NCBI GenBank assembly: GCA_945861755.1
Contig: CAMAVQ010000006.1
Coordinates: forward strand, 1 to 64,000
DNA: 64,000 nucleotides
Direction: 5' to 3'
Source: Gemmatimonas phototrophica
GTDB taxonomy: Bacteria; Latescibacterota; UBA2968; UBA8231
In this document: positions 1-64,000 of the stretch, piece after piece
How the letters are laid out: every line of letters starts with the position of its first letter
Position numbering within the stretch: the stretch's first letter is position 1
Position numbers and translations under genes: made by a program
The notes under the pieces: model-generated
Seen by the model: only the letters and a program-made list of their open reading frames with translations
What the model was told of the DNA's origin: nothing
Database searches by the model: none

Positions 1-1
1 C

Positions 2-166
2 GGGTACAAGTTCACCAGCTCCCTGCCGGTGCAGGTGCTCAAGGTGCTGGCCCCCAAACTCATGCCCCTGATCGAGCGGGCCTACAAAGAAGAGCCGCTG
101 CAGGCCCACGCCAAGCCCGCTCTGCCTCTTCCTCCTGCCCCCGTGGTTCCGCCGGATTCTCTTTAG
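2..166 (+). CDS. C-terminal fragment of a CDS truncated by the window edge, product unknown
   Basis: Open frame from the first bases: GYKFTSSLPVQVLKVLAPKLMPLIERAYKEEPLQAHAKPALPLPPAPVVPPDSL* ending at TAG ~166. Confidence 0.5.
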   Translation, partial: GYKFTSSLPVQVLKVLAPKLMPLIERAYKEEPLQAHAKPALPLPPAPVVPPDSL

Positions 167-187
167 CCGCTCACAACCTGTGTTCCC

Positions 188-232
188 AAAAAAGCAGCGG
201 CCGGTGGCTCGTGAAAGAGCCGCCGGCCGCTG
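188..232 (-). terminator. Intrinsic terminator downstream of the citrate synthase gene
   Basis: Stem cagcggccggtggctc / gagccgccggccgctg (one G-U-type mismatch) at 195-232, followed on the minus strand by TTTTTT (AAAAAA at 188-193). Confidence 0.8.
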
Positions 233-253
233 TCATATAAAGCGGAATGTGCG

Positions 254-1543
254 TTAGCCGCGTTTGTCGATCGGGGTGTAGACGCGCTGGGTAGGACCGG
301 TGTAGATCTGCCGGGGCCGGTGGATGCGCGACTTGGAGACAAAGCGGCCTTCTTGCCACTGGGCGATCCAGCCGGGCATACGGCCGATGGCGAACATCAC
401 GGTGAACATCGAGTGGGGAATGCCGATGGCCCGCAGGATCACCCCGCTGTAGAAATCGACATTGGGGTAGAGCTTGCGCTGGACAAAGTACTCGTCCTGC
501 AGGGCGGTGGCTTCCAATTCTTCAGCCAGCTCCAGCAGGGGGTCTTTCAGATGGAGCCTGGCCAACACGTTCTCGCAGGTCTTCTTGATGATCCGGGAGC
601 GCGGGTCGAAATTCTTGTAAACCGGGTGGCCAAAACCCATCAGGCGGATGCCGTTCTTTTTGTTCTTGACCTGTTGCATGAATTCTTTTACCGACATCTC
701 GGCGGCGCGGATTTCCTCCAGCATGTCTACCACCGCCACATTGGCCCCTCCGTGTAAGGGTCCCCACAGGGCGCACACGCCGGCGGCCACCGAGGCGAAG
801 AGGTTGGCACCGCTGCTGCCCACCATACGCACGGTGGAGGCGCTGCAGTTCTGCTCGTGGTCGGCGTGTAACAACAGGATCAGGTCCAGGGCCTTGACCA
901 GTTCCGGGTCCGGTTCGTACTCCTTGTAGGGCTGGCTGAACATCATGTGCAGGAAGTTGGCCGTGTACTTCTTGTCCGGGTGCGGGTAGATGGTGGGGAA
1001 GCCGTTGGCGTGCCGATAGGAGTAGGCGGCGATGGTGCGCACCTTGGCCATGATGCGGGCTGCGGCCTCCTGAAAGGAATTGTCGTCCTCGATTTCCAGC
1101 ATCTCTGGGTGGAAGCAGCTGAGGGCATTGAGCACCGCCGAGAGCACCGCCATGGGCGGGGAATTGGAAGGGAAGAGGTCGAAGTGGTGGCGGATGTCTT
1201 CGTGCAGGTTCTGGTGTTTGGTGAGCAGATCGCTAAAGGTGTTGAATTGGTTTTCAGTGGGTAATTCGCCCCAGATCAGCAGATAGGCGGTCTCGATAAA
1301 GCTGCTGTGCTCGGCCATCTGCTCGATGGGGATGCCCCGGTAGCGGAGGATCCCTTCTTCCCCATCGATGAAGGTGATCGCGCTCTTGCAAGAGCCGGTG
1401 TTGCGGTAGCCCTCGTCCAGGGTGATGTATCCGGTCTGGGCGCGCAGGGCGCTGATATCGACGCCCCGCTCGTTCTCGGTGCCGACGACGATGGGCAGGT
1501 CGATCGCCTTGTCGCCCAGTTGTAGGCGGGCAGTTTCGGGCAT
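254..1543 (-). CDS. gltA: Citrate synthase (type II, hexameric-like)
   Basis: ~429 aa from MPETARLQLGDKAIDLPIVVGTENERGVDIS after AGGAGG; citrate synthase motifs HADHEQNCSAST, GPLHGGANVAV, MGFGHPVYKNFDPR. Confidence 0.95.
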   Translation of the reverse strand: MPETARLQLGDKAIDLPIVVGTENERGVDISALRAQTGYITLDEGYRNTGSCKSAITFIDGEEGILRYRGIPIEQMAEHSSFIETAYLLIWGELPTENQFNTFSDLLTKHQNLHEDIRHHFDLFPSNSPPMAVLSAVLNALSCFHPEMLEIEDDNSFQEAAARIMAKVRTIAAYSYRHANGFPTIYPHPDKKYTANFLHMMFSQPYKEYEPDPELVKALDLILLLHADHEQNCSASTVRMVGSSGANLFASVAAGVCALWGPLHGGANVAVVDMLEEIRAAEMSVKEFMQQVKNKKNGIRLMGFGHPVYKNFDPRSRIIKKTCENVLARLHLKDPLLELAEELEATALQDEYFVQRKLYPNVDFYSGVILRAIGIPHSMFTVMFAIGRMPGWIAQWQEGRFVSKSRIHRPRQIYTGPTQRVYTPIDKRG

Positions 1544-1557
1544 CTGCGTTCCTCCTC

Positions 1558-2703
1558 TTATTTGACCCAGGTCATATCCTCGCCGCGCACCAGGAAGGAG
1601 CGCTCGTCCCAGCGACCCGGCCGCTCCACTGGCCACTGGCCCGATTCCACCGCCACGTCGAGCGGGTTGGCCCGTGTCTGCAGGGGCAGCTTCACTCGCT
1701 CGCGCATCCGCGCCGATTCGTACACCCCCATCATGATCTCCAGCGCCGCCCTGCCGTGTTTGGCTTCGCCGCGGTAGTCCTCGATCTTGCCTTCGAGCCA
1801 CTCGCAGATGGCATAGGCCTGGCGCACGAAGGCGTCGCCGTAGCCGACGCGGGTTTTCTCGGTAGGCTCGAACACCTGCCAGCCGGCTTTCTTCGAGGTC
1901 ATGTATTTGAGGCTATTGTCGTTGATTTCCATCATGCCTTCGGCACCGTAGATGGAGCAGTTGATACCGCCCCAGGTGCCCAGCTCGTTCTCGATAACCC
2001 CTTCGACCCCATTGGGGAAACCGATGATGCCGCTGCAGCGGTCCTCGACGCGGTGGCCGAAGATATAGTGGTCGGTCTTGCGCTCCACCTGGCCCATCAC
2101 CCATTCGGCCTGGGGATCACCCTGCACGTAGCGCTGGAAGTCGATGCAGTGGGTGCCCCAGTTGAGCATGCCCTGCAACACCGTGGACCACAGCCGGCGC
2201 GGCTGGCCGATGGCCCCGTCCAGCAGCAGGCGTCGGGCCTCTTCCCAGGCCGAATAGAAGCGCCGCTGATGGCCGATGGCCAGTTTGACGTTGTTGCGCT
2301 GGGCGGCGATGATCATCTGCTCGGCTTCACCCACGGAGGCGGCCATCGGCTTTTCGCAGAGCACCAGCTTGGGCTGGCGGGCGCAGGCGGCGATGGTCAT
2401 CTCCGCGTGCTGGGGGTCCCAGGAGCAGACGCTGACGATGTCGAGATTTTCTTTGTCGAGCATCTCGCGGTAGTCTAGATAGCGCTTGGCAGGGGGGACA
2501 CCGAAATCCTCGCCGTAGGCCTTGAGGGAACCGGGATGGATGTCTCCCAGGGCGACAATCTGGGTGTGCTCACACTCGCTCCAGCCCCGCCCGTGCTCGC
2601 GGGCGATGCGGCCACTGGCGATCACGCCGACGCGGTACTTGGCTTTTCTGGTGGGGCGGGCCTTGGTGGTGGCGGCCTTGCCGGTGCGGGGTTTGGGGGG
2701 CAC
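1558..2703 (-). CDS. Gfo/Idh/MocA family oxidoreductase
   Basis: YRVGVIASGRIAREHGRGW Rossmann start, CEKPMA motif, GTG start after an RBS. Confidence 0.88.
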   Translation of the reverse strand: MPPKPRTGKAATTKARPTRKAKYRVGVIASGRIAREHGRGWSECEHTQIVALGDIHPGSLKAYGEDFGVPPAKRYLDYREMLDKENLDIVSVCSWDPQHAEMTIAACARQPKLVLCEKPMAASVGEAEQMIIAAQRNNVKLAIGHQRRFYSAWEEARRLLLDGAIGQPRRLWSTVLQGMLNWGTHCIDFQRYVQGDPQAEWVMGQVERKTDHYIFGHRVEDRCSGIIGFPNGVEGVIENELGTWGGINCSIYGAEGMMEINDNSLKYMTSKKAGWQVFEPTEKTRVGYGDAFVRQAYAICEWLEGKIEDYRGEAKHGRAALEIMMGVYESARMRERVKLPLQTRANPLDVAVESGQWPVERPGRWDERSFLVRGEDMTWVK

Positions 2704-2788
2704 TTCGTGCTCCTTTCGGATAAGGGCAGCAGGGAAAAGGAAAGATTTTTTCAGCAGACCAAAATAGTAGCCCCCCAAAGAATCCCTG

Positions 2789-5089
2789 TCAATGCCCCGG
2801 CGCAGGTCGGGCGCAGCGAAAGCCGATCGTGTAGTCGAAGCCCTGCCAAGGGTCATAGGCCAGGCGGTTGCTCAGGGCGTAGATGTGGGTGTTCTGGTCG
2901 GCCAGCGAGCCGCCGCGCAGCACCTTCAGCCCCTCGGCGCCAGGGTCGGTATTGCGCGGATCGAGGGCCGGGGCGCGCTGGTAGTAGTCGCGTTCGTACC
3001 AGTCGTCCACCCACTCCCACACATTGCCGGCCAGGTCCATGACCCCGTAGGGACTGGCGCCGGCGGGTTTGGTTCCCACCGGCCAGGTGCTGTCCTGGCC
3101 GCAGCCGTCGCCCCCGTCGTCGATCACGGCCCGCTCGCAGGAGGGCTGCTCGTCGCCCCAGGGGTAGACCCGGCCGTCGCCGCCGCCGGCCTTTTCCCAT
3201 TCGGCCTCGGTGGGCAGCCGCTTGCCGGCCCACCGGCAGAACTGGTCGGCCTGGTTCCAGTTCACCGCGTTGACCGGATGGTGATCCCGGTCGGGTTTGT
3301 CCCAGTTGGTATAGCCCCCATCAAAGGGCAGGCGGTAGGCCGCCCCGCCGCTGTAGGGCCGGGTGCATTGCCCGGTTTCGACGCAGGCGCGGTACTGGGC
3401 CACACTCACCTCGTATTTGTCGAGGTAATAGGCGCTCAGATAGACCGGGCGCCGGGGGCGTTCGTCGCCCTGGCCCCGATCAAAGCCCATGAAAAATTCG
3501 CCGGCGGGGATGAGCACCATCTCGTCAGTGGAGGCCGGGGCCGTGGGGAGGGTGTCGCCCTCGGCGGCTCTGGCCATGCGGTTGCGCACCAGCCAGTCGC
3601 TGACCCCCAGCAGGGCGGCCTCCCCGGCAGGGGGGACGACGGAGGGGGTGGGGGACTGAGGGTCGGCAGAGCGGACGCAGCGCACCCCGATATAAGGGTA
3701 CCAGCGCAGCGGGCGGAAGCGGTAGCGGTTGGCCCCCCGCAGATCGGGATCGGGATCGACATAGTGCCAGGAATTGCCGCGCAGCCCTTTGTGCGTGGCA
3801 GGCTCCTGGTTGCGCGGATTGCGTTGGGGGCTGTGGACATAGTAGTCGGACTGGTACCAGTCGTCCACCCACTCCCACACATTGCCGGCTAGGTCCCGCG
3901 CTCCGTAGACGCTGGTATCGGCCTGCCGCGTGGCCACCGGCCCGGTGCCGTCATAGCCGCAGCCCAGGCCCAGGCCCGCCCGCATCATCACCGCCCGATC
4001 GCAGTTCCCGGCGCCGCCGGGCGGTTCGTCTCCCCAGGGATAGATCTTGCCGGCACTGCCGCGCGCCGCCTTTTCCCACTCGGCCTCGGTGGGCAGGCGC
4101 AGGCCCGCCCACTGACAGTAGCGCTGGGCCTCGTACCAGCTCAGGCAGTTGGCCGGGTGGTCGTCGCGCTCTTTCACTCCCCAGTTGCAGGCCTGGCCCT
4201 GGGCAGGTTCGAGGCAAACGCCGGCTTCCACACAAGCGCGGTACCGGGCCACGGTGACTTCCTGGGCTTCCACATAGTAGGGGTCTAGAAAGACCCGGTG
4301 CTCGGGACTTTCGTCCTGGTACAGCGGGCTGCCCATGGTGAACCATCCTCCCGGCACCCCCAAGAGCAGGGAAGTCTGATCGCCGGGCAGCGCGAGCAGC
4401 ATCTGGTCGGGTTCGACCTGGAAGTGAGGGTCAAAGCCGGGGCTGCAGGGATCTACGCCGGGCAGCGTCAGGGAGCGGATGGCCGGACCCTGCACCTGCA
4501 CGGTGTACTCTCCGCATCCGCGCGACTCGACAGCCGATTTGGGCGCCCTGGAGGGGACGCCGTCGGTCAAGGTGAGCTTGCGGGTGGCCTGGTACGCACC
4601 GGTCTCCAGGTGGTACAAGTACACGCCGGCCCCGGCCCCCCTCCCCTGGTCGTCGCGACCGTCCCAGACGGGCTGGTGCCTGCCTGCCGGCAGCTCTTGG
4701 TCCAGCAGCCGGCGCACCGGGCGGCCCAGCGCATCGAAGAGCAGCAGCCGCACCGGGCCGGCCTCAGCCAGGTCAAAGGGCAGGGTGACCGAAGGGTTGA
4801 AGGGGTTGGGATAGGCCCAGCCCAGGGCGGTGTGGGTCGGCAGCGGGGGCGTTTCTCCCACAACGGTGAAGGGATCGGGAAGGGAGAGGCGGTAGGTCCC
4901 GCCGGTGTCGGCCTGCGCTGCGTAGACCATGCCCGTGGCCTGCGCGATATAGTGCACCTGGGCGTAGGGCACGGGCTGGCTGTCCAGGCTGAGGGTGATG
5001 GTGCCGGTGAGTTCGGCGCTCAAGGCCGGGGCGCTGAGGAGCAGGAGAAGAAGCGGGAGTTTTGCCCTAAGTGCGCTGAGGAAGTACAT
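2789..5089 (-). CDS. Secreted protein with a FlgD-Ig-like domain and two SUMF1 (formylglycine-generating enzyme-like) domains
   Basis: Signal peptide MYFLSALRAKLPLLLLLLSAPALSA; YPNPFNPSVTLPFDL...WDGRDDQGRGAGAGVYLYHLE; two copies of RLPTEAEWEKA...DLAGNVWEWVDDWY. Confidence 0.88.
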   Translation of the reverse strand: MYFLSALRAKLPLLLLLLSAPALSAELTGTITLSLDSQPVPYAQVHYIAQATGMVYAAQADTGGTYRLSLPDPFTVVGETPPLPTHTALGWAYPNPFNPSVTLPFDLAEAGPVRLLLFDALGRPVRRLLDQELPAGRHQPVWDGRDDQGRGAGAGVYLYHLETGAYQATRKLTLTDGVPSRAPKSAVESRGCGEYTVQVQGPAIRSLTLPGVDPCSPGFDPHFQVEPDQMLLALPGDQTSLLLGVPGGWFTMGSPLYQDESPEHRVFLDPYYVEAQEVTVARYRACVEAGVCLEPAQGQACNWGVKERDDHPANCLSWYEAQRYCQWAGLRLPTEAEWEKAARGSAGKIYPWGDEPPGGAGNCDRAVMMRAGLGLGCGYDGTGPVATRQADTSVYGARDLAGNVWEWVDDWYQSDYYVHSPQRNPRNQEPATHKGLRGNSWHYVDPDPDLRGANRYRFRPLRWYPYIGVRCVRSADPQSPTPSVVPPAGEAALLGVSDWLVRNRMARAAEGDTLPTAPASTDEMVLIPAGEFFMGFDRGQGDERPRRPVYLSAYYLDKYEVSVAQYRACVETGQCTRPYSGGAAYRLPFDGGYTNWDKPDRDHHPVNAVNWNQADQFCRWAGKRLPTEAEWEKAGGGDGRVYPWGDEQPSCERAVIDDGGDGCGQDSTWPVGTKPAGASPYGVMDLAGNVWEWVDDWYERDYYQRAPALDPRNTDPGAEGLKVLRGGSLADQNTHIYALSNRLAYDPWQGFDYTIGFRCARPAPGH

Positions 5090-5107
5090 GTTGCTTAATA
5101 TATAACT

Positions 5108-6790
5108 ATGTCGCGCATAAGACAGTTTCGCGGATGGCTGCTCGGGGCAGGCTGGGTGGCGCTGTGGGGTCTGGTCTGGCTCTGCTACCAGGCCTGGGGC
5201 CATCAGCTGGTGCAGGGAATGTACGGGCAGACCCTGCCGGTGGTCTTCCTGAATCAGCTCATCAAGCGGCAGGCGCTCCACCCGCTCGACTACTACACCT
5301 ACAAGGCCGATAGAGCGGTGCAGAGTCTGGTCCTGCTGGGGCTGGGCAGCGGCGTGTTGGCCGCAGGGTATGGGTGGGCGCGCCGGCACTGGCCCGGCGC
5401 GCTGTGGGCCCGGCCCTGGTGGGGGGCGCTCTTGCTCTCGACCCTGGGGTACTGGTTGATCTATCTGCTCCAGATCCCCCTTTTCCAGCTGCTGCCCCAC
5501 TGGTTCTGGTCCCTGGGGTTGACGCCGCTGCCCTGGTGGTGGCTGGGCCTGCCGCTCCTGCCGCTCTCGGGCTGGCTGGTCCGCCAGGTGCTGGGCCAAC
5601 CGGGTCGGGTGGGGCGCAACCTGCTTCTGCTGATCCTGGGCGGATATTTGTTGCAGCAAGATCTGGCCTGGATGGAGGGCCGCGGCCTGGCTGGCCTGAG
5701 CGACCGGCTGGGTGGCGAGGGCGGGCATGGGCGGCTGGTCCAGGCGGCGGTGGCCCAGCCCAGCGGCTGGCGGGTGCTCACCCAGTACGAAGAGCTGCTG
5801 GACAGCGGCGAACTGAGTCCCTTCCCACATGCCACCCGGCCGCCCGGTCAGTTGCTCTTCCTGATGGAGGTGGATCGGCTGGCCGGCGTCCTGGATTCTG
5901 CCACCGAAGACCGGGCACTGCGGCTGGCGCGCCTGGCCGCCTGGATCTTTCCGCTGCTCAGCTACCTGGTGCTCATCCCCCTGTTCTATCTATGCCGGCT
6001 CTATATGGACGAAATGGGGGCTTGGATACCGGTCCTGCTCTACCTCTTGGTGCCCAGCACCGCCCTCATCACCCTGCACTTGGACCAGTGCCTGTTTCCG
6101 CTGGTGGCCTGGAGCTGCGCGGGGCTCTATGCCTGGGGCCTGCGGCGAGGCTGGTGGGGGGCGGCCCTGGGTGCCGGGCTGCTCTTTTATCTGGGGCTCT
6201 TTCTGTCCTTCGGCCTGGCGGCCTTGGGGGGGGTGCTGGGCGTCCTGCACCTGCAGGTGGCCCGGGAGGCCGGCCGCAGCCTGTGGCGCACCGCCGCGTT
6301 GGCCGGGGCGGGTTTTCTGGGACTGGCGCTGATTTTTTGGGGCTGTTTTGATTACGACCTGCTGCAGCGCTACAGCCGGGCCATGGACGCCCACCAGCAC
6401 TTTAAGGGCGTGGAGTGGGGTGTTGGGCAGATCCTCTACTGCGCGTTGCTCAACCTCGTCGAGTTCGGGGTGTGGTGCGGGCTCCCCCTGGTGCTGCTCT
6501 GTGCTGCGCAGCTGCGGGCGGTCTGGTCGCGGCGCGGGGGGTGGAACTGGGGAGCGGAGGAGGCCTGGGCCTTGGCGCTGGTGCTGACCCTGGGAGGCCT
6601 GGCCCTCTTTGGCAGGACCGCCGGGGAAACGGCGCGGCTGTGGATTTTTTTGCTGCCCCTGGTGCTGGTGGCAGCAGCCCAATGCCTGGCCCGGATGGTT
6701 GCGCCGGTGCGGGAGCGGGCGGTGGTGCTGGTGGTCGTCTTACAATTGGTCACCGTCGTGGTGCTGAAGCGCTGTCAGGATTTTTTTTAG
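5108..6790 (+). CDS. Polytopic membrane protein, possible GT-C type glycosyltransferase
   Basis: 560 aa, many hydrophobic segments; HATRPPGQLLF resembles the HPPG loop of GT39/GT-C enzymes. Confidence 0.6.
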   Translation: MSRIRQFRGWLLGAGWVALWGLVWLCYQAWGHQLVQGMYGQTLPVVFLNQLIKRQALHPLDYYTYKADRAVQSLVLLGLGSGVLAAGYGWARRHWPGALWARPWWGALLLSTLGYWLIYLLQIPLFQLLPHWFWSLGLTPLPWWWLGLPLLPLSGWLVRQVLGQPGRVGRNLLLLILGGYLLQQDLAWMEGRGLAGLSDRLGGEGGHGRLVQAAVAQPSGWRVLTQYEELLDSGELSPFPHATRPPGQLLFLMEVDRLAGVLDSATEDRALRLARLAAWIFPLLSYLVLIPLFYLCRLYMDEMGAWIPVLLYLLVPSTALITLHLDQCLFPLVAWSCAGLYAWGLRRGWWGAALGAGLLFYLGLFLSFGLAALGGVLGVLHLQVAREAGRSLWRTAALAGAGFLGLALIFWGCFDYDLLQRYSRAMDAHQHFKGVEWGVGQILYCALLNLVEFGVWCGLPLVLLCAAQLRAVWSRRGGWNWGAEEAWALALVLTLGGLALFGRTAGETARLWIFLLPLVLVAAAQCLARMVAPVRERAVVLVVVLQLVTVVVLKRCQDFF

Positions 6791-6901
6791 CCGAAGGCCG
6801 GCTGAATTTGTCTGGCCCGGACGCTTTGTCTATATCTCTTAAGAAGAAGGATTCAACGCCCCATCAACACCGTTTTTACCTCCCGGGAAAGAACGCCGCT
6901 C

Positions 6902-7882
6902 ATGTCTGTTCCGGCATCGACCCAAAAAGTCCTGGACATCCCCGCCCAGCAGCTGGCCATCCGGCTGTCGCTGGGGGTGGGCTTGCTGATGTTTCTGGGG
7001 AAGACTTTCGCCTATTACCTCACAGGTTCGGCCGCCATTTTCTCGGACGCGGCCGAGTCCGTGGTCCATGTGGCGGCGGTGGGTTTTGCGGCCTTCAGCC
7101 TCTGGCTCAGCCTGAAGCCGGCCGACGAGAGCCATCCGTACGGCCACGAGAAGATCAACTTCTTCTCGGCCGGTTTCGAAGGGGCGATGATTGTGATCGC
7201 TGCGGTGTTCATCATTTTCTCGGCGATTGGCAAATGGATGGCGGGGTTACACCTGGAGAGGCTGGGGGAAGGTACGCTGATCGTCGGTGGCGCGGCGCTG
7301 ATCAACGGGGCGCTGGGAGGGTACCTGGTCTGGCTGGGCAAGCGGCAGGGTTCGCTGATTCTGGAGGCCAACGGCAAACACGTGCTCACCGACGCCTATA
7401 CCAGCGTCGGGGTGGTCGGCGGGCTCTGCCTGACCTTGGCGACCGGCTGGCTGCCCTTCGACCCCATCCTCGCCATCTTGATGGCCTTCAATATCCTCTG
7501 GTCGGGCGGCAAACTCATGCGCCAGGCTTTTGGTGGGCTGATGGACGAACGGGATTTGCAGTTGGACCAGGCGGTGCGCGGGGTGTTGGCGCAGGGGGTG
7601 CCCGGGGAGGTGGTCGAATACCATGGGCTGCGCCACCGCCATTCGGGCAACAGCATCTTCATCGACGTACACCTGCTCTTCCGCGAGGACGTGTCGCTGC
7701 GGCGGGCCCACATCGCCGCCACCCGGATCGAGGAGCAGATCGCTGCGGCCCTGCAGCCCCAGCAAGTGGTGGTGACTACTCACCTGGAATGCGCCGAAGG
7801 GCACGGCAACCACCACCCTCCCATAGCGGGAGGAACCAGCCGCGAAATATTTAACCTAGCGGAAGACGACCGGCAGGCCTGA
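6902..7882 (+). CDS. Cation diffusion facilitator (CDF) family transporter
   Basis: SAAIFSDAAESVVHV and HPYGHEKINFF; CDF-type cytoplasmic C-terminal domain (HGLRHRHSGNSIFIDVHLLF). Confidence 0.9.
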   Translation: MSVPASTQKVLDIPAQQLAIRLSLGVGLLMFLGKTFAYYLTGSAAIFSDAAESVVHVAAVGFAAFSLWLSLKPADESHPYGHEKINFFSAGFEGAMIVIAAVFIIFSAIGKWMAGLHLERLGEGTLIVGGAALINGALGGYLVWLGKRQGSLILEANGKHVLTDAYTSVGVVGGLCLTLATGWLPFDPILAILMAFNILWSGGKLMRQAFGGLMDERDLQLDQAVRGVLAQGVPGEVVEYHGLRHRHSGNSIFIDVHLLFREDVSLRRAHIAATRIEEQIAAALQPQQVVVTTHLECAEGHGNHHPPIAGGTSREIFNLAEDDRQA

Positions 7883-7900
7883 TCTTTCCGGGGCACCGGC

Positions 7901-9325
7901 TCAGCCGGTCGGCGCTTTGCTCCGGCTGGCCAGGGCGACCAGGCCGAAGAGGATCCCAAAGACCAGGGTGAAGCGGCCGTTGAGCAGGGCCCCGTCGCTC
8001 AGGCCCATCACACCCATCCCCACCAAAGTGGCGATCAAACCTCCCATGAAAGCGCGCCGGGCCAGGTCGGCGCTGTGCTCAAAGGCGTGGCGCGCCAGAC
8101 CCCAGATGCGCCAGCCCATCCAGCCAAAGGCCAGCAGCCCCAGCAACCCCATCTTGAGCAGCAGGGATAGGTATAAACTATCCAGTGACAAGGTGGTCCA
8201 GGTCTCGAAGCGCCCCAACTCCGGATTGAAGTTCAAATAGGTCAGGGTGGTGCCCTGGCCGTTGCCGACCAGGGGATGCCGGAGGATCTTCTGCAGCGCG
8301 GCGGTGTAACCTAAGAGGCGGCTGGCCACATCGACGCTGAGTTCGTCTGCCACCAAGGTGCGCGAGCGGGCCAGGGCATGGGCGCCGATAGAGGCCCCGG
8401 TCAGGCGCTGAAAGAAGAAGGCCGTGCTCACCAGCAGGGCCACGATGCCGAAGGTGGACATCAGCGTTCGGCCCAGCCGGCGCTGGGCCAAGGGTTGGCT
8501 GAGGTACTGCAGCCATACCGTGGTGATGAGGCCCAAGGCAAAGGCCACCCACATCCCCCGCCGCATGGTCAGCACCAGGGCCAGGCCGGTGGGCAAGAAG
8601 TACACAAAGAGCAACCAGCGCGGGTACGGGCCGCAGTTGTAGAGGAAGCAGTTGATGGCAAAGAGCAGCGCGATGGGCAGGATGAGCCCATGCAGACCAG
8701 CCACCCGGGTGAAGTTAGTACCGGTAGAAAGGTCGAGGGCGCCGGCGAATTCGAGGATGTACTCGGCGCTGACTACCAGGCCGGCCAGCAGCAGCACTGG
8801 CAGGAAGAGCCGCACCGCGTCGCGCTCTTCGGCGAACTGGGTGACCAAAAAGAAGATGGCGTAATAGAGCGGGTAACGCACGTCGCGGACGATCTGCGAG
8901 TGGGGGTTGTCCAATAACACCCCGACCAGGGCGGAGAAGAGCGCCACCGCCAGAAAGACCAGTACCGGCAGATCGGCGGCGGTGAGGCGCAGGGAGAGGC
9001 CGCGCCGGTAGCAGAGATCGATCAGGGAAAAGACCATGACGCCCAGGAAGAGTCCCTCCTGGGGGTACAGGCCGCCGGGCAGTTGCAGGTCCAGCAGCAC
9101 CTCGGCAGGCATTACGATGTTAAAGAAGAAAAGGATGAGCAGGGCGCGCTGCACCGAGAAGAGCGCCAGCCCCAGTCCCAGGACTGCGGCGCTGAGGGCC
9201 CAGGCGTATTGGCCCAGCCACAACGCCGGCAACACCACCAGCCCCACCTGGGCCAGGCAGACCAGGGCGATCAGCCGCCAATTGTCCGGGCGCAACCAGC
9301 CTCCTTTAGCAGCCAGGATGTTCAT
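7901..9325 (-). CDS. O-antigen ligase/polymerase-like membrane protein
   Basis: Multiple TM segments; Wzy/WaaL-like region ...HPLVGNGQGTTLTYLNFNPELGRFETWTTLSLDSLYLSLLLKMGLLGLLAF. Confidence 0.75.
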   Translation of the reverse strand: MNILAAKGGWLRPDNWRLIALVCLAQVGLVVLPALWLGQYAWALSAAVLGLGLALFSVQRALLILFFFNIVMPAEVLLDLQLPGGLYPQEGLFLGVMVFSLIDLCYRRGLSLRLTAADLPVLVFLAVALFSALVGVLLDNPHSQIVRDVRYPLYYAIFFLVTQFAEERDAVRLFLPVLLLAGLVVSAEYILEFAGALDLSTGTNFTRVAGLHGLILPIALLFAINCFLYNCGPYPRWLLFVYFLPTGLALVLTMRRGMWVAFALGLITTVWLQYLSQPLAQRRLGRTLMSTFGIVALLVSTAFFFQRLTGASIGAHALARSRTLVADELSVDVASRLLGYTAALQKILRHPLVGNGQGTTLTYLNFNPELGRFETWTTLSLDSLYLSLLLKMGLLGLLAFGWMGWRIWGLARHAFEHSADLARRAFMGGLIATLVGMGVMGLSDGALLNGRFTLVFGILFGLVALASRSKAPTG

Positions 9326-9376
9326 CGGCGCGCGCTTTCTGGACAAGGGGCAGTCGGATTTGTATTCTCATTTTGT

Positions 9377-12300
9377 ATGTTCCGCGCTCTTTCAGGCCTT
9401 CTCGCCTCACTGCTGGTCGCTGCGGCGCTCGGCGCTGCTCCCCTACAAGTGCTCTCCGCCGGCGAGCAGGGTCTGCGGCTGGTTCTCAGCTTGTCTCCGC
9501 CCCGGGTACCGGAGCTGGAACTGGAGGGACGCCGCTTTCAGCAGGTGGAACTGCCCCCTGGGTACGCCCGCCTCGCCGAGCCGGGCCAGCCAGCCCTGCC
9601 CTTCTTCGCCGCCCCCCTTGCCGTGCCGCCCGGCGCCCAGGTGCGGGTGGAGGTGGAAGAGGCGCGCTGGCATCGGCTGAGCGGCCTGGAGCTGGCCCCG
9701 GCCCCGCAATATGAGGGGACCAACGAAGACCCCCGGTACGAGACCGATCCTCGGTATTATCTGCTCGACACCTTTGCGCCGACACAATTATTCAGCATCA
9801 CCGAGGGCGGACGTTTGCGCGGGGTGCGGACCTGCATGTTGCAACTCTACCCTTTCCGCTACAACCCGGTCCGCCGCGAATTGGAGTACTGTACCGAGCT
9901 GCGGGTGCGGGTGGAATTTGTAGGTGGCCGGCGGCCCAAGGCCGGCCGCGCTGCCGATACGCCGGCCGCCGCCCCGCTCTACCGCGCTCTGCTCAATCCC
10001 GCGCAGGCACCGCGCTGGCGCGAGGAAGCCGGCGCAGCCAAACTCGCCCTTGACAGTGAATGGTACGACCCTGGCCGTCCCTGGGTCAAGGTATACGCCG
10101 ACGAGGATGCCCTCTTCCGCATCGATCCGACCTGGCTCGATTCGCTGGGCGTGGCCCCTGCGGCCATCGACCCGCGCACCTTTCAGGTGTTCTATCTGGG
10201 TCAGGAGCAGACCATCCGCGTCCACGGCGAGGAGGACAGGTCTTTTGATGCCCAAGACTACCTGCTTTTCTTTGGTCAGTACCGGCGCGGTGACTATAAG
10301 GAGTTCGAGAGTACCTACGGCCGGCGCAACACCTACTGGCTGACCTGGGGCGGGGCCCCGGGCAAGCGGTTGCAGGAGCGCAGCGGTGCGCCGATACACG
10401 GGTACCCGGTCTCGCCCTGGAAATGGACCATTGCGCACTTTGAGCAGGACATCCGCTACAATTCCCTGTCGCTGACGCCGCCTGAGCAGGAGCTGGAGGT
10501 GGACCACTGGTTCTGGGAAGAGCCGGTGGCGGTGGTCAAACCCAGCGATATTCCCAGTTCGCGGATCTATTCGCAGCCGCTGCTCCACCGCGCTGAAGGC
10601 GAGGACTATACTGCCCGCTTGCGCGTGGTTTTGCACGGAGTCTCGGACAATATCCACCATACCGGAGTGCTGCTGAACGAGCAGCGCATCGACGAGCGCA
10701 TCTGGAGGGGACCGGACGAGCTGCGCTTCGAGACCGAAATCCCCAGTGCCTACCTAAAGGACCAGAACCGCCTGCGCCTCCAGCTCTTTGCCGACCAGAG
10801 CCTTCCGGACCAGGTGTTCTTCAACTGGTTTGAGATCGGGTACCGCCGCGCGTACCAGACCTGGATCGGGTACTTCGATTTCACCCAACCTTCCGGGGGC
10901 CAGTCCTATGTTCTACAGGGGTTGTACCCACCCGGCATCGAGGTGTGGGACGTGGCCCACGGGTACTACTTCACCGATTTCCAGTCCGACTCCACGGCGG
11001 CGCGGGGTTCCTTTATCACTTTTGAGGATAACCCAGTTGACTCGGCCCGGTATGTGGCGGCCGACACCCTGGCCGGCATCAAGCGGCCTCACGGCAAGGT
11101 GGACCTGCCTTCCTCCTGGCGCACGCCTGGCCATCAGGCCGACTACCTGATCATCACCCACGCCGATTTCCTCGAGGCAGCCCAGCGCCTGGCCGCCCAC
11201 CGCCGCGAGGGCGGGCTGAGCGTTGAGGTCGTGGACGTGGAGGATTTGTACGACGAGTTCTCCTACGGGCAGATGACCTCGGAGGCGGTGCGCGATTTCA
11301 TCGCCTACGCATACCATTCCTGGGAGCGCCCACCGGTGTACGTGCTGCTGGCCGGCAATACCCACTACGCGTACCGCTCGAGCCGGCCCAGTTTTGTGCC
11401 CTCCCTCTACTACCATGCCCGCAATCGGGGTGAGGCCGGCAGCGACTACCTCTATAGCCTGCTGGACAGCGATCTGCTGCCCGAACTGGCTGTGGGCCGG
11501 CTCTCCTTCATCAATCCGGAAGAATCCCTCGAGATCGTGGACAAGATCATCCGCTACGACCAGGCCCCCGAGCCGGGCGACTGGCGCAGCCGGGTGATCT
11601 ATCTGGCCACCTTCCACGAAATAGGGGAATTCGTCCAGACCAACGACCAGTTGGCCACCCAGTACACCGAAGCGCTGGGGTTGAATACGGTCGCAATCAA
11701 CAATCCCGATAATACCCCCATCCCCAATCTCAGCGGCAAAGACTTCCTCGACGAACTCAACCAGGGAGCATTGCTGGTCAATTTCAGCGGCCACGGCAGC
11801 ATTGGCACCATGCAGTTCTTTTTTTCTACCCAGTTCCCCGACTGGGACTATCTCAGCCAGGTACAGAACGGCGCCCGCCTGCCCCTGATGGTGGCCCTCT
11901 CCTGTCTCAACGGCCAGTTCGCCGAGCCCTTCAACCCCAGCCTGAGCGAGTCGTTCACCCTCAGAAAAGAGGGAGGGGGTATCGCCTATATCTCGGCCAG
12001 TGCCCAGGGCCGGCCGGCCCAGCAGGCATTGCTGGCCGACCACCTCTTCGCCCAGTTCTTTCAGGGAGGGACCCTGGAATTCGGTCCGGCGCTGGATATC
12101 GCCAAGGTGAAGACCTTGGCCGCCCATCCCAGTTTTGAGGATGTGGCGCTCACCATGCAGCTGCAGGGCGATCCGGCCCAGCGGCTGGCCCTGCCCAGGC
12201 AGCCCGATTATGAGGCCCTGGACCTGCGCTTGGACAAAGGAGAGGTTTTCAGCCAGGACACCCTGAGGGTGGAGGCGCTGTGGCGCAACAACACCCGTCT

Positions 12301-14866
12301 GGGCAGCGACAGTGTGCAGGTGGCGCTGTTGGTGCGCAGCCCCCAGGCGGAAGCCGCGCCCGAAACCTTGATCTACCAAAAAGAGGCACCCTTTGCCGGC
12401 ACCCTCACCCTGGCGGCAAACTGGTCGGTGGGGTCTCGCCCGGGGCCCTATGCGTTTGAACTGCAGGTGGACCAGGCCGGTGCCGTGCCAGAAACCGACG
12501 AGGGCAACAACCAATTGCAGCGCCAGGTGGAGGTGCATTCGCCGGTGATTCCCGGACTGCTCTTCCCGCTGTCCGGCGCGGTGCTCCCGGCCGAGGGCCT
12601 GGTGCTGGAAGCGCTGCTGCCCCTGAGCGGCGGGCCCTTCGATTGCGAGTTTGCCCTGTCCGCGGACCCGGCTTTTGCGGACTCGGGAGCGGGATATTCG
12701 GCGCTGGCTGCTCCCGTGCAGGGCAAGGCCGGGTACCAGCCCCAGGGCCTGAAAGAGGGGCAGGGCTATTTCTGGCGCGCGCGTGTGCATTCGGGCGCTG
12801 GCCTGGGGCCCTGGAGTGTGATGCGCTCCTTCTGGGTCGAGGCGGGCCAAACCCTGCCCCGGTGGCAGCAGCAGGGTCTCCAGTTTTTGTCCGGAGAGGA
12901 TCTCGACCTGGAACTCTCCGGCACCAGGATGGTGCTTTCGGCGGCCACCCGTGCCCTCCATCCGGGGGCTGATACCCGCGAGGCCGGCGTGGCAGTGGAG
13001 GGTCTGGAGGGGGCTGGGGTGGTGTGCGCGGATGGGACCTACCTGTACGCCAAGCGCTGGTTCAACGACAAGTCCACGGTGTACCCCGGCACGGATTTCT
13101 TCACCCGCATCGGCAGCGGCTTCAACGGCACCCAGTTCGGCCAGGTCTACGGCGTGCTGGCCGATTCGACCACCGCCGGCATCTCGGCCACCTGCCACAG
13201 CGACGGGTACCTCTACAGCGAGATGGGCGACCCCTTCTCCCTGGAGCGGCTCTCGACGGCCACCGGCAAGAAAGACACGGTCACGGTGCCCGAGGGCCTG
13301 CTGGAATGGAAGAATGGGCAGATCGTCAGCGGCCATGCCCTGATCACCTCGGACGGCCGCTACATCTATAATGTGTCGATGAGTTCCGAGGCCGGCACGC
13401 GCAACCAGTGGCGGGTGCGGGTCTTTGATCCGGCCCGCGGTTGGGCGTTGCTGCGGGATTTCACCTCTCCCCCCACGGAGACAGGTTTCACCTTTACCTG
13501 GACCGACGGGATTCTGGCCGACGGCGAGCGGCTCTACTTCATCGAATACCGGGACGGCCGCCGTATCCGCATGGTGGACAGCCAGGACGGCCACCTGCTG
13601 GGGGAGTGGCAGAGCGATCAGGATTCCACCGGCATCATCTCCGGCCAGTACGACTGGGTCAACAACAAGGTCTGGCTGGGAGATCTGGAGGGTCCGCGGA
13701 TCTTCAGATATGAGGGGCTGGGCCGGGTCACCCGCGGCCAGCTGCTCTCGCCGGCCATCGGACCGGCTGCGGCCTGGCAAGGTTTATTGGTACAAGGCCA
13801 GGGGGTGGAGGTGGAGGTGGAGGGCCGCCAGGGGGCAGGAGCTGCGTGGCAGTCTCTCCAAGAGGTACAGCCCGCTCAGGCCGGCCAATTCACCGATCTG
13901 CGCGGGGTGGATGCGGCCAAATACCCGCAGCTGCGCTTGCGGGCACGCTTGCAGGGGAACGCGGCGCATCTAGACAAATGGTCCCTGGACTTTGCGCCGC
14001 AGTTTTCCCTGGGCTTGGCACAGGCCCGGCTGGATTCGATTGGGAGGGTGGAGGTGGTGGTGCGCAATCTGGGAGTGGTGGAGACCGGAGCGCGGTTGCG
14101 TCTGGAGCAGGGGGAACGCCGGACCCGGGTGCGGGAACTGACCTTGGCACCCTTGCAGCGGGGTGAGGCGCGCCTGGTGCGGTTCGACAGCCTGGCTGCC
14201 CCGGCGGCAGGGCGGCTCTTCGTCCGCCTGCTTTTGGCCCAGGCCGATGCCGATCCACAGGACGACATGCTGGAGGTCTCGCTGCGGGAGGGAGGGCGGG
14301 TCGCCCTGGGATTCAGCGCCTGGCCAGGAGGCCGGCCACTGCTCGACGGCGACCCCTTGGTCAGTGGCGAGGGGCTGTTGGTCCAAGCCGGCGGTGAGGG
14401 CCACCTAGCCCTGGCGGTGGACGGGGTGCCGGTCCAGCCCGATTCGGTATGGGAGGGACCGGGGGTGTTGTACCGGCCTTCCCTGAAGCCCGGAGAACAC
14501 CGGCTGCAGGCCCATGTGCTGCAGGGTGGGCGCGAGGTGGGTTTTGCGGAATTGCGCTTCCGCCTCAGCGAGGAACTGGTCATCGCCAATGCCCTGCCCT
14601 ACCCGCAGCCGGTGCGGGAGGGGACCAGCTTCACCTACGTGCTCTCGCACGAGGCCCAAGTGGCCATCGAGGTCTACACCCTCAGCGGCCGGCGCGTGCT
14701 CAGGCTGGGGCCACTGGCGCAGGGGGCTGGGTTTCAGCAGATGGAGTGGGATGGCCGCGACCAGGAGGGCCGCCGGCTGGCCAACGGCGCCTACCTATAT
14801 CGGATCAGTGCGGAGGGGCCACAGGGCCACGCCGAGTTCCGCGGCCCGCTGAGTGTGGTGCGCTGA
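9377..14866 (+). CDS. Gingipain-like peptidase C25 with C-terminal FlgD-Ig/T9SS-like sorting domain
   Basis: 1829 aa; C25 dyad motifs LLVNFSGHGSIGTMQFF and LMVALSCLNGQF; SDYLYSLLDSDLLPELAVGRL; C-terminal YPQPVREGTSFTYVLSHEAQVAIEVYTLSGRRV...WDGRDQEGRRLANGAYLYRI. Confidence 0.9.
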   Translation: MFRALSGLLASLLVAAALGAAPLQVLSAGEQGLRLVLSLSPPRVPELELEGRRFQQVELPPGYARLAEPGQPALPFFAAPLAVPPGAQVRVEVEEARWHRLSGLELAPAPQYEGTNEDPRYETDPRYYLLDTFAPTQLFSITEGGRLRGVRTCMLQLYPFRYNPVRRELEYCTELRVRVEFVGGRRPKAGRAADTPAAAPLYRALLNPAQAPRWREEAGAAKLALDSEWYDPGRPWVKVYADEDALFRIDPTWLDSLGVAPAAIDPRTFQVFYLGQEQTIRVHGEEDRSFDAQDYLLFFGQYRRGDYKEFESTYGRRNTYWLTWGGAPGKRLQERSGAPIHGYPVSPWKWTIAHFEQDIRYNSLSLTPPEQELEVDHWFWEEPVAVVKPSDIPSSRIYSQPLLHRAEGEDYTARLRVVLHGVSDNIHHTGVLLNEQRIDERIWRGPDELRFETEIPSAYLKDQNRLRLQLFADQSLPDQVFFNWFEIGYRRAYQTWIGYFDFTQPSGGQSYVLQGLYPPGIEVWDVAHGYYFTDFQSDSTAARGSFITFEDNPVDSARYVAADTLAGIKRPHGKVDLPSSWRTPGHQADYLIITHADFLEAAQRLAAHRREGGLSVEVVDVEDLYDEFSYGQMTSEAVRDFIAYAYHSWERPPVYVLLAGNTHYAYRSSRPSFVPSLYYHARNRGEAGSDYLYSLLDSDLLPELAVGRLSFINPEESLEIVDKIIRYDQAPEPGDWRSRVIYLATFHEIGEFVQTNDQLATQYTEALGLNTVAINNPDNTPIPNLSGKDFLDELNQGALLVNFSGHGSIGTMQFFFSTQFPDWDYLSQVQNGARLPLMVALSCLNGQFAEPFNPSLSESFTLRKEGGGIAYISASAQGRPAQQALLADHLFAQFFQGGTLEFGPALDIAKVKTLAAHPSFEDVALTMQLQGDPAQRLALPRQPDYEALDLRLDKGEVFSQDTLRVEALWRNNTRLGSDSVQVALLVRSPQAEAAPETLIYQKEAPFAGTLTLAANWSVGSRPGPYAFELQVDQAGAVPETDEGNNQLQRQVEVHSPVIPGLLFPLSGAVLPAEGLVLEALLPLSGGPFDCEFALSADPAFADSGAGYSALAAPVQGKAGYQPQGLKEGQGYFWRARVHSGAGLGPWSVMRSFWVEAGQTLPRWQQQGLQFLSGEDLDLELSGTRMVLSAATRALHPGADTREAGVAVEGLEGAGVVCADGTYLYAKRWFNDKSTVYPGTDFFTRIGSGFNGTQFGQVYGVLADSTTAGISATCHSDGYLYSEMGDPFSLERLSTATGKKDTVTVPEGLLEWKNGQIVSGHALITSDGRYIYNVSMSSEAGTRNQWRVRVFDPARGWALLRDFTSPPTETGFTFTWTDGILADGERLYFIEYRDGRRIRMVDSQDGHLLGEWQSDQDSTGIISGQYDWVNNKVWLGDLEGPRIFRYEGLGRVTRGQLLSPAIGPAAAWQGLLVQGQGVEVEVEGRQGAGAAWQSLQEVQPAQAGQFTDLRGVDAAKYPQLRLRARLQGNAAHLDKWSLDFAPQFSLGLAQARLDSIGRVEVVVRNLGVVETGARLRLEQGERRTRVRELTLAPLQRGEARLVRFDSLAAPAAGRLFVRLLLAQADADPQDDMLEVSLREGGRVALGFSAWPGGRPLLDGDPLVSGEGLLVQAGGEGHLALAVDGVPVQPDSVWEGPGVLYRPSLKPGEHRLQAHVLQGGREVGFAELRFRLSEELVIANALPYPQPVREGTSFTYVLSHEAQVAIEVYTLSGRRVLRLGPLAQGAGFQQMEWDGRDQEGRRLANGAYLYRISAEGPQGHAEFRGPLSVVR

Positions 14867-14881
14867 GGCCGCGCCGCGCTG

Positions 14882-15184
14882 TTACTTCTTCTTGCGGATG
14901 GCCTCGATCTTCTGGTCGCGCTCGGCGAAGATCTGCTCGCGCACCCGCTGCATCTCCCCCTGGAACTGCTTTTGATGTTCGGCGAAGGTCTGAGGCTCCA
15001 CTTCTTTGGAGAGCTTCTGGATCTTGGCCTTGAGGGAGATCTCCTGCTCGGCCCATTTGGCCTCGTACTGCTTCTTGAGTTGGTCGATGGCAGCGACCTG
15101 CTCAGGAGTCAGTTTGACGTAGTCTTTGTCCTGGCCCAATTCGGCGTCGGCCTTTTCCATGGCCAATTCGAGGGCTGATTTCAT
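14882..15184 (-). CDS. Small charged coiled-coil-like hypothetical protein
   Basis: 100 aa, RBS ggagga before ATG, heptad-like E/K/Q-rich composition. Confidence 0.7.
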   Translation of the reverse strand: MKSALELAMEKADAELGQDKDYVKLTPEQVAAIDQLKKQYEAKWAEQEISLKAKIQKLSKEVEPQTFAEHQKQFQGEMQRVREQIFAERDQKIEAIRKKK

Positions 15185-15203
15185 GATGGTCCTCCGGGGT
15201 CAT

Positions 15204-15235
15204 AAAAAAATCCCCGGCCTGAACAGGCTGGGGAT
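15204..15235 (-). terminator. Intrinsic terminator of the Cys-rich protein gene
   Basis: Hairpin atccccggcctg-aa-caggctggggat followed on the minus strand by TTTTTTT. Confidence 0.8.
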
Positions 15236-15258
15236 CGGGGCGGATATGGTATAGGGGC

Positions 15259-15588
15259 TCAGCTCTTGGTCGCGCCGCTGGAGATGGGGCACTTGGCGGC
15301 TTCGGCCTTGGTGCAGCTGGCCGCCTCGGTCTTGGGGCAGGTGGCGGCACTGGTGGTGGTGGCCTCGCCCTTGGGACAGCTGGCCGATGCCGCCTTATCG
15401 CAACCTGCCTTATCCTTGGGGCAACTGGCGGCATCCCCCGTGGGACACGCCTTGCCCTCGACGCTCTGCGTCGTCTGGCCGGAGACCTGCTTGACAACTG
15501 CCGGCTGGGTGTCGACGCTGGCTACGGCCCACTGCAGGGCAGCTACTGCAAACACCACGGCGAAGGCGAGGGTGATCTTCTTCCTCAT
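15259..15588 (-). CDS. Secreted Cys-Pro-Lys repeat protein
   Basis: MRKKITLAFAVVFAVAALQWAVA signal peptide followed by spaced CPK/CPT motifs. Confidence 0.7.
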   Translation of the reverse strand: MRKKITLAFAVVFAVAALQWAVASVDTQPAVVKQVSGQTTQSVEGKACPTGDAASCPKDKAGCDKAASASCPKGEATTTSAATCPKTEAASCTKAEAAKCPISSGATKS

Positions 15589-15671
15589 GACCAATCTCCT
15601 TTTACACAAAAAGACGCGCTGTACAGCGCAGGGGTTCCAACCACAACTCTACTAAAATATACACGTGGGGT

Positions 15672-18188
15672 TCAGTCGCCGCCAGAGGGCCTGCCGAAGG
15701 CGTCGGCAAAGAGGAAGAAGTCGGCGAAATCGACCTGGCCGCTGCCGTCCAGATCGAAGCGGGTGTCTTCTTTGCCGAAGGTGTCGGCAAAGAGGAAGAA
15801 GTCGGCGAAATCGACCTGGCCGCTGCCGTCGAAATCCTCGCGCTGTTTGGGCGCCGCCACTACTCTCACGGCATTCAGAGCGCCGGCCCCGGCCAGTTCG
15901 AGGTGCAGGAATCCGTTGCGGACCGGGATCGCGACCTGGCGCGTGGTGCCCCCAAAACGCACCGAATCCGCCTCGCCCTCCCAGGCCAGGTCGAGGCCAT
16001 AGCCGGTCTCTGGGCCGCGCACAAAACCGGTCATTCCAGCATCGCTGAAATCCAGGCTCACATCCACACTGTCCGTGGCGCTGAACACCAGCCTGCCGCC
16101 TGCCCGCAGGTAGCGCGTGTCCTGCAGGGTATAGCCGCGCAGCTGGCCCTCGGCGTAACGCGCACAGCCAAAACGGGTGTCGCTGCTCAACGGGCCTTCG
16201 CGCCCCGTGACCACCGCCGAATCTGCTCCCGCCTCAGGCAACCAGACTAGGTCCAGTGTCCCCTCCCCCCAAAGCTCCACTGCCTGGGCGCCCGTGGCAG
16301 TTGCGGTGGCGATAACGGGGGTGATCTCGTGCAGGTTGTGCGGGTAGAGCACCGCCAGGAACTCGGCGTTCTGGCCGCGCTGCTGTACCTGCAAGGTGGT
16401 GTGGGTCAATTCTTGCAGGTAGTCAAAGGAATGGAGGGTGTCAATTTCGGCAAAGGTCCGGCCGGGCAGGAGGGGCAGATAGGCCAGTAACTCGGCCTGG
16501 GGCCGGGTCCACCGGGCCAGGTTCTCGGTCCGCAGGTAGGTTCCCCCGCTGCTACCCCCGCCATTGCCGTGCAGGCGCCACTCGTAGGTGTGCACTGCCT
16601 CGCCGCGCAACTGGTCGGCGATGACGAAGTAGCGCTTGCCTAGGAACATCACCCGGCGCCGCATCTGCACGCCCTGGTACGCGGCGCGCACCTCGGCGTA
16701 ATCCACCCCCTCGCTGGTGAAGTAGTTTTCGATGTAGGCGTCCTCGCCCCCATCCACCGGCTGGCCCAGCAGGGTCTTGAGCGGCGGTCCCTGCCCATCC
16801 ACCAGCACTACATTGTGATTGCGGCCCTGGTTGACCTTCTGATGGAATTCGAAATCGATGTACCCGGCGTCCAGAGCCAGCATCTCCCCCCCGGCATAGA
16901 GGATGAAGCTGGTTTCGTCCGGATGTTCGTGGCCCAGGCCTCGGGAGCGGATGAGGCCGTGTTCGCCGCGCAAGAGCAGATAGGTGGCCGCCTTTGACCA
17001 GTCGCGGCGGAAGACCGCGTCGCCGGCTTCGGGCATAAAGATCGTGGGGCTTCGGGTCGGCGCTTTGGCCGGGATGTGATCGTCGTACAGGGCGATGGCA
17101 TCCAACTCCGAGAACTCGCGCACGTACCGCCCGGCCTCGTCCTGCTCCCAGTCCCAGCGGTGTTCGCCGCCGTCTTCGTAGAGGCCGGCCAGGTACTGGC
17201 CGTAGAAATCGTCGAGGTGGCCGTCGTCGATATTGGGCCGGCGGCCATTGGGCAGGCGCAGGTTGAGGGACCAGTCGTGGAGTTTGTGCACCTTGGGGGT
17301 GGAGAAGAGGTCCGTGCCGGTCAGGTTTTTGAGCGCCCACATATAGGGCAGGTACACATCGGCGGCGTAGCGGAGGTAGAAGGGCCCCTCGGCGTAGCCC
17401 CCGTCGGTGCCCTCCACCTGATAGTCGATGGTGCGGGTGACCAGGTCGTAGGCGCGTTCGGCCCATTGCTGCGGGGTGCTGCCCGACAGACCGGGATGGT
17501 CGGCCAGGGCAAAGGCCGCCAGGCCCAGACCGGAGTAGGCCCGCAGATGCCAGTTGTCGAGATGGACCGTGGAGAGGTCGCGCGGATCGGGGGTCTGGTG
17601 CAGGCGGATGGAGAGGAAGCCGAATTTGATCCGGATGCCGGCGTAGAGGCGTTGGGCTTCCTCAGCGAGGATGGTGCGGATCAATTCCAGCTTGGTGCTG
17701 TCGCTTTGCAGATAGGGGTGGAGCAGATCGTAGGCTTCGGCGTACTGGGCGGCGATCTCCCCTTCGAGGTGGGGCTGGCCCATGTCCCCGCCGCGCGGGG
17801 GAAACTTGGTGTCGGCCAGCAGTTCGACGCCCCGCCGCGCATAGCTGGTGTCGCCGGTGATCACATAGGCAAAGGCCAGGCTCTTGGCGCTGCGCACCTT
17901 GGCGCGTTCTTCCACATAAGTGGCAGCGGCGGCATTGGCCCGCTTGAGGGTGGTGGCCCACCAGGTGGCATAGGGCGCCCGCTGGATGCGCTCCTTGAGC
18001 AGGGGGATTTCGTCGGCGGTGAAGAGCAGCGAGGGATGCTGCTCGGCGGGTAGTTCCAGGCTTTGGCCGGGCAGGACGCACAGAAGCAGCAGGGACAGCA
18101 GGACCAGGAGTTCGAGAAGGCGCAGCGGGAGTCTCCTCTCTTCAGGGCCTGTGGTCGGGGGCCGGCAACAGGTCGATGCCCGAACCAT
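15672..18188 (-). CDS. Heparinase II/III (alginate-lyase-like) family protein with C-terminal dockerin-like repeats; start uncertain
   Basis: HPSLLFTADEIPLLKERI N-terminus, GLGHEHPDETSFILYAGGEMLALDAGYIDFEFH; C-terminal DFDGSGQVDFADFFLFADTFG / DLDGSGQVDFADFFLFADAFG. Confidence 0.82.
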   Translation of the reverse strand: MVRASTCCRPPTTGPEERRLPLRLLELLVLLSLLLLCVLPGQSLELPAEQHPSLLFTADEIPLLKERIQRAPYATWWATTLKRANAAAATYVEERAKVRSAKSLAFAYVITGDTSYARRGVELLADTKFPPRGGDMGQPHLEGEIAAQYAEAYDLLHPYLQSDSTKLELIRTILAEEAQRLYAGIRIKFGFLSIRLHQTPDPRDLSTVHLDNWHLRAYSGLGLAAFALADHPGLSGSTPQQWAERAYDLVTRTIDYQVEGTDGGYAEGPFYLRYAADVYLPYMWALKNLTGTDLFSTPKVHKLHDWSLNLRLPNGRRPNIDDGHLDDFYGQYLAGLYEDGGEHRWDWEQDEAGRYVREFSELDAIALYDDHIPAKAPTRSPTIFMPEAGDAVFRRDWSKAATYLLLRGEHGLIRSRGLGHEHPDETSFILYAGGEMLALDAGYIDFEFHQKVNQGRNHNVVLVDGQGPPLKTLLGQPVDGGEDAYIENYFTSEGVDYAEVRAAYQGVQMRRRVMFLGKRYFVIADQLRGEAVHTYEWRLHGNGGGSSGGTYLRTENLARWTRPQAELLAYLPLLPGRTFAEIDTLHSFDYLQELTHTTLQVQQRGQNAEFLAVLYPHNLHEITPVIATATATGAQAVELWGEGTLDLVWLPEAGADSAVVTGREGPLSSDTRFGCARYAEGQLRGYTLQDTRYLRAGGRLVFSATDSVDVSLDFSDAGMTGFVRGPETGYGLDLAWEGEADSVRFGGTTRQVAIPVRNGFLHLELAGAGALNAVRVVAAPKQREDFDGSGQVDFADFFLFADTFGKEDTRFDLDGSGQVDFADFFLFADAFGRPSGGD
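15692..15831 (-). repeat. Near-identical duplicated dockerin-motif DNA (58 nt units, 81 nt period)
   Basis: tgccgaagg[c/t]gtcggcaaagaggaagaagtcggcgaaatcgacctggccgctgccgtc at 15692 and 15773, one mismatch. Confidence 0.85.
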
Positions 18189-18306
18189 CGGGGCGCACCC
18201 GCAGGCGGATGCACCAGATGCCGTTGCCCCGGGCGTCTTCGCTGCGGCATTCGGCGGGCTGGGCCGTCGACTCGCCGCCTTTGACTATTTTCACGGAGAC
18301 TTTCAT
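18142..18306 (-). CDS. Short hypothetical protein upstream of and overlapping the annotated heparinase start
   Basis: MKVSVKIVKGGESTAQPAECRSEDARGNGIWCIRLRVRPDGSGIDLLPAPDHRP preceded by ggaggag. Confidence 0.45.
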   Translation of the reverse strand: MKVSVKIVKGGESTAQPAECRSEDARGNGIWCIRLRVRPDGSGIDLLPAPDHRP

Positions 18307-18387
18307 TTTCTCCTCCATCGAAGGAAGGTACCGCAGCGCTCTTTTGCTGTCCATCAGTCCCCTCACACTCTCAGCCCAACCCTGCCC

Positions 18388-19221
18388 ATGAACGGCCTGG
18401 AACTAAAGTCCATCCTGCCCTCCCTCATCCTGGCCATCCTAGCCGCTTACGCAGGTCTGGGCGCGCTGCTCTACTTCTTTCAGGACCGCCTGGTCTACGT
18501 CCCCACCACCGGCCACATCGACACCCCGGCCAATCTGGGGCTGCCCTACCGCGAAGTATCGCTCGTCAGCACCGATGGCCTGCGGCTCGCCGCCTGGCTG
18601 GTCGAGGCCCCCGCGTCGCGGGGCACGGTGCTCTTTTGTCACGGCAACTACGGCAATATCTCGCACCTGCTCGACCCCATCCGGGTCTTCACCGGCCTGG
18701 GCTTCGACATCCTGGTTTTTGACTATCGGGGGTATGGGCAGAGCGAGGGAAAACCGAGCGAAGCGGGCACCTATCTGGATGCGGAAGCAGCGTGGACTTT
18801 CCTGGTGCAGGAAGAGGGAGTGGACCCGGCGCGCCTGGTGATCTGCGGCCGTTCCCTGGGCGGACCCATCGCCGCCCGGCTGGCCCGGCAGCATCCGCCT
18901 GGCGCCCTGCTGCTGGAATCCACCTTCACTTCGCTGCCCGCCCTGGGCAGCCGGCGCTACCCCTTTTTCCCGGTGCGCCGGATGGCCCGTTATACCTACG
19001 ACACCCTGGGCCAGTTGTCCGGGATCAGTTGCCCGGTGCTGGTGGTACACAGCCGGGAGGACGGCCTCATCCCTTTTGAGCAGGGCCAGGAGCTGTACGC
19101 CGCCGCCAACGCCCCCGTGGAATTCCTCGAAATCTCAGGCGGCCACGGCAAGGCCTTTGCCGTCTCCGAAATCCAGTACCGAGCTGCCTTGGAAGTCTTC
19201 TTCGCCACCCATCTGCCCTAG
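18388..19221 (+). CDS. Alpha/beta hydrolase, ABHD13/BEM46-like, membrane anchored
   Basis: N-terminal TM; FCHGNYGN, GRSLGGPIA nucleophile elbow, GGHGKAF. Confidence 0.88.
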   Translation: MNGLELKSILPSLILAILAAYAGLGALLYFFQDRLVYVPTTGHIDTPANLGLPYREVSLVSTDGLRLAAWLVEAPASRGTVLFCHGNYGNISHLLDPIRVFTGLGFDILVFDYRGYGQSEGKPSEAGTYLDAEAAWTFLVQEEGVDPARLVICGRSLGGPIAARLARQHPPGALLLESTFTSLPALGSRRYPFFPVRRMARYTYDTLGQLSGISCPVLVVHSREDGLIPFEQGQELYAAANAPVEFLEISGGHGKAFAVSEIQYRAALEVFFATHLP

Positions 19222-19313
19222 TTCGTAGGGAAGTACGCGTGGCGGAAGGGTCGGGCAGCGGAGCGAAGCGAGCGGGTGAGAAGGACGCGCCTGGGGAAAG
19301 ATCGGAATGGCAT

Positions 19314-19340
19314 GCCACGCCCCAACGTATGGGGCGTGGC
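19314..19340. terminator. Hairpin between convergent genes (bidirectional terminator or REP-like palindrome)
   Basis: gccacgcccca-acgta-tggggcgtggc, perfect 11-bp stem; no U-tract. Confidence 0.5.
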
Positions 19341-19363
19341 CCCCGGCGCGCCCCATCAATTCG

Positions 19364-20128
19364 CTAGTCCCCGATCCCCACCTTCTTCAAGTGCGCCACG
19401 CAGCGGGCCACCTTCTCGGCCAACTCGTCGGGCTTGCTGGGGTCGAAGGTGCCGCCTTCCAACTCCATCGCATAGGCCCCGGTATACCCCCCTCCGTGCA
19501 GCACCTTATCCGCCGCCGCAAAGTCGACAATGCCCTCGCCGAAGACCGGGAATTTGCCGTCGCGGAACCCGCCGAAGGTGTCCTTGAGATGTACACCGCG
19601 CACATAGGAAACCGCTTTCTTCAACTCGGCGATGGTGTCCACCTGCTCGTTGTAGTAGTAGATATTGGCCGTGTCGTAGTTGACCCCCACCCAGGGGTGG
19701 TTGACCCCCTTCATGGTCTCGGCCATCTGATCGCCATTCTGGCACAGGTCAGGGTGGGTCTCCATGGCCACGAAGACCTCGTGGGCGCCCACCGCGTCTC
19801 CCACCCGGCGCAACCTATCGTAGGCTTCGGCCTTGGGCATCTTCTCGCCGGCATGTGCACTGACAAACATATAGCGCGCGCCCAGTTCGGCGGCCTGGGC
19901 GGCCTGGGCCCCGATGGTCTTGGGCAGGTTGTCGTCTTCCAGGGGACAGGGCACCTGGATCGAGGTGACCGACAGCTTGCAGGAACCCAGCGCAGTTTTG
20001 ACCTGAGCTGCGGTGGTGTCCTCATCCCATACCAGTTCGAGTCCTTCGATGCCCATCTCCGCCACTTGGGCAAAAGGCAGGTAGAGTTTCTTCAGCGAGC
20101 CAATGCGATAAGAAAGGGTATTCGACAT
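19364..20128 (-). CDS. Xylose isomerase-like TIM barrel (sugar phosphate isomerase/epimerase)
   Basis: MGIEGLELVWDED, GVNYDTANIYYY, VRGVHLKDTFGGFRDGKFPVFGEGIVDF. Confidence 0.88.
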   Translation of the reverse strand: MSNTLSYRIGSLKKLYLPFAQVAEMGIEGLELVWDEDTTAAQVKTALGSCKLSVTSIQVPCPLEDDNLPKTIGAQAAQAAELGARYMFVSAHAGEKMPKAEAYDRLRRVGDAVGAHEVFVAMETHPDLCQNGDQMAETMKGVNHPWVGVNYDTANIYYYNEQVDTIAELKKAVSYVRGVHLKDTFGGFRDGKFPVFGEGIVDFAAADKVLHGGGYTGAYAMELEGGTFDPSKPDELAEKVARCVAHLKKVGIGD

Positions 20129-20183
20129 GAAACTGCTCCTCATATAAAGGTGACGATAACAAACCCAAATTGATTCTGGTCGA

Positions 20184-20195
20184 GTGAATTTTCAC
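20184..20195. promoter_or_regulatory. GTGA-N4-TCAC dyad (gtgaattttcac)
   Basis: Same half-sites and spacing as the palindromes at 51127 and 51216; about 145 bp upstream of the predicted start site of the 20308 promoter. Confidence 0.4.
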
Positions 20196-20307
20196 CATTA
20201 TTCTCCCTCGGCGCAAGGGCGCACCCCCCGTCCCACTGGGCCACCCCTGTCGCAGGTTTCAGGCGATCGCGACCCGTCTGCCTAGGCCTCCAGAGCAAAA
20301 GATCCGG

Positions 20308-20323
20308 TGGCATAACCCTTGCT
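20308..20323 (+). promoter_or_regulatory. Candidate sigma54 (-24/-12) promoter
   Basis: TGGCATAACCCTTGCT, GG-N10-GC, against consensus TGGCACG-N4-TTGCW. Confidence 0.6.
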
Positions 20324-20381
20324 CTTTTGCTATCACCCTGCCCTCTTCGTCCGCGTGTGATCCTCAAAAGGTACGGGCGTT

Positions 20382-21353
20382 ATGACTGAACCAGTCCTCA
20401 CTCCCCGCCAGCGTTTCAAACACGCCCTGGAACGCCGGCCGCCCCTGCCAGGCATGCGGGTGCCCCACTTCGAGCTGGTCTTCTTTTTGACCATGGAGGC
20501 CTTTGGCAAGGTCCATCCCTCCCATCGCAACTACCACCAGTGGGACCAGATGGAGGAGAAGGAGCGCCAGCTCCACCGCCGCGACATGGCCGAACTCTTC
20601 ATCGCCACCGCCCGCCGCTTTGAACACGACGCCATCTTCCTCCACCCCAACCCCGGCCGCGAGGACGAGGTGCTGCGCCTGATCGAACTGGTGCGCGAAA
20701 TCAGCGGCGACGCCTATTTCCTGATGTTGCACGGCGACGCCACCTACAGCATCCCCTCGGGCACAGCCATGGAGGCCTGGTGCGCCCGGCTGGTGGAGGA
20801 ACCCGAGCAGGTCAAGGAAGAGGCGGCGCGTTTGGTGGACCAGGCCCTGGAGCGGGGGGCGCGCCTCAAGGCCCATGGCGGCCTGGACGGCTTTGCCCTG
20901 TGCGCCGACTACTGCTTCAACACCGGCCCCTTCCTGCGCCCCGAGTGGTTCGAGGAATTCGTCACCCCTTACCTGACCCGGCTGATCCGCGGCTACCGCG
21001 AGCAGGGCCACTACGTGATCAAACACACCGACGGCAATATCATGCCCATCCTCGACCAGTTGCTGGAGGGCAAACCCCACGCCCTGCACTCCCTGGACCC
21101 GCAGGGCGAGGTGGATCTGGCGGTGGTGAAAAAACAGGTGGGCGGGCAGGTGTGCCTGATCGGCAATGTCAACTGCGGCCTGCTCGATTCGGGGACCGAC
21201 GAGGAATGCCTGGCCTCGGCCCGTTACGCCCTGGAGAGCGGCATGCCGGGGGGTGGATACATCTTCTCCACCAGCAACTGTGTGTACACCGGCATGGCCC
21301 TGCGCCGCTACGAGCTGATCCTGGACCTGTGGCGGCGCGAGGGCAACTACTGA
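20382..21353 (+). CDS. Uroporphyrinogen decarboxylase-like (URO-D superfamily / methyltransferase) protein
   Basis: TPRQRFKHALERR start, YVIKHTDGNIMPILDQLLE, HSLDPQGEVDL. Confidence 0.85.
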   Translation: MTEPVLTPRQRFKHALERRPPLPGMRVPHFELVFFLTMEAFGKVHPSHRNYHQWDQMEEKERQLHRRDMAELFIATARRFEHDAIFLHPNPGREDEVLRLIELVREISGDAYFLMLHGDATYSIPSGTAMEAWCARLVEEPEQVKEEAARLVDQALERGARLKAHGGLDGFALCADYCFNTGPFLRPEWFEEFVTPYLTRLIRGYREQGHYVIKHTDGNIMPILDQLLEGKPHALHSLDPQGEVDLAVVKKQVGGQVCLIGNVNCGLLDSGTDEECLASARYALESGMPGGGYIFSTSNCVYTGMALRRYELILDLWRREGNY

Positions 21354-21489
21354 GGTGAATCCCGACCCGCAAGGCCCCGGAGGAGCGACGCCTTGAAAAC
21401 CAACCCGGCAGCCAGCGGCACAGGTCCTGGACTTGTTCCGAACTGGAGAAGGGGGTTTATTTGGGGTGCCCTGTCCTGTGAGGTGCCCG

Positions 21490-22086
21490 ATGCGTTTCAC
21501 CCGTGTGCTGCTGCTCTCCCTGCTCCTGACCGGCGCCCTCGGGGCCCAGGAGAAGCCCGCCTCGACCCGGCTCTACGCCGCCTTCGGGCTGGGTTTCGTC
21601 AACCTGGACCAAAGAGGGTTGGGGGTGGATGTGCCCCTGGGTTTTCAGCTGATCATCCCCCGCTACCGGCTGGTCGCTTCGGTCCAGGCACTGGACCTGG
21701 CGCTCTTGCAGCAGCAGGGCCGGACCGACGCGCGTTTTGTGCGCGCCTTCACCAGTTACGGCCAGCCAGCCTGCTTCGATACCCAGACCGGGTACCTGGT
21801 TTCCTCCTTTCGCTGCGGGGGGGATACCAAGGTGCTCCTCTCCCTGGGGGCGGACCTGAGTTTTATCCCGGTGGAGACTTCCTTTTTTGGCGGCAAACCC
21901 GGCAAGTTGGCCCTGGGCGTGGGCTACCGTGGATTGAATCCCCGCACCCTTTACGGCACCCTTGGCCTGCTCTTCAACGGCCCCAACGGCTCGGGCACCG
22001 GCATCCGGGTGGCCCTGGGGCGGCGCTTTGTGTACGTGGGTGCCAATTGGGTGCTCCCGCCAAAGAGACTGCTGGGCAAACACTGA
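21490..22086 (+). CDS. Secreted / outer-membrane-like hypothetical protein
   Basis: Signal peptide MRFTRVLLLSLLLTGALGAQ, Gly/aromatic-rich strands; 198 aa. Confidence 0.65.
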   Translation: MRFTRVLLLSLLLTGALGAQEKPASTRLYAAFGLGFVNLDQRGLGVDVPLGFQLIIPRYRLVASVQALDLALLQQQGRTDARFVRAFTSYGQPACFDTQTGYLVSSFRCGGDTKVLLSLGADLSFIPVETSFFGGKPGKLALGVGYRGLNPRTLYGTLGLLFNGPNGSGTGIRVALGRRFVYVGANWVLPPKRLLGKH

Positions 22087-22098
22087 ACCCCCAACGGC

Positions 22099-22240
22099 GG
22101 TAGTTTGTTCGCCAGCCGCGCTGACATCCTCTCTCTCCACTGCCCGCTCATCCCCGAGACCCGGCACCTGATTCGGCGCGAGACCCTGGGCGCATGAAAC
22201 GCGGCGCTATCCTGGTCAACACCTCCGGTCGGGGAATCTG
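22099..22240 (+). pseudogene. Frameshifted remnant of a D-isomer-specific 2-hydroxyacid dehydrogenase
   Basis: Frame a: GSLFASRADILSLHCPLIPETRHLIRRETLGA*; shifted frame: MKRGAILVNTSGRG, i.e. ADILSLHCPLTPETRHLI...MKxGAILVNTSRG split by a frameshift. Confidence 0.75.
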
Positions 22241-22337
22241 CTTGTTGAAGTTTATTCATGATTTAAGTAAATTTTGAATTTGTCGTTCCCCCGCCGGCGC
22301 GGGATGCTCCGTAGGGTGGGACCAATACAAGGATGGA

Positions 22338-24293
22338 ATGAAAATACTGCTGGCCGATGATACTCCTGCCATAAGGAACTTCATCTCGACCGTGCTCAGG
22401 CAGATGGGGTACCGCGATATTGTGGAGTCCGAGGACGGCGGCCACGCCTGGGCAACGCTGAGCTCCACCAAGATCGATTTGTTGCTGACCGACTGGAACA
22501 TGCCGGTCATGAACGGCCTGGAGTTGCTCACCAAGGTGCGCCACCAGCCCGGTTACGAGCATCTGCCAGTGCTCCTCTTCACCGGGCGCAATACCAAAGA
22601 CGATGTGGTCAACGCGGTGAGGTCAGGAGCGAGCGGTTATCTGGTCAAACCCTTCACCGCGCAGCAGTTCATGGCCAAGGTGCGCGAACTGATCGGCAAG
22701 GACCTGCGCGGCCAGGTCGACCAGTTCCTCAAGAACAAAGACCCCCTGGTCAGAACGGACGAATACCCGCTGATCCTCTTTGGGGAGGAGACGGCGGCGG
22801 CCGAGCAGTTGCTCCAACCCGAGAGAGAGTCTGCCGCCCGCTTCCTGGTGCATGCAATGACCAGCTACCACCGGCTGCAGCAGCGTTTTCCCGACTTCAA
22901 GGTGGGATATGGGATTCTCACCAGTACTGGTACCCTCACCCAACATCTGCGTTTCCTGCAAACGCGGGTCAAGTTGCTGCTCCTGTCCACCCGTCTACCG
23001 GGGGGTGGAGTCACCCTGGCGCGGCTGGCTTCTATCAACAGCCGCGCCGAGATGCGGGTCATCGTGCTCTGCAACAGCATCACTGAGCTGAGCACCAAGG
23101 AGCGCAGCGGACTGGACCGGCTGGGCATCTACCTGATCGAGCGCGACAAATTCAAGACCGAAGAGCTGGAGCAGATCATCAACGAGTTCGTCTTTGCCAA
23201 GAGCATCGACAGCGCCCCCATCGCCAGCTTACCTCCCAGGGAAATCCGCAACCGCCTGGAGCGCGACATCGAACACATGGTCGACCTGCCGGTGCTGCCC
23301 CAGGTCTACAACCGCATCGTCGAGTTGGACCGCGACCGCGACAGCGAGATCAGCAAGTGGATTCAGGCCATTGAGACCGACCCGCTCTGCCAGGCCCAGG
23401 TCATCCGGCGGGCCAGTTCACCGGTGTATGGCTTCCGGGGCAAGATCACCGAGGTGGGCAAGGCGGTTTTGTTGCTGGGCAAGGTCGCGGTCAAGGAGCT
23501 GATCGTCTCCGGGGCGGTGAAACGGGTATTTGCCGGGGACAAGGAAACCAAGTTTTCCCTCGATGCCTTTTGGGTACACAGCGTCGCGGTGGCCGTGGCC
23601 ACCCGCCTGCTGGCCCTGCCCCTCGACCCGGCCCGGCAGACCCCTGCCCAGCAGCGCGAACTCGAGGAATTGGCCCTCACCCCAGAGACCATCGCGGCGC
23701 TCAAGCGTTTTGCCTGCTGGCAGCGATTGCCGCTGACCGCCGACCAGGACCCTTATATTGGGGGCATGATGCACGATATCGGCAAGGCCGCCCTGGTCCA
23801 GGCCTTTCCCGGCCTCTTCCCCACCATCGTCGAGCACCTAGTGGCCCAGCAATGGCAGGTGCCGATGCTGGCAGCCGAGGAGGAGGTGGCCGGCGGCGCC
23901 AACCACAGCTCGGTGGGCCGTATCCTGGCGGCCAACTGGAAACTGGGTCCCGAGGTGGAACGGGTGGTGGCAAACCACCACCAAGCCACCGCAGCCGATC
24001 CCTTCAGCGCCCTGATCGGGCTGGCCGATTTCATCGCCGGCGGGCTTTATCCCTATCCGCGCCAGGCCGCCTTCCCCACCGTCGCGCTGATGGGCGGGGT
24101 GACCGCCCCGCCGCCCGCCGAACCCTCCACAGCGCCAGCCCCAATCGCGACACCCCTGGAGGCTGTCGGGCGCTTTCTGCCTCCGGTTCTACTGAGCGAA
24201 CTGTCCCTAAACATAGAAGACCTGATCGCTCTGGGGGTGACCCTGGCCCCGGTCATCCGCCAGTTCACCGAAAACATGCGCCGCAGCATCTGA
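22338..24293 (+). CDS. Response regulator receiver + HDOD domain protein
   Basis: REC: LLADDTPAIRNFIS, LLTDWNMPVMNGLEL, VKPF; HDOD: LPVLPQVYNRIVEL...MMHDIGKAALVQ...NHHQ. Confidence 0.88.
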   Translation: MKILLADDTPAIRNFISTVLRQMGYRDIVESEDGGHAWATLSSTKIDLLLTDWNMPVMNGLELLTKVRHQPGYEHLPVLLFTGRNTKDDVVNAVRSGASGYLVKPFTAQQFMAKVRELIGKDLRGQVDQFLKNKDPLVRTDEYPLILFGEETAAAEQLLQPERESAARFLVHAMTSYHRLQQRFPDFKVGYGILTSTGTLTQHLRFLQTRVKLLLLSTRLPGGGVTLARLASINSRAEMRVIVLCNSITELSTKERSGLDRLGIYLIERDKFKTEELEQIINEFVFAKSIDSAPIASLPPREIRNRLERDIEHMVDLPVLPQVYNRIVELDRDRDSEISKWIQAIETDPLCQAQVIRRASSPVYGFRGKITEVGKAVLLLGKVAVKELIVSGAVKRVFAGDKETKFSLDAFWVHSVAVAVATRLLALPLDPARQTPAQQRELEELALTPETIAALKRFACWQRLPLTADQDPYIGGMMHDIGKAALVQAFPGLFPTIVEHLVAQQWQVPMLAAEEEVAGGANHSSVGRILAANWKLGPEVERVVANHHQATAADPFSALIGLADFIAGGLYPYPRQAAFPTVALMGGVTAPPPAEPSTAPAPIATPLEAVGRFLPPVLLSELSLNIEDLIALGVTLAPVIRQFTENMRRSI

Positions 24294-24440
24294 GCGGCAA
24301 CACCACTGGCCGTCTAGCCGGCGCCTTTCCTGGCAGGGCTGCCCCAATCCGCTGCTTTCAGTAAATTAAAAGCCGCAGCCAGCGCGTTCCGATCTGCCTC
24401 ACGCTGACCTCAGCGGCCACCAACATAACAGAGGTACTCG

Positions 24441-25436
24441 ATGAAGATCGCCCTAGAAGTAGCCCCCACGCCCCAGACCGCCCAATTCGCCAGCCAGGTG
24501 GGCGTGCGCCACGCGGTCATCGGCGGCCCCGACTCGCCCGCTGGCCGCGTCGAGTACGCCGAGCTGGCGCGTATCCAGGACCTCTTCGCCACTTATGACC
24601 TGGAAGTCTGCGCCGTCGAGAACGTGCCCTCGCACTTCTACGATCAGGTCATGTTTGGGCTGCGCGGGCGCGACCGCCAGCTCGACAACTACTGCGCCAC
24701 CATCGAGGCCATCGGCCGGGCCGGCATCCCCATCCTGGGCTACAACTGGATGCTGCTGGGCGGGATCAGCACCGACCAGGTGCGGGGGCGGGGCGGGGCG
24801 CGTCTGCGGCGCTTCGATCTGGAGGAGGCGCTGCGCAATCCCGCCGCTGCCCTGGACTGGCGCAACCCCCGGGGAGGTGGAGCCATCCATGTGCCCGACC
24901 GGGAAATCCACGGCGAGGAGGTGTGGGACAACCTGGCCTATTTCCTGGAGCGGGTGCTGCCGGTGGCCGAATCCTGCAAGGTCAAGCTGGCCGCCCATCC
25001 CGACGACGCGCCCATCCCCTCCTTCATGGGCGTGGCCCGCATCCTGCACAGCACCCAAGCCCTGCAGCGCGTGATCGACCTGGTGCCCAGCCCCTGCAAC
25101 GGCCTGGACCTATGCCAGGGCACGGTGGCCGAGATGGCCGGGACGGACCCCATCGACGCCATCCGCCACTTTGGCCGTCAGCAGAAGCTCTTCTTCGCCC
25201 ACTTCCGTGCGGTGCAGGGGCAGTTGCCCGGTGTCTTCCACGAGGTGTTTATGGACGAGGGGGATTGGGATATGGTGGCCGCCGTGAAGGCGTACCAGGA
25301 GGTGGGCTTCGAGGGCCCCATCCGCGCCGACCACACCCCCTGGCTGGTGGGGGAAAACGAGTGGGCCCACCGCGGCTTTGCCTTTGAGATCGGCTACATG
25401 CGCGGCCTGGTGCAGGCGCTGGAGGAAGTGGGCTGA
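24441..25436 (+). CDS. Mannonate dehydratase (UxuA)-like TIM-barrel protein
   Basis: LAAHPDDAP, LCQGTVAEM, FFAHFRAVQG, VFMDEGDWDM, IRADHTP. Confidence 0.88.
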   Translation: MKIALEVAPTPQTAQFASQVGVRHAVIGGPDSPAGRVEYAELARIQDLFATYDLEVCAVENVPSHFYDQVMFGLRGRDRQLDNYCATIEAIGRAGIPILGYNWMLLGGISTDQVRGRGGARLRRFDLEEALRNPAAALDWRNPRGGGAIHVPDREIHGEEVWDNLAYFLERVLPVAESCKVKLAAHPDDAPIPSFMGVARILHSTQALQRVIDLVPSPCNGLDLCQGTVAEMAGTDPIDAIRHFGRQQKLFFAHFRAVQGQLPGVFHEVFMDEGDWDMVAAVKAYQEVGFEGPIRADHTPWLVGENEWAHRGFAFEIGYMRGLVQALEEVG

Positions 25437-25440
25437 AAAA

Positions 25441-28400
25441 CTAGACGGCGTCGAGGATTCGGCGCACGACAGTGGCCAGTTGACGGAGGGAGAAGGGCTT
25501 CTCCACCAGTTCCGCCCTGCCCGCGAACTCCCCTGGGTCCGCGATATACCCGGTGAAGACGATCACCTTGAGGCGAGGTGCCTGCGCCTTCAGTTGCCTG
25601 AGCACCTCCCGGCCCGCAAGGCCAGGCATCGACAGGTCCAGCAGCACCAGGCTGAGTTCTTCCCGATGCCGGCCAAAGACCTCCAGGCCCTGCAGGCCAT
25701 TTTCCGCCTCCAGCACCTGGTAGCCCAGGTCGGCGAAGATTTGGGCGGTAGTGCGGCGCACCAGGTCCTCGTCGTCGACCACCAGCAGGGTCTCGGTCCC
25801 GCGCGGCGGGTCTGGCAGTGCTCGGGCCGAAACCGCCGTGACCCTGGGCTCGACTCCGGCGCCGGCCAGCAGGTACAGGGAGAAGGTAGTCCCCTCTCCC
25901 ACCTGACTGCGGCATTCGATCCAACCCTGGTGCCGCTGGAGGATGCCGTAGGCCGTGGCCAGTCCCAGACCGGTGCCCTTACCTACTTCCTTGGTGGTGA
26001 AGAAGGGCTCGAAGATCCGCTCCCGGGTCTGTGCATCCATCCCGGCGCCGTTGTCGCTGACCTCGACGCATACATAGTCCCGCTCCTCATCCTCTCCATG
26101 CCCAGCTTGACAGACTAATCGCGCGGTGGTCCGGACGCAGGGGAAGGGACGCTCGACCTCCTCCAGGGCATCGCGCGCATTCAGGTACAGATTGAGCAGC
26201 ACCTGCTCCAGCTGGCCCGCATCGGCCTGGACCAGGGGTAGTTCAGTGGGGATCTCCACCTGCAGTTCGATGCGGCGGTCGATGGTCTTGCGGCAGAGGG
26301 ATACGGTATCGGCGATGATGGCGCCCAGGTCTACGGACTCGAAAGGGATCTCCTGTACCTCGGCCCGGGCGAAGAGCATGAGCTGATGCACCAGGTCGGC
26401 CCCGCGCATCGCCGCTGCGTCGGCATCTTGTAAATAGCCCTGCACTTCGGGGGAACCCTTCATCATGGCCAGGTTGATATTGCCCAGGTTGGCCTGCAGC
26501 AGGTTGTTGAAGTTGTGGGCAATGCCGGCGGTCAATTGGCCCACCGCCTCCAGTTTCTGTGCCTGCTGCAGCCGCTGCTGGGCCAGGGCCAGATCTTTGA
26601 GATCCTGCAGCCGGCGGTATCCCTCTGAAATGACCTGGGCAAAACGCTCCAGGACGGCGATATCCTGGTCGCTGAAGGCGTTTTCCCTGATGCTGTTGAT
26701 GGCCACCGTGCCCCCCAGAAAGGGCACATCAACAATACATTGCACTTCGGGGCCCACATCGTCCTGGAGGCGTTCCACTTCTGCCCGGGTGCGGCGGTAG
26801 AGGTTGCTGCCGGTCTCCACAACCTGTTTCAACCCCGGGGTCAGAGGCAGCTGTTTCCGGCCCTGCAGGTGCCAGTCTTCTGGAGAGAAATACGTGGTGT
26901 AATAGGTGAACTGGCCGGCTAGTCGGTCGATGAACTGGATGCTGCAGAACCAGAACTCCACCAGCCTTCCCAGTTCGCTGTGCAGGCTGGAGAGTACCTG
27001 CTCCCAGCCTGCCGCCTCTTTCATTTCTAAGATTTCGTTGCGCACCCGCTGCAGGGCCAGGTTGAGCGAGAGTTCGCGCTCGTGCCGGGAGCGCTCGATG
27101 GCCAGGCTGGCCTGGGCTGCCAGCCGCTCGAGCAGCACCAGGTCTCGCTCTCCCAATGCGCGTCCCACCTGTCCGGCGACCACCGCGCCGATGATCTGGC
27201 CGCCCAGCTTCAGCGGGATGCCGGCGCTGGGTCCCATGCTGCTCCCGGTAATGGCCCGTTCCAGCAAGGCCTGGTTATGGGGGCTGAGCGGCTTGAGCAG
27301 AGTGTCGGGCAAAGACTGGTTATAGTAGGCCTTGCCGGTGGCGTAGACGTGACCAGTAAGGCCTTCTCCCGGGGCGATCCTCATCTGCAGCGCGGATTCT
27401 TTGTAGCCCTCCAGGGCATGCGGCACCAGCATCCCGCTCCCTTCATCATAGAGCAGGAGCATGCAGCGATGGGCCCCGATCAGCCCCTTCACCTGGCGCA
27501 CGATCTCCTGCAGCCTGTGGCTCAGGTCAGTGTAGCTGTACACCGCATTGATCGCCGAGGCCAGGGCTTCGGCTTCCTGTGCCCGCTGGTCCAGTTGCTG
27601 CAGGTCGTCGAGCCTCTTGAAGCCCTCGGACAGCACCACCGCCAGTTCCTCGAGCAACTCGATGTCGTCGGCGGAAAAGGCATTGGGCACCTGGCTGTTG
27701 AGGGCCAGGGTGCCATGGGAGAAGGGCACGTCCACCACGCAATGGGTCAGGGGCGAAAGATACCGGGTTTCCTGAAAGGGGTCTTCTGCCTTCAGCTCGC
27801 GGCGGTAAACCACCTTCCCCTCCTTCCAAAAGCGATGAATCGGGTGGAGGTCAGCCGTTGGTCCGTCGGTCCAATTCACCCATTTGCCGCCGGCTTCGGG
27901 GTTGGTAAAGTTGTAGTGGCGCACCAGGGAATCGGCACCGTGCTGCTCCACCACGCCCACGCCTACGTCGTTGAAGAGGAACTGATTGGCGATCAGTTGC
28001 TGGCGGATGACCGTCAGTACCTGCTCCAGATCTGCCGGCTGGCGCATTCCCCACACCGCCTCGCGCACCTGCCGCACCGCCTCCTGACGCTGGAGCACCT
28101 TGAGACGCAGATACGCTTCGGACATCACCTGGGCAAAGCTCTGGAGGAGCTCGATGTCCTGCTGGCTGAAGGCGTTTTCCGCCGTGCTGTTCATGGCCAG
28201 GGTGCCCCCTAGAAAAGGCACATCCACCACACTGTTGATCTGCGGGCCGATCTCCACTTCGCCCCACGATTCGATTTCTGCCCGGGTCCGCCGGTACAGC
28301 GGGGCGCCGCTTTCCACCACCTGCCGCAGGCCGGCGCGCAGTGCACTAGGGGGAGAGACCTGCACACCCGCCAGATCCAGCGGCTGCATGGACCCATAAC

Positions 28401-29625
28401 AAACGAACTGCCCTCTGACCCGGTCGACCAGTTGGATGCTGCAACGGCAGCAATTTACCAAGCGGCCCAGTTCCTCGTGAAAGGCCACGCGCACCCGGTT
28501 CCAGCCTTCGGCCTTCTCCATGCGCAGCGTTTCGTTGCGCACCCGCTGCAGGGCCAGGTTGAGCGAGAGCTCGCGCGTGTGCCAGGCCCTTTCGATGGCC
28601 AGGGCCGCCTGGGCCGCCAGCCTTTCCAGGAGCACCAGGTCCCGTTGGCTGCAGCGGTGATGCTTGCTGCGCACCGAGAGGGTGCCCAGGATCCGGCCCC
28701 CCGCCTTGAGAGGAACCACCGCCCCGGTGCCACCGACCCCTGGCGAGGAGGATGCCAGAAGGGCCTGGTTCTCCGGCCGGAGGGTCTGGTGGGCGGGACT
28801 GAAGTCATCGCAGAGCAGGCCCTCTCCGGAAAGCAGCACCTGTCCGGACACGTCCTCACCCGGTTGCAGCCTGATCTGCCGGTACACCTCCCACTGATGG
28901 CCGACCTGGGCGCGGGGCACCAGCACCTTTTCCAGTTCGTCGTAGAGAAAAAGGGTGACCCACTCAGCGGAGACCAAGCGCGCCGCCTCCCGCACCACCA
29001 CCTGGAACACCTCTTCAAGCCCGCTGGTGCCGGCCACCACCGCAATGGCCGCCGAGAGCACCTCGGCTTCCTGGGCCCGGCGCTCTAGTGCCCGCAACTC
29101 GTCCAGGCGGCCAAACCCCTCGGAGCACAGGGCGGCCATCTCCTGCAGCAATGCGAGGTCGCCGGCCGCAAAAGCGTCGGGCAGTGTGCTGCTGAGGGCC
29201 AGGGTGCCGTGGGGAAAGGGGATATCCACCACGGAGCGGTGGCCGCTCTTGCCCAGCCTGGCGGTTTCTCCATAGGGATCGTCGGTCTGCAGGTCGCGCC
29301 GGTACACCAGCTTCTGCTGCTTCCAGATGGCTAAGAGCGGCAGGCCTTCGAGGTTGGCATAGGTGTGCTGGCCCCATCCTCCTGCCGGGGTGCGGAAATG
29401 TGTTGTCGCCGCAGGCGGCGAGGTCTGTGCGTCGATCAGGTTGATGCCGAAAAAATCGAAGCGCAGGCCCAGGCGACTCAGGCCGTCGCAAATCACCCAC
29501 AGGAGGGGCCCCAGATCCAGGGTGCTGTGCATTTTCCTGATCTCAGTGCGGATCTGCTCAAAAATATCCAGCTTCAGTTCGCGCTGCTGTCGGGCGCGGA
29601 GCGACGAAGGTTTTCTGGGGTTCAT
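25441..29625 (-). CDS. Multi-GAF hybrid sensor histidine kinase with C-terminal receiver
   Basis: Six GAF-like segments; [21 protein letters not shown]-box; [47 protein letters not shown]. Confidence 0.92.
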
Positions 29626-29754
29626 TGGCGGCTGGTGAGCAAGGGGGAATGGAGCCGGTGCGGATATTGTGTAATTTAAGCACGACGGAGGCTGCTATCC
29701 ACCATTGGTTTACGCGGCGCCGTGTGCCGCCCTATCCCCACAGGAGGACAAACC

Positions 29755-30801
29755 ATGTCAGACGAGCTGCTGCTCTTGGAAGAGGCCTTCGGCGCCGAAC
29801 CCATTGGACTCAAGACCAATGCCCTGCGCTGGCTGCAGAAGCAGGTGATGCGGCAATCGCTGACCCTGCCCCGCCAATTTGCCACCCGCGCCGAGTGGGA
29901 AGACTTCCGCACCCGGCTGCGGGCCGACCTGCCGGGGGTGATCGGCCTGCCCACCTTTCCGCCCCTGGGCCAGAGCCTGGTGCGGGCCCGCCTGCAGGTA
30001 GGAGAGCACGCCTGGTGCGAAAGGGTGGACGTGGCCGTGGACGAGGAGTACGCCATCCCCACCTTTGTCTTCAGTCCCCTGGCCCCGGCCACCGCTGCCC
30101 GGCCGGCCCTGGTGTGGAACCCCGGCTGGCCCGAGGACAAGTGGAAGCCGGCGTATCAGCACTTTGCCCTGCGCATGGTGCGCCACGGCTTTGTGGTGCT
30201 CATCCCCGACCACGCCCCCTTCGGCGAAACCACCACCCAGGATCACAAGACCACCACCGCCATGACCGCGGTGATGGGCATGGGCCAGGTGCTGGGCATC
30301 AGCCAGCTGGCCCTGCGTTCGGCCGAGACCCGCCGCTGTGGCGAGTACCTGCGCGCCCGCCCCGACGTGGACCCGGCCCGGGTGGCGGTGGCCGGATTGT
30401 GCCAGGGCGGCATGGACACCTGGATGTCGGCGCCGCTGGACGATGGGTTCTGCGCCGCCGCACCCCTGTGTTCGGCCTCCACCTTTGCGGTGCATATGTT
30501 CGAGATGGCCTCGTATTTCGCCAACGGCGATTCCTCACCCTTCCCCTTTGGCATCCTCAAGGTCTGCGACGTGGAGCACTTACACGCCGCCATCGCCCCC
30601 CGGCCCCTGCTGGTGCGGGCCAACCTACCCGACCAGTGGTGGCCGGTCAGCGCTTTTGCCCGCATCGAGGCGCTCACCCGCCAGATCTACCGGCTCTACG
30701 GGGCCGAGGACCGGGTCGACTTCCGCGCCGAGACCCATGAGCACAACCTCACCGGCCCCTTTGCCGACGCTTTGGAGCGGTTTCTGTTGAAGTGGGTCTG
30801 A
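29755..30801 (+). CDS. Dienelactone-hydrolase-like alpha/beta hydrolase (Cys nucleophile elbow)
   Basis: aggagg RBS; VAVAGLCQGGMDTW, ALVWNPGW, VVLIPDHAPFGE, HEHNLTG. Confidence 0.75.
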   Translation: MSDELLLLEEAFGAEPIGLKTNALRWLQKQVMRQSLTLPRQFATRAEWEDFRTRLRADLPGVIGLPTFPPLGQSLVRARLQVGEHAWCERVDVAVDEEYAIPTFVFSPLAPATAARPALVWNPGWPEDKWKPAYQHFALRMVRHGFVVLIPDHAPFGETTTQDHKTTTAMTAVMGMGQVLGISQLALRSAETRRCGEYLRARPDVDPARVAVAGLCQGGMDTWMSAPLDDGFCAAAPLCSASTFAVHMFEMASYFANGDSSPFPFGILKVCDVEHLHAAIAPRPLLVRANLPDQWWPVSAFARIEALTRQIYRLYGAEDRVDFRAETHEHNLTGPFADALERFLLKWV

Positions 30802-30809
30802 TGGGGGGA

Positions 30810-31607
30810 TCAAAACGCCACAAATCCGCCGCAGACCGGGATACACTGGCCGGTCACGTAATCTGATAGATCGGTGACCAGAAACTCCACCACCCTGGCG
30901 CAGTCCTCAGGGGTGCCCAGCCGGCGCAGGGGGATCTGGGCCTCCAGGCGGGCGCGGGTCTCGGGGTCGTTGCGGCCCTGGGCGATGGCGCGGGAGGAGA
31001 GAATGAGGCCGGGGGCGATGCAGTTGACCCGGATATCGCTGGGTCCCAGTTCGGCGGCCAGGACCCGGGTGTACTGGATGATGCCGGCCTTGGCCACCTT
31101 GTAGGGCATGCCGCCCCCGTCGCGGCCGCTCCACATCCCGGCCTGGGAAGCCACGTTGACGATCTTGCCCGAGCGGGCCGTTTTCATGGGCCGGCTGGCG
31201 GCCTGGCAGCAGAGGATAGTGCCGGTCAGGTTGAGGTCCATGATGTACCGGTAGTGGCTCTCGGAAGCAAGGCTGGCCGCCTGCTCTTCGTGGGAACGCA
31301 GATTGCCCCCGGCGTTGGTGACCAGGATATCCAGTCGCCCAAAGGTGTCGAGGGTCCGCTCCACCATCCGGTCCACCGCCCGCTGGTCGGTCACGTCGGC
31401 TTCGACACCCAGGGCGCGGCGGCCCAGGGCCTCCACCTCGGCCATCACGGTGGGGGCGTTTAATTCCTCCCCGTACTCCTGCGCTGCGTTCAGGTCGATA
31501 TCGTTGACCACCACCTCGGCACCCAGGCCGGCCAGGCGGAGCACGTAGGCCCGCCCCAGGCCGCGGGCCCCGCCGGTGACCAGGGCCACCTTGCCCTCAA
31601 GTTTCAT
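30810..31607 (-). CDS. Short-chain dehydrogenase/reductase (SDR)
   Basis: ALVTGGARGLGRAY, NAGG, PYKVAKAG, CIAPGLI. Confidence 0.93.
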   Translation of the reverse strand: MKLEGKVALVTGGARGLGRAYVLRLAGLGAEVVVNDIDLNAAQEYGEELNAPTVMAEVEALGRRALGVEADVTDQRAVDRMVERTLDTFGRLDILVTNAGGNLRSHEEQAASLASESHYRYIMDLNLTGTILCCQAASRPMKTARSGKIVNVASQAGMWSGRDGGGMPYKVAKAGIIQYTRVLAAELGPSDIRVNCIAPGLILSSRAIAQGRNDPETRARLEAQIPLRRLGTPEDCARVVEFLVTDLSDYVTGQCIPVCGGFVAF

Positions 31608-31725
31608 ACGTTCGTTCCTCCTGCTTGGCGTCGCGCTAAAGATAGTATCTTCCAGGGGCGTCGGGGAGCGGGTCATCCCCCGCTGTAGGTGGACGAAGGG
31701 TCGGGGCGCGTGTAGATTTGGAAAG

Positions 31726-32532
31726 ATGAAGCTCTTCCGCTCTCTCTTCCTCATTCTGGCGCTGGCGGCCTGCGGTTCCTGCGAGTCGCGGCCGGAGACC
31801 TCTACCAATCCTCCCCTAGGTACGGGGCCGACTCCCACCTATACCTACAAAGTACTGAACGTCTACCCGCACGACCCGGAGGCTTTCACCCAGGGCCTGG
31901 TCTTTGTGGACGGTGCCCTGTACGAAGGCACGGGCCTGGAAGGCAGGTCCAGTCTGCGCCGGGTGGATCTGGAAACCGGCGAGGTGCTCCAGCAGTACGA
32001 TTTGCCAGCGCAGTACTTCGGCGAGGGGATCGCGGTGCTGGGGCAGCGGATCTTCCAGTTGACCTGGCGCTCGCACGTGGGGTTTGTGTATGGGCGGGCG
32101 AAGTTCGACCAGCAGGGGGAATTCCCCTATGCCACCGAGGGCTGGGGCCTCACCCACGACGGCAAACACTTAATTATGAGCGACGGCACGGCCACCCTCT
32201 ACTTTCTCGATCCGGACAAGCTCAGCCAGACCAGCAACCTGGAGGTGCGCGACGAGCGGGGGCCGGTGAGCCGACTCAACGAGCTGGAGTACGTGGAAGG
32301 CGAAGTCTACGCCAATCTCTGGCAGACCGACCGCATCGCGCGCATCTCGCCCAAGACCGGCCAGGTGCTGGGGTGGGTAGATTTGCGCGACCTGCTCTCC
32401 CCCGCCGACCGGGTGCGGCAGGTGGATGTACTCAACGGCATCGCCTACGACGCGGCCGGCAAGCGGCTCTTTGTCACCGGCAAGTGGTGGCCCAAACTTT
32501 TCGAGATCGAGCTGGTGGCCCAGGGAAATTGA
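31726..32532 (+). CDS. Glutaminyl-peptide cyclotransferase (glutamine cyclotransferase family), lipoprotein
   Basis: Lipobox LALAAC; PHDPEAFTQGLVFVDGALYEGTG, LTWRSHVGFVY, LNELEYVEGEVYANLW, VLNGIAYD. Confidence 0.9.
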   Translation: MKLFRSLFLILALAACGSCESRPETSTNPPLGTGPTPTYTYKVLNVYPHDPEAFTQGLVFVDGALYEGTGLEGRSSLRRVDLETGEVLQQYDLPAQYFGEGIAVLGQRIFQLTWRSHVGFVYGRAKFDQQGEFPYATEGWGLTHDGKHLIMSDGTATLYFLDPDKLSQTSNLEVRDERGPVSRLNELEYVEGEVYANLWQTDRIARISPKTGQVLGWVDLRDLLSPADRVRQVDVLNGIAYDAAGKRLFVTGKWWPKLFEIELVAQGN

Positions 32533-32562
32533 CTTCTGCCAGCCCCCGAGTATATTTCCAAA

Positions 32563-32847
32563 ATGATGCTCAACCGATCCGCCAAACGCTCCCTCCTTTT
32601 GGTCCTGCTGGTCGCCCTGGTGGCCGGCGCCCTGTTGGGTGTCTCCTGCCATCTAGCCTGGGCCGACCACAGCCACGGACCCTCTTCTTGCGCGGTATGC
32701 ACCTGGTTCCACTTCAAGGGCTGGATCACCGCCGCGTTGGTGCTGCTGGCCGGCTTCGTCCTGCAGCGCATTGTCAGTGTTCTCGTGCTGGGCAACTCCT
32801 CCTGCTGCCTACCGCTTCATTCTGCCCGCGCTCCACCCCGCCGCTGA
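32563..32847 (+). CDS. Small His/Cys-rich membrane protein
   Basis: 94 aa, two TM segments around WADHSHGPSSCAVCTWFHFKG. Confidence 0.6.
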   Translation: MMLNRSAKRSLLLVLLVALVAGALLGVSCHLAWADHSHGPSSCAVCTWFHFKGWITAALVLLAGFVLQRIVSVLVLGNSSCCLPLHSARAPPRR

Positions 32848-32948
32848 GTTCTCCGCTCATCTGTTGCTGATTGCCGGCCACGCCGGGCGCTAGCATTGCG
32901 CCTGGTCTGGGTTTTGGCTGTCTAAAACACCTTCAATAGGAGAACCCT

Positions 32949-34016
32949 ATGCGCAGCGCCATGCGCCTTACGGCGGCCTTTGCCTGTCAAATTCTGTTCT
33001 TAAACGCGGCCTTTGCCCAGGGCGGGCAGGGGCAGACCACTGCCACCGGCCTGTCGCGGGCCTTCAATCCGGCCATCAGTGCCAACGGCCTTTTCCTGGG
33101 GAGCTATACCTCCCGCGAAGGGCAAGGGGCTGAGTCCGGCACCGGCATCCACCTCCAGGAAATGGAGGTGCAGCTGACCTCCTTTGTGGACGCCTACCTC
33201 AAGGCCGACCTGATCCTGGCCCTGCCCGGAGGAGAGGGGATCGAGGTGGAGGAGGGCTTCGTCACCACCCAGGGCCTGCCCTACAATCTCGCGCTCAAGG
33301 TGGGTAAGTTCTATGCCGATTTGGGCCGGCACAATCTGTTGCACACCCACGCCTTCCCCTTCATCGATCCGCCCCTGGTCCTGGAACGCCTCTTGGGAGA
33401 AGAGGGGCTGAACGAGACCGGATTGGGGCTCAGCGCCCTGCTGCCGGCGCCCTGGTACGCCGAGTTGAGCGGCCAGGTGTTTAACGGCGACAACGAACTC
33501 TTCGCCAGCCCCCGGGGCCGGGATCTGCTCTATGTGGGGCACCTGAAAAACTTCTGGGACCTGGGCAACGCCGCCACCCTGGAACTGGGCGGTTCGTGGG
33601 CGGGGGGCGACAACCAGGACCAGGAAATGAGCAGCCTGGTCGGGGCCGACCTCACCCTGAAGTGGCGGCCCCCCCGCCGGTCCCTGTACCGCGGCTTGGT
33701 CTGGCAGTCCGAATACCTGCACGCCCGCCGCGGTCTGCCGGTGGGAGCGGAGAAGCAGGGCGGATGTTATACCCTGCTGCAATATCAGTTCGCCCGGCGC
33801 TGGTGGGCCGAGGGTCGTTATGACCTGTTCGGTCTGCCCCGGATTGCGGGCGAGGAGCGGGAGCACCGCTACAGTGGATTGCTGGCCTTGGTGCTCAGCG
33901 AATTTTCGGCCCTGCGCTTTCAGTACCGCCGTCTGAAGACAGAGGCAGGAGGCGAGAAGCAGGTGCTGGCCCAGCTCAATTTCACCATCGGTTCTCATCC
34001 GGCACACCGCTACTAA
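32949..34016 (+). CDS. Outer-membrane porin-like protein preceding the metal ABC genes
   Basis: Signal peptide, beta-rich alternating sequence, C-terminal LNFTIGSHPAHRY; 15 nt upstream of the SBP gene. Confidence 0.65.
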   Translation: MRSAMRLTAAFACQILFLNAAFAQGGQGQTTATGLSRAFNPAISANGLFLGSYTSREGQGAESGTGIHLQEMEVQLTSFVDAYLKADLILALPGGEGIEVEEGFVTTQGLPYNLALKVGKFYADLGRHNLLHTHAFPFIDPPLVLERLLGEEGLNETGLGLSALLPAPWYAELSGQVFNGDNELFASPRGRDLLYVGHLKNFWDLGNAATLELGGSWAGGDNQDQEMSSLVGADLTLKWRPPRRSLYRGLVWQSEYLHARRGLPVGAEKQGGCYTLLQYQFARRWWAEGRYDLFGLPRIAGEEREHRYSGLLALVLSEFSALRFQYRRLKTEAGGEKQVLAQLNFTIGSHPAHRY

Positions 34017-34031
34017 CCGAGGAGGAAAGAG

Positions 34032-34949
34032 ATGAGACGCATCTTGTTGGTGCTGGTGGTGGCCATGGGTTTTGTCCTTGCTGGCAGAGCCGAGGCCGAG
34101 AAAATACAGGTGGTGACCACCACCCCCGACCTGGCGGCCATTGCCCGGGCCGTGGGTGGGGAATTGGTGGAGGTGAAGGCCATCGCCAGAGGGGATCAGG
34201 ACCCCCACTACCTGGAGGCCAAGCCCAGTTATATGAGTCTGGTCAACAAGGCGGATTTGCTGATCTACAACGGCCTGGAGTTGGAAATAGGCTGGCTGCC
34301 CCTGCTGATACAGGGCTGCCGCAACCCCAAAGTCTTGTCCGGACAACCGGGCAACCTGGACGCCTCGGCCGGCATCCCGGTCCTGGAATTGCCCTCCGGA
34401 GAGGTGGACCGCTCCCAGGGAGACGTACATCCCCTGGGCAATCCCCACTATACCCTGGACCCGCGCAACGGGCTGATCATCGCCCAGACCATCGCCGCCC
34501 GGCTGCAGATGCTCGACCCGGGTGATGCGCAGACCTTCTCCCACAATTTGAAACAATTCCAGCAGGACTTGCAGCAGCACCTCGGTCAGTGGGAAACGCG
34601 CGCCAAAGATCTCCGAGGTCGCCGGGTGGTGACCTATCACAAAAATTTGGAGTACCTGGCCAACTGGCTGGGGCTGGTCGTCGCCGACTACCTCGAGGAC
34701 AAACCCGGGGTGCCGCCCAGCCCGCGCCACATCGCCGAGTTGGTGGGGCACATGAAGCGCGATGGCATAGCGGTGATCCTGTACGCGAGTTTCCAGGAGG
34801 AGATGGCGCCCGAGCGAGTAGCCTCCCAGGCCAACGCCCTGGCCCTGGCGCTGCCGATTTCGGTGGGCGGGGAACCAGGGATCGCCACCTACGCCGATCT
34901 CTTTGAGACCATCCTGGGTCGTCTCGAAAAAGGTTTCGGAGGGCCTTGA
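34032..34949 (+). CDS. ZnuA/TroA-like metal ABC transporter substrate-binding protein
   Basis: IQVVTTTPDLAAIARAVGG, GDQDPHYLEAKPSYM, NPHYTLDP, VVTYHKNLEYLANWLGL. Confidence 0.9.
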   Translation: MRRILLVLVVAMGFVLAGRAEAEKIQVVTTTPDLAAIARAVGGELVEVKAIARGDQDPHYLEAKPSYMSLVNKADLLIYNGLELEIGWLPLLIQGCRNPKVLSGQPGNLDASAGIPVLELPSGEVDRSQGDVHPLGNPHYTLDPRNGLIIAQTIAARLQMLDPGDAQTFSHNLKQFQQDLQQHLGQWETRAKDLRGRRVVTYHKNLEYLANWLGLVVADYLEDKPGVPPSPRHIAELVGHMKRDGIAVILYASFQEEMAPERVASQANALALALPISVGGEPGIATYADLFETILGRLEKGFGGP

Positions 34950-34952
34950 GCC

Positions 34953-35792
34953 ATGCACGACTTTCTAATTTTTATGGCCGCGCCCTTTGCCGCCTGCCTG
35001 GTGATGGTGGGCATCCATGCGTACCTGGGGATACACGTGTTGGCGCGGGGGGTGATCTTCGTGGACCTGGCTCTGGCCCAGATCGCCGCCCTGGGCCGCA
35101 CCCTGGCCTTTCTGGCCGGGTACGAGTTGGATAGCTGGGAAGCGTACCTGCTCTCGCTGGCCGCCGCCTTCATCGGGGCGGCGGTGTTTTCGCTGACCCG
35201 GCTGCGGCAGCGGCAGATCCCGCAGGAGGCGGTGATTGGCATCGCCTATGCCGTGGCCGCTGCCGCTGGAGTGTTGATCATCGACCGGGCCCCGCACGGG
35301 GCCGAGCACCTCAAGGATCTGTTGGTGGGCTCCATTCTCTGGGTGGGCTGGCAACAGGTACTGGAGATTACCGGGTTGTACCTGGTAATCGGCGCTTTCC
35401 ACTGGTTTTTCCGCGAGCGCTTCCTGCTCATCTCCCTCGACGAGGGGGAGGCGGTGCGGCGGGGGTGGTCGGTGCGCTTCTGGGACTTTATCTTCTACGC
35501 GTCCTTTGGCCTGGTGATCACCCGGTCGGTCCAGATCGCCGGCGTATTATTGGTCTTCTCCTTTTTGATCGTGCCAGCGGTCTGCGGCACCCTGCTGGCC
35601 CAGCGCCTGATCTGGCGCCTGGTGGTTGGCTGGGCCGTGGGCCTGGGCGCGTGCGCCATCGGTTGCAGCCTCTCCTACGTCGGGGATCTGCCCACCGGCG
35701 CGGCGGTGGTCTGCACCTTTGGGGCGGTGTTGATGGTCCTGGGCCTGGGGCGGGCGAGCTGGCATTTACTGACGAAGGAGAAAGGCACCTAG
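34953..35792 (+). CDS. ZnuB-like metal ABC transporter permease
   Basis: VLARGVIFVDLALAQIAALG, LLVGSILWV, SVQIAGVLLVFSFLIVPA. Confidence 0.9.
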   Translation: MHDFLIFMAAPFAACLVMVGIHAYLGIHVLARGVIFVDLALAQIAALGRTLAFLAGYELDSWEAYLLSLAAAFIGAAVFSLTRLRQRQIPQEAVIGIAYAVAAAAGVLIIDRAPHGAEHLKDLLVGSILWVGWQQVLEITGLYLVIGAFHWFFRERFLLISLDEGEAVRRGWSVRFWDFIFYASFGLVITRSVQIAGVLLVFSFLIVPAVCGTLLAQRLIWRLVVGWAVGLGACAIGCSLSYVGDLPTGAAVVCTFGAVLMVLGLGRASWHLLTKEKGT

Positions 35793-37484
35793 ATGCTGTT
35801 GTTGGGGATACTCTGGTGCTGGGCCCTGCCGGCCTACGCCCTTACCCTGGAGGCAGAACACGCCCTGCTCTCCCAGGTCTACGCGGCCCTGGGGCAGGCC
35901 GAGTCCGGCACGGCGCCGGTGCAGCCTTTTTGCGCCACGCCTTTCCTGCTAGAGGCCCGCGCTGCCCTGGGGGCCGAGGGCCGGCAGCGGCTGGCCAAGG
36001 CCCTGCAGCGGCCCGCCCTCCCCAGGGAATACCGCAGCCTCTCAGGGCATTTTCTCATCCACTACGACCTGAACGGCCGCAATGCGGTAGATCCGACCGA
36101 TGGCGACGGCAACCGGGTCCCCGACTACATCGACACCGTGGCGGTCACCCTCGACCGCGCCTGGGAACTGGAGGTGGGCCAGTTGGGGTACCAGGCCCCG
36201 CCCAGCGACGGGGGGGCCGGTGGCGGGGACGAGTACGACGTGTACATCGTCCAGTTGGGGTCTGGGGGGGCGTACGGCTACACCTATCCGGAGCAGGGCG
36301 GCACCCGCTCGTCCAGCTACCTGGAGCTGGACAACGACTACACCGACGCCATCTACACCCAGACCCGCGAGCTGGAAGCCCTGCACGTCACCGTGGCCCA
36401 CGAGTTTTTCCACGCGGTACAGTTTGGGTACTACCAGGGCAGCGATGGGGTGTGGTGGCAGGAGGCCAGCAGCACCTGGATGGAGGAAGTGGCGTACCCC
36501 GAGGTGAACGACTACCTCCAATACCTGTCCGGCTTTCTGCGCCAGCCCGAAAAATCCCTGGACAGCGGCAGCAGCTTTTCGTCCGACTACCATATCTACG
36601 GGGCCTGCCTCTTCGCCCATTTTCTCGACCAGCGTTTTGGGCGCGGCCTGATCCGGGCCATCTGGGAGGAACTGGACCGCCGCGCCAGCGCCGGCCTGGA
36701 GCACTTCGACCGGGCCATCCGCCAGGAGGGGGCTGGCGGGCTGGGCGGGGCCATGGGTGAGTTTGCGGTGTGGAATTATTTCACCGGCAGCCGGTACCGG
36801 CTGCCCTCGCGATACCCGGACGGAGACCAGTACCCCCAGGTGCCGCCGACGCGCCTGAACACCCTGGCCAGGGTGGCGGTGGCGGACAGCGGCGAGGTGG
36901 ATCACCTGGGCAGCGCCTACGTGTTGCTGGAGCCGCGCCTGCAGCCGGGGGGCGTGGTGATCGAGGCGCAAACCGAAGGGGGTCAATGGAGCCGGCAGGT
37001 GCTGCTGATCTCGCGCGACAGCGTGGAGGTCCGGCCTTGGGCCGGGGGGCCGCTGCACCTTGCGGGTTGGGACCGCTACGACGAGGTAGTGCTGGTGCTG
37101 GCCCAGATCGAGCAAAGCGGCAATGGCTACGGGTACACCGTCACGGCTGAATACGACCCCGACCTGATCGACGAGCCGGTGCCTCAGCATTCCGCTCTGG
37201 CCCAGAACTATCCAAACCCTTTTTACCTAGGCCGGCAGGAGCACACGGCCATCTCCTTTGACCTGAGCCAGCCCAGCACCAGCACTACCCTGTCCATCTT
37301 TTCTGTCGAGGGCCAGCTGGTCTGGCGCAAATACCTGGGGGTGCGGGCGGCGCGCTCCCATACCGAAGTGTGGGATGGGGCTAACGAAGAGGGGCAGCCG
37401 GTGGGGTCGGGGGTCTATTATTATATCTTGCAGGGCGACGGTTTCACCGCTTCCCGCGCCCTGGCAGTGGTGCGGGAGCAATAG
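35793..37484 (+). CDS. Secreted HExxH metalloprotease-like protein (MXAN_6640-like) with C-terminal FlgD-Ig domain
   Basis: FLIHYD...DGDGNRVPDYIDTVA, ALHVTVAHEFFHAVQFGYY; C-terminal NYPNPFYLGRQEHTAISFDLSQ...EVWDGANEEGQPVGSGVYYYILQ. Confidence 0.85.
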   Translation: MLLLGILWCWALPAYALTLEAEHALLSQVYAALGQAESGTAPVQPFCATPFLLEARAALGAEGRQRLAKALQRPALPREYRSLSGHFLIHYDLNGRNAVDPTDGDGNRVPDYIDTVAVTLDRAWELEVGQLGYQAPPSDGGAGGGDEYDVYIVQLGSGGAYGYTYPEQGGTRSSSYLELDNDYTDAIYTQTRELEALHVTVAHEFFHAVQFGYYQGSDGVWWQEASSTWMEEVAYPEVNDYLQYLSGFLRQPEKSLDSGSSFSSDYHIYGACLFAHFLDQRFGRGLIRAIWEELDRRASAGLEHFDRAIRQEGAGGLGGAMGEFAVWNYFTGSRYRLPSRYPDGDQYPQVPPTRLNTLARVAVADSGEVDHLGSAYVLLEPRLQPGGVVIEAQTEGGQWSRQVLLISRDSVEVRPWAGGPLHLAGWDRYDEVVLVLAQIEQSGNGYGYTVTAEYDPDLIDEPVPQHSALAQNYPNPFYLGRQEHTAISFDLSQPSTSTTLSIFSVEGQLVWRKYLGVRAARSHTEVWDGANEEGQPVGSGVYYYILQGDGFTASRALAVVREQ

Positions 37485-37508
37485 ACTCTTTAGCGCAGAG
37501 GAGGCAAG

Positions 37509-38384
37509 GTGACAGGTCTCGAACATCCCTATCGGGAATTGAGCGGCGGCAGCTGGATGAAGGGCAATCTGCACACCCACACCACCAGCAGCGACGGCCA
37601 GCGGCCCCACCAGGAAGTCATCGACGACTATGCCCGCCGTGGGTACGGATTTCTCATGATCTCGGATCACGACATCCACACCTCGGAGCGCGATTACCGC
37701 GCTTTTGACCGCCGCGGCCTGATCCTGATTCCGGGCAACGAGATCAGCGCCCAGGGGCCGCACATGTTACACGTGGGTGCCACCGACCTGGTACCCCCCC
37801 ATGTGGGCCGCCAACAGGTCATCGACGAGGTGGAAACCAAGGGTGGCTTTGCGGTTTTCAACCATCCCAACTGGCACGCCAACTTCAACCACTGCCCCCA
37901 GGAGTTGCTGGAGGGCTGCCAGGGATATGTGGGCCTGGAGATCTACAATGGGGTCATCTGCCGGCTCGATGGCAGCCCCTATGCCACCAATCGCTGGGAC
38001 ATCCTATTGACCAAGGGACGCCGGCTCTGGGGTTTTGCCAACGACGACAGCCACGCGGCTACTGGCGACGTGGAGCTGGGATGGAATACGGTCTACGTGA
38101 AGGATCCCACCGCTGCAGGGGTGGTGGAGGCGTTGCGCCAGGGGCAGTTCTACGCCTCTACCGGGGTGGTGATCAGCCGTATCGAGGTGGAGGGCCGGCG
38201 CATCCTGATAGAGACCGAAAACGCCGCCCGCATCGTGGCTCTGGGCCACGGGGCCAAACGCTTCGCCCAGGTGGACGCCGCCCGCATCGAGGTGGAGGTG
38301 CCGGCCGAACTGCGCTATGCCCGCTTCGAATGCTGGGGCACGGGTGAGGCCTTTGCCTGGACCCAGCCCTTCTTCAGCGCCTGA
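37509..38384 (+). CDS. PHP-domain metallohydrolase (CehA/McbA-like)
   Basis: KGNLHTHTTSSDGQ, MISDHDIH, NHPNWHANF, ANDDSHA. Confidence 0.88.
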   Translation: MTGLEHPYRELSGGSWMKGNLHTHTTSSDGQRPHQEVIDDYARRGYGFLMISDHDIHTSERDYRAFDRRGLILIPGNEISAQGPHMLHVGATDLVPPHVGRQQVIDEVETKGGFAVFNHPNWHANFNHCPQELLEGCQGYVGLEIYNGVICRLDGSPYATNRWDILLTKGRRLWGFANDDSHAATGDVELGWNTVYVKDPTAAGVVEALRQGQFYASTGVVISRIEVEGRRILIETENAARIVALGHGAKRFAQVDAARIEVEVPAELRYARFECWGTGEAFAWTQPFFSA

Positions 38385-38386
38385 TA

Positions 38387-39706
38387 ATGATCTTGCTGCT
38401 GGTACTGGTGCTGCTGAGCCTGGTTCCAGTCGGGGCAGACCCCCCGTTGCCGGGGGATTTCAACCAGGACCAGCAACTGGACCAGGCCGATCTGCAGCTG
38501 TTGCGGGCCGCCCTGGGCAGCGCTGATTCGCGCTATGATCTGAACGGGGACAGCCGGGTCGATCTAGGCGACTTCTTTCGCTGGGTCGATGAAGTCGAAG
38601 CCGCCCCGGAAGCGATGCCGGCACCCGACTCTGCGGCGGTCATCTCCCCTTCGTCTCCGGACGAGGGGGCGGCAGTGCCCGACACCGCGCTGCCGCTCCA
38701 GCCGGTCTTGCCTGCAGATACGACCATCTCGGTGCCGGTCCTGCCCCCAGACTCAACGCCCTCGGTACTGCCGGCCTCTGCTGATTCAACGGCGCTCCCC
38801 CCTGCAGCGCCGCCGCTCGATTCTACCCTTTTCGTCCCGCCTCTGCCGCAGGACGGGGGACTGGTACTGCCCGATACCACGCGGCCCTTCCAGCCGGTCT
38901 CGCCTGCGTACTATGCCGTCTCCACCACCCATCAGACCACCACGGTGTGGCTCACCGGATATACCATCGTTCTCCACAATACCAAACCCTTCGGCATCGC
39001 CTCGCTGCGGCTAAAGGGGCAGCCGGTGGACTTTGTCCATCCCTCCCTGCCCATCGGCGACTGGGAATGGTTTTGGTTTGGCGACCCGGCCCAACCTGAG
39101 GGGCGGGCCAAGATCAAGCTGCTCGAGCAGACCTGGCAGCCTCCCGAGGTGGAGCGCAGCGAAGAAGGCGTGGTGCTCCGCTTCCGCCGGCAGAACGTGC
39201 TCCGCCGTGGTGTGGAGGTGGAGATGGCCTGTCACCTGGATGCCCGCCGCCCCGAGTTCACGGTGGAGTACACCATTCGCAACCACTCGGGCCAGTTGCT
39301 GATCAGCCCCTACATGATGGTGGGCTTCCCAGGATTCGCCAACCAGCCGTGGGTGGAGGAGGTGTCCACCGCCGAAAAGGTGCGCCGGCCGGCACACCCC
39401 TTTGCCGACTTTCTGGCCGAGGCCAAAGCCCGCAAGGTGGCGGATTATCTGCTGCTGCGCCAGGACTGGGATCCGCAGACCCAGGCGCCCGAGGCGCTCA
39501 GGGGTGCGGTGGTGCTGCGTGCGGGAGACCAGGAGTACACCCTGGCCACCACCCTGGTCGCTGCCGCTGGCCTGAAGGGGGCCTATATCGCCCATACGAA
39601 CAAGCCCCTCTATTTGACCAGCCATCTCTACGCCTTTCTCCAGAGCCTGGGTGAGGGACAGAGCCGGAGTGTGGCGGTGCATTATGTGCTGTCGAGTGGC
39701 AATTAA
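38387..39706 (+). CDS. Secreted protein with N-terminal dockerin-like repeats and Pro/Asp/Ser-rich linker
   Basis: Signal peptide; GDFNQDQQLDQADLQLLRAALGS / RYDLNGDSRVDLGDFFRWVDEV; low-complexity linker; beta-rich C-terminal domain. Confidence 0.72.
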   Translation: MILLLVLVLLSLVPVGADPPLPGDFNQDQQLDQADLQLLRAALGSADSRYDLNGDSRVDLGDFFRWVDEVEAAPEAMPAPDSAAVISPSSPDEGAAVPDTALPLQPVLPADTTISVPVLPPDSTPSVLPASADSTALPPAAPPLDSTLFVPPLPQDGGLVLPDTTRPFQPVSPAYYAVSTTHQTTTVWLTGYTIVLHNTKPFGIASLRLKGQPVDFVHPSLPIGDWEWFWFGDPAQPEGRAKIKLLEQTWQPPEVERSEEGVVLRFRRQNVLRRGVEVEMACHLDARRPEFTVEYTIRNHSGQLLISPYMMVGFPGFANQPWVEEVSTAEKVRRPAHPFADFLAEAKARKVADYLLLRQDWDPQTQAPEALRGAVVLRAGDQEYTLATTLVAAAGLKGAYIAHTNKPLYLTSHLYAFLQSLGEGQSRSVAVHYVLSSGN

Positions 39707-39718
39707 CCGGAGGCGTGC

Positions 39719-40804
39719 ATGAAAAAAGTCTTATTCGACGATCTGTACTTATGGTCGGTGTTCAACGAGACCCGCCAGCTGGATTTCAACGGCCACCTCT
39801 GGGTGCGGCCCGAGGGCAATGTGCTGATCGATCCGGTGGCGATGATCCCCTCTGACCTGGAGCATCTGGAGCGCCTGGGAGGGGCGGCCTGGATCGCGAT
39901 CACCAATACCGACCACGAGCGCCAGGCGGCCTTCTTCCGCGAGCGCACCGGGGCCAAGATCGCCGCCCACGATCTTGACGCCGACCAGTTATCCCTCCCG
40001 GTGGACCGCCGCCTGGCCGACGGGGAGGAACTCGTGCCGGGTCTGGTGGCCCTGCACCTGCACCACGGCAAGAGCCCCGGCGAAGTGGCCCTGTACTGGC
40101 CGCAGAAGAAACTGGTGCTGGCCGGCGACCTGGTGGTGGGCGCGCCAGTGGGCCGGATCAGCCTGCTGATGGACGAGAAATTGCAAGATCCGCCCCGGGC
40201 TGCCCTCGAGCTGCGCAAGCTGCTGGCCCTGGACTTTGTCCATTTGCTGGTGGGCGACGGCCACGCCATCCTGCACCAGGGCCGCGAGCGCCTGCTCGAA
40301 TGCCTGGAGGAGCGGAGCGATATCTCTATCAACAAAATCAATGTGGACGAAATGGAGTGGAAGCCGGTGGCGCGGGCCGGGCGGATCAGCTCGGCGGGAA
40401 GGCCGGCCGGGTACCAGTGGGAGGACAAGGACATCGATCCGCTCATCGGCGCTCGCGATCTGGGCTATCGCCTCATCCGCCTGCCCGCAGGGCAGGCCAC
40501 CTTTCCCCTGCACTTCCACCATGCGGTGGAAGAGATGGCCTACGTGGTGGAGGGGGAATGCATCCTGGTCTCGCCGCGCGGGAATTTTCCCGCGCGCCAG
40601 GGCGATTTTATCGCCTTTCCCCCTGGACCGCGCGGGGCGCACAAGTTCAAAAACGAGGGCGGCGCCCCCTGCGTGCTCCTGGTGCTGGGCAATGTGCTGC
40701 CCGACGATGTGGGGGAGTACCCCGACTCTCATAAGATTTTCCCCCGAGTCGCCGGCGCGATCTTCCGCAAACAGGACGCTGTGGGTTATTGGGAGGGAGA
40801 ATGA
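39719..40804 (+). CDS. MBL-fold-like hydrolase fused to a cupin domain
   Basis: ITNTDHERQAAF, LHLHHGKSPGEVALYWPQKKLVLAGDLVVG; cupin LPAGQATFPLHFHHAVEEMAYVVEGECILVSPRG. Confidence 0.75.
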   Translation: MKKVLFDDLYLWSVFNETRQLDFNGHLWVRPEGNVLIDPVAMIPSDLEHLERLGGAAWIAITNTDHERQAAFFRERTGAKIAAHDLDADQLSLPVDRRLADGEELVPGLVALHLHHGKSPGEVALYWPQKKLVLAGDLVVGAPVGRISLLMDEKLQDPPRAALELRKLLALDFVHLLVGDGHAILHQGRERLLECLEERSDISINKINVDEMEWKPVARAGRISSAGRPAGYQWEDKDIDPLIGARDLGYRLIRLPAGQATFPLHFHHAVEEMAYVVEGECILVSPRGNFPARQGDFIAFPPGPRGAHKFKNEGGAPCVLLVLGNVLPDDVGEYPDSHKIFPRVAGAIFRKQDAVGYWEGE

Positions 40805-40805
40805 G

Positions 40806-41828
40806 ATGCACGCCCTGATCGTTGTGCATCCAGATTTCGATCGCATCTGGCCCTTTGCCGCCGATCACTTCCGACGCTTGTGGCAGCAGCAGGGAGAGGT
40901 GGAGTTCGTCCGCGTGGGGGACGGGGACCAGCGCCCGCTGCGCCAGATCACCAGCCAGCCGGGCCGCATCCAGCGCCTGGCTTGCCTGGGGGTGCGGGTG
41001 GAGTTGGCGTGCCTGCGCGCTTGCGCCTCCCTGCGCGAGGCCACCTTTCAGGGAGGGTACAGCGGCAACCTCGACCGGGAATGCCTGGATCATCTAGAAC
41101 AGGCCGGGGTGCGGGTCTATCACCACCCCAGCGAGGGGTTCTGGGGCCAGACCGTGGCCGAATACGGCCTGGCCCTCACCCTGTGCGGCCTGCGCCGCAT
41201 CCCGCAGCTCCACCACCAGATCCTCACTTCGCTGGCGCCCTGGGACTACGAGCCGCCCGGCGGTCTGGGCCGGCCGGGGGCGCGGGGCCAGCAGTTTGGT
41301 GACGACGCGCGTTTTACCAGCGGCACCCTGGCCGGCAAACGGGTGCGGGTGGTGGGGGCCGGCAACATCGCCAGCCGCTACGCCAGTTTCGCCCACTTTT
41401 TGGGCGCTGAGGTGGCAGCCTGGGACCCCTTTGCCTCCGAGCCCTGTTTCCACCGCGCCGGAGCCCGCCGCGAGTGGCACCTGGAGCGGCTGGTCAGCGA
41501 CGCCGAGATCTTTGCCCCCATGGTGCCCCTCACCGATTCCACCCGCGATCTGGTCAAGGCCCACCACATCGAGGCCCTGCCCAAGGGCTGCCTGGTGGTG
41601 CTGGTGACCCGGGCCCGCATCTGCGACACCCAGGCCCTGCGCCGGCGGGTGCTGGCCGACGAGTTGAGCCTGGCCGCCGACGTGTGGGAGGTGGAGCCCG
41701 TACCCCTGGACGATCCGCTGTTGGGCCGGCCCAACGTGGTCCATACCCCCCACAATGCCGGCCGCACCATCGACGCCAACCGCGCCTGGGCCGAGAAGTT
41801 GGCGGAACAGTTTCTGCCCCCCATCTGA
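40806..41828 (+). CDS. D-isomer-specific 2-hydroxyacid dehydrogenase
   Basis: GKRVRVVGAGNIASRYASFAHFLGAEVAAWDP, PNVVHTPHNAG. Confidence 0.82.
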   Translation: MHALIVVHPDFDRIWPFAADHFRRLWQQQGEVEFVRVGDGDQRPLRQITSQPGRIQRLACLGVRVELACLRACASLREATFQGGYSGNLDRECLDHLEQAGVRVYHHPSEGFWGQTVAEYGLALTLCGLRRIPQLHHQILTSLAPWDYEPPGGLGRPGARGQQFGDDARFTSGTLAGKRVRVVGAGNIASRYASFAHFLGAEVAAWDPFASEPCFHRAGARREWHLERLVSDAEIFAPMVPLTDSTRDLVKAHHIEALPKGCLVVLVTRARICDTQALRRRVLADELSLAADVWEVEPVPLDDPLLGRPNVVHTPHNAGRTIDANRAWAEKLAEQFLPPI

Positions 41829-41841
41829 GGGGATAACTCCT

Positions 41842-41896
41842 TGTCAAAAAGAAGGTGCGGCGGTATTCTTAGGTGAGTTTATCTTCTTTTTTGACA
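41842..41896. repeat. Inverted repeat in the leader of the transketolase-like gene
   Basis: tgtcaaaaagaag (41842) ... cttcttttttgaca (41883), arms differ by one T. Confidence 0.6.
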
Positions 41897-41907
41897 GGAG
41901 TGTACCC

Positions 41908-44175
41908 GTGAAAAGTTTACACACCCTCGATACGGCCCAGCAGCAGCGCAACCAGGCTCTGCTCGGCGCGGCCCGCCATCTCAGGGATGACAGTATCACC
42001 TCCCAGGTCCTGCCCCTGCAACTGGACGTCGCCACCCTGGAGCAGCTGAGCCCGGAGCAGGTCCACGCCCTGGAGGCGCTGCAGATCGAGGCAGCCCGCA
42101 TCGCCATCCGCTCCCTGGCCTCCCTGGCCAAGATCAACGAGCTGGACCACCTGGGTGGGGGACTGGAACTCATACCCTCCCTGCTGATGAGCCTGGCGGT
42201 GAGCGACTACGAGCGGGTCGAGTATACCATCGAACACGCCCATACCAGCATCGGCTATTTCTCCTGTCTGGCCGCCCTGGGTTTTGTCGATACCCAGTTG
42301 GTGGTCGATGGGTTCCGCCGCAGCCTGGATATCCCCGGCCACGTGGCGTGGCTGCCAGGGGGCACCCAGCTCAACGGCGGCCGCCTGGGGGTGATGGTGC
42401 CGGTGGCCGTGGGCCAGGCCCTGGGCAAACGCGCGTTCTACGGTGAGGGGAGCTGGGTATTGACCCACTGCGGGGACGCGGGCTGGATCTCGGGCCAGGC
42501 CCTCAACGGCTTCAACGGCGCTTCCCTGCACGGAGCGCCCATCACCTTTGTGATGCACCGCAACGGCATCCAGCTCTCGGGGCCCACCCGCAGCATTATG
42601 GATCGCGATCCGCGCCGCATCATCGGGGCCCTGGGCGTCGAGATCCTCGAAATCCCCACCTTGCTGGACACCGCGGCCCTGTACCAGGCCTATCGCCAGG
42701 CCTTTGCCCTGGCCCAAGAGGGCAAACCCTCGCTGATCTATCCGGTGGGCTTTCGCTCCAAGGGCGAGGAAAAGGTCACGCTCACCACTTTTGGCCAGAG
42801 CTACGGCATCCTCCCCGAGTTGGGAGCCTTTGCCGGCAAACACCAAGTGACGATGGACCAGGAGGTGTGGATCCCCGGCTCGCTGATGAGCTTCAGGGAC
42901 GTGATCCCGATGATCGAGTGTGTCTTCCTGGTGAACCAGCTGCCCGGCGGCGAGGGCCACCACGACGGCCATATGAAAGGCCGCAAGGAAGAGGAAGTCC
43001 TGGCCGGCCCCCTGCTCCAGCAAAGCCCGGCCCAGCAGCAGGCGCTCGAAGCACTGCGCCGTCAGTCGCCCAGGATCGTGGTCACCCAGCCCCGGCCGGC
43101 GCCGGGCACCCCGAACCTGGTCCTGCCCGGCGAGGCCCTGGAGGCGGTGAAGCTGCCGGCCGCCGGTACCAAGGCCAGCCCCCGGGCTGGCTCCGAAGCC
43201 GGGTACGAGGCGGTGGCCCGGGCCTTCCCCGAGCGGGTCTTTGTGGTCAGCTGCGATCTAGACGTCTCCACCCGTCTGGCCAAGGCCGGGGCGCTGCTGC
43301 CCAAGGGCCACCGCTTCGAGATGAGCATCGAGGAGCAGGCCGCGGTCCTGATGGCCGACGGGCTGGCCATGGCCACCCGCCAGCCGCAGCTGAATGTGGT
43401 CTCCACCTTTGCCGCCTTCTTCGAGGGTATCGCCCGCGAGGGCTTTGAATTGTGGCGGTACCAGCGCAACCTCAACGGCATCAACGAGGGGCTCAACGTC
43501 ACCTTCCATCTCTCCCACGTGGGCGCCTGCACCGGCCGCGACCACTTCTCGGGCTGGAGCCTGGACTGGATCAATATCGGCCTGACCTATCTGCCCTACC
43601 TGCGGCGCTTCTACGCCCCGGCCGACGCCCGCGCCGCCTTTCTGGCGGTGCGCGATCTGGCCGCCCATTACGGGGGCCACGTGCTGGCCATCGCGCGCGA
43701 CAACCTGCCGGTGCTGGAACGGCAGGACGGCTCTGGCCCGCTGTGGGAGGCCCACGCCGCCTGGGAGGAAACCACCCTGTACCGGACCCATGCCGGCGCC
43801 CGGCGGGCCATCCTGGCCCTGGGTGCCCCGGCCTTTATGGCCGGCGAGGCGGCGGCCCAGTTAGAAGGGGAAGGGTTGCCGGTGGATGTGTACATCGCCA
43901 ACAGTCTGCCCCTGCCCCACGGAATGCTGGAAAAGTGGATCACCCGGTACGACCAGGGGCTGGTCACCATCGAGGATGGGCTGATCGGCACGCCCGAAAG
44001 CGGTCTGAGGGGTTTTGCCGGTTTGGTGGCCAGCGCGGCCCAGGGCCGGGTGCCCCTGGCCCACCTTGGTATCACCGACCCCCGCGTCGCCCCTGCCGAA
44101 GGCTTCCCCGAAATCTGGGACTATTTCGGGATCACCGCCCAGGCATTGGTCGAGGCCGCGAAAGGGTTGTCGTAG
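41908..44175 (+). CDS. Transketolase-like thiamine-diphosphate enzyme
   Basis: GTG start after an RBS; TIEHAHTSIGYFSCLAALG, HCGDAGWISGQALNGFNGA, C-terminal transketolase Pyr/C domains. Confidence 0.82.
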   Translation: MKSLHTLDTAQQQRNQALLGAARHLRDDSITSQVLPLQLDVATLEQLSPEQVHALEALQIEAARIAIRSLASLAKINELDHLGGGLELIPSLLMSLAVSDYERVEYTIEHAHTSIGYFSCLAALGFVDTQLVVDGFRRSLDIPGHVAWLPGGTQLNGGRLGVMVPVAVGQALGKRAFYGEGSWVLTHCGDAGWISGQALNGFNGASLHGAPITFVMHRNGIQLSGPTRSIMDRDPRRIIGALGVEILEIPTLLDTAALYQAYRQAFALAQEGKPSLIYPVGFRSKGEEKVTLTTFGQSYGILPELGAFAGKHQVTMDQEVWIPGSLMSFRDVIPMIECVFLVNQLPGGEGHHDGHMKGRKEEEVLAGPLLQQSPAQQQALEALRRQSPRIVVTQPRPAPGTPNLVLPGEALEAVKLPAAGTKASPRAGSEAGYEAVARAFPERVFVVSCDLDVSTRLAKAGALLPKGHRFEMSIEEQAAVLMADGLAMATRQPQLNVVSTFAAFFEGIAREGFELWRYQRNLNGINEGLNVTFHLSHVGACTGRDHFSGWSLDWINIGLTYLPYLRRFYAPADARAAFLAVRDLAAHYGGHVLAIARDNLPVLERQDGSGPLWEAHAAWEETTLYRTHAGARRAILALGAPAFMAGEAAAQLEGEGLPVDVYIANSLPLPHGMLEKWITRYDQGLVTIEDGLIGTPESGLRGFAGLVASAAQGRVPLAHLGITDPRVAPAEGFPEIWDYFGITAQALVEAAKGLS

Positions 44176-44199
44176 GGGCGCATCCTAATGCGCCCCTAC
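44172..44199. repeat. Perfect palindromic unit overlapping the transketolase-like stop codon
   Basis: gtaggggcgcat-ccta-atgcgcccctac; TAG stop lies in the left arm. Confidence 0.75.
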
Positions 44200-44241
44200 A
44201 CGCGTTCAGGACCATCACCAATTCACAGGAGTGAATCGCAC

Positions 44242-44865
44242 ATGTCTAAATTCGTTTTCCTCATTCTGCTCGCCGCCCTCACCAGCTGTGCCTCCAAGGG
44301 AGGCAACCCCCAACTCCTCTCCAATCCAGGTCATCCCAAGATGAACGAACAGGCACCCGCATCCTTCAAGGTCGAATTCAAGACCAGTGTCGGCAGTTTT
44401 GAGGTCGAAGTGACCCGCGCCCTTTCTCCCCACGGGGCGGACCGTTTCTACAATCTGGTCCAAAACGGATTCTTCGACGGTCAGCGCTTCTTCCGGGTGG
44501 TCCCCGGATTCATCGTCCAGTTCGGCCTGCACGGGGATCCCCAGATCTCGGCGGCCTGGCGCGAGGCCAACATCGCCGACGATCCGGTTCAGACCACCAA
44601 CGCGCGCGGCACCATCACCTTTGCCACTGCCGGTCCCAACACCCGCACCACCCAGCTCTTCATCAATTTCCAGGACAACGGCGGCCTCGACGGGCAGGGA
44701 TTTTCGCCCTTCGGCAAGGTGGTGGAAGGCATGGAAGTAGTGGACAAGATCAACAGCGAATACGGACAACAGCCCAGCCAGGGCAAGATCCAGATGGAAG
44801 GCAATGCCTATCTGACGTCCAAGTTTCCCAAACTGGATTACATAGAACACGCCAGCGTCAAATGA
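44242..44865 (+). CDS. Cyclophilin-type peptidyl-prolyl cis-trans isomerase, lipoprotein
   Basis: Lipobox LTSC; FYNLVQNGFFDGQRFFRVVPGFIVQFG, TTQLFINFQDN, FSPFGKVVEGMEVVDKI. Confidence 0.93.
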   Translation: MSKFVFLILLAALTSCASKGGNPQLLSNPGHPKMNEQAPASFKVEFKTSVGSFEVEVTRALSPHGADRFYNLVQNGFFDGQRFFRVVPGFIVQFGLHGDPQISAAWREANIADDPVQTTNARGTITFATAGPNTRTTQLFINFQDNGGLDGQGFSPFGKVVEGMEVVDKINSEYGQQPSQGKIQMEGNAYLTSKFPKLDYIEHASVK

Positions 44866-44887
44866 GCGGGAGGGGCAGGCAGGAGGC

Positions 44888-45781
44888 TTGAGTCTTCCGG
44901 CTGACCAGCCCATCGGCCTGCGGACCGGGATCTTGGCGTTTGCCGCCGCCCTCTTGTGGGGGGGCAACGCGGTGTTCATCAAGATCGGCCTGCAGGGCAT
45001 GCCCCCCATCGCCATGGCCGGGGCGCGTTTTGCCATCGGCGCCGTGACGGTGGCGGTGGGCGCCCTGGTCGCCGGCGTCTCCCTGCGCGGCCTGTCCGGT
45101 AGCTGGCGTGGCCTGGGGGTGCTCCAACTGGTCTTCGTCTCCCAGATCCTGCTGCTCAATCTGGGCACCCTGTGGACCACGGCCAGCCGCGCCGCGGTGC
45201 TGATCAACGCCTACCCCTTCTTCACCGCTCTTTTTGCCCACTTTCTGCTGCAGGACGACCGACTCAGCCGGGTGAAATTGCTGGGATTGCTCTGTTCCTT
45301 TGCCGGAGTGCTCCTGCTCTTCGCCGAATCCCTGACTCTGTTCGACACCACCTACTTGCTGGGCGATGCCCTGGTCCTGGGCAGCGGCATGTTCCTGGGG
45401 CTGCGCCAGGTGGTGCTCAAGCGCCTGGTGCGGGGCATACATCCCTACCAAGTGCTCTTCTGGCAGGCGGCCCTCAGCTTGCCGATCTTTGGGATACTGA
45501 GCCTGATCTGGGAAGACGGGGCCGTGTATCACTTGGACCTGGCGGTGATCGGCGCGCTGCTCTACCAGGGCGTGATCGTGGCCGGTCTGTGCTTCATTGT
45601 CTGGGTCTCGCTCTTGCGCCGCCACAGCGCCAGCCGGCTGGGGGTGTACAGCTTTGCCACCCCGCCGGCCGGGGTGTTGCTCAGCGCCCTGCTGCTGGGC
45701 GAGGCCATCTCCCCGGCCCTGTGGGCGAGTATGGCCCTGGTGGCGGTGGGCATCGCCATCGTCAACCGGGAGGGAGGGTGA
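44888..45781 (+). CDS. EamA/DMT family permease
   Basis: Ten-TM pattern; ALLWGGNAVFIKIGL and second repeat. Confidence 0.88.
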   Translation: MSLPADQPIGLRTGILAFAAALLWGGNAVFIKIGLQGMPPIAMAGARFAIGAVTVAVGALVAGVSLRGLSGSWRGLGVLQLVFVSQILLLNLGTLWTTASRAAVLINAYPFFTALFAHFLLQDDRLSRVKLLGLLCSFAGVLLLFAESLTLFDTTYLLGDALVLGSGMFLGLRQVVLKRLVRGIHPYQVLFWQAALSLPIFGILSLIWEDGAVYHLDLAVIGALLYQGVIVAGLCFIVWVSLLRRHSASRLGVYSFATPPAGVLLSALLLGEAISPALWASMALVAVGIAIVNREGG

Positions 45782-45782
45782 G

Positions 45783-46787
45783 ATGGATGTCATCAAGATG
45801 ATGATGTTCGACCTGAACTGGTCCAAACACGACGCGCCTCACCCCTGCAATCTGCCCAGCAGCCCTCAAGATTGGGCCTGGGTGGACCCGCAGACCTATT
45901 TCGACTGGCAGGTGGGGGTGGGCAACAACGCGATCTTTCTGCAAGCCTACACCTATGGCGGATACGCCTTCTACCCCACCCGGCTGGGCCCGGTGCCCCC
46001 GGGTCCGGGCCAGCACCTGCTGCCCAAGGTTTTCGAGCTGTCGCACCAGGCGGGCCTGCCCTTCTGCTCCTACTTCTGCGTGGGGGCCGACGTGGCCACC
46101 AATGGATATCATGGCGAGTGGGTGATCCCCGGCAGCCGGCGCACCTGGAGTCACGGTTTTCTGGGCCCCGAGAGCCCCTGGACCGACCTGCTGTGTGCGC
46201 GGGTGCGCGAGTTTTTGCGCGAGTACCCGGTGGACTGGCTGATGTTCGACTGGTTCTGCTACGGAGATCTGAAGACCGATTTCCAGGTGCAGCCGTACTG
46301 GTTCGTCAAGGAGCCCTTTGCGCGGATCATCGGCCGCCCTATGCCCGAGGACCCGGCCCAGATCACCCCTGAAGAGAGCCTCGAGTACAAGCGCCAGGTG
46401 CTAGCCGAGCAGTTCGGTCGCCTGCGCGACACGGTGAAAGAGACCAGCCCGCAGACCCGTATCTGCTTCACCCCTCCCTACTGGGGGCCGGCCGATCCGC
46501 AGTGGGTGGACCATCCCATGCTGGCCGGCAGCGACATGCTCTTGGCCGAGTTCTCCAGCGAGGAGACCATGGCCTGGTTGCTGAGCATCCGCCGGCCCGG
46601 CCAGCGGGTGATGGGCACGGTGATGAACGTGCACGGCCCCATGTCCCCCGAGGAGATGCTGAAGTGGGCCCAGCGGGGCTGCGATTTGAGCGGGTACCTG
46701 TGGGGTACGCCCCCGGTGTTCAAACCCCATTCGGCCCACGTGGCCGGCATGGAGGCGGTGAAACGGGGATTCGAATTGATTGGCTAA
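45783..46787 (+). CDS. Putative TIM-barrel glycoside-hydrolase-like protein
   Basis: WLMFDWFCYGDLKTDFQVQPYWFVKEPF, RICFTPPYWGPADPQWVDHPML; translationally coupled to the EamA gene. Confidence 0.55.
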   Translation: MDVIKMMMFDLNWSKHDAPHPCNLPSSPQDWAWVDPQTYFDWQVGVGNNAIFLQAYTYGGYAFYPTRLGPVPPGPGQHLLPKVFELSHQAGLPFCSYFCVGADVATNGYHGEWVIPGSRRTWSHGFLGPESPWTDLLCARVREFLREYPVDWLMFDWFCYGDLKTDFQVQPYWFVKEPFARIIGRPMPEDPAQITPEESLEYKRQVLAEQFGRLRDTVKETSPQTRICFTPPYWGPADPQWVDHPMLAGSDMLLAEFSSEETMAWLLSIRRPGQRVMGTVMNVHGPMSPEEMLKWAQRGCDLSGYLWGTPPVFKPHSAHVAGMEAVKRGFELIG

Positions 46788-46802
46788 TCAGGAGGGGAAC
46801 CG

Positions 46803-47801
46803 ATGAAAATAGCTTTGAGCGGTGATCCGGAACCCGGGCACCTACAGTTCATGCAGCAACTGGGATTGCAGTACGTGGTCAGCGGTGCGGCCGCCAGTCC
46901 CGAGGGGGTGGTGGAGCTGGAGCCCATGCAGCGCAAGCGCGAGGCCTTTGCCAAGGCCGGCTTTTCCTGGGACGTGATCGAGAACCTGCCGCCGCTGTGT
47001 TACGACAAGGTAATGTTCGGGCTGCCCGGTCGCGACGAGCAGATCGACAAGGTCTGCCAGTCTATCCGCAACATCGCCCGGGCCGGTATCCCGGTGTTGC
47101 AGTACCAGTGGATGCTGCTGGGCGGATTGCGCACCGAATACAGCCCCACGGGCCGGGGCGGGTCGCGGTACCCGCGCTTCGACATGGCGGTGGCCGAACG
47201 TATGCCGGCGGCGGCCATGGACTGGCTGCGCGGCGGCGGTCCCTATCCCCACTTGCCCGACCGCGACATGAGCCAGCAGGAGGTGCGCGACAACCTGACC
47301 TATTTCCTGGAGCGGATCGTGCCGGTGGCCGAGGCCGAGGGGGTGAAGATCGCTGCCCACCCCGACGACGCGCCAGTGCCCTATTATATGGGCGTGGGCC
47401 GCATCCTGGTCGATGAGGCCGGTATGCAGCAGGTGATCGACGCGGTGCCCAGCCCCAACAACGGCCTGGGCTTCTGCATGGGCACCATCGGCACCATGGA
47501 CCAGGTGGACGTGGTGGCGGCGATTCGCCGCTTCGGCGGGCAGCAGCGCATCTTCTTCGCCCACTTCCGCAATCCGCGCGGCCAGGTGCCTGCCTTCGAA
47601 GAGGTTTTCCCCGACGAGGGGGATATCGACATGGTGGCGGCAGTGCAGGCTTTTAACGAGGTGGGCTTCGACGGGCTCATCCGTATCGATCATTGCCCGG
47701 GGGTGGTGGGCGACAACGGGCGGGCTGACCGGTCATTTGCTTTTCAGGTGGGTTATCTCAGAGGGCTGGTCAATGCCCTGCGCGATCTAGGAGGGAAATA
47801 A
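46803..47801 (+). CDS. Mannonate dehydratase (UxuA)-like TIM-barrel protein, second paralog
   Basis: IAAHPDDAP, FCMGTIGTM, FFAHFRNPRG, VFPDEGDIDM, IRIDHCPG. Confidence 0.88.
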   Translation: MKIALSGDPEPGHLQFMQQLGLQYVVSGAAASPEGVVELEPMQRKREAFAKAGFSWDVIENLPPLCYDKVMFGLPGRDEQIDKVCQSIRNIARAGIPVLQYQWMLLGGLRTEYSPTGRGGSRYPRFDMAVAERMPAAAMDWLRGGGPYPHLPDRDMSQQEVRDNLTYFLERIVPVAEAEGVKIAAHPDDAPVPYYMGVGRILVDEAGMQQVIDAVPSPNNGLGFCMGTIGTMDQVDVVAAIRRFGGQQRIFFAHFRNPRGQVPAFEEVFPDEGDIDMVAAVQAFNEVGFDGLIRIDHCPGVVGDNGRADRSFAFQVGYLRGLVNALRDLGGK

Positions 47802-47802
47802 G

Positions 47803-48591
47803 ATGGAACTGGCATTTTCGGTACAACACGGACAGGACGATCAGCTGATTTTTGCCCAGCAACTGGGAGCCGACAGCGTGGTAGTGGCGGTGGATACCTG
47901 GGAAGCGGCAACCCTGAAGGCGGCGCGCAACCGGGTGGAGCGCAGCCAGCTCAAGCTGGGCGGCCTCGAAGCGCTGCCTCTTTCTGGGCAGGATCTAGCC
48001 GGCTTCTGCCAGGGATTGCGCCACGCCGGGGAGGCCGGCATCGACTTGGTCAGCTGCGACTGGCGGCCATTGCCTGCAACCCCGCCTCAGCCCATGGGCC
48101 GGGGCAAGGCGCTTGTGGCCGCTGTTCCGGCGCCGGCAGCAGCGCCCACCTGGGAAGCCCTGGAACAGTTCGTCGCCCAGGCCGGGCCGGTGGCCCAGGC
48201 CGCCGGGGTGCGTCTGGCCTGTCGCGCCGGGGCTGGGATGCTGCGCGAGTATCAGCGTCTGGTGAAGCTGGTCCCGGCCCTGGATCTGGATCTGGCTGAA
48301 CTGGCGGGGTCGGGAGTGGGGGCCGAGGAATTGATCGGCGCGGCGGGCGGGAAGCTGGCCCTGGTTCACGCCAACAACCTGCGCCAGCAGCAACAGGCTT
48401 TTCTGGACGAGGGAGAGATCTCGCTGCCCAAGGTGATGAGGGCATTGGTCCGGGCCGGCTTCTCTGGCCCGCTGCGCGCTAGTCTGCCGCCGGGCATGGT
48501 CGAGGATACCGACTGGGGGCACAAGGGCCGCGCTTTTGATCTGGGGTACCTGCGGGCCATCCTGCAGGTGATCGAGCGGAGCGGGGAGTAA
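47803..48591 (+). CDS. Degenerate UxuA-like paralog (probable pseudoenzyme)
   Basis: Shares the DEGE...GHKGRAFDLGYLRAILQV tail but lacks the HPDDAP, C-x-GT, HFR and DH-x-P motifs of its neighbour. Confidence 0.7.
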   Translation: MELAFSVQHGQDDQLIFAQQLGADSVVVAVDTWEAATLKAARNRVERSQLKLGGLEALPLSGQDLAGFCQGLRHAGEAGIDLVSCDWRPLPATPPQPMGRGKALVAAVPAPAAAPTWEALEQFVAQAGPVAQAAGVRLACRAGAGMLREYQRLVKLVPALDLDLAELAGSGVGAEELIGAAGGKLALVHANNLRQQQQAFLDEGEISLPKVMRALVRAGFSGPLRASLPPGMVEDTDWGHKGRAFDLGYLRAILQVIERSGE

Positions 48592-48699
48592 AAGGAAACG
48601 CGCACCTACCTTTTCGGTGCGCTAAAAAAACTACACAGGTGGTTCGTTCGCACCACGCCAATACGCTCTTCAGAGCGATCTTCCCTCAGGCTGCGGCTA

Positions 48700-48715
48700 T
48701 GGCATACCCCTTGCT
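48700..48715 (+). promoter_or_regulatory. Candidate sigma54 (-24/-12) promoter
   Basis: TGGCATACCCCTTGCT, GG-N10-GC; 15/16 identical to the element at 20308. Confidence 0.6.
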
Positions 48716-48778
48716 CTCCCGCTTGGCCCATTCTTCGATCTCTGTTATATTCTTCACCGCCGCCTGAGGAAGATTGCC

Positions 48779-49162
48779 ATGACTGAAATTCCTACTCCTA
48801 AATCCTCCCCACCCTCCGAGCAGCTTCCTTGGGGTATCTCCTACCTCCGGGAAGACATCCAGGACCTGCGCCAGGATCTGCGCGAAAGCATTCAAGAGGT
48901 GCGCCAGGAAGTCCAGGAGGTGCGGCAGGACCTGCGCCAGGAGATCCAGGGCGTCCGCCAGGAGGTGCGCCAGGAGATTCAGGGCGTCCGCCAGGAGATC
49001 AATGGCCGCATCGATGAGACCAACCGCCGCATCGACGACCGGTACGAACTGCTGCTCAAACGCATTGATTCGCGCTTTGCCTGGACCATCACCACCGTGA
49101 TCGCTCTCGGCGGCCTCATGGTGACCTTGGTGGGAGTGGTGGTTGCGGTATTCAAAACCTGA
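48779..49162 (+). CDS. Coiled-coil protein with hendecad repeats and C-terminal TM
   Basis: VRQEVQEVRQD / LRQEIQGVRQE / VRQEIQGVRQE, then FAWTITTVIALGGLMVTLVGVVVAVF. Confidence 0.8.
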   Translation: MTEIPTPKSSPPSEQLPWGISYLREDIQDLRQDLRESIQEVRQEVQEVRQDLRQEIQGVRQEVRQEIQGVRQEINGRIDETNRRIDDRYELLLKRIDSRFAWTITTVIALGGLMVTLVGVVVAVFKT

Positions 49163-49169
49163 GCCCCTT

Positions 49170-49320
49170 TCAGCGCAGCAACAACAGCCTCAGGGTCTCC
49201 ACCGGTGTTCCTGCTTGCAGCCGATACCGATACGCTTTGCTGGCCAGTTCCTTCCCCTGTTCATCCCCCCATCCCAGTGCACCGTGTAGCTCCCTGCTTC
49301 CCGAGTAGACGGTGCCACCG
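49170..49320 (-). pseudogene. Frameshifted remnant of a FlgD-Ig/T9SS-like C-terminal domain
   Basis: Minus strand: GSYTVHWDG in one frame continuing as DEQGKELASKAYRYRLQAGTPVETLRLLLLR* in another. Confidence 0.65.
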
Positions 49321-49390
49321 AAAAAGCCGCGCCTTCGACCTAGGATACCTGCGGGCCATCCTGCAGGTGATCGAGCGGACCGGGGCGTGA
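49321..49390 (+). pseudogene. 3-prime remnant of a UxuA-like paralog
   Basis: KSRAFDLGYLRAILQVIERTGA*, near-identical to the end of the 47803 gene (KGRAFDLGYLRAILQVIERSGE*), with no upstream body. Confidence 0.75.
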
Positions 49391-49563
49391 GCCATAGGGA
49401 CCGGCAACTGTCCCCCGTGGCTTGTCTGGCTACGGCGAGTATATAAAAGGGCCGACCCCCTGCATGAGAGGGCCGGCACTGAACTGGAATCGCCGAGGCC
49501 GAGGTCACTTCGATTACCAGGCAGAAGGCAGCACCGCGAGGTCGGCTTCTGCCCGGGCGCGGT

Positions 49564-50415
49564 TCAGCGAGTCTCGTTTTTGGTCTGGCCCCAACTCTGG
49601 GGTGTGACTGCCGTGGTGGGCGCGGGCCCCATCTTCACCAGGCGCATGCCAATAGTCACGTCGGGCCCAACCCGATAGCCGCGACTGGCTGACCGCGCGG
49701 TGGTGGCGATGCTTTCGAAGCCCCCGCCCCGCTTGACGGGTCTGCCATCACCAGTTATTACGGGATCGGTCTGGGTAGCCACCGAATAGTCCTTGTACAC
49801 GTCCCGTACCCACTCCCACACGTTCCCGTACATATCGTACAGTCCCCACGGATTCGGCTTCTTCATCCCGACTTGGTGGCCATATCCCTCGCCGGTGTTC
49901 AAGGCGTTGTCTAAAATCCAGGCATAGTCTGTCATTTGACCACCGTCGCCCCCGTAAGACCATGCTGTTGAGGTGCCCGCGCGGCAGGCGTATTCCCATT
50001 CCGCCTCGGTCGGCAAGCGGAACAGTGAATCGCCGGTGGCCAGATTCAGCTTTGAGGCAAAAATCCCCGCCATTCGCGCCTCAATGTACACCGCCGGGTT
50101 ATTGGGGTTCTCCTGCACGAAGGTCTGCCCCGACCACGGACTGTTACCCATCACGGCCGTCCACTGACCCTGGGTGAGTTCATACTTCCCCAGGTAAAAC
50201 CCGTGGCTGATCGTGACCTGATGCGGAATTTCGATGGGGCTTCGCCCCTTTTCTGCATCCGGTGACCCCATGGTAAAGGTCCCTGGTTCGATCCAGACCA
50301 TTTCCATGGTCGCCCCGCCGGGTAGGTCGACGGTGATCTCTTCGTTGGCGTAGCTGCGGCCTGAAAACAGGATGGTGGCTCCAGTCAGGATTGCTGCTGT
50401 CCATATCCGTCGCAT
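49564..50415 (-). CDS. SUMF1 / formylglycine-generating enzyme-like secreted protein
   Basis: Signal peptide MRRIWTAAILTGATILFSGRSYA; FTMGSPDAEKG, RLPTEAEWEYACRAGT, LYDMYGNVWEWVRD. Confidence 0.88.
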   Translation of the reverse strand: MRRIWTAAILTGATILFSGRSYANEEITVDLPGGATMEMVWIEPGTFTMGSPDAEKGRSPIEIPHQVTISHGFYLGKYELTQGQWTAVMGNSPWSGQTFVQENPNNPAVYIEARMAGIFASKLNLATGDSLFRLPTEAEWEYACRAGTSTAWSYGGDGGQMTDYAWILDNALNTGEGYGHQVGMKKPNPWGLYDMYGNVWEWVRDVYKDYSVATQTDPVITGDGRPVKRGGGFESIATTARSASRGYRVGPDVTIGMRLVKMGPAPTTAVTPQSWGQTKNETR

Positions 50416-50692
50416 GACGCCTGCCTTTGCTTTATGAAATCTGGAGGAGGTTATGAAACTGGGCATCCCTGGGCTATCCGAGGTGTACCCTTCCCGGTGT
50501 TCGACTTGGCCACTTCCTTTGAGTGGCGGTCTCATTTCTTCAACTTCGTCCATTTCATGCCGAATCCTCCTCTGAAATGAACAGGCAAGGCCTGTTCTGG
50601 GTTTGGTGAGATTTTGTGATCCGCCACAACAATTGTGGGGCATCGGGGAGCGACCCACTGCAGGGGGGTATTCCTCGGATACCCTGTAGGCC

Positions 50693-51040
50693 TTATTCGC
50701 TCGGCAACCCGTGCTCCCGGAGCAACACCTGCACAAAGGGCGATCCCCCTCGCAGGACCATGCCTTTGGCAGCCCATGCCTGCAACAACTCAATGCCCGC
50801 CGAATCGATGAACTCCACTCCAGTCAGTTCCAGCACTAGACGTTCGGTCTCCCGGAGATGGCCTTCGCCCTCGGCGGCCAGCAGTGCTACGTCCCCTTCT
50901 GCCAGCCAGCCCTCGAGTTTCAGCACTACTTCCTCTCGGGTCTGTGTTGTTGCCGTTATCCGTATCACCACCACCTCCAAGGGCTCCGTTTGCAGCTGAG
51001 TCCTTCCTATATCGAATACCGTGCCAACAAAAACAGCCAC
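50693..51040 (-). CDS. STAS-domain protein (anti-sigma-factor-antagonist-like); true start may be ~50971
   Basis: LVLELTGVEFIDSAGIELLQAW STAS motif with phosphorylatable Ser; ggagg before GTG at ~50971. Confidence 0.78.
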   Translation of the reverse strand: MAVFVGTVFDIGRTQLQTEPLEVVVIRITATTQTREEVVLKLEGWLAEGDVALLAAEGEGHLRETERLVLELTGVEFIDSAGIELLQAWAAKGMVLRGGSPFVQVLLREHGLPSE

Positions 51041-51126
51041 CTGAGCGCAATGGCTCAGACGGCTGTTTATATGGATCTTAGATAGTTCTTAAGTGGTTGG
51101 CCTTTGAGATAGTATTCTAACTATTC

Positions 51127-51321
51127 GCGTGATATATCACGCAGCTGCTCCTTTCAAAATCAGGCTCTTGCTCCCAAGGGTTCTCTAAACAGCAGTTTGC
51201 GCCGAACAAGGCCCCGCGTGATATCTCACGCAAGGCCAACTTCAAGGGGATTTTACTTCTACTCATAGTGCTGTTTCTACACCTCTTGCAGGTACCCAAC
51301 ACCTCAGGTGAGATCTCACGC
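51127..51321. promoter_or_regulatory. Three palindromic operator/UAS-like sites with 89-90 bp centre spacing
   Basis: GCGTGATATATCACGC (51127-51142, perfect), GCGTGATATCTCACGC (51216-51231), AGGTGAGATCTCACGC (51306-51321). Confidence 0.75.
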
Positions 51322-54300
51322 ACCCTCCCGACTGATGCCCAGCTTCTTCATCCGGCTGCGCAGGGTCGCCTCATGCAAACCCAACACCGCTGCCGCCCCC
51401 TCTGCCCCGCGAATCCGCCCTCCGGTCCGCGCCAAGACCTCCTGGATATAGCGCCGCTCGTGCTCTTCCAAGGACACGAAGTCCTCCACCGCCCCGGTGC
51501 CCCGGCTTCCCACCTCCAGATCCTCCACTCGGATTCTATCCCCCTTGCACACGATCACCGCCCGCTGGATCACGTGTTCCAATTCCCGCACGTTCCCCGG
51601 CCAGGCATAGGCCTGCAGTGCCTGCTCCACTTCCCAGGTCAGGGGCTGCACCTTCTTGTTCAGATGGGATGCCATGCGGGCCAGGAAGTACGCGGCCAGC
51701 AGAGGGATATCCTCCTGCCGTTCCCGCAGGGAGGGCACTTCGATGGGATAGACCCGCAGGCGGTAGTAGAGGTCCTCCCTAAAGGTGCCCGCCGCCACCA
51801 TCTGTTCCAGGTTTCGGTTGGTGGCTGCCACCACCCGCATGTCCGCCCGCAGGGTCTTCTGCCCCCCGACCCGCTCGAATACCCGCTCTTCCAGCACCCG
51901 CAGGATTTTGACCTGGGCCGCCGGGGACAGGTCGCCGATCTCATCTAGAAAGAGGGTGCCGCCCTCGGCCAGTTCCACCCGCCCCAACTTCCGGGTGCTG
52001 GCCCCGGTGAAGGCACCGCGCTCGTGGCCGAAGAGTTCGCTCTCTACCAGACCCTCGGGCAGGGCCCCGCAGTTGACCTGGATGAAGGGGCCGTTTTTTC
52101 GCCCGCTCCAGGTGTGGATCGCCCGGGCCACCAGTCCCTTGCCGGTGCCGGTCTCCCCCTGGACCAGGGCGGTCAATTCGGTCCGGGCCACCTCCTGGAC
52201 CTGGGCCAGCAGTAATTGCAGATAGGGGCTCTTGCCGACGAAGTCGCCCGGCGTGCCGCCCGCCCGCAGCACCTCGGTCAGGGCCGCGACCCGAGGATCC
52301 GGGATCACCGTTAGCTGAACCTCTGCTACCTCAGAATAGGCCAAATCCCGGTCCACGGCCTGCACTTGAAAACGGTAGGCCCCCAGGGGCAGGTCGCGGT
52401 ATTCCACCCGCCGGGCGTGGGTGTTTTGCCAGGTATCGTCATGTCCTATCAATCGGTAGCGGTAGACCATGGCCTCGGGGCGGGTCTTGAAACTGATCCC
52501 GTGGAACTCGCCGGCGATGAGGCGCGCCCCGACCGGGACCTCGATCTCCGTCCTGCCTTCGTAGCGGCGGTCCGCCACCACGGCATCGATGAAGATGGGC
52601 GGAGGAGATGGTGAGGGCGGACGATAACGCGTCAGGCCGCTGGCCGTGCCAAACCAGAGATCCCCGCCCCGATCCTGCAGGACCGCGCTGACCTGGTTGC
52701 CCGCCAGACCATCCGCCGCGGTCAGGGTCTGCACGACTTGTCCGTCGAAGCAGTTCACGCCGCCTCCGCGGGTGCCAAACCAGATGCGGCCGTCCTGGCT
52801 CTGGATGATCGTTCCGACGGCATTGCCTGCCGGTTGCGGGGCAGCGAAGGTCTGCCACTGCTCACCGTCGTAGCGACTCACCCCGCCGGAGGTCCCGACC
52901 CAAATCGTCCCCTCGCAGCTCTGAAAGACCACCTCGACCCAGTCGTCCGCTAAGCCATCGGCGGTGGTGAAGGTCTGCCATTGTCCTCCCTGGTAGCGGT
53001 TGAGCCCTTGCTGGGTGCCGACCCAGATCGCGCCCTGCTGGTCCTCGAAAAGCGTGAGTGCGTAGTTGCTCGCCAGGCCGTCGCGGGTGGTGAAGGTGGT
53101 CCAGCGTTGCCCTGCGAACCGGTTTACCCCGGCACCCGGGGCGGCGACCCATAACGCCCCGTCCCGCGCCTGAAGGATACCCACTATGCCCTCGCCCAGG
53201 GACAGGCCCTCTAGCGCGAAGGAGGTCCAGGTCTGCCCGTCGCGGCGACTCAGGTGGGTGGCGGTCCAAACCCAAATACCGCCCTCCTGGTCCGTCCGCA
53301 GGCCGCGTATGGGTTGGGCGGCCAGGCCATCGGGGAGGGCAACAGGAATCCAGGTCTGCCCGTCGTAGCAGCGCACGCCGTCGGCTGTGTGTCCCCAGAG
53401 GGTACCCTCGCGGTCCTGAAGTATGGAGTAGATCCCACGGGCCGCCACGCTATCTAGGCTGGCGGTGGGGGTGCAGGTCTGCCCATCGCACCGGCTCACG
53501 CCACCGGCCGTGCCCACCCAGAGGGTATACTCGCGGTCCTGAAACAGCGAGTGGATATGGTTTGACTGCAGGCCATCTTCGGTAGTGAAGGTGGTCCAGG
53601 CTACCGCCTCGTACTGGCTAAGTCCTCCACGGGTGCCAAACCAGAGCGAACCTTCGCGATCCTGAAACATCGCTTCCACCGAGGTGTCTGCCAGGCCGTC
53701 GGTGGCAGTGAAGGTGGTCCAATGCTGCCCGTCATAACGACTCACCCCCCCTTCCGTGGTGCCCCATGTTTTCGTGCCTACCCAGAGCGACCCGTCCTGT
53801 GCTGGCAACAGGGACCAGACCCGGTTGGAGGGCAGACCGTGTTCGGTGGTGCTCACCGACCAGTGTTTTCCGTCGTAGCGGGTCAGACCCCCCGCCTCTG
53901 TACCCCAATTTCCGGTCGCCAACCAGAGCACCCCGTCCCGATCCTGGCAGATCGCCCACACCTCGTTGCCGGCCAGACCGTCGGCTGCGGTGAAGGTGGT
54001 CCAGGTTTTCCCGTCGAAGCGGCTCAGGCCCCCTTCCCAGGTGCCGAACCAATAGGTGCCATCCCGGTCCTGGAACATCGATTGCACGTTGTTGCCGGCC
54101 AGGCCGTCGGCCGTGGTGAAGGTAGTCCAGGCTTTTCCGTCGAAGCGGCTCAGGCCCCCTTCCCAGGTGCCGCACCAGAGCACCCCGTCCTGATCCTCCA
54201 GCATCGAGGAAACCATGTTGTGCGCCAGGCCGTGCTCGGTGGTGAAGGTGGTCCAGGTCGAACCATCGTACCGGCTCACGCCGAAGGTCGTCCCGACCCA

Positions 54301-54564
54301 GAGCGCCCCGTCGCGGTCGAAGAGCATGGCATTCACCTTGTTGGACACCAAGCCATCCTTGGGAGTGAATTGGGTGAAGCGGTGCCCGTCGAAGCGGCTC
54401 ACCCCGCCGGCGAAGCTGCCGATCCAGAGCGCCCCGTCCCGGTCCTGAAGGATAGCGCGCACACTTCCCCCGCAGGAGAAGCCGTCAGTGGCATCGTAGG
54501 TGCGCCAGCGGCCGCGCCCTTGTCGGGTGGGACCTGCTTGAGTCAGTGAGGAGCTGCGATCCAT
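51316..54564 (-). CDS. Sigma54-dependent transcriptional activator with N-terminal Reg_prop propeller and Y_Y_Y domain
   Basis: ~15 x DGLxxNxVxxxxxDxxGxLWxGTxxGxxRYDG repeats; AAA+ GETGTGKGLVARAIH, ERGAFTGAS, LFLDEIGDLS; Fis-type HTH GAAAVLGLHEATLRSRMKKLGI. Confidence 0.92.
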   Translation of the reverse strand: MDRSSSLTQAGPTRQGRGRWRTYDATDGFSCGGSVRAILQDRDGALWIGSFAGGVSRFDGHRFTQFTPKDGLVSNKVNAMLFDRDGALWVGTTFGVSRYDGSTWTTFTTEHGLAHNMVSSMLEDQDGVLWCGTWEGGLSRFDGKAWTTFTTADGLAGNNVQSMFQDRDGTYWFGTWEGGLSRFDGKTWTTFTAADGLAGNEVWAICQDRDGVLWLATGNWGTEAGGLTRYDGKHWSVSTTEHGLPSNRVWSLLPAQDGSLWVGTKTWGTTEGGVSRYDGQHWTTFTATDGLADTSVEAMFQDREGSLWFGTRGGLSQYEAVAWTTFTTEDGLQSNHIHSLFQDREYTLWVGTAGGVSRCDGQTCTPTASLDSVAARGIYSILQDREGTLWGHTADGVRCYDGQTWIPVALPDGLAAQPIRGLRTDQEGGIWVWTATHLSRRDGQTWTSFALEGLSLGEGIVGILQARDGALWVAAPGAGVNRFAGQRWTTFTTRDGLASNYALTLFEDQQGAIWVGTQQGLNRYQGGQWQTFTTADGLADDWVEVVFQSCEGTIWVGTSGGVSRYDGEQWQTFAAPQPAGNAVGTIIQSQDGRIWFGTRGGGVNCFDGQVVQTLTAADGLAGNQVSAVLQDRGGDLWFGTASGLTRYRPPSPSPPPIFIDAVVADRRYEGRTEIEVPVGARLIAGEFHGISFKTRPEAMVYRYRLIGHDDTWQNTHARRVEYRDLPLGAYRFQVQAVDRDLAYSEVAEVQLTVIPDPRVAALTEVLRAGGTPGDFVGKSPYLQLLLAQVQEVARTELTALVQGETGTGKGLVARAIHTWSGRKNGPFIQVNCGALPEGLVESELFGHERGAFTGASTRKLGRVELAEGGTLFLDEIGDLSPAAQVKILRVLEERVFERVGGQKTLRADMRVVAATNRNLEQMVAAGTFREDLYYRLRVYPIEVPSLRERQEDIPLLAAYFLARMASHLNKKVQPLTWEVEQALQAYAWPGNVRELEHVIQRAVIVCKGDRIRVEDLEVGSRGTGAVEDFVSLEEHERRYIQEVLARTGGRIRGAEGAAAVLGLHEATLRSRMKKLGISREGA

Positions 54565-54647
54565 AGCCACACTCTCTGGGTACATCGATTGCGCGCAATT
54601 CGCCCGACGGTATCTTACATCCATATGGGCGCCAAGAACAAGTTCGG

Positions 54648-54839
54648 ATGCGCGAGCATATGGTGGACACACTGAAAGACAGACCCGGGGTCATGGCGCC
54701 GCCGCCGCTGCTCTACCTGCTGCCCCTGGCGCTGGTGGTAGTGCAGAAAGGGGTGATCGCCCGCGAGGAGGCCTATCTGGAGCGGAAGTTTGGCGAGGAT
54801 TACCTGAACTACAAGGCCCGCGTCCAGAGGTGGATCTGA
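54648..54839 (+). pseudogene. Internally deleted isoprenylcysteine carboxyl methyltransferase (ICMT)-like remnant
   Basis: N-terminal-type DRPGVMAPPPLLYL joined directly to C-terminal-type LPLALVVVQKGVIAREEAYLERKFGEDYLNYKARVQRWI. Confidence 0.65.
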
Positions 54840-54845
54840 CGACCC

Positions 54846-55793
54846 TCAGCGAGGAAAGAGCACGCTGATGCTCTCGCGGTTGTGGATGCGGCGGATGGCC
54901 TCGCCGAAGAGCGGGGCCACGGAGATCACTTCTATCTTGGCGGACAATTCGACCGGCTGGGTCTCCACCGCATCCGTCACCAGCAGGCGCAGGATGGGAC
55001 TGTCCTCCAACTTTTCCATGGACCCCGGGGCAAAAACTCCCTGGGAGATCATGGCGTAGATGTCGCCGGCCCCGCGCTTCTCCAGCTCCTTTGCCACTTC
55101 GATTAGGGTGCCGCCGGAGATGGTGAAGTCGTCGACAATCAAAGCCGTCTTCCCTTTCACGTCGCCGATGATCGCCGAGACCTCGGCCTGCTCGTCGTGG
55201 GCCACCCGCTCCTTGTCGCCGATGGCCAGCTCAGCCCCCAGGCAGGTGGCGTACTTGCGCGCCTTCTTGGCAAAGCCGGTGTCGGGGGCCACCACCACCA
55301 GGTTTTTCAGCGCCTTCTTCTTCACCGCATCGCACAACACCGGCAGGGCGTAGAGATCGTCCACCGGCACGCGGAAGAAGCCCTGGATCTGGGCGGCGTG
55401 TAAGTCGAGGGTCACCACCCGGTCGGCCCCGGCTGCCTCGATGGCGTCGGCGCAGACCCGCGCTCGAATAGATACCCTCGGCTCATCCTTCTTGTCTCCC
55501 TTGGCATAGCTGAAGTAGGGGATCACCGCCGTGACCGAAGCGGCGCTGGCCCGCTTGCAGGCGTCGATCCAGAAGAGCAGTTCCATGAAGTTGTCGTTGG
55601 CCGGAAAGGCTGTCGACTGGACCACGTACACCTGCCGGCCTCGCACGTTTTCCAACACCCGCACAAAGAGATTGCCCTCGGAGAAACGCAGGGTCTCGCC
55701 TTTGCCGAGGGGTACCCCGAGGTACTCGCAAATCCTGGCGGCAAGCCGCGGGCTTCCCGAGCCGCCGAAAATCAGCATTCCGTCCAGATCCAT
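54846..55793 (-). CDS. prs: Ribose-phosphate pyrophosphokinase
   Basis: PANDNFMELLFWIDACKRASAASVTAVIPYFSYAKGDKKDEPRVSI, VTLDLHAAQIQGFF, VDDFTISGGTL. Confidence 0.94.
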   Translation of the reverse strand: MDLDGMLIFGGSGSPRLAARICEYLGVPLGKGETLRFSEGNLFVRVLENVRGRQVYVVQSTAFPANDNFMELLFWIDACKRASAASVTAVIPYFSYAKGDKKDEPRVSIRARVCADAIEAAGADRVVTLDLHAAQIQGFFRVPVDDLYALPVLCDAVKKKALKNLVVVAPDTGFAKKARKYATCLGAELAIGDKERVAHDEQAEVSAIIGDVKGKTALIVDDFTISGGTLIEVAKELEKRGAGDIYAMISQGVFAPGSMEKLEDSPILRLLVTDAVETQPVELSAKIEVISVAPLFGEAIRRIHNRESISVLFPR

Positions 55794-55900
55794 CGCTGGT
55801 CTCCTCTGTTTCAGTGCCTGCCGCGTCTGGGGCTATTGGCGGGGTGGATTCAGGCACGTAAATTACGCCGGCAGTACACCGGGGGTAAAGAGGAGATATT

Positions 55901-56926
55901 ATGGAAGAGACGATGAGTTGGCACGATCTGCGGGAATTGGAGATTGAGGGCAAGGGCTGGACGGATACCGCGTCTTTCTACGACCGCCTTCCGGCCCGGG
56001 CAAAGGCCGTGGTGCGCGAGCCGGTGTGGGATCTGAGCCGGCACAGCGCCGGGCTCTGCGCCCGTTTTGTCACCGACGCCCCGGTCATCCAGGCGCGCTG
56101 GACCCTGAGGGCCGAGAGTCTGGCCATGCCCCACATGCCGGCCACCGGGGTGAGCGGCCTGGATCTGTATGCCAGGACCGACCAGGGGCCGTGGCGCTGG
56201 TTGGCGGTGGGGGTCCCCCAGACCTTTCCCACCAGCCAGGTCCAGCTGGTTACCGGCCTGCCCCTGGGCCGCCGCGAGTATCTGCTCTATCTGCCGCTGT
56301 ACAACGGGGTGAGTGCGGTGGAGATCGGGTTGCCTCCGGGCAGCCATCTCGAAAAAGCGCCGGCCCGGCCCACGGGGCGGCGGCGTCCTCTGGTGTTCTA
56401 CGGCACGTCCATCACCCAGGGCGGCTGCGCTTCGCGGCCAGGTATGGTCCACACGGCTCTGCTGGGCCGCTGGTTAGACTGTCCGATCATCAACCTGGGT
56501 TTCTCGGGCAATGGCAGGATGGAACCGGAGATCACCGAGCTGATGGCCGAGCTGGACGCGGCAGTTTATGTCATCGACTGCCTGCCCAATATGGCAGCCC
56601 AGGAAGTGGCCGAGCGCACCGTGCCCTTAGTCCAGACCCTGCGACGGGCCCGGCCCGCCGCACCCATCGTGCTGGTGGAGGACCGCAGCTACAGCAACGC
56701 CTTCTTCCTCGACAGCGCGCGCCAGGGCAATCTGGACCGCCGCGCTGCCCTGCGCGCCGCCCACAGCGCGCTGATCGCCCAGGGGGTCGGCGACCTGCAC
56801 TACCTGGCCGGCGAGGAACTGCTGGGCGAAGACGGCGAGGGCACCGTAGATGCCTCCCATCCCACCGATCTGGGTTTCATGCGCCAGGCCCAGGCCTTCC
56901 TGCCGCTGCTGCAGCGCCTGCTCTAA
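55901..56926 (+). CDS. SGNH/GDSL-type hydrolase
   Basis: VFYGTSITQGGCASRPG, INLGFSGNGRMEPEI, DASHPTDLGF. Confidence 0.88.
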   Translation: MEETMSWHDLRELEIEGKGWTDTASFYDRLPARAKAVVREPVWDLSRHSAGLCARFVTDAPVIQARWTLRAESLAMPHMPATGVSGLDLYARTDQGPWRWLAVGVPQTFPTSQVQLVTGLPLGRREYLLYLPLYNGVSAVEIGLPPGSHLEKAPARPTGRRRPLVFYGTSITQGGCASRPGMVHTALLGRWLDCPIINLGFSGNGRMEPEITELMAELDAAVYVIDCLPNMAAQEVAERTVPLVQTLRRARPAAPIVLVEDRSYSNAFFLDSARQGNLDRRAALRAAHSALIAQGVGDLHYLAGEELLGEDGEGTVDASHPTDLGFMRQAQAFLPLLQRLL

Positions 56927-57021
56927 TTCCCCCTTCCGGCTTTCTTGACAGGCAGAGACCTTTGGAGAACTGTACCTAGGCGCCCATAGCGGGCGGCATT
57001 CAGCCCAGAAAGGAGCCTCCC

Positions 57022-57189
57022 ATGTTCGCCGATCTGTTGCCTGTCCTGGTCCTCGCTGGCACCGCCCTGCTGCTCCCCTTCTCGATCCTGGCGGCGACCA
57101 AAAAGAGAGAGAAGTACTGCGGCGACAAACTCAAGAATTGTTTCTGGTGTGGCGAGCAGTGCACCTATTACACGTTGGAAGAGAAGTAG
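57022..57189 (+). CDS. Small membrane protein with Cys cluster (not in the ORF track)
   Basis: MFADLLPVLVLAGTALLLPFSILAATKKREKYCGDKLKNCFWCGEQCTYYTLEEK*, aaaggag RBS, 55 aa. Confidence 0.6.
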   Translation: MFADLLPVLVLAGTALLLPFSILAATKKREKYCGDKLKNCFWCGEQCTYYTLEEK

Positions 57190-57211
57190 GAACGCGCTGG
57201 CCCTTCGGGAA

Positions 57212-58471
57212 ATGACCAGCCGGCAGCGGCTCAGAAAGGCGCTCGACCACCAGGCGCCCGACCGGGTACCCATCGATTTCGGCAGCACCGCGGTGACCGG
57301 CATCCACGTCACCTGCGTCGAGGACCTGCGCCAGCACTACGGCCTCGAAAACCGGCCGGTGAAGGTCTGGGAGCCCTACCAGATGCTGGGCTGGCTGGAC
57401 GAGGATCTGCGCCTGGCCATGGGGCTGGACGTGGAGGGCCTCTATCCCCGCAACACCCTTTTCGGCTTTCCCAATGAAGGCTGGCGGGAATTCCGCACCC
57501 CCTGGGGCCAGGAGGTGCTGGTATCTGAACATTTCAAGACCACCGTGGACAGCAGCGGCGATCTGCTGCTCTATCCGCAGGGGGATTTGGGGGCGCCGCC
57601 GCGCGGCCGTCTGCCGGTGGGTGGCTTCTTCTTCGACAACATCGTCTACCAGGAGAAGTTCGAGGAGGGACACCTCAACCCAGACGACAACCTGGAGGAG
57701 TTCACCCCCATCGATGAGCTGGCCCTCGGGCACCTCCGCGCCGAGGTGGGACGCCTTGGCAGTTCGCCCAGGGCCAGGGTGGGCACCTTTGGCGGCACCG
57801 CTTTCGGCGATATCGCCCTGGTGCCGGCTCCCTTCCTCAAGCGCCCCAAGGGCATCCGCGACATCACCGAGTGGTACATCTCCACCCTGGTCCGCCAGGA
57901 CTACCTGCACGCCGTCTTTTCCTGCCAGTGCGAACTGGCCCTGGGCAATCTCGAGAAGATTCACGCCGTGGTGGGTGATGCCATCGATGTGCTCTTTGTC
58001 TGCGGCACGGACTTTGGCACCCAGACCTCCAGTTTCTGCTCGCCCGAAACCTTCGATTCCCTGTACGCGCCCTATTACCGGCAGATCAACGACTGGGTTC
58101 ACCGCCACACCTCGTGGAAGACTTTCAAACATTCCTGCGGGGCGGTGGAGCCCTTCCTCTCCCATTTCATCGACACCGGCTTCGACATCGTCAACCCGGT
58201 GCAGTGCTCGGCGACGGGCATGGAGCCGGAGCAACTCAAGGAGCGCTACGGGGACCGGCTGGTTTTCTGGGGCGGTGGGGTGGACACCCAGCGCACCCTG
58301 CCCTTCGGCACCCCCGAGGAGGTGCGGGTCGAGGTGCTAGAGCGCTGCCGGATCTTCTCGCGGCAAGGAGGCTTTGTCTTCAACGCGGTGCACAACATCC
58401 AGGCCAATACTCCGGTGGAGAATATCGCGGCGATGCTGGGGGCGGTGCGGGAATTCAATGGGGAGAGTTGA
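57212..58471 (+). CDS. Uroporphyrinogen decarboxylase-like protein, second copy
   Basis: MTSRQRLRKALDHQAPDRVPIDFGS; FKHSCGAVEPFLSHFIDTGFDIVNPVQCSATGM; FWGGGVDTQRTLPFGTPEEV. Confidence 0.88.
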   Translation: MTSRQRLRKALDHQAPDRVPIDFGSTAVTGIHVTCVEDLRQHYGLENRPVKVWEPYQMLGWLDEDLRLAMGLDVEGLYPRNTLFGFPNEGWREFRTPWGQEVLVSEHFKTTVDSSGDLLLYPQGDLGAPPRGRLPVGGFFFDNIVYQEKFEEGHLNPDDNLEEFTPIDELALGHLRAEVGRLGSSPRARVGTFGGTAFGDIALVPAPFLKRPKGIRDITEWYISTLVRQDYLHAVFSCQCELALGNLEKIHAVVGDAIDVLFVCGTDFGTQTSSFCSPETFDSLYAPYYRQINDWVHRHTSWKTFKHSCGAVEPFLSHFIDTGFDIVNPVQCSATGMEPEQLKERYGDRLVFWGGGVDTQRTLPFGTPEEVRVEVLERCRIFSRQGGFVFNAVHNIQANTPVENIAAMLGAVREFNGES

Positions 58472-58493
58472 AGACGGCAGCTCAGGGGTTTCG

Positions 58494-59429
58494 TTAGCCG
58501 CTAATGCCCGTTTGTTCCGCCTTGTGGGCCAGCAGGCCTTCCACGTGTTGGCGCAGGCCTGCGGCTATGGGTGTGGACGGCACGCTCAGACCGCTGGCTG
58601 CCAGTCGGCCCAGGTCATAGACGCGGTGGCAGAGGAAGGGCGCGGCCTCGGGGTGTTCGGCCAGGTAGGCGGAGACCGGCACCTCCTCGACACTCAGCCC
58701 CACCCCCAGCGCCTCGGCCACCAGTTGGTAGTACTGCCGCGATTCGATCACCTCGGGTCCGGCGGTGTTGAAGATCTTGCCGCAGGCATCGCGGTTTCCG
58801 GCAATGCTGACAATGGTCTGGGCCAGATCGTCGGCGAGGATGGGCTGTTGGAGGAAGTGACCTCGGCCGACTAGTTGCAGGGGTTGGCCGGCGCGCAACT
58901 TGGCGATCAGCTGCGGGTCGCGTCCGTGCAGGGGCAGGCAGCCCAGTTCCGAGGTGGGGCCGTAGATATGGCAGGGCCGCAGGATGGTCCAGCCCAGCTC
59001 GCCGGTGTCGCTTTCGATCAGTTCCAGCTCGCAGAGCCGTTTCTTGTAGCCATAGGCGGTGGTCTCCGCTCCTGCCCAGTGGCTGGCCTCCTCGGGCTGG
59101 GGGAAACGCCGGTGGGCAGGATGGTAGACGAAGTCGGTGGAGACCAGCACGAACTGGCGGGCGCGTTGGCGGAAGAGTTCGAGGTCTTGGCGAATGGCGG
59201 GCAGATCGTAGCAAATGCAGTCGATTACCAGGTCCCACACGCGTCCCTGCCCGGCCATCACGGCCTCCATAGCGCCGGGTTGGTGGCGGTCGGCGACCAG
59301 CGAGATCACCTCCGCTGCCACCGGTCGTTGTCCCCGCGTGATGGTCCACACCTGGTGCCGGTGGGCCAGTGCGGCGCGCACCACCGCCCCGCTGACGTGT
59401 CCGCTGCCGCCGATGACGAGGATGTCCAT
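58494..59429 (-). CDS. NAD-dependent epimerase/dehydratase family protein
   Basis: MDILVIGGSGHVSGAVVRAAL, VLVSTDFVYHP, YGYKK, ILRPCHIYGP. Confidence 0.88.
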   Translation of the reverse strand: MDILVIGGSGHVSGAVVRAALAHRHQVWTITRGQRPVAAEVISLVADRHQPGAMEAVMAGQGRVWDLVIDCICYDLPAIRQDLELFRQRARQFVLVSTDFVYHPAHRRFPQPEEASHWAGAETTAYGYKKRLCELELIESDTGELGWTILRPCHIYGPTSELGCLPLHGRDPQLIAKLRAGQPLQLVGRGHFLQQPILADDLAQTIVSIAGNRDACGKIFNTAGPEVIESRQYYQLVAEALGVGLSVEEVPVSAYLAEHPEAAPFLCHRVYDLGRLAASGLSVPSTPIAAGLRQHVEGLLAHKAEQTGISG

Positions 59430-59596
59430 GTGTTTTCCCGGCCCCTTTCAGGAAGATGGTTTCATTTTCCGCCGCAGGCGAATGTAGCACCGGGGCTGCC
59501 AAAGACCAAGTGAAGGTCCACGGCGGCTTTCTTGTAGTTGCTGGTCCCCTGCACTACCTTGAAATATCCGGTGCCTGTAATCACAAGGAGTTCGAC

Positions 59597-60445
59597 ATGT
59601 CCGAGAAAATCCTGCTCGATCAATATCAGGAGGAAGGCTATGTGCTGGCCCGCGGGCTCTTCTCGCCGGCCGAGGCGGCGCAACACCTGGAGCATTTCAT
59701 GCAGCTGCGCACCAGCGGCACCTACCCACTGGACCATCTGGGAGTAGACACCGAGAAAAACGATCCCATTCTGAAGTACCCCCGTATGACCCACGTGCAG
59801 CGCTGGGACCAGTTGGGCCGGCAGTGCCTGACCGACGCGCGTATTGCCCGCTGGCTGACCCTGCTGATCGGGCAGGCGCCGCTGCTGGTGCAGGGCATGG
59901 TCTATTTCAAACCGCCCGGCTCCCGCGGCCAGGCCCTGCACCAGGACCAGTTCTATCTCAAGGCGCAGCCAGGCACCTGTATGGCGGCGTGGATGGCTCT
60001 CGAGCCGGCCGACGCGGAGAACGGCTGCCTGCAGGTGGTGCCCGGCAGCCACCAACTGCCCCTGCTCTGCACCCAGAAGGCCGACACCACGCTCAGCTTT
60101 ACCGACGTGGGCGTGCCGGTGCCGGTCGGGTTGGAAGCAGTGCCGGTGCCAATGGAGCCAGGGGATGTGATCTTTTTCAACGGCTCGCTGATCCACGGCA
60201 GCCCACCCAATGGCAGCACCGACCGTTTCCGGCGCGTCATCACCGGCCACTATATCAGCGCCGACGCCCGCCAGGTGGCCAAGTACTATCAGCCCGCCCT
60301 GAGCATGGAGGGCAGGGAGTTGTGGCTGGAAATCAGCGAGGGAGGCGGACCTTGCGGGGTGTGGGTGGATCACCAGGGCCGGCCGGTGGTCGAGGTGCAG
60401 GAGGGATGGGAATGGCGGCCCGAGGCGCAGGGTATCCGGCGTTGA
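59597..60445 (+). CDS. Phytanoyl-CoA dioxygenase (PhyH) family protein
   Basis: YQEEGYVLARGLFS, ALHQDQFYL, AWMALEPADAENGCLQVVPGSH, FFNGSLIHGSPPN. Confidence 0.92.
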   Translation: MSEKILLDQYQEEGYVLARGLFSPAEAAQHLEHFMQLRTSGTYPLDHLGVDTEKNDPILKYPRMTHVQRWDQLGRQCLTDARIARWLTLLIGQAPLLVQGMVYFKPPGSRGQALHQDQFYLKAQPGTCMAAWMALEPADAENGCLQVVPGSHQLPLLCTQKADTTLSFTDVGVPVPVGLEAVPVPMEPGDVIFFNGSLIHGSPPNGSTDRFRRVITGHYISADARQVAKYYQPALSMEGRELWLEISEGGGPCGVWVDHQGRPVVEVQEGWEWRPEAQGIRR

Positions 60446-60825
60446 TGCTCAAGCCGCCGGTCACCAAAGCCATTTTGGTCATCGACGACCAGCCCATGGC
60501 CCGCAGCACCCTGTGCCGGCAGCTGGAGTACTACGGGTTCACCGTATTGGAGGCTGCCACGGCCATCGAGGGGTTGCGACTCTATTATCAGGAGCGCGCC
60601 AAGATCGGCCTGGTCTTTCTGGATATGACGCTGCCCGACCTATCGGGCGAGGAGACCTTCGCCCGGCTGCGCAAGCTCGACCCCAAGGTGAAGGTGGCCC
60701 TGTGCAGCGAGGAGATGGCCACCGAGGTCAAGGGCCAGGAGGCCTTCCAGGGTGCCCTGGGGGTGATCAAGAAACCAGTGCGCACCGACCGCTTGCTGGC
60801 CGTGGTGCGCAAGGCCCTGGGGTAG
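60445..60825 (+). CDS. Stand-alone response-regulator receiver domain protein
   Basis: AILVIDDQPMARSTL, VFLDMTLPDLSGEE, VIKKPVRTDRL; TGATG overlap with the PhyH stop. Confidence 0.85.
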   Translation: MLKPPVTKAILVIDDQPMARSTLCRQLEYYGFTVLEAATAIEGLRLYYQERAKIGLVFLDMTLPDLSGEETFARLRKLDPKVKVALCSEEMATEVKGQEAFQGALGVIKKPVRTDRLLAVVRKALG

Positions 60826-60919
60826 TGCAGAAGGGCGGGACTGGTGTTATACTTGTCAGCGTGGACCACGAAGGTCCGCCTGCCGGGCTGGTGGCCTGGG
60901 GGCGGCACAGGAGCGACCT

Positions 60920-63016
60920 ATGGTTAAAGAAGTGATCCCTCCAAGAGTGAAGCTCTCCCCGAGCCAGGCTTTGGGCATGATCGGCCCCTATATCTGGGGC
61001 AAAGTGCTGGAACAGATCAAGTCGGTGGCGATGATCGTCGCCTACCTGGTGCTCTTCCAGTTGGTGGTGCTCGGCCTGCCGGTGGCCAACGCCGTGGTGG
61101 TGGCCCTGGGCATCGGGGTGGTGATCCTGGGGCTGGCTTTTTTCATGGAAGGGCTCTTCCTCGGGCTGATGCCGCTGGGCGAGATCTGCGGCGTCAAGTT
61201 GCCGCAGAAGACCGTGGTGCCGGTCATCCTGATTTTTGCGTTTATCCTGGGCGTGGGCGCCACCTTTGCCGAGCCGGCCATCGGGGTGCTCAAGACCGCC
61301 GGCTCCTCGGTGAGAGCCTGGGACGCGCCGCTGCTCTTCCTCCTGCTGAACAAATACTCCTCCTACCTGGTGTGGTCCGTCGGCGCCGGCGTCGGGGTGG
61401 CGGTGCTCTTCGGCATGCTCCGCTTCCTCTACAACTGGTCGCTCAAACCGTTCATCTACATCCTCTATGCCGTGGGCGGGGCGGTGTCGATCTGGGCCTA
61501 CTTCGACCCCAACCTGGTGTACATCACCGGCCTGGCCTGGGACTGCGGCGGCGTGACTACTGGCCCGGTGACCGTGCCTCTGGTCCTGGCCCTGGGCATC
61601 GGCATTTCCCGGGCGGCTTCGCAGGGCAGCGAAGGAGGAGGCGGTGGTTTCGGGGTGGTCACCCTGGCCTCGGCCTTCCCCGTCCTGGCGGTGATGGGCC
61701 TGGGCGTGTTCTTCCTGGACAGCGTCCCCAAACCGATGAGCGAGGTCGAGTTCAGCAGCAGTGCCAACCGCGATAGGGCGCGCTTCCTCTTTGCCGATGA
61801 CGCCGAAATGCAGGGCTACGTGCTCAAAAACGGCAGCCCGGAGGCCCGGCGCGCCTTTTTCGGTGGCAATGTCCAGGCCCTCGACGACTACGTGGCCCAA
61901 CTCGCCGGCGACGAGGGGGCCAAAGCGGCGATCTTTGGCAGCGGGGTGGCTTTCGAGCAGTGGCTGTTGACCAGCGGCAGCCCCGAGCAGCGGTTGCGGG
62001 TATTTGGCTCCGAGGAAAAGGTCAGGGAACGGCTGGTGGCGCTGTCGGCGCTTCGCCCCGGAGGAGTCGACGCCGTTGAACTGCTGGCGCGCAACACCCT
62101 GGCCTCGCTGCAGGCCATTGTGCCCCTGAGTTTTTTTCTCATCATCGTGCTGCTCCTGGTGCTGCGCGAAAAGATCCGGCGGGCCGACGAGATCGCCCTG
62201 GGCATCGTCTTTTCGGTGATCGGCATGTCGCTTTTCAGCATCGGCATCGAGCTGGGTCTCTCCCGCCTGGGCAGCGAGATCGGCACCAACCTGCCCACCT
62301 CCTTCAAGGCGGTGGAGATGAGCCAGCAGCACGAGGTGATCAACAGTTTCGACCCCACCATCGTCGCCAAGGCCATCAACGCCGAGGGCAAGGTGGAGGA
62401 GTTTTTCCACCGCAAGACCGAAGACGGATACGAGAGTCTGCCCTACCACCCGGACAACTACGATCCCGACACCGGGCAGTACTCGTTCACCCCGCTGCGC
62501 GGGCCGCTTTTTGACGGCATGTTCGGCATCCTGGTGGTCGTCTTCTTTGGTTTTATGATGGGCTACGGCGCGACCCTGGCGGAGCCGGCCCTCAACGCGC
62601 TGGGCGCCACCGTAGAGGAGTTGACCGTGGGCACCTTCAAGAAGTCCCTGCTCATGCAGTCGGTGGCCATCGGTGTGGGGGTGGGCATCGCCTTCGGGGT
62701 GCTCAAGATCATCTACGACTGGCCGCTGATCTGGATGCTGGTGCCGCCTTACCTCGTGCTGGTGGCGCTCACCGTCATTTCGAACGAGGAGTTCGTCAAT
62801 ATCGGCTGGGACAGCGCCGGGGTGACCACCGGCCCAGTGACCGTGCCCCTGGTGCTGGCCATGGGGCTGGGCATCAGCACCCAGGTGGGCAGCATCGAGG
62901 GTTTCGGCATCCTGGCCCTGGCCTCGGTCTGGCCGATCCTCTCGGTGCTGCTGGTCGGCCTCTATGTGACCGGCCAGCGCGAGGCGGAACTCAAAGAAGC
63001 GCCCCGGGCCGCCTAG
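60920..63016 (+). CDS. DUF1538 family membrane protein (two DUF1538 halves)
   Basis: Duplicated FAEPAIGVLKT / LAEPALNALGA and WDCGGVTTGPVTVPLVLALGIGIS / WDSAGVTTGPVTVPLVLAMGLGIS motifs. Confidence 0.9.
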   Translation: MVKEVIPPRVKLSPSQALGMIGPYIWGKVLEQIKSVAMIVAYLVLFQLVVLGLPVANAVVVALGIGVVILGLAFFMEGLFLGLMPLGEICGVKLPQKTVVPVILIFAFILGVGATFAEPAIGVLKTAGSSVRAWDAPLLFLLLNKYSSYLVWSVGAGVGVAVLFGMLRFLYNWSLKPFIYILYAVGGAVSIWAYFDPNLVYITGLAWDCGGVTTGPVTVPLVLALGIGISRAASQGSEGGGGGFGVVTLASAFPVLAVMGLGVFFLDSVPKPMSEVEFSSSANRDRARFLFADDAEMQGYVLKNGSPEARRAFFGGNVQALDDYVAQLAGDEGAKAAIFGSGVAFEQWLLTSGSPEQRLRVFGSEEKVRERLVALSALRPGGVDAVELLARNTLASLQAIVPLSFFLIIVLLLVLREKIRRADEIALGIVFSVIGMSLFSIGIELGLSRLGSEIGTNLPTSFKAVEMSQQHEVINSFDPTIVAKAINAEGKVEEFFHRKTEDGYESLPYHPDNYDPDTGQYSFTPLRGPLFDGMFGILVVVFFGFMMGYGATLAEPALNALGATVEELTVGTFKKSLLMQSVAIGVGVGIAFGVLKIIYDWPLIWMLVPPYLVLVALTVISNEEFVNIGWDSAGVTTGPVTVPLVLAMGLGISTQVGSIEGFGILALASVWPILSVLLVGLYVTGQREAELKEAPRAA

Positions 63017-63025
63017 GAGGAGAAC

Positions 63026-64000
63026 ATGGAAACCGTCAAGGCCGCCCAGATCACCTGCACCGTGTACCGCTCCTTCATCGGCAAGGCCCTGGCCGCCCTG
63101 GCCGCCCTCGGGGTGAAGGAGTACCACCTCCAGGCGAGCCGGGCCATCGTGCTGCGGCGCAAGGCTGGAATCCTGGGCATCGGCGCGGGGATCGGGCTGG
63201 AGGAGCAACCGGCCGACAAGATCACCTTCCATGTGCCCGAGGGTTCTGTCGAGGCGGCGCTGCAGGGATTGGCTTCGGCCTGCTCCCTGAGTGTTCCCGG
63301 TCACGGCAGCGTCGTCAGCGAGGAAGTCGCCATGGTCAGGGGCTCGGCCTGGAATGAGCAGCCCTTGACCCCGGTTCCGGGAGCGGACCAGGTGGCCCTG
63401 CAGGGCGATCTGGCCAGCATCACCTGCACCGTGCAGCGGGGGCGGGGGAACAACATCGTCAAGGCGGTGCTCGGCCTGGGCATACCCATGCCGCAGGTCA
63501 CCACCGGCGGGGGCACCGGGCTGCGGGACAAACTCGGCCTGATCCGCGTCGCCTTGCCGGCCGAAAAAGATGTGGTCCATGCGATGGTCGCCGGCCACGA
63601 GGCCGCCGACATCTTCGGCTCGCTGATCGACGCCGGCCGGCTCGACCAGTTCGGCGCGGGGTTCATCTATAGCACACCCCTGGGCATGGGGGTGCTCAAC
63701 AACATGGTCATTCGCGGCCAGCGCCATTCGGCCAGCATCGAGCAGATCATCGCCGCCGTCGACGACCTCAAGGGGTCAGCCGATTGGCGCAAGCGGGCGC
63801 TGGAGGCAGGCGAGAAGGGGGCCAGGAAGCGGAGGTACCTAGAAAATCTGGTCAACCTGACCCTCATCTGCAACGAGGGCCGCGCCAGCGACCTGGTGCA
63901 TGCGGCCATGGCGGCGGGGGCCGGCGGAGCGACCATCAGCAGGCTGAGCCACGCCCGCACCGACGGGGCGCCCAGCCCGGTTTCGCCGGCGCGCGAAACG
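63026..64000 (+). CDS. Tandem P-II-like domain protein, truncated by window end
   Basis: Open frame METVKAAQITCTVYRSFIGKALAALAALGVKEYHLQAS...LASITCTVQRGRGNNIVKAVLGLGIPMPQVTTGGGTGLRDKLGLIRV...NLTLICNEGRASDLVHAAMAAGAGGATI; ggagg RBS; absent from the ORF track because no stop lies in the window. Confidence 0.75.
   Translation, partial: METVKAAQITCTVYRSFIGKALAALAALGVKEYHLQASRAIVLRRKAGILGIGAGIGLEEQPADKITFHVPEGSVEAALQGLASACSLSVPGHGSVVSEEVAMVRGSAWNEQPLTPVPGADQVALQGDLASITCTVQRGRGNNIVKAVLGLGIPMPQVTTGGGTGLRDKLGLIRVALPAEKDVVHAMVAGHEAADIFGSLIDAGRLDQFGAGFIYSTPLGMGVLNNMVIRGQRHSASIEQIIAAVDDLKGSADWRKRALEAGEKGARKRRYLENLVNLTLICNEGRASDLVHAAMAAGAGGATISRLSHARTDGAPSPVSPARET

Follow-up and report, generated by a model that had tools for sequence, protein, structure and literature searches.

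The stretch of DNA under study comprises 64,000 nucleotides (the window in the following) and contains a sigma54-like promoter ahead of a gene of the URO-D family. Upstream of this promoter is a dyad, GTGA-N4-TCAC, which resembles palindromic sites near 51 kb, and a preliminary description had suggested that the promoter was a distant member of the same sigma54 regulon. Two questions arise: whether the promoter is genuine, and whether the dyad connects it with the 51-kb locus. A literature search on sigma54 in Latescibacterota yielded nothing relevant, and the library searched contained no published sigma54 regulon for the lineage. The genome containing the window (4.39 Mb, 255 contigs) was compared with relatives of the same genus; all genome-wide counts are from pattern searches, each with a reversed-pattern control.

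The sigma54 promoter

20308..20323, + strand: sigma54 (-24/-12) promoter TGGCATAACCCTTGCT, strict match; predicted start site at about 20334

The consensus of sigma54 (-24/-12) promoters is TGGCAC-N5-7-TTGCT (PMC12316311). At 20308-20323, the pattern TGGCAY-N5-TTGCW, with the -24 GG and the -12 GC ten bases apart, is matched exactly; the C of the -12 GC is at 20322, from which the start of transcription is predicted at about 20334. The strict pattern was found 23 times in the own genome (reversed control: 2) and 127 times in five genomes of the genus (control: 4), clearly more often than by chance, with P of about 3e-4 per intergenic region. The genome encodes rpoN (PF04552, E 9e-58, contig C113) and about 30 genes for AAA+ sigma54 activators (PF00158, 33 matches, about 28 of them strong). 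The intergenic region yielded neither a sigma70 promoter nor a terminator nor an Rfam family. All five genomes retain the sigma54 site in the orthologous position with minor changes, and the flanks have diverged. The orthologous sites are as follows:

G001: AGGCATAACCCTTGCT
G002: TGGCATAGGCCTTGCT
G003, on two contigs: AGGCATTACCCTTGTT or TGGCATTACCCTTGTT, with a degenerate -12 element
G004: TGGCACAGCCATTGCT

A fortuitous -24/-12 match, the gene being served by some other promoter, might be suspected from G003, where the operon is broken and the -12 GC has decayed to GT. However, the control rates put the share of chance matches at about 9% in the own genome and 3% in the genus, and GG-N10-GC is unchanged in G000, G001, G002 and G004 despite diverged flanking DNA; a chance match would thus appear very improbable. 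Outside the genus, no clear sigma54 site was seen directly upstream of the orthologues in G007, G011 and G025; sites resembling GGTACG-N4-TTGCT, about 120 bp upstream of the orthologue in G008 and G012, are suggestive only. By all available computation, 20308-20323 is a genuine and ordinary sigma54 promoter, as had been proposed, and would be expected to depend on sigma54 in the cell.

A further strict sigma54 site, TGGCATACCCCTTGCT, with almost the same sequence as that at 20308, is located at 48700-48715, 63 bp ahead of a gene (48779) for a coiled-coil protein of 127 aa; neither a dyad nor a conserved block was noticed upstream of it.

The URO-D gene and its operon

20382..21353, + strand: gene of the URO-D family (PF01208, E 6e-18) encoding 323 aa; second in the ancestral operon
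20362..20381, + strand: 3'-terminal remnant of the first URO-D gene, otherwise deleted (95% match to the last codons of that gene in G002)

The assignment of the downstream gene to the URO-D family was borne out; its product is a distant relative of the MtaA/CmuA corrinoid methyltransferases, far below the curated cut-offs of NCBIfam. Orthologues are 93% identical in G002 and 92% in G004, and the named relatives at this level of protein identity (92-93%) are Candidatus Latescibacterota genomes. Both G002 and G004 possess an intact first URO-D gene between the promoter and the second gene; in both, its stop codon and the beginning of the second gene overlap, and in G004 it encodes 357 aa. The remnant in the window, 20 bases long, is situated directly upstream of the start codon of the remaining gene. 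Judged from these alignments, the first URO-D gene is deleted in the window genome, and the promoter of the relatives drives a two-gene operon. In G003 the two URO-D genes are both disrupted, and only fragments of the second gene are left in G001.

Two further loci may be mentioned. On contig C6 of G003 (L102, 2212-5501), the first URO-D gene is divided between reading frames, and the second contains an interruption of about 1.3 kb. In another family, a URO-D orthologue is located directly downstream of rpoN (L103, contig C110 of G025, 2610-4226); a strict sigma54-like match was found with this rpoN at 4184, near the open reading frame start.

The upstream dyad

20184..20195, no strand: dyad GTGAATTTTCAC, most likely fortuitous or belonging to the divergent gene, and not an operator shared with the 51-kb locus
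19364..20143, - strand: divergent sugar-isomerase-like gene (AP_endonuc_2 TIM barrel; PF01261, E 1.4e-26), likely start at about 20130

The dyad had been placed about 145 bp upstream of the expected start site; its letters are present as described, and its centre was computed at about -144 relative to the predicted start. A genome-wide search for the dyad near sigma54 promoters, which the preliminary description had proposed, showed no enrichment. GTGA-N4-TCAC occurs 18 times in the genome (reversed control: 14) and 69 times in the genus (control: 65). Only one of the 18 dyads, that at 20184, is near a sigma54 site (score of at least 0.9 within 400 bp), and relaxed sigma54 scoring around all 18 yielded no other promoter. 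Dyads with up to two mismatches numbered 13 upstream of the strict promoters of the own genome and likewise 13 in downstream control stretches. Within the window, 6 dyads stand against 0.55 expected; half of the excess consists of the three sites at 51 kb, and two of the remaining three dyads (7772, 34629) are within open reading frames. According to arithmetic from the genus counts, strict promoters with a dyad 80-200 bp ahead of them would be expected about 0.04 times over the genus, so that the coincidence of dyad and promoter is mildly unusual, though it was chosen after the fact.

Conservation of the dyad is uneven. Its left arm reads ATGA in G001 and GAGA, or is gapped, in G003; the whole element is absent in G002. 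In G004 the dyad persists as GTGAATTGTCAC, and about 230 bp are inserted between it and the promoter. Four of the five copies in the relatives show an almost unchanged right half, AATTTTCACCAT, and something may bind there, or at the dyad kept in G004.

The element around the dyad, with this right half, could perhaps serve the divergent isomerase gene as an operator or as part of its promoter; the start of that gene is about 55 bp away. The right half is conserved in G001 and G003 and nearly so in G004, together with the isomerase gene; in G002 the divergent gene is missing from its place upstream of the operon, the dyad region is lost along with it, and the sigma54 promoter stays. Since the right half is nearly invariant with the isomerase gene and missing without it, it may belong to that gene. 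On the other hand, no sigma70-type promoter was found at this place, the comparison comprises only five closely related copies, and G002 represents a single rearrangement; such a role is therefore possible, but rather unlikely. Most likely, the resemblance seen in the 20184 dyad is due to chance, or the dyad is at most a part of the divergent gene.

An interspersed palindromic repeat, CGCCCCAACGTATGGGGCG, was noticed at 19318-19336 of the window. It has 15 copies in the own genome and 121 in the genus, versus 0 for the reversed control; one copy is inside the G004 insertion, between enhancer block (see below) and promoter.

The 51-kb activator and its operators

51316..54672, - strand: sigma54 activator with Reg_prop propeller, Y_Y_Y, AAA+ sigma54 domain and HTH_8 (Pfam)
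51127..51321, no strand: three 16-bp operators of this activator, at 51127, 51216 and 51306, in steps of 89 and 90 bp
51011..51026, - strand: degenerate -24/-12 site TGGCACGGTATTCGAT (GG-N10-GA) before the STAS gene, score 0.77

The 51-kb operators, GCGTGATATATCACGC, GCGTGATATCTCACGC and AGGTGAGATCTCACGC, are 16-mers of the form GCGTGATATMTCACGC, which includes outer GCG/CGC letters and ATAT as the inner core. Contig C92 of G004 encodes the homologue closest to the activator (60% over 625 residues); the sites beside this homologue are GCGCGATATGTCGCGC (twice) and ACGCGATATGTCGCGC (once), and they are located after the stop codon of the activator and before a STAS-like gene with a clear sigma54 site, TGGCACAGGGGTTGCG, the position of which is that of TGGCACGGTATTCGAT in the window. 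A third module, also in G004, contains GCGTGGTATTACACGC twice, 90 bp apart. Between modules the changes in the operator arms are symmetrical (T to C together with A to G), the hallmark of a true operator, and they show the outer GCG/CGC letters to be important; three modules of the genus retain these letters. The specificity of such activators may thus be readable from the sequence, since the operators differ symmetrically between modules.

The arrangement recurs as a module: a propeller-AAA+-HTH_8 activator is followed by 16-bp operators in tandem, spaced by 80-90 bp and beginning at the activator stop codon, and then by a GGCAC promoter and a STAS gene. Its loci are 51011-54672 of the window, L295 (G004 C92, 2676-4801) and L294 (G004 C148, 2150-2255); in the last of these the activator gene was not seen, as the contig ends. 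A terminator-like hairpin, AGCCATTGCGCTCAGGTGGCT, with a T-rich stretch after it (51035-51055), directly precedes the 51-kb promoter, and has a counterpart in L294.

The same half-sites and spacing had been ascribed to the dyad at 20 kb and to the 51-kb sites. This is correct for the eight fixed letters only; the outer GCG/CGC and the inner ATAT are missing from the 20-kb site, GAGTGAATTTTCACCA. It differs from the 16-mer GCGYGATATRTCRCGC by six mismatches, and 337 of the 63985 positions in the window match equally well. For the 16-mer, no second locus was found in the own genome at 0 mismatches.

For the 51-kb activator to bind the 20184 dyad and activate the 20308 promoter, about 31 kb away, as a distant member of one regulon, one could cite the identity of the eight letters and their spacing, the position near -144, which is possible for an enhancer, and the retention of the dyad in G004, the genome with the closest activator homologue. 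However, the operators of that homologue are GCGCGATATGTCGCGC, which the G004 dyad, GTGAATTGTCAC, would not fit; the operator letters just named are lacking at 20184, and genome-wide enrichment is absent. Furthermore, G001 and G003, which have lost the left arm, keep the 20-kb promoter without a full-length 51-kb activator; only matches of about 50% at the AAA+/HTH level (residues 804-1115) were found there, and no full-length orthologue. The inference of a distant regulon is not supported, and activation of the 20308 promoter by the 51-kb activator through the dyad would seem extremely unlikely.

A conserved block upstream of the promoter

20230..20260, + strand: block of 31 bp, GTCCCACTGGGCCACCCCTGTCGCAGGTTTC, conserved, at about -104 to -74; putative binding region of an activator

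Between dyad and promoter, 25 of the 31 columns of this block are invariant in six copies from the genus, compared with 6 of 44 in the spacer between block and promoter. In G002 the block is identical in all 31 positions, though the DNA upstream of it is unrelated. A search with the block core for a motif shared with other sigma54 promoters found it only at the 20-kb locus in each genome of the genus (three weak matches, in G002 only). The block would appear to be a better candidate for the activator site than the dyad; its conservation could partly reflect short divergence, since the members of the genus are fairly close. We tentatively consider, with less than even confidence, that the block is an enhancer with a single target, bound by a sigma54 activator not described before that acts solely on the URO-D (corrinoid-methyltransferase-like) operon, and that the genus is losing this operon piece by piece while promoter and enhancer persist.

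Enhancers are often multiple, and the dyad, with its perfect 5+5 symmetry and conserved right half, might serve another sigma54 activator as a second, weaker site beside the block. Yet the symmetry is not conserved, the motif is not repeated at other sigma54 promoters, and chance alone would give 2.5 perfect 5+5 dyads in this intergenic region, against one seen. A second site of this kind is improbable, and the block remains the preferred candidate.

Proposed regulation of the URO-D gene

In the ancestor of the genus, sigma54-RNA polymerase would have transcribed a two-gene URO-D operon from the 20308 promoter. In the window genome only the second URO-D gene would be transcribed from it, because the first gene was deleted. 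One of the about 30 AAA+ activators probably opens the promoter, acting in trans from the 31-bp block centred near -89. The dyad at -144 would be due to chance or to the divergent gene, and would not be an operator of the propeller-type activator at 51 kb, whose own operators adjoin its gene. This joint account of a real promoter, a deleted first gene, activation in trans through the block and a dyad without operator function appears likely to us; it draws on the promoter and its conservation, the lack of conservation of the dyad, the different operator at 51 kb and the deletion, all of which can be read from the sequences. The original observation as a whole is partly confirmed, and its first interpretation partly supported.

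The analysis distinguishes a sigma54 promoter that is real from a regulon link that was tempting but false. A dyad of four plus four letters can mislead, and the operator became clear only after comparison with the sites of a homologue. In addition, a conserved candidate enhancer is now available from an uncultivated Latescibacterota-like lineage that is rich in sigma54 activators.

Comparison with known systems

The 20308 site resembles known sigma54 promoters in its GG-N10-GC core, its TGGCAT and TTGCT elements, its distance of 58 bp from the start codon and the presence of rpoN in the genome; there is nothing unusual in it, the start site being a prediction. Compared with sigma54 enhancers (upstream activating sequences), the 31-bp block, at -104 to -74, is inside the range of upstream enhancer distances described for Desulfovibrio (PMC4641369). 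It differs from them in its weak symmetry (CCTG-TCG-CAGG; CTGGG-N4-CCCTG with one mismatch) and in its occurrence once per genome, whereas the 20184 dyad is symmetrical but not conserved. With the propeller-AAA+-HTH_8 system at 51 kb, which has adjacent tandem operators and a STAS gene, the dyad has eight operator letters in common; the operator of that system, however, is the full 16-mer, of which the outer and inner letters are wanting at 20184.
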